This document shows, piece after piece, positions 1 through 64,000 of a stretch of DNA of 64,000 nt (position 1 is its first letter; every line of letters begins with the position of its first letter). Origin of the DNA: Phoenix dactylifera (taxonomy: Eukaryota > Streptophyta > Magnoliopsida > Arecales > Arecaceae). The stretch lies in contig NC_052393.1 of assembly GCF_009389715.1 (NCBI RefSeq), positions 806,001-870,000 on the forward strand, read 5' to 3'. The position numbers and the translations under genes were made by a program. The notes beneath the pieces are model-generated. The model was given only the letters and a program-made list of their open reading frames with translations. It ran no database searches and had not been told where the DNA came from.

Positions 1-3000
1 AATTTTTTCCATCAGGGTATCCTTACAGGTAATCTTTTGCTCTAGCTATTTCCTTTGATAAACATGAATTAGTGTAGTGTGATAGTAGGTGAAGGTTGTT
101 ACCTGTTAATCTTGTTTTTGCTATGCAGTGTGAATGAAGGCTACCTGACTTATACGCAATTCCGTGCACTTCAGCACTTCTCGAGTGCTGCACTATCCGT
201 CTTATCAACTCAGGTTTTTTCTATTTTTTCTTTTTTTTCTTAAATAATGCTAATCAGTTTTTGTTTCTTCGTGACTTGAAAGTCATGCACATGGTAGCTT
301 TTTGTGAAATCCTAACAAAATACTTTAAATCAACTATACAAACAAGTTGTTATCTTTATCAAATTGCAGAGTAAAATAGTTAATTTGTAGCTTTACTTTA
401 ATGGCTTTGTAGCATACCTTTGGACTGACAACCAATGTGGGCTCTGGCTCAGTCGCTGCTATTTGCTGCAGGATTGCGACCTACTCCTGCACAAGCAACT
501 GCCGTGAGTTGGGTAAGAAATATATAATGGAATTAAAAAGACATTTTTAAATTGCTTTTTCAACAATCTATCCCATTACCTATTGTTTCTCTGCCAGATT
601 TTGAAGGATGGGATGCAGCATGCTGGAAAGCTTATATGTAGCAATATGGGTGCAAGAATGGATTCAGAACCAAAAAGCTGGAGAATACTTGGTGGGTAAT
701 TTGGATCTAACTATATTCATTAATATAACAACAATGCAATTCTTTTTCCTTTTCATCTTGAGGCTTTTCTCCCATTTTGCTGACTATATAGTGCTTTGCT
801 TATGGTCTTGTAGCTGATGTGCTCTATGATCTTGGCACTGGTCTGGACGTTCTTTCACCATTATGCCCGCATCTTTTTCTTGAAATGGCTGGCTTAGGCA
901 ATTTTGCAAAGGTACATGTTTTCTTTTTATGTGATTGTTTTGCATCATCATCATCATCATATTCAGTGGTAATGGTTGGTATGCACCTCTGCCTTCATCT
1001 CTTCATTATGTCTCTAGAAAGTTCAGGTCTTTTACCATGTTTTGATTACTAATCTTAGCCCATTGGGTCCATAACTTACGCGACATAAGGACATTATGTT
1101 GCAATTTTATCATATAGAACTCTCATTTTCTGTAGTTAAAACCAAGTTTCATCCCACATTAGTATTTCTGTAGTGGATAATAAAATCTTTTGTATATTAA
1201 TTTGCAGGGATTGGCAGTTGTTGCAGCAAGAGCAACAAGGTTGCCTATATATTCATCGTTTGCTAAAGAAGGTAATCTTAGCGACTTATTTGCAAAAGGA
1301 GAGGCCATCTCAACCCTTTTCAACGTTGTTGGGTTAGGAGCAGGCATTCAGTTGGCATCCACAGTTTGTTCATCAATCCAAGGAAAGGTATCTTTTTTCT
1401 AACCAACCTTTATTTATGTTTTTCAACTCCAGAGAGTGATATCTATGATATTATCTAATCAAAGACATGCCAATTCCATTGCTAGTTGTCTTATACATAC
1501 ATACATACATGTATGTATGTATATTATGTCTGTGTGTATATAGCATCTGTTTCTTGCTTTTATCCTTAATATCGTTTAATTGAGAACTATTGTATTGGAG
1601 GCTATTCAAAATCAGTTTAATTTATGGAGGTAACGGACAAGAAGCTTGTCATTTTTGTGTGTCAAATGAACAATTATTGTGCAATAATATGGAAATTCAT
1701 GTTCTCTTCATTTCAAATTTTGGCATCTATTGTGGCAAAATGATTTCAACATTGTACTTGTTTATGTACCTAAGGCCTCGGCATGACAGTAAGATTGCTC
1801 CATCGTGACATGGAGGTCACGGGTATGAAACACAGAAACAACCTTTCCATATGTGGGGGGAAAGGTTGCATACATCTAACCCTTCCTAGACTCTGCAACG
1901 ACGGAAGCCTCGTGCATTGGGCTGCTTTAAAGGAAACTTCCTAGAGAAAACGGCATTTTGTTGAAGGGCTCTTGTAATGTCCTTGTAGAATCATGTTCCT
2001 GAGGATTCATGTTATGCCCAAACAGAAAATTGCACGGATAGGAACTTTTCCTTCTTATCATGAAATCTTTGCTACTTTGATTAGCATAATGAATATGTAT
2101 TAATACTGTTATTTCTATCAGATATATGTATTGCCCTGTAGATGGATGTCACATCATAATAATGTATTTTTTCAATGTATACAGTATGGTAGAAGGACCA
2201 TATGTTTGAGTACTATAGCATGCACTGTCTATCATAAATTTTATTGTACACTTGCCAACTTAAACTACAGATCATGGTATTTGCTTTGCTACATATTTAA
2301 GGATCAAAAATATTATAGCTTATAAGGTCCTTGTTTGTAGTGACTAGTGAGGCATTTCTTGCTTTAATACTAGCCAATTACTTATGAAATGAACAAAGAA
2401 TATACTGAAAAAGCAGCTAGATGCCCTTTACAGTTTAGCGGTTTAACTGACCTTATTAACAAAACAATTTTGAGCTACAGGATAATATAAAACTGAAGGA
2501 ATTGATTTCACCAAATCAATTGTAGCAGTTTTGACAATTTCTCCTGTTCTTCCTGAGACCAGATCAGAAGGTTTTTGCTCCAGTATGGTCCAGTGTTTAA
2601 AGTTCCAACCAACATCACTTTGTAATGGATGTGGATGATAATGCTTTATTTTTTTTTCTTGTTTGTAATTTTCTGTGTTAAGAAATCTGTTATTAACCAA
2701 TCAGAAATGAAAGAAAGAAGCTTATGGAAACATTGCTTGGTGGTATATAAATAGTGCTCTAGAGAAGCAAAAAATGTATCTTAACTATATTGCAAATGGC
2801 CTGTTGCATGGCAACAGTAATGAACTGGATCCAATAAGGCGAAGAAGGCCAGACTTGCACTTAACATTAACATGAGTATATGTTACATCCATACATAGAA
2901 AAAGTATGTACTGTCCATATATCACTGAAATATGTAAATTTGATATGGGGCACCCCTCAAACACAAAGCACATTCTAGGTCAAGATTTCATTTGGTAGAA

Positions 3001-4050
3001 TTTAATTATATGATACTATAAATCCTAAAAAAGCTTCAATATTCTCGGCAAGACTATAGGAAAGTGATTGGTAAACAAAATAACAATTGATCTTATATTG
3101 CTTTGGCTTCGTGGAAACTAGAACATTGGTGACTTGAGTAGCACATGGGTTCCAATAATATAATAAAGTGGAAAACTTAGCAGTGTCAGCAAGTCAAAGA
3201 TGAAGCCAAACAACTCACATTGGAAAAGAATAAAATTAGCTTAAGTGTCGTAGTGGTCGATGATGCCTGCTTACTACATAAAGGCCCATCAGTAAAACAT
3301 ACTTACTACAGGGATGTTATTTGGCTGGAAGCTTGTAATCCGATACTTATCATGATTCATTATGAGAACTCCTATCTGAAATTTGCAATGCCGTTCCATT
3401 AATTGTGTTTTGACATACCTACAGTTGATAGCGGGTCCTGTGCTTTCTGCCATACACATCTATAGCGTAGTAGAAGAGATGCGAGCAGCTCCTGTCAACA
3501 CACTAAATCCCCAGAGGACGGCCATGATTGTAGCAGATTTTGCCAAGGTGCAAAACAGTCCTTTTCATTCAACCTACTCTGCATGTCTATGTTTGATCCT
3601 TACTGTTGCATTCCAAATCAGAATGGAAAAGTTTCCAGCCCAGCTGACTTGAGATACCGAGAAAATCTTCTCTTCCCTGACCGCATAATAGAGGAAGCTG
3701 GAAGTGTGAAGGTTGGGCAGCCACTCCGCAAAGTCTTGAATAAGTCTTCAAAGCTTGAGGAGCTTCGAGAAATATTCCCAAAGGAGAAGTTTCTGATCAG
3801 CTGCAACAACAAATGGACGGATCTGGTCCTGGAGCAAAGTGCGACAGGGGAGGATGCATTGAGGGGGTGGTTGGTTGCCGCTTTTGCTGCGGACATGGAG
3901 AAGTTGGGCCTTGGATCTAGCCAGACTGTTCTCCCTGCGGCCTATGGGAAGATGGAGAGTATCTTCCCTTCATTTCTATCTGAACTGAAGACAAGAGGAT
4001 GGCACACCGATCAGTTTTTAGATGGAAATGGCAGCAGATTTGCATTTTAA
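1..4050 (+). CDS. RUS5: ROOT UVB SENSITIVE family protein (DUF647), RUS5-like, 5'-partial
   Basis: Eight exons join in frame: 1-28, 129-213, 453-512, 598-691, 814-911, 1208-1387, 3425-3547 and 3622-4050 (TAA at 4048-4050). All introns visible here are GT..AG. They give about 365 residues of a DUF647 protein; the N-terminus, with any transit peptide, lies left of the window. Visible family blocks are LRPTPAQATAVSWILKDG, GNFAKGLAVVAARATRLPIY, AKGEAISTLFNVVG and VNTLNPQRTA; the C-terminus has GEDALRGWLVAA and ends near GWHTDQFLDG. From memory of Arabidopsis paralogues these fit RUS5 better than RUS1, 2, 3, 4 or 6. RUS1 and RUS2 act in root UV-B sensing and auxin transport; the biochemical role of RUS5 is not established. 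Intron 6 is long (1388-3424, about 2.0 kb). DUF647 membership is near certain; the RUS5 assignment is likely. Confidence 0.9.
1494..1523. repeat. Palindromic TACA/TGTA microsatellite in RUS5 intron 6
   Basis: About four TACA units run directly into about four TGTA units, so the tract can fold on itself. It lies inside the 2-kb intron and has no evident coding effect. Confidence 0.8.
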
Positions 4051-6447
4051 TGCATGTGCCATCTTCTTATTTCAGTTTCAGGATGAAAGCTAGGAACCCA
4101 TTTTAGTTTAAGGTGTGTTTTTTTAATCTCACACCAGTTTTGGCATTAGTAAGGGTCTCAACATCCTCCTTTTCTGGTGAGAGTTGTAACTTCACCATGT
4201 TGTGCATTCTGCAATTATTTTTATACATATTTTGAGGACATGTACATATTGAGTTGACTGTATGGAAGCTATTTTCTTTTCATACATGAAGCATTGCCAT
4301 AGTTACAAAATAATACTCAGCTCTTTTAAAAAATGTTTCCACATATTCACGAACTACTAATTTTTTGAGTTTTTTGAGTTATTCTCTTTGAATTTGCTCT
4401 TATAATAGCCTGGGTGTGTGAGAATATGAAGAAAATTAGAAACATCATGGAAGTTCCACACAGTTTTTTAATTCTTTGGTTAAACTGTCTCAACTCTCAA
4501 ATAATCGAACTTTTTACCAACTGATACCAATTCATAATTTATGCAAATTTGTCAAATAAGTAATTTTACAAATCATCATATACTAGAGGACTTTCTTTTG
4601 ATGCTTATTCCAGGCTCTCAACATACATAGACCATTTATTTTTTCATTTTCTCTATCCGTATATTATTTTTATATAATTTGTTCCCTACCGTCGCTTGGT
4701 GATATCATGAATTTTGTGACAATGCCCATTATGCTGAAATCAAACATAACAAATATAATATGGATTATCTGTCATGCCAGTCTCATTTGCTCTTGTTCAT
4801 TTATTGTTTCGTATTAGGAATCCCATCATCTTTTGATTTTGTTTTGCTCGTATTGTGCACTTGTGATAAACATTTTAGAATCTAGGGATGCTGCAATGAG
4901 TGTGTTACATGAAATCAGTCTATAATAGTATTGTTGCTGATCTGTATGTATTCTTGTTCTCTGAAGTGCAAATTCTGTTTCATCCGTTCTATGAATTCAA
5001 ATATCTTTAAGACTTGTGGCAAATTTTCATTTGTTTTCATTATCAATTCTTGATTGCCTGATGTTGGACAAGATAGGAAGTCGCAAAAGGATTGTACCCA
5101 AAATTTTAAGTAAGCACGATCGTGGGTCAGTTATTGTAAGACAAACAGCTTTCTTGTTTAATAGGCCTTTAGAGCCCTCCTAACCATTCTCAACAATGGG
5201 CTTTATTGGGTTTCATGCTAGAAAGGAATCTTGTTTTATTTTCGTTCTAAAGTTCTCTGACAAAGAAAGCAGGCGTGTATTGAAAACTGACGCTATTTTG
5301 TTGAAAGGAGAGATGTGCGTGGGAGGTAGGGATCCATCTCCTTCTTTAAGACGTCTAGAGCTTGGTGAGAGGATGCGTTTCTTTTGGAGCGAGGCACATT
5401 TACAAGAAAGCAAACGGTGTAGTGCCGTGGATTGAATGGTTTCTTTTCTGGACCGAAGAAGTGCAGTTGCCGGAGGTTTTTCGGAATTTGTTGTTTTCCG
5501 ATTTTCTTGGATGTTCTCGTACTAGAGTAGTATGAATTACACGTTATAGCAAAAAGAAAAAAAAGAATAAGAAGGTAGAGATATTTTTGCTCCATATGTT
5601 TGTTTTTTTTGGCCCTTTTACCGGTCTTAGATCACATGCCTTGCGAGTATACCATTTAGTGGTTCATAAGTGTCGATTAGTTTCAACGGTCATTATAGGC
5701 TTTGAAATCAGCAGTTTGCTGCCATAATGCAGCATTTGGAAATTGATGTTCAGCTAATGGTGGCACTGAAAAGGTAAAAGAAAAGGGTAGGTTTTGGTGA
5801 AGCAAAAGTTTCTTATTAACAGTTTTTCTTTGTTATCTCCGGAGTCCGGAGAAGAGAGATGACTAGCTAATCAGTAATCCATTCAACTTGTCAGTCTCAA
5901 GTTGCGTGATCTTTAAGTCTTCTACTAAGAATGAAAAATTTTGGTGGTCTTCTTCTAATCTTAGTAGCATTTTCCCCCTTTCTTTTGACTTAATTCTGAC
6001 ATTGGTAGCCAGTCCACAACATGTGTTCTGACTGGAGTTGTCTCCCGCGCATGCCAGACCAGTCACAAGTTAATCTTCAGTGGTAAACCTTAATCATCTT
6101 CATGTTATTATCAAACAGGAGGACCATAGCATAGAATGTTTATAACCAACGGTGTTATTGATTTATTGTTAATTTTGATTTTTATCTGGTTCCCATAGTT
6201 ATTAAAAATAATCATCCCTCATTATAAACAACAATTTGTAAGTTGGAAGGCTGTTTTGAGAGTTCTTGGCGTTCAGAATGAGTGCTTAGTTAATGCATAG
6301 CTGATCGAGAGTTAGATTTGGTCTGGGTTCTACGTGTTCAATTTAATTTGGTGTGACTTGATGCAAAAGTTTAATCAGATTGCCTTGGGCTTACATGGTG
6401 TAAGTCTGTAAGCTTATTTAATAAGGTTTTGGACCGGGTTAAGCTTG
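4051..6447. other. RUS5 3' UTR and intergenic DNA, no gene seen
   Basis: The first 200-300 bases after the RUS5 stop are probably its 3' UTR. The rest is AT-rich. The open frames on both strands (for example 5196-5435) are short, resemble no known family and show no exon structure. Confidence 0.6.
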
Positions 6448-6452
6448 GAATC

Positions 6453-6760
6453 TGTTGCGGGGACGGCATTTTGCCTAGCCCACATTAAGCTAGCAGAGAA
6501 AGAGGACTGCGTTCCTCCCGAGGTATTGTCCGCTTTGGGCGCTCCAGCCCGCACGTCCAGCGCAGACGGGGAGGACCACTGCCCTTTGGGCGCTCCGGCC
6601 CGCGCGTCCAGCGCAGACGGAGGGAGACCACTGCCCTCACGGTTTGCCCTTTAAAAGGTGCCTCGAGAGGAAAGGTTTTCCAACCCCCATTTAAGGCACA
6701 GAACCTTCCCGCTACTAGCCGATGTAGGATTAAATTCAAGACCCCTCCCCTCCCGCAACA
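6453..6760 (-). repeat. TRIM 3' LTR (element on minus strand)
   Basis: It is 308 bp long and GC-rich unlike its surroundings. Inside, a unit of about 53 bp built around GGGCGCTCC and GTCCAGCGCAGACGG occurs twice in tandem (about 6530-6636). Confidence 0.85.
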
Positions 6761-6849
6761 TAGCCCCCCCAGTGGGAAGGTTATTGAGCCTCCACAGTCC
6801 TGAGGGGTAGTCAACAGTCGGAGGAGGCGCCCCTACCTGGCGCGCCATC

Positions 6850-7176
6850 TGTTGCGGGGACGGCATTCTGCCGGAGCCTCACACAACAGCCTAGCTCATA
6901 TTAAGCTAGCAGAGAAAGAGGAATGCGTTCCTCCCGATGTATTGTCCGCTTTGGGCGCTACGGCCGCGCGTCCAGCGCCGACGGGGGAGACCACTGCCCT
7001 TTGGGCGCTCTGGGCCGCGCGTCCAGTGCAGACGGGGGGAGACCAGTGCCCTCACAGTTTTGCCCTTCAAAAGGCGCCTCGAGAGGAAAGGTTTTTCAAC
7101 CCCCATTTAAGGCACAGAACCTTCCCGCTGCTAGCCGATGTGGAACTAAATTCAAGGCCCCTCCCCTCCCGCAACA
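6850..7176 (-). repeat. TRIM 5' LTR (element on minus strand)
   Basis: It is 327 bp long and closely similar to 6453-6760. It carries the same ~53-bp internal tandem unit, plus a short extra stretch (GAGCCTCACACAACAG) near its left end that the partner LTR lacks. Confidence 0.85.
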
Positions 7177-7380
7177 GAATCCAATAATTCGGTTTGAATC
7201 CGATCCAACTTTTGAATTTGGATCGAGTACATAAGAATATAACCAGTTACAGAGTTGGATTAGGATCTAAGCAAAAAGAAAAAGAAAAAAAGGTTTCTCA
7301 ATTAGATTTATTTTGGATGGAACCATGTCTACTATTGATAGATCCAACACCTGGCCATATAGTCCCCACCTCCCTCCCAT

Positions 7381-8072
7381 ATAGGCCCCATTTGGTAGAG
7401 CTTTTGGAAGGCCAAAAAGTACTCTCTGATCCTCTAAAATCATTTTTAGATAGAATAGGGGTGTTTCGTAAAAAAATCGAGAAGATGTTTTAGCTTTGCT
7501 AGAAAGCTAAAACAACTTTTTTGAAGAAGTTTTATCTCTAAAAAAATACTTTTAGGCTCCATCGGAAAGCTGTTTTGAGTTATATTTTTTTTTAAAACCA
7601 AAATACTCATGATAAAATATAATAATTACAGATAATAATAATATTAATATATAATAATAATAATAATATTTTTATATCTTAATTATTGTATTATACTATA
7701 AATATAATATTATATTACATTATATCATAATACATTGATATATTATGTTATATTATATCAAATTATATTATATTATTATGCTAAAATATACAATATTATA
7801 TTACTATATTATAGTAGTATTATATTACATTACAGTAATATTATACTATATTATATATTTATGTATTAATACATATTATATTTTTGTATGCACTATAGTA
7901 TAATACTATGCAATATCCTTTATAGTCATTTTGTCATACCAAAAGTACTTTTTTAGTTTGTTTACTAAATACATATCAAAGTCTCCCTGCACTTTAGAAA
8001 TATATTTACCAAATAACAAATAGTTTTTTTATAAAAGCTCTACCGCCAACAGCTCTGCTAAATGGGGCCATA
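7381..8072. mobile_element. MITE-like element with GGCCCCATTT terminal inverted repeats
   Basis: The left end at 7384 reads GGCCCCATTTGGTAGAGCTT; the right end at 8069, read on the other strand, reads GGCCCCATTTAGCAGAGCTG. The inverted ends are about 25 bp and imperfect. ATA directly abuts both sides (7381-7383 and 8070-8072), which fits a 3-bp target duplication. The interior is extremely AT-rich, dominated by ATAATA and ATTATA strings, with no open frame. A 3-bp duplication would fit a PIF/Harbinger (Tourist) type; the superfamily is a guess. Confidence 0.7.
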
Positions 8073-11000
8073 GTATACCGGCTCCCTTCTTACATCATTG
8101 GCTACCCTCTTAAAACTGCTTGGTTACAATGGTTAGTTATAGTTTTGATTATTGAAGGAGATTTAATCAGAGCATGTTGCTGTTTTTATAATTTTCCTTG
8201 GTCTATTTGCATTTGCATATGTCCTCTTATGCTGACGACCATTTCCATGACTATTATCAGCCTTGGGCGTGTCGTAAGCATCGATTACACCAGCTACTTT
8301 ACCTCTAAATCTTTGGAAAGTAGGAGAGGTTAGACTGGAGGATTAGAAGTGAAAGTGGAAGAGAAAGTGGGCATGAAGAGTCTACAAGTTTGGTGAAAGT
8401 CATTTAAAACAATAATCGATACAAAGACCAAGACTATAAGATGATAGATATCTAAAAAGCAGTTGGAACTTGTTGATGTGTCAAAATTTTTTGAGAAAGA
8501 GCGAGTCAAAATTGATTATAGAAAAAAGGAAGACTACCATGAGGAGGCTTAGTGGAAGATAAGTCTTTGTTTTCAGTCGATCTGTTTGTAGTGAATACTT
8601 GATAAAAAAAGAAAAGAAATGGGAGGTGGTTAGCTAGTCTTTGATAGAATTTTTGCTGACATCAAGAATATCATGTTTCTGGTCTTCTTTTGTCCAATGT
8701 TAAGTGGCAATCATTTTATAAAATGGATCAATCTTTCTAAAATTTTATCTGACCAATCATATTGGTTAAGATAAATTAAGATCTCGATTTGTCCAAGTAT
8801 TAACGGTCCATTAGAATGGCTGAAATCTACACTATAAAAAGATGCCATACCTCTTATCGCCAGAGACTTCTCAAAGAGTAGGTAATACCAAGCACATGGT
8901 TTGTGTTCGAACAGAAGACTTTCCATACTTTCGCATAACGCAAAGAAGGATGATGTTCGCTTGTGGGCTTTGCTCTTTATATTAATATCGACCATTCCAA
9001 TGCACGAGGGTGGACAAAAAAGAACCCTTTATAGTAATTTAGCTATAGTGGTTGATTGGTTCCAGAGGCAGTTTAGAATAGTAGAGAGACATCCTCTACC
9101 GTAGTATATTTTGCAACTTATAAGGAATTGCATTACTTTCTAAGCTTAGCATGTCTACCATGAGACAAATAGAAATATAGGTTGGATTGTGTAGCTAGTA
9201 TTCTAGTAATGCACTACATGCCGATTATGTGAAAGTGCGATTTTTTTATAATATTTATTTTTTAATTTTATTAAATGTATTTATATTAGATAAGCATGGC
9301 TCGGTACGGTTTATTTTAAAAAAAAACTTTATATAGACTTTTGGGTGTTTGGTGCTGAGGGTACTCATAGAAGAATTCTTTACATAGACTTTTGGGTGTA
9401 CGGTGCAGGTCAGTGGAATTTCTCTCTCAGTGTCATCGTAAAGGCTGGTTGAATGTGAATAGGTTCATAAAAATATTTGGTCTCAACTCCCAGATGGATT
9501 GTTATTTCAGCCTTAATTGCTTCAACTTGCCTTCAGAAACTCACCATCAGCGACTTCATCTCAAAATGCTGAATGCCCAAGTACTTGTTGCCAAACATGC
9601 TATTTTTTTAATACTAGTTGAACCACCTTGCGCATCCTATGGTGTCAGCTTAGCCCTAGGTACAGGTGTCCTTGGACAAATGACATTGCATGAAAGAAAT
9701 AAAGTATTTAGATTCCAAGGATTACAATAACATTACACAACACTGTAAGCATCCAATTGAAATATAAAGAAACATGCCAATTTGTGCAGCCTAGTTTTGG
9801 CTTTCAGCACTCACATCTGCTGCATCTTTGACTGCAAATACTAAACAACTATGATTGGGGAAATATTATGAATTTTTGACAAAAATGTTGCTCTGACTCC
9901 CATCCAACCTTTCCATCAGAAAACAAAAAATGACTTCCATCCAACCCACTGAGAACTTGGCTTCAACTTTCTTTTTCTTTTTCTTTTTTGCCTGTCAAAA
10001 TCTTTGACAACCCATGCTTTAGGAATTTCTCACATCTTGGTTTATGCAGGATCTGCTGCTTTCATATTATTAGCCGATGAACGAAGTATAAATATTTATA
10101 GCTAATCTCATCTCGATTTCAAACTAAGCTTGAACAATCCTGTCATATGACTCAGCTAGAATTGAATATTTGCATTTTAATGTCAATTAGCCAATTTCAT
10201 GGTTATATCCAAGCTTCCACTTGTGAGCCGGGATGGTTTAAGTTCAGCACATTTTGCAAGTTATGTGGACATTGATATATAACTCATGCTTGGCACATTT
10301 CGTAATTGAAAGGCATGTAGCATCCTATTACTTTCTAAGCTTGAGCACTTCATTGTTCCTATCTTCTTTCCCACTCCTGCAAAATTGCTAGCCAACATTT
10401 TTTTTTTTTTTTGAGAAGAACTTCACAACCTTAAAATATGTCCACTTGCACATCTACTGATTAATTAGGTGAGAGCCCAATTTTTAGCACGTTATGCTTT
10501 ATTCAGTATAGTAATATTTTGCAGCTTATGCGACAGATTTTATTGATGCTAAGTTGAGATTCACTTTTTATTCAAAAATCTTTCTAATATAGTGAATGCA
10601 GGTCTGAGTTGCATGATCAACAAAAAAAAAAAAATGCATAGCATATTCTAGTTAAAAAAATTCTTGAAAACTAAAGCTGCGGTAGATTTGTGCTCAAAAT
10701 AGGATGGGGAGACAGTTCGTGACAAAAAATGAAGCTGGTGTTATACATTAACTTTTAAGATTGATTCAATTCATCTCAACCATGAAAAAGAAATAGTTAT
10801 ACAGTAATTCCAAAATCTTTAGTCAAACAACATTTGCAGTCATCTCCATTTACTTAAAAATTTCCGCAAACCAAAAATATAAATTTATTTATATAGAAAT
10901 ATAGAGATACAAATACTTTTTTTTATTTGAGAACCAAACGTAGTGGGTAGCCTCCCTTGGTCTCTGGGCACCTCCGGCAGAAGCCAAGCAGCAGAGTCCG

Positions 11001-14000
11001 GCAAATTCTGGCCAAAATAGTACACTCTGATGTGAAAAATAGTACGGTGCATTTCACCAAAAAAAACAAAGGAAAAAGGTACGATTCGAACACCGTGGCG
11101 GGCACGGACAGCCGTATCTCTCCTTTAGAATTTGTGAAGATTTCCCCAAGAAAACCGTGCATGGCATGAGAGACAATGGCGGCATTCCTTGAGTCTCGGT
11201 CTAAGAGACAACCCACAAACTACGTTCTGCTGCTGGTACTGCATTCCTTCTGGGTGTGGTACATTCTAAAAGCAATGGCATAATCTGGAGTCGTTTTTGC
11301 TAGCCAGTGGACCTTTTTCTTTGAACAACAATAATGGAAGACTTCATGGCTGGAGTTGCATAGCCTTGGCGTAGGGATGATTGGAAGATACATAAATAAT
11401 TCTTGTATGGCAAATTGAGTGGTTAATAAAGATTGAAATTACCTTCGAAAGAGTAAAAATTGTTTGCGTGCTTTTTTTTTTGATAAACCAAAAAAATGTG
11501 TTAATCTGGAGTAAATACATTTCATGGAGTTAGACAAAATGAGATTTATCAAACTCCCTTGATTTCAGGTCCAAAGAATGGGCTTACCATGGTTTGCCAA
11601 ATAATATTTTACTAAAAATGGATGGCCTGATAGGATAATAGCTTATATTGGTATACAAATAGGTTGCAGATCAGACTAATATGAAATAATTAATTATTCA
11701 AAAATTAAGTAAATTATAATTTTTTTAGAGATTATGGATGATTTGAAAAACTTACCCTTACACCCCTTAGGTGTATTTTTATATAATATTTTAATCTATA
11801 ACTTAACCATCTTGCAACTTAATAAAATATTATTTAAATTGTTAATCTTAAATAAAACATAAATACCACATGGAAAAAAAATTCGAAAATAACTAAAATA
11901 ATGTTAAGCAATATAACAACTATCCAATGATATAAGAAAACGTGCGCATCATCCTTTCTATCTGAGAGCAATTTCGATTTTTTTATATAAGTTTAATGAG
12001 TTCACCTGAGAGCAAGCATCTAGTCAAGCAACAAACAAAGGCAAAGCCAATATAACTTGATTCTCATGCCAAATAGGTTCTAATCTCTGCAACTTATTTG
12101 TATAGCAGAACTATTTGGCCACCAAGACTAGTATTTGGTTATTATAATCATGAATATTAAAAAACATGTATCTTAAGGTCCCACCAAGAAAAGAATCATA
12201 TGTTCTGCATCACAAAAAGGAAAATGGACAGCATTCACAGCGACATCCACTTGAGAAAAAGATTATATTAAGGGATTATTTTGTTTCGAATCCTTCTCTT
12301 TAATATGACAAACGGATCCTGATTAGATTACTTTGTGTTTGTTATATGACTTCATCGTGCAACAATGTTCGAAGAATATTGTCTGACTTTTTGTGCCATG
12401 AAAACGTCTTTCATTTTTCATGTCAAAGCTGTACGGATATTAAAGTTATTTTTCATTTCAGGGTTATCAAAAACAATGCTTATGACCATATGACATGCAA
12501 TGTGAAAGCATTAAATTCAGCTATTCTTGGTGCATGACATCGTGTGTAATTGCAATCCAGTTCCATACCAAGCTCTACAACTAATAAAAGTATCTCCCTC
12601 GCGGAACGTGATTATTTACACACACTGGTTCTATCCTATCAGCAGTCAACAAGTTTTTTTATTTTAATCTGTAACTTTTCTTAATAGGTGCAGCAGTTGA
12701 CACATGTTTCAGATTTCTTTCTCCTTATACTATTTTCTTCACAAGCTTCACCTATAAAATTTAATTTTCAGATTAGATGGACGATTTTACCATAGATATG
12801 GCTTGTTTTTTCGGGTTTTGTGAACTCAGATAGGACACTGGAGGCCATGCTGCTCTTGCCTGTGGCTTGGTTTAAACTTCTTATATCCTAGAATTCACTA
12901 ATTAGAAAGAAAAAAAACGTACATGGACCCCTACAAGGTTTAGGGGAAATATAGATTTCTATCGAATATTTCAGAAATATACATTTTATTTCTTAGTTTT
13001 TTCTATGTTATAACACATAATTCCCTATTGTTATCTTATACATATCCAACCTCATGGGCATTAATTTGTTTCTCTAAAATATGAAGTTTGTGCAAGAAAA
13101 TTTATGAGAAGCTCAAATCAGAGTCTCAACATCTTTATAGTATTGTTTACAATGATATAAAGAAGCAAACAATATCATGAATGATGCTGAAATTTATTGT
13201 TAACCAAGAAGTGCATCACTTCAAGCACCGGTGTCACTTGGCTGCCTTGAGTAGATTGTGATATTTGAAGAGCGAAAACAGAATATTAGATTGTGGTCTT
13301 TGAAGAACAAAACAAACTATTGATTTTCTTTTTGTGTTTGCGTCTTGTTATTTGTTGTATTTTTATTATTAAAGAGGAATTGAAGTCCCAAGATGGGAAG
13401 AAACATGCCCCAAAAATGAAAAGGATAATGTCGTGATTTGCTTTTGTACTTTAGAAAGGGCATCGCATATTTCTGAAACATTGGGTGGGATTTGTAGTTA
13501 CCTCAAATCTCGAGAAAGGTTAGTATAATTTACTCTAAAAAGAAAATCATAGGTAATGGCTGAAAGTATCACCAGATTACATTTTATTTATTCCATTGAT
13601 ACTAAACAAATTAGTAATGTATATAACGTTACACAGGGGTTAGCGTGCATCATCTACATGCTTTAGGTGGGACGCTTGGAAGGAAATCGGCTGTATCTTC
13701 TGGAAGGTTTCACCTTTTTTCGCACGAAACCACCACTAGGGATCACCTACTGCATAGATCTCAAGGCACTCCAAGCTCCATCATTCCTCTATCAGCATAA
13801 ATCTCAAAGCGAGCAACTAATGATCTAGCAAAATTCTTCTTTCATGCAAAAGATACACTCCTGTCCTCGCTTGAAAACTCTTAGACTACACATCTTCCAT
13901 CACGCCCGCATATACTCAATACCTAACATACTAAGAGTTAATCTAAAAGATAATAATTCATGTCATTGTTGATGTTTTTTACTTGATTAATGACATGAAT

Positions 14001-16284
14001 TTTTAAAGACTAGAAAGAAGATATGCCTCACACCCCAAAAAATGTGGTTAGTGTAAAACAAGTGAAAAATTCTAGCGAGTACAAGCAATGTGCCTTGGTG
14101 CGGGAGGATCCAACTTTTCCCGAGTGTGGGAGGTGGATTCCAGCAATCATAGCCTAAAAGCAACCCTTCACTTCTGTGCTGGTGCCAAAATCTAAATGTC
14201 GGAAAGTTCCAAGATTATGTGCTGATTTGCCTTGTATCTAAAGGAATTATCATGCCAAATCGATCCCCCCACGTAGGAGAATGTGGCTTTGTGCCAAGAA
14301 AAAACGGAAGGCTTTGATAGACCACTATGTAAGTCGCCCATCAAAAGAAATGACCTCCAATGGAGATCAAGACTAGACTATTGGAATAGAGAAGAGCCAA
14401 TTATAATTGTCTTTTAAGCAGATGATTACATTAGTCTTATTAAATACATCATAAACATTATATAAGCAAAAGCAATATTTGTTTTATTTTATTTCATTTT
14501 TAAGAAATATGATATATGCAGTTAATATATATATGCAGATATGCACCAATAGACTATAGTTTCCATCGAATATTCAAATGAGTTATTTCTTATGATGCAT
14601 CTATACATATTATTATACCTAAAAATTCTGTTGCGGGTGTGGAATTTTACTGTTGCTCCTCAACATTTCATCGCACATTAAGCAAAAAGAAATAACACAG
14701 TTTCTTGTATCAACCCGATAGTTTTCCCACTTCTTTATTTAGATACTTTTAAAATCTACAAGAACCTTAAAGGTTGCACCAGTATCTACCTAAATTCAAA
14801 TTACATAAGCAAGGCAATAACCTTGCTTCCTTATAACCTGCCGATCCTCCCATGTACAAGTGAGAGTACTAGATAGATTGCCTTAGAGCTAGTTACGTAA
14901 TTACCATGGCTCCATAAGATTTTGGAGCATGATATGGTTATAATAACAACTATGCCACAAAATGATTCATTTATATTACTTTTTTGATGCATTAAAAAAC
15001 TCCAAAAAAAAAAAAAGTTACATAGAACCAATGTAATGGACAAGCCACTTTCCTTGGGTGGAATTTGACATCAATTCTTGAAGACCTCATTTTTTTGCAT
15101 TAGAAATTCTTTAAGATCTCTTACTAGTAGAAGAAATCCATGGAGGACTAATTGTGGCTAGTTAATCAATTTTAGGGTGGGTCTTCCATAATTAAATATT
15201 CTATTATTACAAGAAGATCTTGGGGGGGGGGGTAAGATATTCTTTAACTTTAATGTGTCACACTTTTAACCCACTTTATTGATATGCACTTTACAAAAGA
15301 ACAGTTTTATTTGTAATCTGAAATCTGGATTGTAAAATCTAACTTTATAAACTTCACCAATCTTCCAATATGAACCTGAAACCTTTACCTAGTTTTCGTG
15401 CGGAGGGGAAGGGTGACAACTAATGAACTCAAGTATTGTTGGCCTTGGATTTGACCTTGTTCACGCTCATCATAATTTTAAAATTCTTATGAAGCATTAG
15501 AAGAAAATCCTGTATCCTCGATTCACTTCAGATGATGACACCAAGGCAGGTTGTCCAAGTGTTTCCATGCAGAATTTCAAATATGAAGGCATGCTTTCAG
15601 TCCCACAGCCTATCTATTAATATATGCTTGGCACACGAGCAATACTAGGTCGAACTTAAGAGAGAATGTATATATTATTTTAATTTTCACTTACATATAT
15701 CGTATAGTCCTCTTTTCATCAATGTATGGATCTCTCAAGCTTAATATCTACGGGGTACAATCCCTGGTCTCTTGTTTTTTTTTTTTTTTCATTTGGTTTA
15801 AGGATTACCAGTTCATGACTGCACTTGTCCTTTCTTTGGATTAAGGTGTCCTACTTGTCCTTCTACGACAAGTTTATGGCACAAAAATTCAACGCCCATG
15901 GCACTTCTTCCACTATTAAACACCATCTCAACTTGAGACTATAAACTAGTTAACGTAGGGGGCCAAGTATGCAGCCTGCTTCTTCTTTCAAACCAGTCTC
16001 CAATCATAACACGGCAGCTGGCATCCTTGGTCAAAATTAGCCATTATGTCAGTGCAATTGGACATGAGTCGGAGAGGCTGACCGAGAATTTGGGTCGACC
16101 CAATCCAACGACTTTGTTCCCCTGGTTGGAGTCTCCACTTTCGATATGTATATTTTTTCAAACAGACACAAGCCATTAATTTCATGCCGCTATATTGGAC
16201 TCCTCGTGCTCCATAGCTGCGAAAACAAGCCCACGGTCGCAGAAGGAAGGCGACAAGAACTATCGAAGGGTGAGACTTATCTCA
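8073..16284. other. Long AT-rich intergenic region, no gene recognised
   Basis: About 8 kb with only short open frames on either strand (for example 8145-8333, 9392-9730, 10923-11216 and 14831-15043). None shows recognisable motifs, consistent splice sites or a multi-exon continuation. There are homopolymer runs near 10402, 11468, 15222 (a G-run) and 15776. Decayed transposon DNA is likely, but I cannot name a family. Confidence 0.55.
9327..9410. repeat. Tandem duplication, period about 50 bp
   Basis: The phrase ATAGACTTTTGGGTGT, followed by GGTGC, occurs twice: within 9327-9360 and 9377-9410. Confidence 0.7.
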
Positions 16285-16286
16285 AG

Positions 16287-16341
16287 AACTATTGAAGCTA
16301 GGGTCCATCATCAAAAAAAAAAAAAAAAAAAACTATTGAAG
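16287..16341 (+). mobile_element. Very short poly(A)-tailed insertion
   Basis: AACTATTGAAG occurs at 16287-16297 and 16331-16341. Between the copies lie about 15 unique bases followed by a run of about 18 A. This is the form of a target-primed retro-insertion cut to a few bases. A related AACTATCGAAG stands at about 16257, so a simple repeat origin is also possible. Confidence 0.4.
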
Positions 16342-16734
16342 GGGGAAGGTGTGAACCCTCTCCTTCTCTCCATGGTAGCTTCGGCCAACCTTCCTGCAGT
16401 AAAATTTCTCGCCTACATCTCCCACCACTTGATGGATGTCTCGCGCGTGTTTGATAGACTACATTATTAAAAGTGAAAGGAAGAAAGCAATAAAAGAAAT
16501 AAGACCACCCCCACGTTTTTCTGACCATAAGACCATGCATGCAGTGGTCGCTCGTACACGCACGGATCGCCACCAGTTTATCTTTGGATGCGTAGAGATG
16601 CCAGTGTCTCTACAGGAACCAGCCATTTGGCCTTCCCCTAAGCTTATTCCTATTAGTGTATCTCATGGCGGATTTTCTTGATTAAAGAAAGGTACCCTAT
16701 GGCAGATTATCCTGCTGGGATGCTCCTTGGAAGA

Positions 16735-17086
16735 GCAATTGATGAGTACTAGGTAATAAAATCTCTTCCTGCCATAGATGAATAAAGTTCTTTTCCTAAC
16801 AAATGATGGGAGGGTGCAGTGCCTTTTAGATAGTGCATGTTTACCAAGAAGCGAACCGAGCCGCAGACTGAATTGCTACCTATGCGGCTCAGCATGTTGG
16901 AAAAGTTCTCTGGACTCATCAGGGGGTCCCTCTTGCACTGCTGTGCCAGATTCTTGTTCTTGATTCAGTTGGCTGCACTTACACTAGAGTAGGGTGAATA
17001 ACCATTGTACCAAAAAGAAAAAGCAATTGATGAATACTAGATAATGAAATCTCTTCCTGATGTAGATGAATTAATTTTCTTTTCTT
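16735..17086 (+). mobile_element. 5'-truncated LINE (RNase H/ORF2 3' end) between ~60-bp direct repeats
   Basis: About 16827-16992 encodes the C-terminal tail of a plant LINE ORF2. It reads VHVYQEANRAAD, a TGA where Trp is expected, then IATYAAQHVGKVLWT, ending TYTRVG-stop. It is followed by a 3' end CCATTGTACC and an A-rich tail (about 17002-17022). The same ORF2 tail is seen in the minus-strand LINE copies at 36.6 and 37.4 kb. The fragment is flanked by two ~60-bp direct repeats (16735-16797 and 17023-17086), both beginning GCAATTGATGA and sharing TCTCTTCCTG. That is long for a LINE target duplication. Confidence 0.7.
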
Positions 17087-17800
17087 GGTCTCAAAATATT
17101 AGTTAAATAATAAGCTCTGGTTTATTGGTAAGTGGAATAGGATATCAATTAATGAGGTGGATTCGATGCAGTTAACAAAAAATCGAAATCGGACCCGAAA
17201 TCTACCATCGCTTGTTGAAACCAAAACCATTTTTGTATTCATTTTTGTATTCATTTCGTAATTTTTACATATAAATAATCAAATTAAAAAGCACCATCTA
17301 TAATTTTTATAATATCATTCATATCAATTTAATGGATAAATATATCCAAAACTAATAACATTGCCGCTAAACAAACTCAGTTAATAATATAACCATCAAC
17401 TTTATTCAAAGTCTATAATTTTATTAATATCAAGAAAAGTTTTATAGATTACCTCATCAACATAAAAGTCATTTTCACTATTATCTTATGGAGTTCCTAA
17501 TTTAGATTTATACTAAATACAAGAGGCATTAAGAATGTTACTTATGCAGTATGTTCAGTAATAGGTTCGGTATCAAGTTTAGTGCCGGATTAAGTTTTGG
17601 GTTAGAGAATTCATCAGAATCGAAACTGAAGCCAAAATCGAATAATTTTTTTAATTTTTAAAACCATTATTTGAACCATCCCCATTTAATTTGAATTAAA
17701 ACTACTTCATTCGGTTCAAAGCCAAATAAAATATTTAGATACCCATTCATGTTGACATCCCTAAAGTGGAACAATCCATGCCTATTAAGGATGGGATATA
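17087..17800. other. AT-rich repeat-like intergenic DNA
   Basis: Degenerate sequence with recurrent phrases of the AAATCGAAATCGG / GGTTCGGTATC type (17180-17720). No reading frame or gene is supported. Confidence 0.4.
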
Positions 17801-17813
17801 TTTTAACATCATT

Positions 17814-17960
17814 TGTAATAATTTAGGTCCTCACTCAAAATAAATAATCAAAAGATATTATTTAAAATTTTTGATTCTATATAAATACGCAAGATATCCC
17901 TAGCATAATCGGTATCGAACTAAACATACACTCGTATGAGTCCTCGTAGCAAAATGCCTC
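17814..17960 (-). repeat. Decayed LTR of the TGTAAcAACC family
   Basis: It starts TGTAATAATTTAGGTCC and contains a TTTGATTCTATATAAATACG block and a GAACTAAACATACACTCG block in the same order as the copies at 22014 and 63453. This copy is the most diverged of the three. It is preceded by ATCATT, as at the primer-site junctions of the other copies. Confidence 0.5.
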
Positions 17961-19163
17961 TTTAATAACAAAATGGATAGAGCAGGTAGGGCCATGGAGA
18001 AAATAAAAAGAAGAAAACAAAGGGAGAAGCCAAAACAAGGTGAAAATATCGGCTTGAAAATGGATACATGGATCTCTATGAAAGAATTGTTCTAGCTCAC
18101 TCTCTCTCAAAGCCACCTCCAACCTGAACCCCCCACCCCAACACACACAAAGACACAAAGAGGCAAAAATATATGTCCGTTTCTAACTTTATTCATCTTA
18201 GGTTCAGGGAACACTTGCCTACATCAAGTTTTATACACTTATACCCCCTCTCTTTTGTGTAACTTTTAAATTACTTAGTAAATCTAACTTCTAAGTGCTT
18301 ATAGAACCTTTGTTTGTTTTTTTAGATACTCTTTACATTGGCTAACACAAAAAATCAAAATGTATATCCTATTTTAGTTGTATCAGAAACATGTTCCCCT
18401 TCGTAGTTTGATAAGAAAGGTGCAGAATGAATTCGTTACAATTATGCTATTCTTTTACCCTTGTAGTAATCATATGATTTTGGACCTTAAAGTTCCATTG
18501 ACACACACCTAAAGTTATCACGATGTCGACTCAAAATTAGATGGAGTCTAAATCAGATTCCCATGCACTTAAACTTATATTTCTATGCAAACTTGACCTA
18601 ATCTAACCACGAGATCCCACCAAGTTATAATGATAGTTGCACCTCGCTGTTAAGATATGCTCTATATTCAAAGTTTGACTTGAACTTCGTTAGGATGCAG
18701 CTTGATCAGCATTTACCAATAGGCTGCAAGAGATGTTTTTGACTGATTTAAATAGTAGATGATGTCACTGGATGCATATATATCATCTCGTTCTAAGGCT
18801 GAATCCTTCTTCATTATAGGGTCCAGTGCTGATTACAGTATTGAAGACGTCCAATTGAGTGCTTTGATTAATTGGATGGCCCTACGCAACTGGGAGGCAC
18901 CCCAATTCTTAATAGTGATGGACGCTGTCAAGTATACATCCGGACTTGGTCTATCGCCTAGACTAGCGAGCGGGACATAGTCATGGCCTTGGAGAGGGCC
19001 GGGGGAGGGCTTTACCTAAGCCAGCGTCAATAAATAATTAGCACTACTCCTTTGTTAAAAAATATCAGGGGAGAGCACACTCATTTGGAGGGCCCCTCCT
19101 TCCAGGAAGTTGCTGCAACTTTGAATGAATTAGAGCACGTTGTCTACTGGGTTCAGCGCAAGG
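17961..19163. other. Intergenic and MYB upstream region
   Basis: No gene seen. The open frame 18759-18980 resembles nothing I know. The last several hundred bases should include the MYB promoter. Confidence 0.5.
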
Positions 19164-19170
19164 ATAAATA
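19164..19170 (+). promoter_or_regulatory. Possible TATA box of the MYB gene
   Basis: ATAAATA lies 87 bp upstream of the MYB start codon, leaving room for a short 5' UTR. It is placed by position and motif only. Confidence 0.45.
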
Positions 19171-19256
19171 GCGTAGGGGCTTCCTCTGCTCTTCTCAAGA
19201 GCCCAGGGATTAGAGGAAGAAAGAAGAGCGAAGAGTTGAGCTGAGTTGATACCAAG

Positions 19257-21096
19257 ATGGGGAGAGCTCCCTGCTGTGAAAAGATGGGTCTGAAGAAGGG
19301 GCCATGGACTCCAGAAGAAGACCAGATACTGATTGCTCATATCCGGAGATATGGCCATGGGAATTGGCGCGCGCTGCCGAAACAAGCTGGTAAGTACGAA
19401 TTCACTGACGAGTTCTCGTTATAACCTTTGAAGAACTTCTGATTGGTTTTATATATCTACTCATTGAAGAATGTGAAGAGATCGGCTTTCATGAAGAGAC
19501 AAGGAGGTTTTTAATTCAAAAAGTGATATTTTGCGAATATTTTTCTACGGCTATCTTTAGTTTTCTTTTTTTCATGAATCATGGGAAATGACTTTGCTCC
19601 ACCAAAAAAGAAAATATTTGAAAATTCTTACCATTGTAAAATAACAATGGAAGCGTTTTAAGGCCTTGATGGCTTGATGAAAGAGAGGTAGTATCATAAA
19701 GTCCATAGTTTTTTTTTTTTGAGCAAAAGTTCCGTAAAGTGAGTTGGTCTTTGAAAAACTTTAATCAATTCAGGTACTTCGCAGTCATGAATGTTTTGAG
19801 CTTTGATTAGAGATGAATGAGGTCTCACCACTCTTTACATTTATCTAAAATTTTATTTCTTTAGGTCTGTTGAGATGTGGGAAGAGTTGCAGGCTTCGAT
19901 GGATTAACTACCTGCGACCGGATATCAAACGAGGGAACTTCACAAAGGAGGAAGAGGAAACCATCATCCACTTGCATGAGAAACTTGGGAACAGGTACAG
20001 TTCAACACAAAATACGGCTCTCCTATCTTTTTTCCAGCGTAGTATACCGTTTCCTAAAAAAAAACACAGAGAGAAAGAGACAAAAGGGCATAAACAGCCA
20101 CAAGATTTTGACTGGAAATATTTCAAAAGAAATAGGAGAAGATGCTTCTTAATTTTTTTGTATTTATTCTCTTAGCTTGCTAATGACCTCGGTTAATAAA
20201 AAAGAAAGTTTGGAGAGTCTCAAAGATTCCTTTCGTTTTGGCTTTGGCTACCACCACTACATGGACCTTTACATGCCTACAGGACCACAAGCATTAAGTT
20301 GTCAACACCTTGAAACCATCCATACATGGATGAATGCGCTGTTTATCATATTAGAGTTGCTTTCAGACACTACAGATTTCCTCACACTATAACAAGATGA
20401 ACCTATAAACAAAGCATTGGTAAACCTGTAGTTTTGTTTAGTCAGTCAAATCAAACAAGAAAATAAGAAATTTGTATTTATCTTTCGACATGCAAGTGTG
20501 TTGTACAATTCTTGTTGCATAAAAAAAAAATGGTCTCTTAATACAATTCTTTTCATGTTTTCGATAGATGGTCTGCGATTGCTGCGAAGCTGCCAGGGCG
20601 GACGGATAATGAAATCAAGAATGTGTGGCACACACACTTGAAGAAGAGAGTAAACCCGAACCAGGTGGCGCAAGAATCAAAGAAAAAGACCCAAGTTGAT
20701 GCCATGATTGAGAAGGAGTCCAAACATACGCCTACACAACTCAATTCAGGCTTAACGCACCCAAGATTTGATGATCCAAGACTTCTGCCAGTATCCCCAG
20801 AACGATCATATAGTGACATCTCATGCACTGCTACTGATTCATCTACAATATCGCGAGAAAATACTTGCAATGTGAGTGTCAAAGAAGAGAGCTTTTCTTC
20901 AGAAGAATTCCCGGTGATCGATGAGAGCTTCTGGTCAGAGACATTATCCATGGATTTCACAGCATTAGAAGGTCCAACATTTGGTCCACTAGGGGAGCCC
21001 TTTGGCTCATTTGGGGCATCCAATGATGATGACATGGACTTTTGGCTAAGGGTGTTCATGGAAGCTGGTGATTTGCAGGCTTTGCCACCAATTTAA
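19257..21096 (+). CDS. R2R3-MYB transcription factor, subgroup 2 (MYB13/14/15-like)
   Basis: Three exons, 19257-19389, 19865-19994 and 20568-21096, give 263 residues with GT..AG introns at the two positions typical of plant R2R3-MYBs. The protein begins [18 protein letters not shown]2 has Trp 17, 37 and 57; R3 has Phe 70, Trp 89 and Trp 108 and ends [10 protein letters not shown]. The bHLH-binding signature of R3 is not present. The C-terminus has the subgroup 2 motif IDESFW (205-210) and the end motif DMDFWLRVF (243-251), as in AtMYB15. Subgroup 2 members are nuclear regulators of cold/CBF responses, stilbene synthesis (grape MYB14/15) and defence lignin; the target genes of this one cannot be read from sequence. 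Family and subgroup are clear, but which of MYB13, 14 or 15 it matches is not. Confidence 0.96.
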
Positions 21097-21904
21097 CCAC
21101 TGGAAGGGACATGCGATATAGATTCCATTTTGATGTGAATGAGGAAATTGACTTTAGATAAATTTTTTCCTATAAATTTTTCAGTGGTGGGTGAATTCGT
21201 TAACTCTACATCAATCAAGAAAGAGTCATAGGTGAACTGGGCGAGTTTGAAAATTTAACCGTTTTTGATCCTTTCTTCCATGTATAGAAACAGATATTGC
21301 CGTGTGGATTTTTCAAACAGCAAAAATTTGTAATTTGGATATTTTCCTAATAGAAACGATTTTTATTTACACACCTCCAAACCTCTTCTATGACATCCTG
21401 ATACTTTTGTTAAGTTGTCATTCCATTTCTAATTAATGTTCCTAAAGCAAGCACGACAAGGTAAAAATCAATCTATATGGTTCTTGTGCTCTTCCATATA
21501 TAACCAAATAAAGTGCTATATATATATATATCAATGTCAGTACTGTAGCATTTTCCTTTCACCTCGAACTTGGAGTTGTGCATCTTGCCATGGTCTGCTT
21601 ATAAAGCTCCTGATCAAAATTTGGACAGAGCAATAATAAAAATAATAAATGCCCTATATTCTAGGGACTCTAAGCCCCAGTTAGCTGGTTCGATGCCTTT
21701 GGCTTTTCAAGCATGATAAGAAATGGTGAATTGGATTTCATCCAAGAAAAAAGAAAGAAAGAAAGAAAGGAATGATGAATTGTTCCTTACTTTGCTAGAC
21801 AAGTAATTAATCTTATTTTGTGCCAAAAAAAAAAAAACTATATGGAATTTTAAGTGTAGAGCATTTAGCACCAAATTCAACGCTCACTACTTATAACATA
21901 CCAT
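21097..21904. other. MYB 3' UTR and intergenic DNA
   Basis: Probable 3' UTR followed by AT-rich DNA. It includes a GAAA microsatellite near 21752-21770 and an A-run near 21824. No gene seen. Confidence 0.5.
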
Positions 21905-22150
21905 TTGTAACAACCAAGGTATTTTTTTGGGTTTATGGTTACACTCGATGAACCCGTATTATAGTGTTCCCTAGTCCATATAGGCTATGGGCCGAATTCG
22001 CTCTGATATCATTTATAACAACTCAGGACCTCATCCAAAATAGCTAAATGAAAGGTAGTATTTAGGTTTCTTGATCCTATATAAGTATCCAAAACCTAAC
22101 GAATAACCGATGTGGGACTAAACACATGCTCGCACATGCCTTTAGAATAA
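21905..22150 (-). mobile_element. LTR/primer-site remnant of the TGTAAcAACC family
   Basis: On the minus strand an LTR (about 22150 down to 22014) is followed by AA and TGATATCAGAGC (22011-22000). That is one change from the plant tRNA-iMet primer site TGGTATCAGAGC. The LTR contains TTGATCCTATATAAGTATCC and GATGTGGGACTAAACACATG on the plus strand. A second TGTAACAACC at 21905 may be the start of a shortened partner LTR, which would leave a very small internal region. No coding sequence. Confidence 0.6.
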
Positions 22151-24782
22151 AACTAGAAATGGAATTCTAAATTCATTAAAACTAATGACTAACTAAATAA
22201 GAATTCTATTAGAATTAGGACTTAGCAATGAATCTCAACAAATATGTCACCTAAGTCTTATCATAGTTCAGTGGTAAGCACACGTGTGGAAGATCGGGTA
22301 AACAAACAACATCGTGTTGTGGTCAACTTAGGATTTTCGCTGTAGCTTACAAATATTTCTGATATTTGTAGCAGGTAAATATATCATGGTCCATGGTTAA
22401 AAAAATATTTTTTTGTGAAAATTAGCAAATATTAATTTGTAGAACCATGTATATGTACCTTCCACTGCTTCAAACTTGAGGTATAATATTATTTAAAATC
22501 TCAAATTAATCATATATTTTCAACTCGAAATGCCATATATCAGAAAAAATCTGATAAGATTTTCTCTCTAGCTTACATCACCTTTTGCACGTTGTCTTCT
22601 AACAGAACTTATGCCATCAGGCAATTCAAATTGACCAATTCCAGTTAAGATTATATTATTGTGAACCAAATCCTATGTGATAAGTATCAAACAAGTCATG
22701 CACAGGCAGCACAGCTTCAATTTGGAAGATAAGAAGTAACCTTGAATAAAGTTTGTGGGCAGATTAAAATTCCCTCATGTCTTTGCACAAATTTCTTCTT
22801 TCAACTCTTTCAGGAAATCAAAACCCTAGTCATGGCTGGCTCCGTCCACGAGGGGGAAGGCTACCCTAACTTGTGTACAAAAGGATAAATTAATAAACTT
22901 CCTAAGAAATTATCAAGTGTAACTCAAGGCTTTGGAATTCCAAAGTAAAAATCCTTTGCAAAATAATGCTAGCTTCGCCCATGCGGAAGGCAAAATATTG
23001 TAGTTTTTCCATAAGCTGATGGGAATGGAAATCCTGATTTGAAAAGTTTAATCATTGTCCCTTGATGTGGTTAACTTGACAAACAACCAGATGAATTATA
23101 TATTTATTGACTAGTAGTACGATTAATGATTCACAACTTCTCTTATTATGGATGTAAATAAAGAATTAGTCATATAAGCTATATACCTTATAACTGGAAA
23201 ACTGAAACTTGGTCACAGAGACGTGAAGTTATGAACATTCTCGAATATAAATGAAGAGCAGAAACATATTATCATTTAAACCAGTATCCATTCTTACCAT
23301 ACGCACATGCACAAGCATCCATGTACGTAGTACGCATGCATGCATGCAGATACACAACAATAACAGGCACTAGTATTTAGAGTTGTTCCAAGCCTTCCTC
23401 CCTCACAAGTTTTTATCTTTTAAAATTTCTCTTCAGGAGGTCTTTATTGATGGTATCCTTGTCTTATCATATCGACTTGAAGCATGACAAGGCAGCGGTT
23501 AAACCCATCTAGAGGCAAAGACCTTTTGGAGTTGGTATCAGATGTAATTTAATTATAAACTAGGATCAAGCTGCCTTTTTTAAATAGGCAAGACTTCGTG
23601 TCCTTATACATTGTTAGTTTATGATGGGCACGCCGATAGGGTTATCTTTCGACAAGAACTTTTTTTATTATAAAATAGAGTGTAAGAGAAAAATTGGCCT
23701 GATTTTGAATATTTTAGCCTTTTAATTTAAAAATATTATCAGACTTGATATCGACCACTTGGACCATTGTGGATAGAATAAGATAGGATCCAAAAATGAA
23801 ATCCACCACATATTGAACAAGCAAATCATAAACCAAATTTTTAAAGGCTATATTTTAATTGTAAGACAATTGATTGAGATTATATTTTTTCAAATCAGAT
23901 AACTTTTTGAGATACGGCATAGTGCCGCTTCCCAAAAGAAGTTGCACAGGGATCATATCCAAATTTTATTATTTGGATCCCAAAACGGGTCAGTTAAATT
24001 AGTTTTTTTGTGAAAAAACTTGTTGATATAGAAGTTGAGATCTATAAACAACATCTATTTTTGCTCATGTAGGATTTTAGCTTTTTCATGCTTATTTCTG
24101 CAAACATCTATTTTTGAAAAACTAATTCTATTTAAATTAGAAGAGAAATCCAACGCTAATTATACAAAGTGGATCTTACTATTATAAATAGAGACTGTAT
24201 TCCTTAGTTTTCGAATCATCAATAATAGAAAAGAAGACCTACATCCTACTTTTATCAACTTTCCACTATTCTTTAAATTTCTATTGAAATATTCGAGTTG
24301 AGTAGGATGAAGAAATTTTTCCTTCTCCTCAATAGGAACTTTTTTAGATAAAGATAATTCAAAATTTAAAGACGTACACCGGCAGATAATCATCCAAAAG
24401 TTTTTTTTTTTTCTTTTAGGGTTCATATGGGGAAGAAAGTATGGCAAAACCATCCTTCTTTTACTTGAGAATTATACCATCATTTCTTTTGAATAGAATG
24501 ACATATGGTTATACCATGCATTTGAAACATGTCAATTCTCCACCTTAATGTGGGTGAGCTATGGAGTTTTTGTTCTAGGACCGTCTAACAATATCCTACT
24601 ACAACACAAGCAAATAATTTCTCATGCAAATGTGACAATGAGTGAGATTTTCTTATTTTTGTTAAGTATACAGACTCGGAGAATTAGGATACAAGCTTTT
24701 GTTTTCCTGATTCATTGAGCTCAAGACTTTTCATGATCTAATTGTTAAGAGTTGTATGGAAATGTAATATCTTACATCCAAA
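22151..24782. other. AT-rich intergenic region
   Basis: No gene recognised. There is a GCATGCATGCATGC string near 23334. The open frame 24160-24453 on the minus strand has no recognisable motif. Confidence 0.5.
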
Positions 24783-24786
24783 TATA

Positions 24787-24788
<2 letters not shown>

Positions 24789-24832
<44 letters not shown>
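24789..24832. repeat. (AT)n microsatellite
   Basis: About 22 AT units at the outer edge of the left Copia LTR. Confidence 0.95.
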
Positions 24833-24836
<4 letters not shown>

Positions 24837-25560
24837 TACAAAGCAACATGATCCCATGATTGATAGGAATGTACATGGCATGCTACATCAGCATGATCCC
24901 ATGATTAATGGAAATATATAGTATGCCAGCATCTCATAAGTGTGATGAGTTTATGCGATATGTGATCTTAAATGATTCCATGATTGACAAGACTGACATG
25001 GTATGTGATCCCATAAGGTTGACTAGATGACCACTGTATGTGATACCACAAATATTTACACAATTAATGGGATTAGGTGACATATATGATGACATCTATT
25101 TTAAGTAGTCATGATTTTAACAATTCTTCCCCTCAAGTTGGAGCTTGCAAATCAAGAATGCCCAAGCTGTCCTTTAATTACAATTGAAAATGAGCTGTAC
25201 TCAAATATTTGGTGAAGATGTCGGCCAACTGATGAGAGGTGAAAATAATTATACAACATATTCATCTATAACTTTTTCCAAATGACATTCAAAGATTTGG
25301 CGAAGATAAATATAGAGTACAAAGCAACTTGTTCGATAATATTGATGGGAATGTATATGGTATGCCCCCATCCTACAAGATTGATGGTCCATATATGATA
25401 TGTGACCTTATAAGATTCCATGATTGATGTGATCTCTATGATATGTGATCCCACAAGATTGACTAGATATCTATGGCATGATCCTACACATGTTTATATA
25501 ATTAGTGGGATTGATAACAGATATAGCATCTATTCTAATTCATCATGATTTTTCTAATAC
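24829..25560 (-). mobile_element. Ty1/Copia retrotransposon reduced to two LTRs and the end of pol
   Basis: Two direct repeats, about 24829-25119 and 25309-25560, share GAGTACAAAGCAAC, TGATCCCA-type and GATTGACTAGAT phrases. Between them the minus strand encodes HQLADIFTKYL (about 25245-25213), the highly conserved end of Copia RNase H, and then a GILDLQAPT-stop stretch. A polypurine tract GAGGGGAAGAA directly precedes TGTTAAAATCATGA, the start of the left (3') LTR. Everything from gag to most of pol is missing, so this is a large internal deletion derivative. Confidence 0.75.
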
Positions 25561-28433
25561 CAATCTTGTGTAGTGTTCATACTAAAAGAGAGAGCCCAAT
25601 TTTTCCAATAATTACTTTCAACTACAAAATATGTATGTGTATGTAAACTATAATTCATTGGCTTTGTACTCCTAATCGGTGACCAACTCACCTCCATTTT
25701 AATTAGAGGGCAAAATGGTACGTGTGGAGGTGCAACAAAAGGTCAGCGACTATAGAGTATAGCGGGAAAAAATAAAAGGCAGAACGTTTCCACGTTCTTA
25801 CACGATATAGAAGAACACTTAGTTGAGGCATCAGCTTTCCTTTCTTGTCTACAACCGGACTTCATTAAAATTATAGTTATAATATTCTCCAAAGCACCGA
25901 AGGAACTCCAATTATTGATATACTTAAGTGGATCTTTTTTCCCTAGAATATATTTACGTGGATATTTATTCTCTGAATCATTTTCAGTTCATGCTTCTCA
26001 TTCACTACTAGTCGTTATTACTTTCTATACATGACCAACATATAGATATATTGTTCTAGCTTTCCTTTTCAATCGCTTTATCTGCTCAAATCTTCCCAAA
26101 CTTCTTGCAGTTTCTCGTTTTTAATTTCCATGGAAGAAGAGCTTAACTTAAGCATGCGGCATTGCTTCTTCTACAGGCTCTATCTTGAATTCTTGCGATC
26201 AGCCACTTGATTAAAATAATCACAGCAGCTTAAAAATGCGACAATTACCAATGCCATATAAATTCTGGGAGCTCATCTGCTAAGGACTTTTCTTACAAGA
26301 ATCTTTCTGAGGATGACCTAGTTTTATGATGAACTGCATCGATCACCATCAAGTTCAACCTCATTGTCCCTTTTTCTTCTTTTTTTTTTTTCTGATTAAA
26401 ATGACGTAACAACAACCATCGACCTCATTGTCAAAAATGATGTTCTTTGTTTTTTTTTGGGAGAAAATCAAACAAGCTAGTTCAGTGGATCCCTCTATGT
26501 TTCAACTATAGATGTCTCTGTATCTTAGCTGTATATATTGCTTCAAAATAGATGTCTTTTTGTCTTGGGTGCGTCCGGGCTGTGTGTAATGGTTGAAACA
26601 TCTATATCTGAACAATCTTAAACAGCCAAGACACAGGCTGGATGCCGGCGAAGCGTGTCTACAGAATCCATTCCGTCTGCCGACAAAATGGAATCCATTC
26701 CTAAAGACGCGTGGGTGGTCATATCATATACAGCAGAAATGGAGAAGTTGGATACCAAACCCAGCCGCAAGTTGACGAGAAGGCAAGGCGACAATTCGGA
26801 GAGACCTGGGCCAAGAAAAAATTATTGATTTGATACAGTTCCGGATAAGTAGATTGCAGCAATTTTCTCCCCGAGTTGCTTGGTTTTTTGACTTGCTACC
26901 CTGTCCGCATGGATCGAGATTACATAATATTCAGCATCACTTGGCTGAGTAGCTAAAGATTAGATATCGACAGCTAGGTCGAGAAAATAAAATGGCGTAC
27001 AGAATCTTTCTTCTAGTGTCTTTCTGGTACTTTCAAATTCTGGTTACCAACACGGCACTCCAATAGTAATCAAAATGCGCCGGCGTAGATTAAATATGGA
27101 GATCGGATGCTCTCCACTTGATTTGTTCGGTGAAGTCGCCATCTAGTCCACCGATACTTAGGTGGTGCTGGTGTGACGTACTCATACGTGGATGGGGCTG
27201 CCATGCTGGTCGGGCTCCACCACGGATGGAGAGGGTATGAGTAAAAAATGTTCTACCCGTATCGAACACTCTTCAGTAAGAAATGGCCCAGTGGGGGTTG
27301 CTACGCGGGTGAGGTTATCCTCACCCCCCTCTTTCCTTTTTCGCCTAAGAAAAAAAAAAAGAAGCAATCAAATAGCAAATTAATTTTAAAGTCTGATGGG
27401 TGCACCAGATCCCAATGAGTTCGACAGCTGAATCCACGCTACTTGGTGTCTTTGGACCACGTCCCATGCACGGCAACCACCCCGTCAGAACCGTCAGAAG
27501 GGAGGAGTGGAGTCGGCCGCGATGGATCTGGGAGAAGGGGAAAACTCGCTCCGCTGGTGGTTCCGTTGCGAGGACGGAAGAAGCCGAGTACGTTCGAAAT
27601 GGGAGCTGAAGCCACGTGCATGGCCCAGGTCTCTTGTGGACGTGGGACGAGGAGAAGAGAAGGATTCCGAAGCAAGAGGCGTGGACGTGGGAGTTGAGTA
27701 GTGGGATTCCGAAGCATCCACCCACACCTCCTCTGGCCAGTACCTATCATCCAACCATACAAAAAAAGTCCCGTTCAACACTGAGCCTGGATACAAAATT
27801 TTCTGTCGATCAAAATAGTAGAAGTCATCATAGTGGATGCTTCTAATTTTGAAGCCAGCTAATTTACCAAGAGCCATGGTTTGTATAATATATAATCAAT
27901 TCTTCCACCATATTTCCTCGGCACGACCTTTCCATTTTTCTTTAACTCTTAGTTCTTTTAACTTGCACACACAAAGCAGCTTAATCGCCCTCTGTTCATT
28001 AATCTCAGGGGTACTGTTATTTTTTGATGTTGATCTCAGGAGTCTAGTTATTTTTGCTACCGTTTCCGACAGGAGCAACAACCGCAGATCTATATTGTTA
28101 TCCATTTTGATGACTTGAGTATAGTTTTTATTTCAGTACATGTTCATATAATTGGCCGGTTCGTCGCATGCGATTTGCTGCTCATTCTATAATACAGTGT
28201 GTAACATCACAAGTCTCACAAATCTGATGGTCCTTATCCGTGTTCGTAATATCAAAAAGCAAGGAACAAGGAAACGATCTAGATCAGTGTGCATTGCGAT
28301 CACAATATGTGATCAACAGGGAGATTAAGACGTGAAATGAAATCCCAGAATTCTCTCAATCACAACTACCTTGTGTTTGAAACTAATCCTGCCTTAAGTC
28401 GGAATCATACTAGAATTTTATTTCTTTTGGACA
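25561..28433. other. Intergenic region with a GC-rich island
   Basis: Mostly AT-rich with no recognised gene. About 27380-27720 is clearly richer in GC and CpG and is open in several frames on both strands at once, which reflects composition rather than coding. It could be an old promoter or transposon fragment. Nothing identifiable follows it. Confidence 0.4.
27307..27326. repeat. Short perfect hairpin
   Basis: GGGTGAGG and CCTCACCC pair around a 4-base loop. The function is unknown. Confidence 0.6.
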
Positions 28434-28748
28434 TTAAATTTCCTTCTCGTTCGCATGTTCGACATCGAGAAGAGTAATATGACCAAACCGGTTTTCATGA
28501 GCAAAAAAGACCAGCAAAGAACAAAACGAAAGATTCATACCCAACGCAGCAACATCTGCAACATTTTCCATGAATAAATAGTACATATCCGGATTTAAGT
28601 TACCGTCTCCGCATAAACCACAGCATAATAAGACGAGAGCACTGCAATTAGAGATAATGAGGCCTACTGTAAGAGCAAAAAAGAAAGGAAATACCATATA
28701 GATCAAGAGAGGCAACATCTGCAACAATTGTTTCTGCAGAACCAAAGT

Positions 28749-28754
28749 TTATTT
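28749..28754 (-). terminator. Possible cMDH polyadenylation signal
   Basis: AATAAA on the minus strand, about 85 bp after the cMDH stop codon. Plant signals are loose, so this is a candidate only. Confidence 0.45.
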
Positions 28755-28837
28755 ATTCAAAATCTGGAGTTACTTCTCGGTATGCAGTAACCATAGGGCC
28801 TCTAACCACTCCAGGCGTAGATAACGAAGGAGACAGT

Positions 28838-31800
28838 TCAAGAGAGGCATGAATATGCCAATGCCTTCTCCTCCGTCAACTCCACAGCAGTCGCATCCAT
28901 TTTCTTCCTCGAGAACTCATCAATTGGAAGCCCTGATAGCATCATAGGCAGAGATATTAATGATCAATCACTTTTCTCCTTTACTTTGTACTACATATCA
29001 GTTGATTATTCAGAAAGTTTTATGGCATAAAACTGTGCAAAACAAGATGAGTAATTCTATTACCAGAATATGATACTAAGCTAGATAAACTACATGGAGA
29101 AGCAGCTTGATTCTTGGAAATACTTCAATACGATGGATAAATTCTTGAAAATACTTCAATATGAAGGATGATATTATTTAGGAAGATTCTATTCAGCCAA
29201 TCTGCAGAATGCAGATGATACCAAAATTATGTGTGAACACACTGGATTCCAAACATAAGCCTGCACCATAATGCATTGGTTATAAAACTAATGCCACTTC
29301 ATAGGCTCATTGACCGTTTCTACAAAGTGCAACAACATCCAATTACAAAGTGGGTTTTCATCTCAGGATAGTCAGCCTGAGATATAGTTTGGATCAGTAT
29401 CAGATAGTCACTGATATATCGGCCGATATGATATCAAAATATTGGCTAAGGTTTCCTGGCATGCCTTTTAGAATCTTTAAATTAATATTTTATTATTACA
29501 TCTTCAAATCACTGTCTTAATAAGGAAATTGGTGCAGGTCTACTATATTAATCAGGACCTTTGAGATCTCAGTTCCTATAATAACAGTCGAGATATCAGA
29601 ATTCTTTCCTTGCTTCATTTTTCTGAATTTCCTATCTTTGTGGAGATAAACCATTATCTCGTCCATCACAATATCGGAAACCTTCTGGGATGACTAAGAT
29701 CTAGGTAGTTAAAAAATCGTGATCAAATCACCAAAAATAGCATCCATTATTTGGTCATGATTGTTGCAATACAGAGTCGCAGTCTTTATTTTACGACCGT
29801 GCAACTCAGTTTGAGTTCACCTTTTCAGCCCATGTGAGATAATGTGGGAAGGACAAGATTCCCTTAAAATTACAAAACCGAACGTTGTTTTTGCTATAGA
29901 CAAAATCAACCAGGAGATCAGCCGAATAAGAAATAAAACAAATCTCTAGATATCAACAGTTATGGACTGTATGTCGAATGGCTCAAGTCAATCCTGAATA
30001 ACATGGCCATTCATGTAATCAAGTCTGGCAAGCAAGGTTCACAGTACTAATGTGTACCATCCTATACTAGAAAATAATGTACCATATTGGTACCAACTGA
30101 TGCTTGATATGAGGGGTATACCAAGTGCCGCTATGCCAAATTGCCCTTGGCACCAAGCCAACTGACATTGCACCAAGATGGCACAACTATGGGATCTAGT
30201 ACCAAGATTGTGAACTTCACTTGCAAGTCCGTTGGGTTTCCACAATGGGATCATTTGGGATAAAAAATCACAGAAGATTTATGAATCGACCATCTACAAT
30301 TTGGAAGGAACGAAAAGATGAGTTCAAAACAGTGGATATTTTACAACCGAGGATTTGCCAAGAAACCATATAATCCAATTCGTTTCCCAAAAAAATTATG
30401 AAAATCAAGTGAACCAAAAATAGGAGGAATATAAATCAGCACTAGTTAATTAAGCTCAGCTTAATGTCACTGGAAGTGTAGTTTTAGTAGAAATAGAGAT
30501 AAAGATGGGATGCCACTTAAGTTTGATGGATATGGGATCCCATGAAACAATCAGTTTCGTTATCAGAATTTATTAAACAAAATAACGGAAAAAGATGAAA
30601 GCATATGTGACAAATCTATAGCTGGTTGGATGGAGGGGAGAAGTTCTTGAGGGCTATTATGTAATTAAGACACAATTAAGGAAAAAATTAGAATGACAAT
30701 AAGACCTTGCAATATCGTATGGTCTAGAATATTGGGTAATAAAGAGACTCCAGAAAACAAGTTAAATGTAGCAAATATGAGGACATACGCAAGTGAGAGA
30801 ATTTACAAAAACAGAGGAATGAGTATCCTCAAAGAGTTGTATGAGTTATCCAAATAGGAAATTAAGTGATGGAGAATTGGTTATGATGGTATGGGTTGGT
30901 CATGATCCTGGGTGAACAATGATCCTAAAAGCTGAACCCAAAACATCAGGACATAGGTTAGTCATGGTTGCAAGCATTCCAGGTGAGTGCTGCTGCAGGT
31001 AAAACATTTTCAACATATGGTACTTCAAATTACCGTGCAGTGATGTTACATGGCAGTACACTTGATCTCAAGTTCATCTCTTTCTTTCAAGTGCAAGCAT
31101 GTCCAAAATGTCAAGTACTACAAGTCTACAACCATTAGGGGGCAAATAAGGAAAACTTTTGCTTAAAGGAGTTATTACAGGTTTATAAGATGAAGTTCAT
31201 GCATAAATGACTTCCATGGCAATGAACATAACAAATGTGAATGACTAAAATATCAAAAAATGATTAATGATATTCCAATAAAATTACAAATCACTATGGC
31301 CACAAGTACCAATAAAAAATGATTAAAAAAAATATTTAAGAATAAGTAGATCCAGATTTCTCATACAAATAATACGCATACTCATAATGAAATTTAACAA
31401 AAACTGTTGTTTATAGTTTAAAGAATAAAAAACATTTTTCTCCTTATTTTGCTAAAATATTTGTTCCTAAAATTTGTAAGCTTTATTTATAAATTGCTTG
31501 CATGCACACTAACATCTAACAAATTCACTTTTAGGGAATTTTAATTAATAGGATAACAATCAAACCCATTTTTCATAATTTTATAAAATTAATTTTGAAA
31601 TTTATGGAAGGAAAACAAATTAAGTAAATCACTAAAATCAAGTTTCTCTTAAATATCTCGAAATTGAATACTAAGGTTTCTTTGCCTTTCAAAACATTAA
31701 AAAAAATCCAGATTTGATCTTGCTAGTTCAGTCTATCACCTGTAAGCAATATCTTACTGCAAATGTAAGATAATTAAAGCAAACACCCTTAAATGAGACT

Positions 31801-34800
31801 CAAGGCTTTCTATGTGTTGAAGTCATCAAAAAACACTGAAACTAGTCAATTCCAAAATATATTAACTGAAGCCAATAAAACCTCAAAACTTTAGACCTAT
31901 TCCAACTGAAATAGCCCCCGCCAAAACCCAAAACATACACCAAACAACTCCAGCCTCTCTTAGCTTCAAATGGTCCTAGACAAATCCTATCTCGCCTATG
32001 CAACAACAAAAATGTCAAGAAACACTGTCTTTAAGGGAATCATCAATGCAAAGAGTGCCTTCAGCTTAATTCATCTTATAAGGAGTATTATTTATCAGAA
32101 TGACATTGCACTACAGTCTGTGCACCTATATTTTCTCTGTGAAGTTGTGAACCAGAGAAATTTAGGTACAGCATTGTTGAAGGCAGCTACTTCAAAAAAT
32201 ATTATAAACTATTGGTTACGGATGCATGACACAACTGGGAGAAGTAGAAGCCCTACCATGTTAGTGTAACTAGCTATAACTAAGAAGAACTTCCACCAGA
32301 TTTGCACCTCTAACCACCTTTAATAGTGAAAGACTAGCTTAGAATAGACTTAAAACTTTCACAAGTATTAAGCTCCAATCCTGTTCATCTTTTTGATGTG
32401 ATAGGTTGATCACACCTTCAAAATCTGCATGGCTTCTTCATAGATATAAGAAGCAGCATGACTTCGAACTAAGACTGTACCAGATGATACTTGGACTACT
32501 CTGTTAATTTATAATACAAACTGGGTTTCAAAAAAAAAATCAACATATTATGGATTTTGTAAAAATTCAGCCTAGTCAATATAAGCATACAAGCTTCTGA
32601 AGTTTCCCAAGCAACATGCATACCTTGAACAATGGTCCACTCGCCATTGCGACATGTCACAGGAAATGAATAAATAAGCCCAGCCGGTACATTGTATGAA
32701 CCATCAGAATACACTCCCATGGAAACCCATGTTCCCTGAGACAGCGGAAGGAAAATATTTAGCGAACTTCACAACAAACAAGCCAACTGAATCAGATAAA
32801 AGACAGGAACAGAATACAACCTCAGGTGTCCCAAGGACCCAATCACGTATGTGATCACAAGCAGCACTAGCTGCAGATAATGCACTTGAGAGCTTCCTTG
32901 CTTTAATGATTGCAGCACCACGTTGTTGAACAGTTGTGATAAATTCTCCCTTCAGCCTATAATAATCAGATAGCAGCACACATATCAGTTTTTAGTTACA
33001 AAACCTTGAATACCCGTGATGGATTTTAGGAACATTGTAAGCATAAAAATATGTCTCTGTGCACGCTCTTACCAATCATCGGCGGCAACAAGTTCACGGG
33101 CAGGCTTTTCACCACCTGGTGTTTTTACAGTTGCATGGTTCACATCAGGGTACTGAGTGGAAGAATGATTTCCCCAAATGATTACATTCTTAACATCACT
33201 GACTTGAATATTTAATCTCTCAGCAATCTGGCCCAGTGCCCTGTTGTGATCTAGTCGTGTCAAGCAAGTTATATTTTTCTCAGGGATGGATGGAGCAAAC
33301 TCTTTCAAAATCAGAGCATTCGTATTTGCAGGATTAGCCACAACTAGCACCTGCAGGACAAAATTGTAAACTTTGGAAAAAGACAGAATCATGCAGGTGC
33401 ATATCATAGATATATATAAGTAAGTAATCCACACTGAAACAGCAAGAACCATACAAGTTCTCCAAACTAAACTGTGCTGTGCTGCAATTTTTAAATATTA
33501 TTAAACATCCACACATTTACAGAAAAGAGATGAATAAATAGATAGCATGTGCATCTGTGATGTTTCACACCTTACAGTTTGCAGCTGCATACTTTTCAAG
33601 GGCAGAGGCTTGAGATTTATAGATTGAAACATTTTTCGACATCACATCTTTTCTTTCCATTCCCTCTTTCCTTGGGAACCCACCAACCATGACTGCAATG
33701 TTGACACCAGTACAGGCCTCGACAGCATCAGTTGTAGCAACAACTCCTGAATAATCATTGGAGGCATTTTGTAAGAGTAAGCATCAGGATTAGAAGGTTA
33801 AAAATGAAGAATGCTAGACTAACTGTTTATACACCAAAAAAGAAACAATACCTTTAAGAAGAGGAAATGCTGCATCAATCAATTCCATTTTAACCCCATT
33901 AAGAGATTCTGCAGCAGGCGGAATATCAAGCATGTGCAAGATAACAGGCTGATCCAGACCTAGCATTACTCCCCTAGCAATCATAGGTACCAGTGCATAT
34001 CCAATTTGCCCTGAAAACATAACATCACTCAAAATGTTACATTGCTGCTTTTTGAATTGGGTTGAGATCCTTCTCAAAAAAAGAAAGGACAAGTGTTGAA
34101 TCACCAAAGATCAAGAAGAAAATGAAAATGTCCAATATGATAAAACTGGGGGAAGGAGCAGGCATCTAGAACCAATTTTTTCCTAGAAAAGCATAATCTT
34201 ACAACTGTTTTTGATTAAGCAACAGAAGCTTCCTCTTTGAAGGATTTTGTTTTTTTAAAAATATCATATTAAAACTTACAAAAGGAGACTGCACATGGCA
34301 GGAAACAGCAAATAGTTTTCATCAGCTGTAATGTCTATGCAGCATATCCATCTTTTATTGACAATGGACGTGAATCTCAACTATTCAGAGGAGTATGATG
34401 GTCATCATTGATTCATTTTGGTTGCAAAAAGACCAGATCAACAACGGGAGTAGACATGAAACAGCAAGGATGGTTTTGACACCATAGTGAAGTAGTTGGC
34501 AGTCATGGCAATTTACAAGACTTCTATATGATACCCAAAGGCACAAAATTGAAATTTTCATGTTGCCAATTTAAGGGCAATTACTAAGAAAGAAAACCTA
34601 AACTTGGAAAGTTTGATGATTGAATCTCATAATTGCATAATTATTGAATTTAATAAAATAGGCAGAAAAAGCGATGTGAATGTCAAAAATAAGGAGGAGG
34701 AGGAAAAGGTTAAAAGTTCACCAAGAATATGAAGTGGTTCAGAACAGGTCCATTATTAAAAGAACTAATCTATAAAATCTACACAATAAACTCATTACCT

Positions 34801-36148
34801 AAAAAGTCTGCTTGGAAAATGGCTTTACGTGGAACTTATTTGGGGTTGAGGAGGGAAAAAACTGAAAGAACTCTCAAGAGCTTGATGAACCAACTATAGG
34901 AACTGGTAGAAATCGAGCAGACATTCATATTGGAAAAGGGGAAAAAGGCAAGAAAAACTATAACTTTGCAGTGAGATAAAAGACACTAATAAAATACATC
35001 TGTATCCCAAAAAAAGAAAAACAAAAAAGTTGGGTCCCTAAACCAACCAACAATAATCATGCCAAGAAAGTGCATGTCCCAGGTATCCAACTTTCCAGAC
35101 TCCCGAGGATATATGGCACAAATGTTCAAATTGGATAAGTAGATGTAATATCAATTCCAAACATAAGAAATGATTGAACTCCAAGACACAATTGCATTCG
35201 GTCATCATAAATATTCAATTTGATCATTCAGATTAACAGGTCAAGCCTTTCTTTGCTAACACTTTAAAATAGTGCCCCCAACCCCAACCCTCACCTCCCT
35301 CTTCCTTGTGCTCATGTCCCATATGAAGTATCATGTCGTCCTTGCAGTGTATTATGGCAAAGTAGTTAAAGTAGTTAAGGATATATCTGAGACTTCCAGG
35401 GAATGAAACAAATACAAAAATTCTATATTAGCAACTACACCAGCCCACAACACACCTAGAAAAAAAGTGTCAAACAAAACAATCTCAGACATCAGAAAGG
35501 CAAGTGCTTTTCATGTACAACTTTCTCCACGCGTACATCCAAATATCACAACGACGTGCAAACTAATATGTGACTAAACCACAAGCTAGGGGCATGTAAT
35601 GAGAAAACGAAAAATTAATTGGCCCTTTAGGTTAATTATAACCACAGAAGATCATAATTCTTGTCCAAAAAGAACTTCACTTTGTTCCATTCAAAAGTCA
35701 ACGGAATATAAATCAAGCCAAGAACTTGATCTGTTCTACTTCCAAAAAATCACCCCTCCGAAACATCCAGTTATTTCTACTATATTCTTGTCAAGAAAAT
35801 TAGTTTTTAAAGGCCAGCTTTGTAAATATGTACTTATGCCAGCTACTAGTGTTACAAGCCCTAAGTATATCGAATCAACTGATCCAGTCCCAACAAAGAG
35901 AGATGCATAATAGCTCCTCCTTCACAAGATCACCAAGCGATAAAAATACGATTCGTTGGAATCACGGAGATCGATTCGCTCGAGATCGAAATCAAAAGTT
36001 CATGGCCCTTGTTCTGATCAGATCCAAGACCGATTCTTGGATCTTCAACAAGCTACCATTTACTAACCGATCATCATGGGTAAAGGGGGGTTAAGGATCG
36101 AATACCTGCGGCGCCTGTAACGAGAACTCGGACGGGATCCTTCGCCAT
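28838..36148 (-). CDS. MDH1: Cytosolic NAD-dependent malate dehydrogenase, complete
   Basis: Seven exons on the minus strand: 36148-36106, 34010-33852, 33746-33571, 33350-33073, 32956-32821, 32735-32624 and 28932-28838. They join in frame through GT..AG introns to exactly 332 residues, the usual plant cytosolic MDH length. The enzyme interconverts malate and oxaloacetate with NAD(H) and serves cytosolic malate shuttles. Visible features are the Rossmann motif GAAGQIG (12-18), adenosine-ribose-binding Asp43, the substrate loop [13 protein letters not shown], the active-site signature LTRLDHNRA with Asp160, and catalytic His188 in WGNHSS. Cys330 near the C-terminus (AYSCLS) is the residue that forms a redox-sensitive inter-subunit disulfide in Arabidopsis. 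There is no transit peptide, so it is cytosolic. Introns 1 (2.1 kb) and 6 (3.7 kb) are long. The next gene rightwards, SLU7, is divergent. Confidence 0.98.
29380..30250. repeat. Degenerate GATATCGG / GTACC-rich repeats in cMDH intron 6
   Basis: About 29395-29440 has a TGATATATCGGCCGATATGA stretch. About 30040-30220 has many GTACCA and GGTACCAA phrases, in the style of the GTACC mobile repeat at 53.6 and 61.9 kb. The similarity is too weak to be sure they are the same family. Confidence 0.35.
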
Positions 36149-36248
36149 GGATGCCGAAAGAAGAAAGGAAGCTTCTAGAACAAGGATAGAACAAGAGAAC
36201 GAGCGATCAATAAAGGAGGCGACGCTCTCAGGAGCAAAAGCAAAAGCG

Positions 36249-36257
36249 GTATTTATC
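36249..36257 (-). promoter_or_regulatory. Possible TATA box of cMDH
   Basis: GATAAATAC on the minus strand, about 100 bp upstream of the cMDH ATG. Confidence 0.4.
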
Positions 36258-36474
36258 AACGGGCGATCGCCAATGGAGAAGCAGACTCTAGATAAGGTGA
36301 GGTCCTGATGCGGCGGAGGACGATCATCGGCTGTTGATTCGATAGAGACCTCTGGATATCACGAATCACGGCGCGCCACTTGTGGGAAGGACCGGCTTGC
36401 AGGGCTACTACGTGTCCGGTTCCTTCCCCAGCCCTACAAAAAACGACACCGCAATTTTTTTTTTTTTTTTAAAT

Positions 36475-37200
36475 GGACTCAAAGCGGCTTTAGATGGGAA
36501 GCGAGCACGTTATCTCAGAGCATTCCGAATGCTTTTTCTTCTTCTTCTTCTTTTTTTTTTTTTTTTTTCGCTGAAGCGGCTGCTTCATACCGTGAGTGTA
36601 TGAATACACCCAATAAGATCAAAATACAATATCTCGCGGAGTGCCAGCGGCAGCTCCCCCTCCCCCGACCAAAGGGCGTAATCCGAGTGGTGGGCCGCAT
36701 AGGCGGCCACCCAATCAGCCGCCCCATTGGCTTTCCGAAATACATGCTTGGCCTGGATGGCCCCCCCCATCTCTCATCATCCTGACTATATCGCGAATCA
36801 AGGGGTGGTCTAAGCTCTCACTCCTCAACCCCTTCTGAATCCATCCAATGACAGTGGCTGAGTCGCCCTCCAAAATAATTGAGCTGGTCCGCATCATCGC
36901 CCGTGCATGTCGAAGACCCGCCCAGGCTGCGCGCAGCTCTGCTCCCGAGACTGATGTAACGAACAACTGGCAGCCGCCTGCGGCCACGACCCTGGAGTGC
37001 GGGTCCGTATGTCAAATGCATTTTTTCCTCGACGGATTCAAACGGCTTTAGGGACGCGAGCACAAATTTCAAAGCAGCTTGTGATAGGATGGGAAGAAGA
37101 CTTCTCATTCTACGCAGCCCAAGCACACATCTCAAAGCATTCCATGTCAGGGTAGGAAGGATCTGATGATGGGATGGGAAGAAAAATTTTCATTCTACCC
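36475..37200. repeat. Local direct repeats upstream of cMDH
   Basis: A ~33-bp phrase (GGCTTTAG ... GCGAGCAC) stands at 36475-36508 and again at 37034-37063, on either side of a LINE fragment. Further right, GATGGGAAGAA ... TTCATTCTAC-type phrases repeat at about 37090-37122 and 37166-37200. Confidence 0.55.
36527..37026 (-). mobile_element. 5'-truncated LINE fragment (RNase H domain and 3' end)
   Basis: On the minus strand about 37005-36583 encodes the end of LINE ORF2. Its RNase H part has GAELRAAWAGLRHAR and LEGDSATVIGWIQKG, then HVFRKANGAADWVAAYAAHH, ending HTLTV-stop. The frame breaks at a C-run (36761-36768). The 3' end (GGGTGTATTCATACA ... TTCAGCG) runs into an A-rich tail at 36569-36538. 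Sequence resembling AATGCTTTTT on both sides (36527-36537 and 37014-37026) is a possible imperfect target duplication. It lies about 400-880 bp upstream of the cMDH start codon. Confidence 0.8.
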
Positions 37201-37368
37201 AGCCTTGAGGTTTTAACCGGTTTACCTTTGCCTTTTTCCGGTTCTACCCATATTGAAATGCGCGGGCACCGAATAAAAATTCAATTCATATTTAGTTTTT
37301 TTCTTGGATTTGGTGGGACTAATTATTTTTTTATTTTTTATTTTTATTTTTTGCTAAAAACAGGTATT

Positions 37369-40300
37369 TCATACTATATGGATACAAATACACCCAGTAG
37401 AACCTACAAACAAAAGGTCCTGAAATGCACCAAGCAAGTCATCCTCGCCAACCCATAGGGTGCCTCCTGAGTGGCTCGCAACATACACCGCCACCCAGAC
37501 CGCCGCCCCGTTTGCCTCACGATATACATGCATAGCCTAAAAAGTAAACCCCTCCCTCACCATCAACCATATATCACGAAGCAAAGGATGGACCCCTCCA
37601 TCTCTGTGAGAGCCCCTCCGGATCCAGCTGATCACCGTGGCCGAGTCACCCTCTAGGAGGATGGAGCTCGCCAGAAGCACATGTCGTGCATACCGTAATC
37701 CCATCCAAGCCGCCCGTAGCTCTGCCCCTCGGACCGAGGTGTCAAAGATCTGACAATCCCCTGCTGCCACCATGCTGGAGCTCGGACCCCTAATAACAAA
37801 CCCTGCTCCTCCTCTCCTACCTCCATCCAGGACCGAGCCATCAAAATTGACCTTGAGGAAGCTCGGGGGTGGGAGCTGCCAGGTGAAAAACACCGTGTGA
37901 GAGGCTGCCGAAGCAGCATGGGGGCCCCAGGTGTCCCGAGCTGTCAAAGGTCTATGATCCGGACCTACATTAAGGATCTCAGCTTCCTGTGCCTGCGCCC
38001 GCTCCATCACGAATCGTGGGGACAGGCTAGGCTCACCGAAAACTCGGGCGTTCCTGGCCATCCATACCTGATAAGCTATGCAGGACGCCCTAATAGCCAT
38101 AGAACGCATCTAGTAGGAACTGGACCAACGCCGGACCTCTTCCAGAAAATAATCCCTTCGACTCCACGCTACCTCCAGAATCCCGGACAGCCTCCAAGCC
38201 CTCCTTGCCCAGACACATTGGAATAGTGCGTGGTCCACTGACTCGTCTACCTCACAATACTGGCACAGAGGAGGAATGCTAACTCCACATCGGCTCAGCG
38301 CCAAGCTCGTCGGCAGACGGTCCCAGGCTACCTTTCAGAGGAATAATGCAACCCTCCGACGTAGCCCAAACCTCCATACCCAGCCACAGTCCCTACCCAG
38401 CTCCGACTTCTGCTGAATAACCCGAAAAACATCCCCAACCTTGTCGCTGGCCGTACAAGTGGTGCTCCATACCCTAACATCTGGACTTGCTGATCCTGGA
38501 AGGGGGAGAGCCCGTACCCGCTCTGCTAAGTGCTTCCCGAATAACTCACCCAGCCTATCATCATCCCACTCTGCCTCCCCAGGTATGAGGAGGTCGTACA
38601 CTCGGAGTCCAGCAGTTCCCTCACCACTGATCATCGTCGGCCACAGCCTCAGCAGAAGTGCATCCATCCAAGGGTCCTCCATCACATCAATGCTCCGTCT
38701 GTCGCCAATCAACCACTTAGTATGTGCCAGAGCCATAGGCATATACCTCCCAACCTCCCGCCACATGAAAGATATCCTCCGGCCGCCCACCACCTGGCCT
38801 ACTGAGCCTGCCCGACCATATCTCGCTATCATGACCTGACTCCAAAATCCATGTGGCTCTAGAACAAACTGCACTGCTCGTTGCGCCAGGAGTGCCTCAC
38901 GCCTCGCCAACAGTGACTGCACCCCCAAGCCACCCTCACTCAGAGGCAGGCAAACTCTCTCCCAGGCCACCAAATGTACCCCGTGGCCCCTCCCATAGGA
39001 GCCCCACAGAAAACTACGCATAATCCGCTCTATCCCCGCTAGCACCGTCTTCGACACAATAGAATGGGCCATAATGTAAACAGGCATAGAGCAGAGGACA
39101 GACCTGACCAACATCAACCTGCCCATCATAGAGAGTGACGAGGCTCTCCAACCCTCGAGCTTGCTCCGCACCCTCTGCACCAAAATGGAACACTCAGCCA
39201 TCCGCAGCCTCCTTCCTGTGATGGGAACTCCCAGGTAGTCTAGTGCCTCCTCCTGCTCCCGCATCTATAATATCGCCCTGATCTCCTGTCTGACTCTCCA
39301 CTCTATGCTCGGACTGAAGTGTATGGATGACTCTTGGCAATTGATCCTCTACCCGGACGCCGCACAATACTCCATCAATACCCTCTGGAGGGCTCGCGCG
39401 TCCCTCACCCTCGTCCTGGCCAGTAGCAGGCAATCATCTGCAAAAAGTAGGTGAGAAATGGGGTGAGCACCCGGGGCTGGACTGTAAGCAGCCAACTCCC
39501 GGTTCTCGCATGCTACATGTAAAGCACGGGATAGTGCATCAGAATAGATGATGAACAGGTAAGGGGATAGAGGACATCCCTGACAAAGCCCTAGAGTAGC
39601 CCGAAAGAAAGGCGAAGGCGTACCATTGACCAAAATGGAGAACCTAGGCCCCTGCACGCAGCCGAGAATCCAGTTAATCCAGGTCTGATGGAATCCAAAG
39701 CTCTCCAATGCCCGTCTAGGAAAGTTCCATCGAATCCGGTTATAAGCACGCTCCATGTCCAGCTTTACTGCCAGCAAACATCGCCTCCTCGGGGCCCGCT
39801 GTAAGTCTCCCATCATTTTCTGAGCTAGCAAAATATTATCTGAAATACTCCTCCCTCCCACAAACGCACCCTGCTCCTGACTGATAATGCTAGGCAGCAA
39901 AGCCTTCATCCTCCCAACCATAAGCCTCACCGCTATCTTGTACAAAGTGGTACACAAACTAATAGGCCGGTAGTGGCCCGGCTCCGACGCATCCTGATGC
40001 TTCGGGACCAAAGTGCTATAAGTAGCCTGCCAGTCATCTGCCATCATCGCCCTACTGAAGTATAGCTGCATTGCCTCCACCACTGACCTCCGAATGATGC
40101 TCCAATATCTCCGAAAGAAAAAGGATGGAAATCCGTCCGGTCCAGGAGCATTGTCCTCTGCTAAGGCCCAAACCACTTCCTGCACTTCTTGATCTGACAC
40201 TGGCTGAATCAATGCTTCATTATCAGCCTCCTCAATTCTGACGGCCGGCCTGGGGAGCTGACCAAGCACATAGCCCCCCCCCCGCCTCCGTCCATTTGGA

Positions 40301-41515
40301 TCTGAAAAAATCGAACATCACCTGTCTTACTGCCAAGTCCTCCTCCACCCGCTGACTCGCCCCAGCTCTCAGTGATCGTATCATGTTCCTTTACCTCCTG
40401 ATGATCGTCGATCGAAGAAAAAAGCTAGTATTTCGGTCCCCCTCCTTAACCCACTGTGCCCTCGACTTCTGCCTCCAAAAAATCTTCTGCTGATGCAGTA
40501 GCGACTGGTGATAGGTCAAGTGACGTCGCAGGTCTGCCATCTCAACCTCCTCCAGCTCCCCATCTCGATCCTCCCTCCCCTAGAGATCCGTAATCAACCC
40601 CTCTACCTCCTCTAGTCTCCGAAAGATGTTGCCCACAACCTCTCGGTTCCATCTGCGAAGGCGTCGTTTAGTAAGCTCCAATCTGCGCGACACCCTTTGC
40701 ATGGCATCTCCCTGCACTGGCATGCCCCAGGCCCCCCTAACTACTTTCTAAGACTGGGGGTATGACAGCCACAGCTTCTCAAATCGGAATGGGCTATGGT
40801 GGCTGGAGCTCGAAACTGTAGAAATCAAAAGAGGACAATGATCTGAAGCAATCCGAGCAAGGTGACTAACCTGGTATGATGGGAAGCGCTGGATCCAGTC
40901 CGGAGCTGCAAAAGTCCTATCAAGCCGCTCCCATACTCGCGCTCGTCCAAGCTGGTTGTTACACTAAGTAAATCGCGGCCCGGAGAAGCCAAGGTCCACT
41001 AGGCCGGTCTCATCCAAAAACTCCCGAAACTCCCTTCTGTCCACTGAATCAGAGTAGGCCCTACCACCTCGTTTCTCATTAGAGCTAAGAATGCAATTAA
41101 AGTCACCCACCACCATAGTCGGGACTCCCTGAGTCAACAAACAGGTCAGCTCGCCCCAAAGGACTCTCCTCGTCCGGTAATCAGTGCTAGCATAGACCCC
41201 ACACAGGATCCACGAAGGTTCATTTGGTTCCGAGATGACCATCACAACCTGCTGAGAACAATTGCGAAAAACATCTACAGAAGCCACCCCTCGCTTCCAC
41301 AACATCAAAATACCTCCAGACAAGCCCTAAGATTCTACTATAAAGGAATCCCAATCAAGTGCTAAGCGTCGCTGCACTCGACGCAACCCTTCTCCGGACA
41401 CCCTTGTTTCACAAAGAAAGCAAATCTCAGGGCAATGTAGCTGTACTAACCTCTTAAAGGATGATAAGAAGGAAGGCTTGGCCGCCACCCTGCAATTCCA
41501 AGCTAAAATCTTCAT
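37369..41515 (-). pseudogene. LINE ORF2 (endonuclease, reverse transcriptase, RNase H), broken
   Basis: Read on the minus strand, 41515 begins MKILAWNCR, the start of an APE-type endonuclease; VVGDFNCIL is visible at about 41125. The reverse transcriptase (about 40230-39360) has APGPDGFPSFFFRRYW, YRPISLC, CQGCPLSPYLF and the catalytic FADDC. Next come a zf-RVT-like Cys/His region (near 38330-38200) and an RNase H domain (VNFDGSVLDGG, LEGDSATVISWIRRG), ending at a TGA at 37371-37369. About 1,380 codons in all. It is broken by ten in-frame stops (at 41327, 40964, 40748, 40580, 40391, 39349, 39265, 38335, 38110 and 37537) and one frameshift, best placed at the nine-base C/G run near 40280. Apart from that shift one frame runs throughout. 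Confidence 0.93.
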
Positions 41516-41541
41516 TTAACACTGTGGGATGAGGTGTGGCC

Positions 41542-43625
41542 CTATCTTCGTGGGCTTCTCACTTCCTGTGCAGGCCTATCCTCCTTCGCCGACTCCCCAC
41601 CTCCCTGAATCGCAGCACGTAGCAAATCAGCTACCTTCCCATGCTCTTGAATAGGAGAAGTGGTGCCCTGTCCCATGCCCCCAAGTATGCCTCTCATCAC
41701 CACCACCGTAGAAGAAGATGGGGAGAGCCTTACCGGAGCTGTTAGAGGTCTGAGAGATCCCTCCACATCCTCCGTTTCAAGCTTCCCCTTGTTTCTCTGA
41801 CACGATGAGGAAAACGCCTTCCTTTGTGACACCGTTGCCGAGATCACCTCCCTCCACTGGTGCAGGTCCATCGTCACCTCCTGCTGACCCTTTCCTTTAG
41901 CCGGAGCCTTGCCACCATCGCCAGCCACGGCTGCACGCGGAGATGGGGCCTCACCTACCACCGTCGTCCCGCTCGCCGCAGGTGTTCCGTCCACCGCTCG
42001 CAGGGTCCCAGCAGCTCTATCAACGGTTGGGCCACCGCCCGTCATCGGTCGGCTGGGGGCTCTCGCCGACGGCAGGGAGGCACTCCGGAAGTGCCTCCGA
42101 CCTTCCTCCCTCTGGCGTAGGCGAGGGTTTTCGAAGGAAGACGATGACGCCGACCGGGCCAGCTGAGTCAACTCAGCCCTATCCGCTCCCGATGCACTGC
42201 TCAACTTAGCTGGGCTTTTGGTCCGTTTCAATGGGCTTTGGCCCTGTCCATGGGCCAGCCCAGTTGCAGCAACTTGGCCCTTTACCACATGGCCCGGCTC
42301 GTCAGTAAGGGGTAGGCCCGAGATTGTCATGGCCCATCCCGGCTCAGTTCCGCCTTGCTATCCCAAACACGTGGTCGAGTCCGACCCTTTGACGGAATCC
42401 AGGTCAGACCCCAACACCACACCGAGTGGAGTCATCTCGGTATCCAGCACCGGTGCACCCATCGTCTTCGTCTCCGGTGACCTTCTCCTAGCCAGTTTAG
42501 TTGGCTTTTGCCATCCGTCCGTGTCCGTGGGCGATACAGGGAGGTTCGACGCAGCAATGGGAGACCTCGGCCCCGACTCAGGGGGATGATCCTGCACCGG
42601 CATAGTTTGGACAACCTTCGTGACAGTGGCCTTCTTCATCGACTTGTTCACCTTCAGCTGCCATACCTTGGTTGTTGTCAGCCACGGGCCAAAGGGCAGC
42701 TGACTCCCCAAAACATTCCCCTTCTTCGACTCAAATGTCGGCTCCTGTGGGGGCTCCTCCGTCTTGGTTTGCTGGGAGCACTGATCTACCGGATCTCCGG
42801 GCTTCGTCGGATCCGTGGGAGGAAAAGGGCAAGCCCCCTCTCTGTGCCCCAACCGGGCACACTTGTAGCAGAACCCAGGTAGGTTTTTGTAGCGGAAAGC
42901 CTGCCAATGTAGGTCAAATCCTACCTGGATGAAAGTCCCCGGCCGGAACGGCACACCCACATCCACCTAAACCTTGACACGGTCGAAGCCCAGTTTCCGG
43001 CCTTGGTCAGTGACCTTGTCCAGCGCCAAAGGTCGTCCAGCCTTCGCCGCGATACCCCAGATCATCTCCTTCGTCCAGTATTCCATCAGCAAACTTGGCA
43101 ACCGGAGCCAAACTACCGTCCGGCACAACTGGTTGGTCCCCGGAACAAAGTTTGGCTGCCAACGCTCCATAGCCAGGAGCTGACCACCCACCAGCCAGGG
43201 TCCACCTTCCATGGCCGCCTCCCGATCCTTCTCACACCAAAAATGGAACGTAAAGGTCTCGTCCGCCATCGTAAACTCCTCGACATCATAGTCGAGTTTC
43301 CTGGCCACACGCAACTCCCGGCTATCCATTCCACCGGCATGCGATGCCCCAGGCTGTGCATGATCACCGTGGTATCACGCCACACCGCCCTGGCCACCTC
43401 CTTCTTCTCTGGCGAGATCTCGACTACATCCGTGAAGCGCCGTTTTAGGGCTTCCAGCTCCGCCGTCGTGATTTGGTGGTTGGTCCAGGACGGCATCCTC
43501 GACGAGCCCTTTACCACATTTGCCCATGTCCTGCTCTTCTTTGGCGCCTTTGGGTGGGTTTGCTCCCCTTTGTCACCCGAGCTCGCCTCCATCTTCTCCG
43601 GCTCCGCAGCACCCAACGTTGCCAT
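41542..43625 (-). pseudogene. LINE ORF1 (DUF4283 and CCHC zinc knuckle), broken
   Basis: On the minus strand the likely start is 43625 (MATLGAAEPEKMEASSG). A DUF4283-type region follows (FTFHFWCEKDREAAMEGGPW, LRLPSLLMEYW), then a CCHC knuckle CYKCARLGHREGAC near 42870, and a low-complexity basic C-terminal part. A frameshift near 43325 and two in-frame TAG stops (42967-42969 and 42358-42360) break it. It ends at 41542, 26 bp before ORF2. It would be the RNA-binding, gag-like protein of the element. Confidence 0.9.
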
Positions 43626-43737
43626 CCTCCACACTACCTCGTGTTTGTTGAAATGCTCCACCGGTAGCACGATTCCTAAAGCACTGTCACAGCATCTCAC
43701 TGACCCGTCTCGTGGGTCTCTCCGGCTAATTATTTTT

Positions 43738-46337
43738 CTCTTCTTTACAATCTAAATGAGAGAGTTAGTGTGCTTCTTGCCCCTTGTGCTCCCATTTTAG
43801 GGGAAAAAACACTTAAATGATTTTTTTATTACAAAAAATCCGCAGGTTCCTTTTATGATTTGTGTTTTATTTTCTGATAAAGATAGTTTAAATATTTCCA
43901 AAACAAAAAATAGAGAGGATCAAATAACTTTTCGATTTGTATTTTCGTATATGTACACATCTTGCTAAAAAGAAAAAAAAGTAGTGGTCAAGAGAAAAAT
44001 TTTACATACCTAGTTGAAAGGCTACTGTTCTTCATATATAATTATCCAGAATTTTTTTTATTATTATCTAACATCTTTCATGAATCAATATCTATTCACA
44101 AATAATTTTAATCCTTGCTTATATTGGGATACAGTAGAAGTAGAAACCCCTTCAGTTAACTATCAAAAAAAATAGTTTTAGAGGAGCATCATGCGATGTG
44201 ACAATGCTATCTAACCCTGGCCGTGTTGTGGAAATATATTGGTCTAGGAGTTTGGTTTCCACCGAGAAATGGTTAAATGACTCACATGGCTTGGATATAC
44301 TTATGAAAAGCGATTTTGGTCATCAACTTTTTTTAGTGGAAAAGTTAATTAGAAGAAGAAAGTTTGGATGGTGGGCTTATTGGGTCGGATAGAATCAGAT
44401 ACAGATCGGATTGGATGCGAGTCGAATCAAAAATTAATTAACTCAAGCCTGATCTGTTTATTAAATAGGACAAAATTTTAAATTTAAATCCGACATATTT
44501 ATTAAATGAGTAATCCAACCCAACCCACATTATCTAATTATTAAACAGGCCAAGTCGGGTTAAACGAGTTAAATGGATTTTTAACGGGTTAAATAGATTT
44601 AAATTGGTTAAATAAGTTAAGCATGTTGGTCAAGTTAAATATGTTACGAACAAGTTAAGCATGTTTCTAACAATTTAAATAAATTTTAAATAGGTTAAAT
44701 GGGTCGGGTCTTAACCAGACTTAATTATTAAATGGGTTAAACGAGTCAATATTTTAAACTTGAACCCAATCTATTTGATAGTCAGATTTAGACAGGTTGA
44801 CACATATAAGACCTAAACTTATTTATATCAAACCCAAATCTGCTTAAAAAAGAATTGTTCATGGATCAAATTGATAAATCGGATCATAAAAGGCCAACCC
44901 TATCTCTATCCTCCTCTCATGCTCAGCTGGTACCTATCGTGGATCCCGTTGCTCTGAGCCTGAGCAAGAATAGATAGCTCCATCGAGGGGCTCTGAGCCT
45001 AAGCAAGAATAGATGCCGTGAAGTTCCCCTTCTTCGACTGAAAGCTGACGACAAAACCAAGGTTCTTTGGTTTAAACTCCTCTTGAGTCCGAGGAGAAGA
45101 AGGATGAGGAGGTAACTATAGTGGTGTCGCTCTTGCTTAGTAAAGGAAGAAGGAAAAAGAAAGAGAAGAAGAGAGGAAGATAAGGAGAAGAAAATATAGA
45201 AGGAAAATGAAAATTATGCTTTCAGTTTCGACATCTCGGGAATCTCTAAGTGGCATGCTTCTTCTATATCAGATTTCTTATCTTTATTATATTTTCTCCA
45301 TGTTATTTTCTCTCTGTTTATTACAATGGATCCCTTGCTATCTTGGTGGATGTAACCTAGATTTTGGATTAGCCATATTAAATCTTAGTATAATGTGCTT
45401 TTTTTTTTTCTTTCTAATTATTTTATTGAGCTATTCCTAGATATAATTGAGAGGAGGAAGTGGAGGGTGGCATATGGTGCGAAGTCGAGAAGGACTTGCC
45501 CAAGGAAGAAGCAGTGATTTGATTTTTATGTTTTTTTCTTAACTTTTGTTTTGGTTGATCTAGGAGGAATATTTATTTATTTATTTATTTTGTAATCTAA
45601 AGTTGTCAAAATTGAAAAATTACTAGTTTTTAACGGTGTTTAGATGAAATCAAATACAACTTTCTCGTTTGATATATTGATGTTGAGAAGAAAGACAAGA
45701 TGAGCTTGATGAAGATCAGTCTAATCTAATGAAATTTACATGAGAGACCATGCCTTGATACTTGACTGCTCCGCATATGATTGCTCTATATGGATGTCCG
45801 GATTATAACGTTGTTTGTTGGATTAGCTATGATAGACACGTGGTGTGCATGGACTCGTGGGTTATGATAATAGCTATCAGCTTATCATAATTGCGATTTT
45901 TAAAAAAAATAGTGTTGCCCTTATGCATGTGTAGTCATATATGATTTATGATTGATTGAACAAATGATCCATGCCAAGAGTTTCCGTTACATAAAAAAAA
46001 ATAGAAGATATTTTAAAAGCCAAACAGGATCAGCTTGTTGAATTGATTGGACCGTCAATCAACAATTCAAATTTACACCAAAAACTGTTTCTTTGTAAGA
46101 ATCATCCTTTTTTTAGTTGAACCAGGAAGAATCGTTGGCTGAACCGCTAATTCTTTTATATCGTTTCAATTCAAGCGAACTGACTAGTTTTTATATAATT
46201 TAAAGAGGATTCAAAATCAAAGATTAGGGTTCAAAAATGAATTTTTTTATCATCTATTTTGCAATGCATGATGTCCTCCATGATTCGGAAAGCAAATACT
46301 CATGGTGTAGGATGGAGACGACTGACAACATCAGATC
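43738..46337. other. AT-rich intergenic region
   Basis: No gene recognised. The open frames 44198-44392 and 45207-45440 carry no known motif. Contains the simple repeat listed separately. Confidence 0.5.
44540..44770. repeat. Degenerate GGTTAAAT-type minisatellite
   Basis: Irregular tandem units of about 12-15 bp built on GGGTTAAA and AGTTAAG. It is not a true telomere repeat, because spacing and sequence vary. Confidence 0.6.
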
Positions 46338-46559
46338 CCCTCTGTTGTGGGATGGGATTCCGAACTTTAGTTTCATATCGGCTAATCAGCGGAAAAGTCT
46401 GTGCCTTATAATGAGGAGGCCTAAAACCTTTCCTCACGAGGCGCCTTTTGAAGGGCAAAACCGTGAGGATAGGAGCAGTACCTCCGCGGACCCCCGCGCC
46501 GTATGATCCAGTCGCTTTTCTTGCTCGGTCAGTGTGCAGGCTGTTGCCGGGGTTCCCTC
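46338..46559 (+). mobile_element. Probable solo LTR related to the 6.4-kb TRIM
   Basis: From 46343 it reads TGTTGTGGGATGGGATTC, then ATCGGCTAATCAGCGG, CTGTGCCTTATAATG, CCTTTCCTCACGAGGCGCC and TTTTGAAGGGCAAAACCGTG. This is the order found on the minus strand of the TRIM LTRs. It ends near CTGTTGCCGGGG. CCCTC flanks both sides (46338-46342 and 46555-46559), but the right end does not finish in CA. It is about 212 bp against 308-327, so it has lost internal sequence. Confidence 0.7.
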
Positions 46560-46726
46560 TTCTAGCTATTTTCCTAGGGTTGAACGATAAATGTTAAATG
46601 GATGACTTAAATGTGCTACAATCTCTCTCTCATCTCCTCCCATCCTTCTGTTCTTCTATCACGAGTTGTTTCCAAAACCACCTCCTAATTCATTCTCTTT
46701 CTTCCATGCTTAATATTAATTCTTAT

Positions 46727-46761
<35 letters not shown>

Positions 46762-47313
46762 CGTGCCATAAATTTCTTTTTTTCACAAAAAGCCGGGACT
46801 TACCTTGTTTTCTCTCCACCAGAAATTTAAAGATTTTAAAAGGTTGAATTCTCACTCTCTCTCTTTCCTCACCTTCTCGATTCCTTAATCTGCATTCGAG
46901 CAATATATTTTGCTCCCCTTTTTGTTTTATCTTAAAACATCAGTTTAAATTAACGTTGTATTCCAGCGGCGTTGCACATTGCTGATCGTAATATTTATAT
47001 TCGCAGGCACTTCTCTTACTACAGACATTAATGATACGTGCTGACGTGTTTCAATGCGATTGGTGATCATAAAAAAAGCTTAAATGCTGCTTTCTTTCTT
47101 AGACCAGCCACGCGCGTCCCACGTGCCGAATGGCAGAGAGGAGAGGCGGTGGGATCACGAGATCAGATCGGATCAGATGAAATTGATGAACGCGTCGACG
47201 GTTCTGATTGCGCGGATATGCGAGGCAGCGCCGAAACGGAGGAAAGGGATAACGATTTATCAGGCTCGCCCCCTCTCTGTCGTTCCCGTGGGCGCCTTCG
47301 GGCCGCTTTACGG
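46560..47313. other. SLU7 upstream region
   Basis: No gene is recognised here. The last part (about 47100 onward) is GC-richer and probably contains the SLU7 promoter. Confidence 0.45.
46731..46759. repeat. (TA)n microsatellite
   Basis: About 14 TA units. Confidence 0.95.
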
Positions 47314-47425
47314 CCGATTAAGATCTCCTTCTCTTTCTTCATTGTTCTTGATTACTTTACGGGCCGATCTATAGCCGATTAAGATCTCGTTCTCCTCCTT
47401 CTTTGTTCTTGATTCCTTCCCGCTC
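47314..47425 (+). repeat. 61-bp tandem duplication in the SLU7 leader
   Basis: CCGATTAAGATCTC..TTCTC ... TTTGTTCTTGATT-type sequence begins at 47314 and again at 47375. It ends 18 bp before the SLU7 ATG, so it probably lies in the 5' UTR or core promoter. The units are pyrimidine-rich. Confidence 0.75.
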
Positions 47426-47443
47426 CACTGCTAGAGGCCCGAC

Positions 47444-50400
47444 ATGGCGACGGCTTCGGGTAAGCTTCTCTCCCATCCCGCCGGGCGATTCTTGTGTGGG
47501 AATTTGATCCTTCGATCTCGTATTTTGCAGCTAATTTCTGTATTGATGTTCTTTGCTGTTGGGCGTGGATGAGATACGAGATGGTGATTGGTTTTTTTGT
47601 TGGCCTCTCGTTTTGGATGCGTGATGATGGTTTGGGGTTTCTGACGTGAAAAGGAACTGACAAGAACAATATGGTATTAGTTCTTCATGGTGATGGATCC
47701 CGAAATATTTTAATTATGGGCCTTTTTTGTTTCTTTGCCTTCCCAAGGCCCCCGCACCCACCCAAAAAACTGGAAAAGGTTCTTGGTTAATTGCCGCTAA
47801 GATTCAAAGAGATGCTAATTGCTACCTAGATACGTGGAATTTGAGGGATCCAATCCAACATTGTGAAAGCAACCTGCCTTGAGATTCGTTATGATACGAA
47901 CTCTTTGAAGTTTACGCGTATCTTGTATTGAAATTTGGCATCTCCATAGGTTTGTTTGAACAAAGGGGCAAAAGTTAACTTTTTAGGGTACATTACCCTG
48001 TGTATATAGCTGAAAGTCGAAATTTTTGCTGGTTTTCGCCATTCAGCTTGCTGGAAATAAATTGTGGAGACTGACCTATAATCCACAATATCTCGTCCAT
48101 ACTAATTTTTTGCTTATATTCCTTTCAATGGATATTCCTAGGATAAACAAGGTGGCATGGGAAATTAGTTTCTGGACAACATACATCATCTTGGTTAGCT
48201 ATATTATGATAAATAAATGTTAATGTGTTTGATCTTTATACAATTATTTTACAAATGCTCGAGACATATCATCCACCAATTGTTGGTACAGTATGACTGG
48301 TTGTATATCTTTTCTGGTACATGTTAATATCTTTTCTCTTCTTCTTTTATTTGTTTTTCACTCTTTCAGAATGTTATGGTGCTATGTGCTGTACTTTATT
48401 GTCCTATTATTGGCACGGGCACGATACATAATAGTTTAAGTTCAGGTCTTGACTTTTTTTTTTGGAAAATTATTTTGAGCGTGTTTTATAATTTTCACAA
48501 GTGTTGCTGGAGAAAACATGTAATATTAGTAACAACAAGCCTCAAAAGAATATTGGGTTTATATTGTTTAGGAAGACACATCTTTCAAAATGAATTTTGA
48601 GGTGTAACCCCAAAAATAGAATTTTGAGGAATCATGGTCTTGTGTGGATCATTCATATGTATACATTCTACTGTAGTCCATGTTGCTATTCATGTAGATT
48701 TACCAATCAAGACACATTGGCATTGCGCTATTAAGCTAAGAGTTGATATGTCTTATATAAGAGTTGCATGTCTTTTATTATTCTTTTATTTTTTGTGTGA
48801 GGTTCATATATTGCTGTCTTTGTTGCAGCATCGTTTAAATCCCGAGAAGACCATCGAAAACAACTTGAGTTGGAAGAAGCACGTAAGGCTGGGCTTGCCC
48901 CAGCTGAGGTTGATGAAGATGGAAAGGAAATTAATCCACACATTCCTCAATACATGTCATCTGCACCTTGGTATCTTAATGCTGAGAAGCCTGTAAGTTT
49001 CTTTGCCTAAACTTAATGTGCATTGGCTTATGTCCAATATTACTTGATAAAGTTTTAATATTAGTTGCAATTGTTTTCCTTTCCAATAGAGTTTGAAGCA
49101 TCAGAGGAAATGGAAGTCAGATCCAAATTACACAAAATCATGGTATGACAGAGGTGCAAAAATTTATCAGGCTAATAAATATAGAAAGGGTGCTTGTGAA
49201 AAGTAAGTACTCTCCTTCTCTACCTTTCTCTCTCGCTCTCAATTTTGGGGTCAGGATGCCATCTTTACTGCCGGCAGTTCCTAAAAAACTGTGGTTTAAA
49301 ACTTCTTTGGAGATCTTTTTGGGGTGACACATCATTTTGCATTTTTTTTCTCCCTGCCCTAATTGCTTTCACTTTTATGAAAATGCTATACCACCATTTC
49401 TATAAAAATACTATTCTAATTCTATGTTTAATTATGAAGTTTTAACCCTGATAGGTGCTAAGAGTAACACAGACAACATATCTCTGCCTTCAATACGTTG
49501 GGATCAGTTCTACTACTAATCAATGTTGCATTGTGCAATAGGTTCACTTGTAGTTAGTTATTCATGAGACGTGATGTGTGCTAATTATTTTAATGTTATT
49601 CTGTCAAAAAATGTCGACTGGTTTTAGTTTATGATCATGTGACTGCTGTCTGACTCGATTTTGAATGAAAGAGTTTTGACATTTTTTTTCACCTCCTGTT
49701 GTAATTGGGTAAGGTTTTTGGTTGACAATGTATATCTTTCTTCAATATGCGGGATCAGTATTTGGATCGATGCTGCACTGTGGCATGGGTTCATGAATAG
49801 TTAGTTATTCATAGTTTTTGTCAATTGTTTTGACATTATTCTGTCAAAATCTTGTTTGGTTATATGACCATTATCTGATGCTATATTGGATGAAGAGATT
49901 TGACCTTTTTTTTTTTTGGTTCATATTGTAGTTGTGGGGCAATGACTCATGATAAGAAGTTATGCATGGAGAGACCACGGAAGGTGGGAGCAAAGTGGAC
50001 TAACATGCATATAGCTCCAGATGAGAAAGTGGAGACATTTGAACTTGATTATGATGGAAAACGTGACCGTTGGAATGGCTATGATCCATCAACTTATGCT
50101 CGTGTAATCGAGCAATATGAAGCTAGGGAGGCAGCGAGGCGGAAATATCTAAAAGAACAGCAACTGAAAAAGCTGGAGGAGAAAAACAACAATCAGAATG
50201 GCGAAGGTGCAGTTAGTGATGAGGATGATGACGAAGATGAGCTAAAGGTAGATGAGGCAAAGGTTGATGAGAGCAAACAGATGGACTTTGCAAAAGTGGA
50301 GAAACGTGTACGCACCACAGGTGGTGGAAGCACTGGAACAGTCAGGTAAATTTAAGAATTCTATTACTCTTATTTAGAACTGGTTAGAAGGCTTTTCATA

Positions 50401-53400
50401 GTCATATTTTACTCTCATGGCTAATAGTTATTGGTTTTCTTTAGATATATAATTATTCTTTCCAGGAATTTGTGCTGTTGCATATGCTTATTGAGCTGTT
50501 TTATATACTTATAAGTTATAACCTTAATTATTCTTTCCAGGAATTTGCGTATTAGGGAGGATACTGCAAAGTACCTTCTGAATTTAGATGTCAATTCAGC
50601 CCACTATGATCCAAAAACCCGTTCCATGCGTGAGGATCCTTTACCAGATGCCGATCCAAATGAGAAATTTTACGAAGTGAGTGCTCAAATAATTCTAAAA
50701 CATGCTTATCTGATGCCATTTAATGGATATCAGAAGTATACAATGTTTCGTTATTTTCTCACTGTACATGTTCTTATTCATTCATGATTATACTGTAGGG
50801 TGATAACCAAAACAGAATTAGCGGACAAGCACTCGACTTCAAGCAGCTGAATATGCATGCTTGGGAAGCTTTTGAGAAAGGGCAGGATATCCACCTGCAA
50901 GCTGCCCCCTCTCAAGCAGAATTACTTTTTCAGAATTATAAGATTATTAAAGAGAAGTTGAAATCAAAAATGAAGGATACCATTATGGAGAAATATGGAA
51001 ATGCAGCATCCGAAGAGGCACTTCCAAGGGAACTTCTTCTTGGGCAAAGTGAGAGAGAGATTGAGTATGACCGTGCTGGTCGAATAATAAAGGGCCAGGT
51101 ATAATTGTCTACATCCATATGTTTTCTTCTATCTTCCATTTTCTTTAATTTAAAGAAAGAAATAGGCAAGGTGCCCTTTTTCCTAGTAGATGTCTTGCTA
51201 GAATTATAAGATTTTCCTTCCAGACACCTATATATATTTAAACTCATAGGTTTGATATGTGGTTTTGGGTTGGGACTTGTAATTCTGTCTTTTTTCTTTG
51301 AAAATTGGGAAGTCTTTTCTAACTGTGGCTAATCCAAATCATGGCTTGACAATGACATATTTTAGGAGACCTCACTGCCAAGAAGCAAGTATGAAGAAGA
51401 TGTATTCATAAATAACCATACCAGTGTTTGGGGTTCATGGTGGAAGGATCACCAGTGGGGCTACAAATGCTGCAAACAGACAATTCGTAACAGCTACTGC
51501 ACAGGGTCAGCTGGAATTGAGGCTGCTGAAGCTGCTGCAGAACTTATGAAGGCAAACATTGCTCGTAAGGAGGCCACAGAAGGTCAGTAGAAGAGTTACC
51601 AAATTCTGGAATTTTTTGTTAAACAAGACTATATCACGATTTGATTGCAAACCTGGTTGTTCAGCTATTCTTAGCTGCCACAAAATATGATACTCCTGCC
51701 ACACATTTCTAATCAAACAAAGCCAAAAGATGAAAGAGCTCTTTGCTGTTCCAAAATTCATGAACATTTAACATATTTTAAAATGGGAAAATGGAACACG
51801 TCTGTTGTGTATCAATTTCCATCAGTGCACATTGAAGTGATATACCTTAACAAGTTGATATGCAGCAATAAGTAGGCAAGGATCGGCATGGCATGAACCA
51901 TGCCAATGCCAGGCGGGCATGGCATATTCTTTTCCATTATTTTCAATGCTCAACTTCCAAATATCCAAAACCTTTATGTGATTTAACTTCTTTGCTTTAT
52001 ATTTATAAGCTTGTCTGTTTTCTTGGATCAAGCTTCCTGATGCTCTGAAATATCCATGCTCGAGGAATTTTTCTCCCTCTTTTTACTCTCTAGAATTTCT
52101 TCATCACTTGGGAATCTAAGAAACTTTGGTAATGACATCCATCCTATGAGGCTGTGACTTGCAATTCAGCTACAAATGTCTGAACTTAGTGTTAATTTCC
52201 ACAAGTACATTGTTGCATAAAGTTTTATGTGACAAAATGTTTCAGAAATATTTATTTCTGCCAAATTATTTTTTACTTAAAGCTCCCTTTAAAAGCCTTT
52301 AGCTTCTTTAGACTCATTGCGTAGTATCTTCTTGATTTGTTGAATCTGACACAATTTTCGGAAGCCTTTAAACATCATGCAATCTGATTATTCTATTCTT
52401 TTTCTCATTTAAATTTTTGGATAGGCAGATGATAGTTTTGGTCAGATGTCTTAAGTTCTATCAAGGTCTTCTGAGGTACAACTTTTAGTTTTGACTGTGC
52501 CAAATATTTTTTTGTCTCAAATCTGTTAGTAGTAAATGAGGGTCATAATTCACATTGATTGTGCAAGTCTACTTAGGTGATTATTTATGATAAAAGAAAT
52601 TCTCAATGTTTCTGTATTTCCTTTTAATCACAAAGCCTAGGGTGATTATACCCTTGAGATAACCTTTCATGCTCTTATATTTAAGTAGTGTTTCCTCTGC
52701 AATTTGATGGGGCCCTTTTCCTCTGTTAACTAATTCCTCCTGTATGCACCTGTAGTTGCATACAGATTCAGTGCCCATCTTGGTTTTAACAGATCTTTCT
52801 TTAGATGTCTCTCTCTTTACTTGGACTCCATGGAAACCTTCTCAGTTTTCCCCTTTCTTGTTCGTTTACTTTTTTTATTTGGAACTCATTATGTTCCAAG
52901 TCTATAGGAGCTGCTTGTGGAGCTGTTGGTCATTCCCTCCTTCCACAATAATTTGCTTTTCCACCAGCAAGCTTTGTATCCGTTCACTCTTTTCAAAATC
53001 AAATTTGCATGCTTTTATCCTGTTGCCTTTAATTAAAATGCCCTGATATCGTCATACTCATTGATTTATTGTGCATAAGGAATTTTTCACTCGTTCCTAG
53101 CTTTTGCTTTCTTCAGATGGTATTAATTTTCTTTGAGATCTCTATGTTGTGGCATACTATTAATTTTGCTTTAGTACATATCATGTTATCATCCACATTT
53201 TGTATATTTGATTTGTGAAACAAATAATGGTTGCATGTTGGAAGAACTGGAAATAAAGAAAAAGAGAGAAGTCGCCATATCTTGGCTGATCTGTTCCCAT
53301 GGCTTTGACCTGATTGGCTTTTAAAATATTCCTTTGGAGAGATTTGACTAGGTAAACATTTGAAATTGAACTTAGGTTTTAAGTGAATTTAGCTGAATGT

Positions 53401-54206
53401 AAGTTACATGTGGAGAAGGTACCAGCATATCTTTTATAGGGTTAGCTGATACCTAAAAGCTGGCTGTTACTGATACAAGCAAGCTTCATTACAATGAAAT
53501 TTGGTTTGTGGTATGTGAGAAACTATAATATTGTGATTATTTTGGTCAAGTGAAGTTTCTTCCGACATTCTGATGGTATTTTGATCATGGTACATCGTAT
53601 GAACCCGAACCAGGTGGTATAGGACATACCGTACCGGTTCAGTACTGGTATTCGATATGAGTGGCGTATCGACACTCGGTACGCCAAAAAAACTTTGTAT
53701 AGTACTGTACTGACACTGTGCTAGTGTGGCACTGGTATGGGGTTCGGTACCGAGACGGCGAATTTTGATTCTGATAATATTTGTGCAATACAGAGAAACC
53801 CATACAGCATGAGGAGAAGCGGCTGGCTACTTGGGGAACTGATGTCCCTGATGACCTGGTTCTTGATAAAAAATTGCTTGCAGAAGCTCTGAAGAAGGTA
53901 AGTATGAGTTCTACTTTTATTTACTTCTGTGTTTTTGTTTAATCTATAGATACTGAAAGTGTTTCAAATTTGGCAGGAGGATGAAAGAAAGAAGGAAGAA
54001 AGGGATGAAAGAAAGCGGAAATACAATGTGAAGTGGAATGACGAGGTATTATCTTGTCTCCATGTATTTCTTGTTTCTTGTAAAGAGGTGTTTCATTGCG
54101 TGATTCTCATCTGATTTTATCCATCCAGGTCACTCCGGAAGAAATGGAAGCCTATCGAATGAAGAAGATCCATCATCATGATCCAATCAAAGATTTCCTC
54201 CACTAA
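47444..54206 (+). CDS. SLU7: Pre-mRNA-splicing factor SLU7, complete
   Basis: Ten exons: 47444-47459, 48829-48992, 49090-49202, 49932-50345, 50541-50676, 50799-51098, 51366-51582, 53794-53897, 53977-54045 and 54129-54206. With GT..AG introns they give 536 residues, about the length of Arabidopsis SLU7 (SMP1/SMP2). SLU7 is a nuclear spliceosomal factor needed for the second splicing step and 3' splice-site choice; in Arabidopsis the SMP genes affect cell number in organs. Visible features are the N-terminal [19 protein letters not shown], a CCHC zinc knuckle (Cys96, Cys99, His104, Cys109; [14 protein letters not shown]), [15 protein letters not shown], a charged acidic stretch with [24 protein letters not shown] and the Trp-rich [16 protein letters not shown]. 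The first exon has five full codons, and intron 7 (2.2 kb) carries a mobile repeat. A tandem duplication lies just before the ATG. Confidence 0.98.
53589..53770 (+). mobile_element. GTACC-rich dispersed repeat in SLU7 intron 7
   Basis: It resembles the reverse complement of 61886-62070. Shared blocks include GACACTCGGTA, an A-run, GACACTGTGCTAGTGTGGCA and GGTTCGGTACCGAGA. It ends just 23 bp before the exon 8 acceptor boundary. There is no coding capacity. The class (SINE-like, MITE or other) is unknown. Confidence 0.65.
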
Positions 54207-55323
54207 TTCCTGCTTGGTGTATATATATTACCACTGAAGTCATGAAGCTTGGGAGGCTGTTGGACGAGCAACAATTCCCCTGGACGCTTTTTTTGTTTGA
54301 GGGCTGAGTGTTCAGTTTGTAAATTTTAGACCAAGCTGCAGAGGCTATAATTGTGGAGAACGTTTTCTTTTTCTTTGGTACTGGTTATCCTTAAGAAATC
54401 AAGTCTATAGTCGTTTGCCGTATAGGCTTACGATTGTGAAAGGAGCATTGGAATGATGGTTCTATGTTAAATGTGGTTTGGTTATTGGGGTTAAGATAGT
54501 GGTGATGGTTCTTTGCCAAGTGAACTCCGGGATATCTGAAACAACAAAATTATCGAACAGGTTATGTGTTCAATCTTTTTGCATGTTTTGACATTGGATG
54601 AGTCGACTTGCAATCAGTTTATTCCGAGAGAATTTTCACCGGAAGCCCGAGAGGAGGGGCAAAAAAAGTACTGGTTCGGGGGTGGAGGGAGCTTTCGACA
54701 TTAGTTCATCCCCAACTGACCAGGTTCGACTAATTGAGACCTTGAAAAGTGAATAGTGCTCATCATACAATTCAAATCCGACATTTTCCCACCTGATTTT
54801 GAATATCTGTAACAAGGATCATTTGGATTTGTGAATCTGAATCCGATCCAGTTTTGAACCAGTTTCTGGGCAACATGGAAAGAGCATGTGTTGTTTGAAA
54901 ATACAGAAACGGGAGATCCACGTTGTCTAAAATTTACAGCAAAAAATAGACTGCCGTGGCCAGCGCTTTTAACTTACAACTTCCCAATTGAACTTTCTAA
55001 ATAGCCAACCAAAACAACCTGAAATATAAAGGTAAAACAAATATTCTGGATCGAGTAATGTGTTAGAAGTTTCCAATCAAGCAACCACAACAACCTCCAA
55101 GGGAAAAAATTAAAATACTATAGATTGAGAAATGTATTAATTTCTGTTGTTTCCAGTTGCCACTACCAATTTTCAGACCATATAAATTCCACATACACAA
55201 TCATTGTTCAGAGCCACCATATATACACGAAAGAAGAAAACTGAAAGATTAGAAGAAGACTCGAATAAACAATAGAACCCATGAACCTATAGAGACCCAT
55301 GAACCCAAGGCTCGCGCAGGGGC
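54207..55323. other. SLU7 3' UTR and convergent intergenic region
   Basis: SLU7 and the DUF761 gene are convergent. No other gene or clear repeat is seen. Confidence 0.5.
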
Positions 55324-55845
55324 TTATACTCCTCGCGCCAGCATCTCCTGATACTCCCCAAACGACCGCTGTCTCTGAAGCCTCATCTCCTCTCTGAACT
55401 TCCTTATAAACATCTCTGCTCTCAAGTCCACCTCTCCCATCCCTCCCACCAGACTCGAAGAAGGCCCACAAGAAGAAGAAGAAGAAGAAGAAGCAGGAAC
55501 AGCAGCAGCTCCAAACGTAACCCGAAGCTGATCTCTCGTTGCACTTTTCTCCAAATATGGCTCCACGCACTCGACGTGCACCGGCGTGGGCTGGTTGTAG
55601 AGCTCATCAACGAAGACCGGTGCGAAGTGCCGATGTTGGTGCAGTCGCCGAGTGCGGCGTTTCTTGCGTCGACGGTGGTAAGAGGACGAACTTGGGGAGT
55701 GAAGGATGGTGTTGAGGCGCGCCTTTGCATGTTTGAGGGCCTTGGCCCGCTTGAGTTTCGATAGTTTGGATTGAAATTTGGAGGTGAAGCTGTTCCACAC
55801 CTTCTTGGAGGGAAGGAGTTGGTTCTTAAGGCCCAAGCAAGCCAT
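55324..55845 (-). CDS. DUF761 domain protein, single exon
   Basis: An intronless 173-residue frame on the minus strand beginning MACLGLKNQLLPSKK. The C-terminus (about 139-173) is the DUF761 signature: VDLRAEMFIRKFREEMRLQR then SFGEYQEMLARG. DUF761 proteins are small plant proteins, also called cotton-fibre-expressed-like, of unsettled function. The N-terminal half is strongly basic; HRRRKKRRTRRLHQHRH (57-73) could act as a nuclear signal. A Ser run near residues 118-124 is encoded by a trinucleotide (AGA/TCT) microsatellite and may vary in length. A TATA box lies at a suitable distance upstream. The family is well supported; the function is unknown. Confidence 0.88.
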   Translation of the reverse strand: MACLGLKNQLLPSKKVWNSFTSKFQSKLSKLKRAKALKHAKARLNTILHSPSSSSYHRRRKKRRTRRLHQHRHFAPVFVDELYNQPTPVHVECVEPYLEKSATRDQLRVTFGAAAVPASSSSSSSCGPSSSLVGGMGEVDLRAEMFIRKFREEMRLQRQRSFGEYQEMLARGV

Positions 55846-55950
55846 GCAATCAAAGAGTTGGTGGTGGCGAGAGGGACGAGACTTGAGCGGGCGAAGGCTT
55901 TGTTTTGGACTTGGGATGGTTGAGGGTGTGGGGAGGGATGGTGCTTGCTC

Positions 55951-55958
55951 TTATATAT
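55951..55958 (-). promoter_or_regulatory. TATA box of the DUF761 gene
   Basis: ATATATAA on the minus strand, about 106 bp upstream of the ATG. Confidence 0.6.
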
Positions 55959-56003
55959 TTCTCCTAGCTCTGGCCGGCCTTTTTTATTCAAGTATAGTTC
56001 CAC

Positions 56004-58354
56004 TTTGTGATGAAATTACTTATAAAATTATGATAGTGGAAGTGGAAGACATGGGGTTTTGCGGGAGTCTAGTCTCCTCCTTTCGGCATCCCTGGGTAAG
56101 ATCTACGCCAAGTGTTTGACCGTTGGGTGACCCAACGGTAGAACCAAACTCTCCTAAGTTGCAAGGGAATCGTGGTTCGGAAAATAAGATTACCAGAACA
56201 CCCCTGTGAGAGCTGCCAAAAGTAGATGAGCGTGATGATTGTTCTCCATTTTTTCTAATCAAATTTGCTAACATTCTTGAGAGTTAATTGAATTTGCTTT
56301 CACTGCAGCACTTCAAAAATTTTATCTGCAACCTTTTGAGAGGAAGATGAGCAGTACCTATCCAAGTTTATTAAGATCAGACATTGGTTCGTATATGTCG
56401 GGCTTGTGCACTTAAAAAGACTTGGTTCCTATATTTTTGGATGTGCTGAGCTTGTAAAGTTAGATCCAATAACTCATCATTTTTTCATCTCTTTTTTTTG
56501 GAACCTTTCCAGCATCCATATAGTACTCGGCATAACATTAATATGTGAATTATAATTTCTTTATAGAATGCAAACTCCCAAAACCATTAGGTAAGACCAC
56601 AGGGCCTATGTGTCATTTCAGCACTTCAATTGGTTGCCTTTCTTTTTGTTTTTTAATTCCAGGAACTATAAGGCGAAGGAAGGAATCACTCTCGAGCTCG
56701 GTTGCTGACGAGATTTGCGTAACACCTGGAATAATGGGTCCATTGTTATCCCCCACCTCCACCTCCCCTTTGGAACATGCTACGTCCATCCCTCATTTTC
56801 TTCTAACAATGAATGTGGACGGCACGGCAAATCCCCAGAACTTGCAGCCAAGATTCTTGGGTTGCTTAAAACTTCCGAGAATCAAAGGATATGCTTTGGC
56901 ACCTTCCAGGGACCAAACAATCTATTTTTTCTTTCTGCTCAGCTAAAATGCTTTCCAGCGAAGTTCCCAATAGCAATCCAGTTTATTCCCACCTTCTTTG
57001 GGCCCACTAAGAAAGCACAAGGAACCCCATGATGACTGTTCCTGCACTTATTCTGCATCCTAATGATTCTAAGAATGCTTGCTGCACAAAAATTTGGACG
57101 GAAATTGAGAAAATAATAAGCCTTCTACAGTCGAGAACATGAGGAAAAAAAATCGGAAGGGATGCCAATCTTTTGGGCTGTGCAGATCATGAGAGGAAAC
57201 TACCGAACGTCAAAACTGATGAATACCCTTGGCGCGCCTGCGAATGCTTTATTTGGACTTAGGTTTCCTCTGCCATGCAGAACAGTATATTCTTTAGATT
57301 GAAAGCCAATATGATATCCATTACAAGTGTGGTGGGAGAACATATGCTTGGAGAAGTTTAACAGAAGAAAATCTAGCCTCAAGTTTTCTGTTAAAATATT
57401 TGCAGAGAAAGTTGGAAAGCAAGAGAAAAAGTGCGAGAGAAAAAATTTTATCGCTCTACTCCTTCACATTCGGAACATCTTAGGGGTTATATGGACTCGT
57501 GGACATATTTCATATAAGAAAAATAATATAAGCTGATATAAGATTACACTAACAAAAAAAATATATTATAGATGGTATAGGTTGTTACGTGATTCATAAA
57601 ATTACTCTAACAAAATCACGTTAAAAAATATATATTTTAGGTTGATATAGGATTATGTTAATAAAGAAAAATATTATAAGCGATGCCGGACGTTACATAA
57701 TTGCTAACATTATACTAACATTTATCATATTTCTTTATTATTTGCACTAAACTTCAGTTGCGAACACAGTTCAGAGAAAACTCAATCCATCATTCTAGAG
57801 CAAAGAGCGTGCCTTATCACCAATTCTTTCAATCCTTGCACGACATTAACAAAAGAAGATAGAATTTTTTTGTTGGGAAAAAGTTAAAAATCATCTATAT
57901 TAAAGCGAATTAAAAGCTACAGTTTTTCATTTCATCTCAAATCAGAAATCTTCCATATAAAGCGCTCTCAATAGGTCCTGGCTGAGAGTAGTAGTTTCAG
58001 AGTGCTTTAGGTATATATATATATTTTCACCGTTCCACTGCCGGAGGGATTTGGTCCTAAGCTAACTCCATGAAAATCTTTTAGTTAATTAAGCAATTCC
58101 GTTAAACTAAATCTGGCAGACTGCTATTAGTATTATTATACCAACCAAGCTCAAGTCCGCTGCTGGTCTCCATCACCCTGTCAAAATTCCATTAATATAT
58201 TGCTGGTTTCCTAACCAATAATCTTTTTGTTTAACTTCTTTTTAAATGATGTGAAAATTAGTTAGATTGAGCACTTGGAAATATGAGATTATTGCACTTG
58301 GAGGAATGCCTGCCAATATTTTGAACACGAGATCTTCACAAATCTTGTTCTACC
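56004..58354. other. Intergenic region, no gene recognised
   Basis: Overlapping open frames at 56545-57032 have no recognisable domain or splice structure. The remainder is AT-rich. Confidence 0.5.
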
Positions 58355-58456
58355 AAGAGGAAGGATGCTATTGGGTGTATCCATACTCGTAATATATGAA
58401 ATACCCGTTTCAGCAAAAAAAAAAAAGAAAAAGAAAAAGAAAAAGAAGAAGGGTGC
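58355..58456 (+). mobile_element. LINE 3'-end only insertion
   Basis: From 58369, TATTGGGTGTATCCATAC ... ATATGAAATACCCGTTTCAGC runs into a long A-rich tail. The same 3' end, on the other strand, finishes the LINE copies at 36.6 and 37.4 kb. Flanks AAGAGGAAGGATGC (58355-58368) and AAGAAGAAGGGTGC (58443-58456) match at 12 of 14 bases and may be the target duplication. Only about 46 bp of LINE besides the tail is present. Confidence 0.7.
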
Positions 58457-59250
58457 GAATTGTTTGCTTCAGATTATTACGGAAGTCTCAGTTGAGCTAC
58501 AGGAGGCCTTTGAGAAACCATGGCAAAATTGCAACGGACGTCATGCGAAGCTTAGGACAGTACAAGTTGGAGAAGAAAAGTAAGCTATTATTAATAATTT
58601 GAAGCCTTAACATATTTGCTTCTGTTAGCTCGGATGATATTTGAGAAGCACTTCTATTGCAGTCTGAAAAACTTAATAAATAATAACTTTTGATGAAAAC
58701 TTAGCTATAACAATACCAGAAGCATATAACAATGTCATGTAATTTTGTTCTACCTTTTTGTTTTCTCTTATTCTCTTTTGGTGGAACTTTTAATATACCT
58801 CTGTTACCAGGAACTTTCTTTTTCCAACTAAAAAGGATATATTCAGTTGTTTACATAGCAAACAAGGAACTCCATTCTAAAGTTGCAAAATTAATGTCTC
58901 CCTGAACATACTTTGTTTCTTAAATGGTGTCAAAGCTCGACATGTTATTGTACTCTCTCGAACCAACTTCTATGTATGTTACATCATTTGCATGCACACT
59001 CTTTAAGACAACCCTCAGTTTTCGATTATAGAACCTGAGAAGAAAAAGAAACTGTCGTTCGAACTTGGCAATTTGATTTTCCACAGTCAAAAGCTTAATC
59101 TAACATCATAGTAACTACCAGTGTGAAAGAATCTGCCTTCCATGGAACATACATACGTAGCAAGGTAACTGAAGGCTTTAGGTAGCAGAAGGATCCACAA
59201 AGTGACATTTAACATAGGTTTGAGAGGCATATGAATGAAACAGAGACTAG
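58457..59250. other. Intergenic DNA and probable 3' flank of the next gene
   Basis: Nothing recognisable. The part next to 59251 may be the 3' UTR of the minus-strand gene. Confidence 0.4.
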
Positions 59251-59578
59251 CTAAGTGCAAGCTTGGTTAGCCTCCTCGAAAAGCTTGGCCTGGGAGGCGG
59301 CAGCCTCCTCCGAGACAAGGGCCTCCAAGAGCAAAGTCTTGACCTCCCAAGCACTGTAAGCAAAGCCTGGTCTTGTATAAGCATTTAGGAGTGCTGCACT
59401 TGACTGCTTGACTAATTTGGAGAAGGCATTGCCACCAACATCATCATTCCTTTGCGTTGCCTCCAATAGTGTCAGGCCTGGTTCATACCTCTCCAACACC
59501 CTTGACCCAAACACTTTTGAGACTGATGCTTCCTGGGGGACCATATTGGGCCACACCTCTCTTCCACTGCCCCAGAAC
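59251..59578 (-). CDS. Last exon of a gene possibly related to PROTODERMAL FACTOR 1
   Basis: On the minus strand an acceptor (ATGTAG) precedes an exon at 59578. It encodes FWGSGREVWPNMVPQ, then LTLLEATQRNDDVGGNAF, AALLNAYTRPGFAYSAWEV and ASQAKLFEEANQACT, with TAG at 59253-59251 (about 108 residues). The pattern of FW, a Leu-rich LLEA, AALLNA..FxY..V and QAxLFxxAN is what I recall from the C-terminal domain of PDF1-like secreted plant proteins; this is from memory and not certain. The Ala/Leu/Glu-rich end suggests helices. The upstream exon or exons, which should hold a signal peptide if this is right, were not found up to 64000; they may be diverged, far away or outside. An open, conserved-looking frame with a good acceptor supports it being real. 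Confidence 0.55.
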
Positions 59579-61832
59579 CTACATAAGGACACCAGTACAT
59601 CAGCAGTGTACATGCAATGGCTATCAGGAAATATATCCAGCATACTATTTCATGATAAAAATGTCAGCAAAGGCAACTTTTATGGTGCCAAGTGAACAAA
59701 TAATTATCCGTCAGCTAGTCCTCCAACCAGTTAGATGGACTATGAGAGATCATAACAGTGCACCAAGTATTAGGCATAAGTCACCTTGGGAGATAAAAGC
59801 AATTTGTATTGTACAAGAAATCAATGCACAAATGTTGACAAAACTTGTATAAATGGAACAGTAGGTCATAACCTTCATAAGCATGATATGTAGATGCACA
59901 AACGCTGGTGTATAAATAGCTTTGCAATTTGCTGAGGAAAACAACAACATCAACCTTAAGCAAAATTGGTTTTGCTTATAGGAAACCAAGATAGCAACAG
60001 CGTTTTCTTCAACTAATGGAGGACCTGCAGATCATGCAATTACAAGAGGCAGACAGAGGTCTAATCATACTTAATTTGGAACATCAACAAGAATCATATC
60101 GAGGTCACTGCATTGAACGCTATCAATTTCAAAACAAATTGCAATAACATTTTCTTTTTATAGGAAGAAATGGAAATTCATTGAAAAGTTCTGAGTAGGA
60201 AACTTTTCTCCATGAATGTGTTTAAATGTTTTGTGCGAATGGAAAATACAATCTAGGTATATCATCCGAGTGCCATATCATCTTCAATAGCATGCTTTTA
60301 TAGCAATGTTCCTTTCCCAGATTATCTTCTAAAGAGAGGGAGAGAAAGCGACCATCCTGGCAAGGGACAAAGCACATTCTGATAGAACAACAGCCCACTG
60401 CCCGGAAGACCGATGATCACACAAAGTGCACTACCTGAAACACTGGTATGCTAATCCACACACAATCAGCATGTCCTTGTATATTCTGTAACATCTGGCC
60501 TATGATCAGCTCATAGATGAATTTTTCTTGGTTAAGGGATAACAGGCACTCCCCAAGTCACCAATATTATATGTAAAAATATTTCTATCTTTGTTAACAT
60601 AAAGCGATATATCTTGACATACTGATAAATTAATATGCTGGTGAAGATATTGGTATTTTCATGAGTATCTTATAACATGTGTTGGGATGATGGCCTATTT
60701 TTAGGCCTTCTTGTGCTCGAAGGTAGGCTCTAATTAGTTTTTTAATTTTGAATACCTAAGCTCTGACAGCTTTCATTACGATGTTGAGCTCATAAAATAA
60801 CCTTATTCAGCCTTGAGTGAAACTACTGATTCGTACATGCTCTAAACCTGAGTCCTCTAAAAAGCAACTTACATAGTACAATTAGGTCTTATAACTACTG
60901 AGAAATTTAAGCCCTTTGGTTAAGCGTCGAACTGTTAAGCACCACAAGCCAAGGTCAAGCTCCTGGGCTCTTCTGCTCTTGAGCTGACCCAGTAAAGAAA
61001 AGAACATGATAATATTGCTCCAGAGGTTCTCAACCAAGCAATACAAGTTCCACAAAAAGGATGGACTACCACTCTGGCCAATTGAATAATGAGGTCATCG
61101 ACCTATATTTTGATGCATAAAGATGGTGGTGTACTCCATTTCCTCAAGCATCATAAGATGAACAATCCTTAGGAAGGATACATTTCTCTCCTCTTGAAGA
61201 GTTCTTCATGTATTAATTTTGAAATTCATATGATGTGGCATGACAAACCTATGGCAATCCATAGTATTGCGAGCAGGTAGATCAAAAACAACCTATTCAA
61301 AAGAATGTATTTATTTGATCTAGATTTTGATCAACAACCCACTAGAAGAATATAAGACCACTCAGAAAATTTAGGCAAAATTATGAATAAAGCTACTCCC
61401 ACTTTGGAAGACGACATGAAATTATATCACTTCTTAAACTCCTAAACATGAATCTCGCACATATTCAAGGTCAATTTATATAATGACAAATAAAGAACAT
61501 CTGTGACAAAGCTAACTCTTTGTAAAAAGATCTTGAGAGTTGAGAGAACTTTGATAGCACTTATTCAAGTAAAATTGTAAGAACATCTACCTAAAATCTG
61601 CATATGTTCAAGGGCATGACAGGTAATAGATAGGTGCATAAAAAAATAAGCTGAAATTGACCAATTTTAATTATATGAGCAAGTTTTCAAGATAGAAACC
61701 ACAATTGAAAAGTAATACATTATGGTGGGTCCTGGATTAACCAGATCCAACTGGAGGCATACTAAAGAATTTGTCCCCTAAAGAAAGCAATATTATGCAG
61801 GAAATGAAATGCATTTAGGGCGTAGCATATAT
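59579..61832. other. Intergenic or intronic DNA
   Basis: This could be an intron of the minus-strand gene ending at 59251. No exon could be identified. AT-rich, with no clear repeat. Confidence 0.4.
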
Positions 61833-62207
61833 TTCTATATCTAGGGTGCCACAACTACTTTAAAATATCTCTAAAATCTGATACCGGTACTCAAGGTTCG
61901 CTATCTCGGTATCGAACTCCGTATTAGTGCCACACTAGCACAGTGTCGGTACGGTATGAAATTTTTTTTAACATACCGAGTGTCAGTACGCCATCTGTAC
62001 CAGATATCGGTACCGAACCAGTATGCTACAGTACACCCCGTACCCTCCGGTTCGGACCGGTTACCTTGCCTGCACCTACCACCCGTGTGCTTTCTTGCTG
62101 CAAATACTTTTTCTATCTAGGGTGCCACATCCACTTTAAAATATCTCTAAAATCTGATACCTGCATCTACTACTTGTGTGCTTTCTTACTACAAATATTT
62201 TTTCAGA
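61833..62207. repeat. 91-bp tandem duplication, first unit interrupted
   Basis: The unit CTAGGGTGCCACA ... ACTTTAAAATATCTCTAAAA ... GTGTGCTTTCTT starts near 61841 and again near 62117. The second unit is whole; the first is split after GATACC by the 185-bp repeat at 61886-62070. Confidence 0.8.
61886..62070 (-). mobile_element. GTACC-rich mobile repeat with adjacent empty site
   Basis: A 185-bp sequence rich in GGTACC, CCGGTT and TACCG phrases. It interrupts the first unit of a 91-bp tandem duplication; the second unit shows the uninterrupted site (GATACCTGCA). Flanking TACC and TGCC may be remnants of a 4-bp target duplication. Its reverse complement resembles 53589-53770 in SLU7 intron 7. 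No coding capacity, no poly(A) tail and no clear long terminal inverted repeats, so its class is open. Confidence 0.7.
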
Positions 62208-62819
62208 GCTCCTTTTCCCCATAACAGAACCCACTCTAGTAAATTTTCTTGTTTCAGATAAATAGGATTCATGTAGCTGATTTGATTCAAATTCATTGGT
62301 ATGAGAAAACATTGAATTCCAACAAATAGGCAGCACTATTCACAAAATTACTGAAAATTCTTAATTTATTGCTGATATTTTTTCTTGTTCAAAAGATCCC
62401 TTGGATGATTTTCCATATACAAACTGGTCATGCATTATTCATGAACAAATTAGCCTTTATTTATGAATTTATATTTGCGTTCTGCATCTTGCTTGAAAAC
62501 TAGTTCATGGATAAGCTGCAAGGTTGATCATTGAAAGCCTTGAAAGTTCTTTCTTCTTTAATCTCACATCCGGTGAGATAAAGAAGAGCTTCAAAACTTA
62601 ATAATCTTCCATATTTTGCCTTTGGGCATATTTTCTGAACCTTTAATTGATAACAATTCAAAAGCAACTTTGAGTGCTTCGACCATCCAAGCATTATTTT
62701 CTTGTATTATCACCTTTTTTTGGCCTTGTGTTCCATTATTTCCCCGTAGAAAGATTATGAAAAATCAGCTAAAGAAACTACATTCTAGAAGGAAGTAGGG
62801 CCCATCTCATCACGGGTGC
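62208..62819. other. Intergenic DNA
   Basis: No gene or repeat recognised. Confidence 0.4.
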
Positions 62820-63130
62820 AAACAAGCTGAGCCAAGTATTAGGCTGCTTGGGCTCAGCTTGAAACATATGGAAGCTGCTCGAACTTAGCTCGAGCTCAAG
62901 CAGAGGTTGACAGCTCATGCTCAAGCATGGCGTATATAAGCTCTAAGCCAAACCTATAAAAAGCCGAGCCAAGCTTCCCTTGTCACTCTATTATCCCCAC
63001 CCTATTCAGGCTCGACTCATTTATGAGCTGAGCTCTAAAAGCTATTTGAACTCGGTTCACATTTTGGTTGAGCTAAGCTTGATCTATGCTATAGTCGAGC
63101 CGATCCCGAGCTGCAAAAGAGCAGCTGGGA
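62820..63130. repeat. GAGCTC/CAAGCT-rich degenerate repeat
   Basis: Dense irregular repetition of GAGCTCAAGC, GAGCCAAGC and CTCGAGCT phrases. It is a dispersed low-complexity type common in plant genomes, with no coding frame. Confidence 0.6.
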
Positions 63131-63147
63131 TCATTTTTAGGCCTACA

Positions 63148-63600
63148 TGTTGAGACTTCTACCAAATAGGCTAGCCAAAAAGTATTATGTGGGTTTCTTA
63201 GCCGTGTATAAGTACTCAAGATCTACCCAGTGCATAGCATAAGACTAAAAGATACACCAAAATGGGTTTACACATACTCCTCCTGTTTAAGCCTAAACAT
63301 CCTCACTAGGCTAAAGATCCAAATCCATTCAAATCCAATTACAAATACCACAAATTCAATTTACAAACACCACGATCAACCAGTGGCCAGTTTAGATAGG
63401 CCTGTGCAGCAGTGCCCCTAATCCACATGGCTGGGTCCGCTCTGATATCATTTGTAATAATCCAAGACATCATCCAAAAAGACTAGACGAAAAATGTTAT
63501 TTGGATTTCTTGATCCTGTATAAGTATTAAAACTTTACCCAGTGCATAGCACATGTGGAACTAAATACATGGCCACATAGGTCCTCACGCATGTCATCAT
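63148..63600 (-). mobile_element. Short LTR element (TRIM-like) with tRNA-iMet-type primer site
   Basis: Two partly similar copies lie at about 63148-63262 and 63453-63600. Both have GTATAAGTA, CTACCCAGTGCATAGCA or TTACCCAGTGCATAGCA, and CCAAAAAG. On the minus strand the right copy ends in a TGTAATAATCC-type LTR edge (63453), followed by AA and TGATATCAGAGC (63450-63439), one change from the plant tRNA-iMet primer site. The internal stretch between the copies is only about 190 bp. The left copy is more diverged, so the two LTRs are old or come from different insertions. Same family as 17814 and 22014. Confidence 0.6.
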
Positions 63601-64000
63601 GGAGTTTAATGTTATAAATTAATTAAAAGACCCCGTAAGAATAACTTGTCAAGAGCTTCTCTCCAACTTACATCAGAGAAACATTTGAATCGCATAAGTA
63701 AAAATCTCAAATTATTTTAATTTTTAAAAAATTCTATTATATTTACATCTATAATTTTATCTTTCATATTTTGTCTTTTTTTGTCAACTGCTATTCAACT
63801 TTGTTTTTAGCATTTTCCTTTCCTAGAAATAAGAGTTCATAAGCATCATAGATGATCATTGATTTTGCATATTTCCATTTGGTTTCCTGTACTCAAGCAA
63901 TTTAGTTCTCCTTCAAGTTATCATATATATTAGCTATTTAATATTTTTTGGAAAAGTTTCAACATTTTACATGGCAAATGGAAGCCTCTTCTTTTGTGTA
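63601..64000. other. AT-rich DNA at the window edge
   Basis: No gene or repeat recognised. Confidence 0.4.

Follow-up and report, generated by a model that had tools for sequence, protein, structure and literature searches.

A candidate TRIM with a putative arginine-type primer site and a possible USE/TATA pair in the LTRs in Phoenix dactylifera

A 724-bp element occupies positions 6453-7176 of a 64,000-nucleotide stretch of Phoenix dactylifera contig NC_052393.1 (hereafter the window). Taken as a whole, the element is best explained, and with considerable confidence, as a terminal-repeat retrotransposon in miniature (TRIM) that lies on the minus strand and was probably mobilised by a larger relative. 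It consists of two direct repeats, the long terminal repeats (LTRs), and the 89 bp between them; the assignment to the minus strand corrects the initial annotation.

Anatomy of the element and the TRIM reading

TRIM elements of plants were reportedly described by Witte et al. in 2001. One survey counts 289 TRIM subfamilies across 43 plants, and the published sizes are 500-900 bp, with repeats of 100-350 bp. The reading of the present element as a TRIM, already put forward in the initial annotation, is accepted because its size, LTRs, TGT...ACA termini, 5-bp duplication, primer site, G-rich tract and the lack of a protein domain in its longest frames all fit (Table 1). LTRs of 308 and 327 bp, separated by 89 bp and flanked by GAATC on both sides, had been described beforehand, and all of them are present. 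The GAATC copies at the two outer sides are exact. With the ends fixed, the chance of such a 5-bp duplication is approximately 0.0015 as calculated from flank composition; as an empirical check, a 5-bp match at equal spacing occurs at 94 of 63,260 window positions.

Table 1. Positions of the element's features, and of a diverged relative, in the window
Feature	Position	Strand	Remark
Target-site duplication GAATC, first copy	6448..6452		
3' LTR, 308 bp	6453..6760	-	
51-bp tandem duplication, 3' LTR	6533..6637	-	
TATA-like TTAAAT, 3' LTR, 25 nt after USE-like site	6689..6694	-	candidate
USE-like site ATCCTACATCG, 3' LTR, 1 mismatch to RTCCCACATCG	6720..6730	-	candidate
Internal part, 89 bp, GC 0.64	6761..6849	-	
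G-rich tract GGGGGGGCTA adjoining 3' LTR	6761..6770	-	putative polypurine tract
Primer site TGGCGCGCCAGGTAGGGG, 18 nt	6830..6847	-	GA (2 nt) between 5' LTR and site
5' LTR, 327 bp	6850..7176	-	
51-bp tandem duplication, 5' LTR	6949..7052	-	
LTR positions 83-127, best kept in 46-kb relative (43/45 columns)	7050..7094	-	around putative RNA start
TATA-like TTAAAT, 5' LTR, 25 nt after USE-like site	7105..7110	-	candidate
USE-like site GTTCCACATCG, 5' LTR, 1 mismatch to RTCCCACATCG	7136..7146	-	candidate
Target-site duplication GAATC, second copy	7177..7181		
Diverged relative of LTR positions 1-127, 106/131 columns identical	46343..46468	+	alignment stops at 127

The GC content is 0.60 in both LTRs and 0.64 in the internal part, against 0.39 in the window, in agreement with the description of the LTRs as GC-rich in AT-rich surroundings. 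Each LTR also contains the internal tandem unit that had been noticed earlier, but it measures about 51 bp, at 2.0 copies in each LTR, and not about 53 bp. The primer-site-like and polypurine-like tracts expected within the 89 bp could both be located, as TGGCGCGCCAGGTAGGGG and GGGGGGGCTA. Additionally, CCCAAAGCGGACAATA occurs in both LTRs on the minus strand, at 6533-6549 and 6949-6965. This string may be frequent in plant LTR-like repeats, in which case it would hint at a wider family; a literature search with AAAGCGGACAAT returned no paper confirming that frequency. A long AT-rich simple-repeat stretch lies at 7612-7889, about 430 bp beyond the element.

The definition of Gao et al. 2016 (PMC4717578) requires an element shorter than 1,500 bp that encodes no retrotransposon protein and, as a third criterion, that different target duplications flank two complete copies, or one complete copy plus a solo LTR. 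The element measures 724 bp. Among its 14 frames of at least 40 aa, the three longest were scanned against Pfam and matched nothing at E values up to 1; this agrees with the earlier claim that the element has no coding capacity, and a coding role was rejected on the same three frames. In its anatomy, TGGCGCGCCAGGTAGGGG follows the 5' LTR and GGGGGGGCTA precedes the 3' LTR. As for copies, the window contains one full element with GAATC and a relative at 46.3 kb, where CCCTC may be a duplication but a clear far end is lacking. The features listed as common to TRIMs in the same paper (less than 1,500 bp, short LTRs, a 5-bp duplication and no retrotransposon protein) are those found here, and the element is likened to its 156 families by anatomy, not by sequence.

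If the element moved as a TRIM, transcription would have started within the 5' LTR, some 30 nt downstream of the TATA-like box, and the RNA would have been packaged by another element. Reverse transcription may then have been primed with tRNA-Arg(CCT), and the second strand presumably started at the G-rich tract GGGGGGGCTA. Insertion would have been carried out by the integrase of the helper with a 5-bp stagger.

Anatomy alone cannot separate a TRIM from a one-off deletion derivative, that is, a larger LTR retrotransposon which lost nearly all of its inside and was never mobile as a small element, because TRIMs themselves arise by internal deletion. Their derivation from larger elements in this way is stated by Gao et al. 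(PMC4717578) and, together with the single full copy in the window, speaks for such a derivative. However, the primer site and the G-rich tract are kept within the 89 bp that are left, as in published TRIMs. This is a weak argument, as a deletion could leave the same arrangement, and the derivative is considered unlikely. Another explanation treats the element as part of a satellite or as a local tandem duplication, with no retrotransposon involved. The nearness of the two repeats, with 51-bp tandem copies inside them, is consistent with it; the exact 5-bp outer duplication, the TGT/ACA termini, the tRNA-type primer site and the lack of any further adjoining unit in the window are not, and the idea is scarcely credible. 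A satellite array was thus rejected: the window holds none, and the element is present there once, accompanied by one diverged relative of its LTR.

Divergence, relatives and surroundings

Alignment of the two LTRs gives 282 identical positions of 307; the other 25 are substitutions, and 19 of the 21 gap columns form one block. The substitutions comprise 19 transitions and 6 transversions (K2P 0.087). At three substitution rates, 1.3e-8, 7e-9 and 2e-9, this distance corresponds to an age of 3.4, 6.2 or 21.8 My, none of which is preferred. Because the LTRs differ by both substitutions and gaps, the copy is not young even though its structure is intact; the word 'intact' in the initial annotation is therefore justified for the structure and not for the youth of the copy. 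CpG is not depleted in the LTRs despite their 8% divergence (observed/expected 0.82 and 0.81, against 0.57 in the window).

The diverged LTR relative at 46 kb was counted in favour of the TRIM reading. Counted against it were the presence of only one full copy in the window and the extent of the relative, which resembles the LTR over positions 1-127 only and has no clear far end. CCCTC stands before this relative (46338-46342) and again at 46555-46559, a possible target duplication; since a clear LTR far end is lacking, the relative was not counted as a proven solo LTR. Other similarity to the element in the window is confined to a 28-nt match at 63.5 kb and a 19-nt match at 22.1 kb.

The element lies 2.4 kb beyond a Root UVB sensitive frame at 3466-4050. 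Elsewhere in the window, Pfam matches were obtained for 8 of 10 frames scanned, namely RVT_1, RVT_3, zf-CCHC_4, Root UVB sensitive, Myb, malate dehydrogenase, Slu7 and DUF761. A GC-rich region at about 37500-43750 on the minus strand, in which frames in several pieces match RVT_1, RVT_3 and the CCHC zinc knuckle, looks like a non-LTR (LINE-type) retrotransposon. At 63150-63590, also on the minus strand, two diverged direct repeats stand 312 bp apart (77% over 87 nt), and behind the first of them comes TGATATCAGAGC, a string similar to the tRNA-Met primer site TGGTATCAGAGC; the pair may be the remains of a second TRIM or LTR element. Sequences related to this 63-kb repeat, at 71-75%, are found at 21985-22135 and 17790-17945 on the minus strand, and in the copy at 22 kb an exact USE and TATATA 24 nt on precede TGATATCAGAGC.

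The primer site and the probable helper

Over its 18 nt, TGGCGCGCCAGGTAGGGG fits the 3' terminus of a plant tRNA-Arg(CCT) sequence that does not come from the host. ARAGORN calls this sequence tRNA-Arg(cct). Among alternative primers for the element, a tRNA-Met site agrees at no more than 5 of 12 positions, and a Lys site at 13 of 18. The 64-kb window has no other site within three mismatches of TGGCGCGCCAGGTAGGGG, and so no partner carrying this primer site is present in it. A search of one open-licence library yielded no paper with TGGCGCGCCAGGTAGGGG.

As judged from the primer type, a Ty3/gypsy element of the Tat/Ogre kind is the probable helper, since reports of arginine primers concern non-chromovirus gypsy lineages. 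In a plant LTR survey (PMC6317226), methionine is the primer of those copia lineages that have complete tRNA primers, and the primers of non-chromovirus gypsy lineages are mainly alanine, arginine, aspartate, lysine and tryptophan; an arginine primer is likewise given for Ogre-type elements in PMC9289625. As portrayed in PMC6317226 and PMC9289625, Ogre/Tat-type Ty3/gypsy elements share the tRNA-Arg primer with the present element but are large and coding, whereas this one is small, and the likeness concerns the primer type and not the sequence. The lack of a partner with TGGCGCGCCAGGTAGGGG in the window counts against the TRIM reading as a whole. Against a gypsy helper stands that the flowering-plant TRIM partners, meaning their larger relatives, in Gao et al. 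(PMC4717578) are all Ty1/copia, in contrast to the arginine-type primer site found here.

The promoter question and known small LTR elements

Each LTR carries one site with a single mismatch to the USE, the plant snRNA element RTCCCACATCG, followed by TTAAAT after 25 nt, which is the spacing of U6-type promoters. In the plant U6/U3 arrangement, the distance between USE and TATA is shorter by one helical turn than in snRNA genes read by Pol II, according to PMC9845283. A refinement of the TRIM reading, built on these motifs, would give transcription of the element to RNA polymerase III, with a gene-external promoter of the snRNA type (USE + TATA) in the LTR; this is regarded as improbable. In its full form, where the USE and TATA would be read through SNAPc and a U6-like transcript, primed with tRNA-Arg, would travel on a gypsy helper, the proposal is equally doubtful.

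Beyond the element, the only exact USE of the window (22108-22118, minus strand) belongs to another LTR-like repeat; TATATA comes 24 nt later, and a string resembling the tRNA-Met primer site stands further on. A TATA-like hexamer at 21-28 nt accompanies all three window sites with at most one mismatch, while 100 random sequences gave a mean of 0.01 and a largest value of 1. Moreover, LTR positions 83-127, around the putative RNA start, are better kept in the 46-kb relative than positions 1-82 (43/45 against 63/86 columns, p 0.0019).

Several points weigh on the other side. The cases are two independent ones at most, because the two LTRs of the element copy one sequence, and the choice of eight hexamers, of a range of 21-28 and of LTR position 82 for the split was made with the sequence already known. 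Three sites with at most one mismatch fall within the random range (mean 0.84, largest 3, in 100 random sequences), and sites with at most two mismatches are barely enriched, at 25 against 16.7, a count of 25 being reached in 5 of 100 shuffles. Neither LTR is perfect, also when measured by the refined consensus TMCCACATCG in PMC12268498, where single USE changes could abolish the activity of tested U6 promoters. A TTTT at LTR positions 105-108, within the 83-127 segment and about 8-11 nt after the putative start, would be expected to stop Pol III. The second family is uneven across its four copies, with spacings of 24, 28 and about 22 nt and a fourth copy without the USE core. Between the two LTRs of the element, positions 83-127 are not clearly better kept (3/45 mismatches against 6/82). 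The default explanation is the use of the same TATA box by Pol II.

Pol III promoters have been proposed for TRIMs before: in Kojima 2024 (PMC10886601), 'TRIMp3' denotes TRIMs with proposed Pol III promoters and a 5S or tRNA sequence in the LTR. As depicted there, Cassandra, Ajax and Helenus resemble the present element in being TRIMs whose LTR may hold a Pol III promoter. Their LTRs contain 5S or tRNA sequence, of which nothing was detected here; the motif of the present element is of the gene-external snRNA type. Cassandra and Ajax were rejected as identities, since Rfam scans of the window, and of 6440-7190 at E up to 10, gave no 5S match. Helenus was rejected as well: neither ARAGORN nor Rfam found a tRNA sequence in the LTRs, and both LTRs show A-box-like matches and no B box. 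The fold of the element is better than that of 20 of 20 shuffles (z -3.16), and 20 shuffles are weak evidence; this is reminiscent of the 'super-hairpin' described for Cassandra.

Other small LTR elements share part of this anatomy. Retrozymes, as described in PMC4918200, are also non-coding, with LTRs of 300-400 bp, a primer site and a polypurine tract, but they have 4-bp duplications, a tRNA-Met primer and hammerheads, in contrast to the 5-bp duplication, arginine-type site and absence of a detected hammerhead here. A retrozyme was rejected because the duplication is 5 bp instead of 4 and no hammerhead was matched in Rfam; the hammerhead core CTGATGA is also absent from both strands. SMART (FRetro129) is, in PMC3281118, a tiny non-coding LTR element with a 5-bp duplication too, but it measures 292 bp with 85-bp LTRs and is known from grasses, against 724 bp for the present element.

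A microRNA was likewise rejected: the Rfam match to MIR8139 at 7061-7112 scores 15.2 bits, where the cut-off is 90, with E 4.1, and is taken as chance. Exact-pattern scans of viral contigs and of bacterial and archaeal genomes produced 0 matches, as expected for plant DNA. In one open-licence library, judged by titles and the starts of abstracts, no paper on snRNA-type promoters (snRNA element, SNAPc) in LTR elements was among those listed, and searches with TCCCACATCGG, CCCACATCG (together with 'retrotransposon') and AAAGCGGACAAT led to no paper about the element.

As a TRIM, the element is one more case in a common plant class, the kind being well known. Its arginine primer, if confirmed against the tRNAs of the host, would connect a TRIM of a flowering plant with a Ty3/gypsy helper, as opposed to the copia-only partners in Gao et al. 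The USE/TATA pair raises the question of whether the snRNA transcription machinery is used by some plant LTR elements. With Pol III promoters already proposed for TRIMs in PMC10886601, an snRNA-type version could be new; on evidence that is thin, a Pol III promoter of this kind in the LTR would, if true, represent a new promoter type for a TRIM. In that event, the second LTR-like family, with its exact USE at nearly equal spacing, may point to a wider habit of plant LTR elements.
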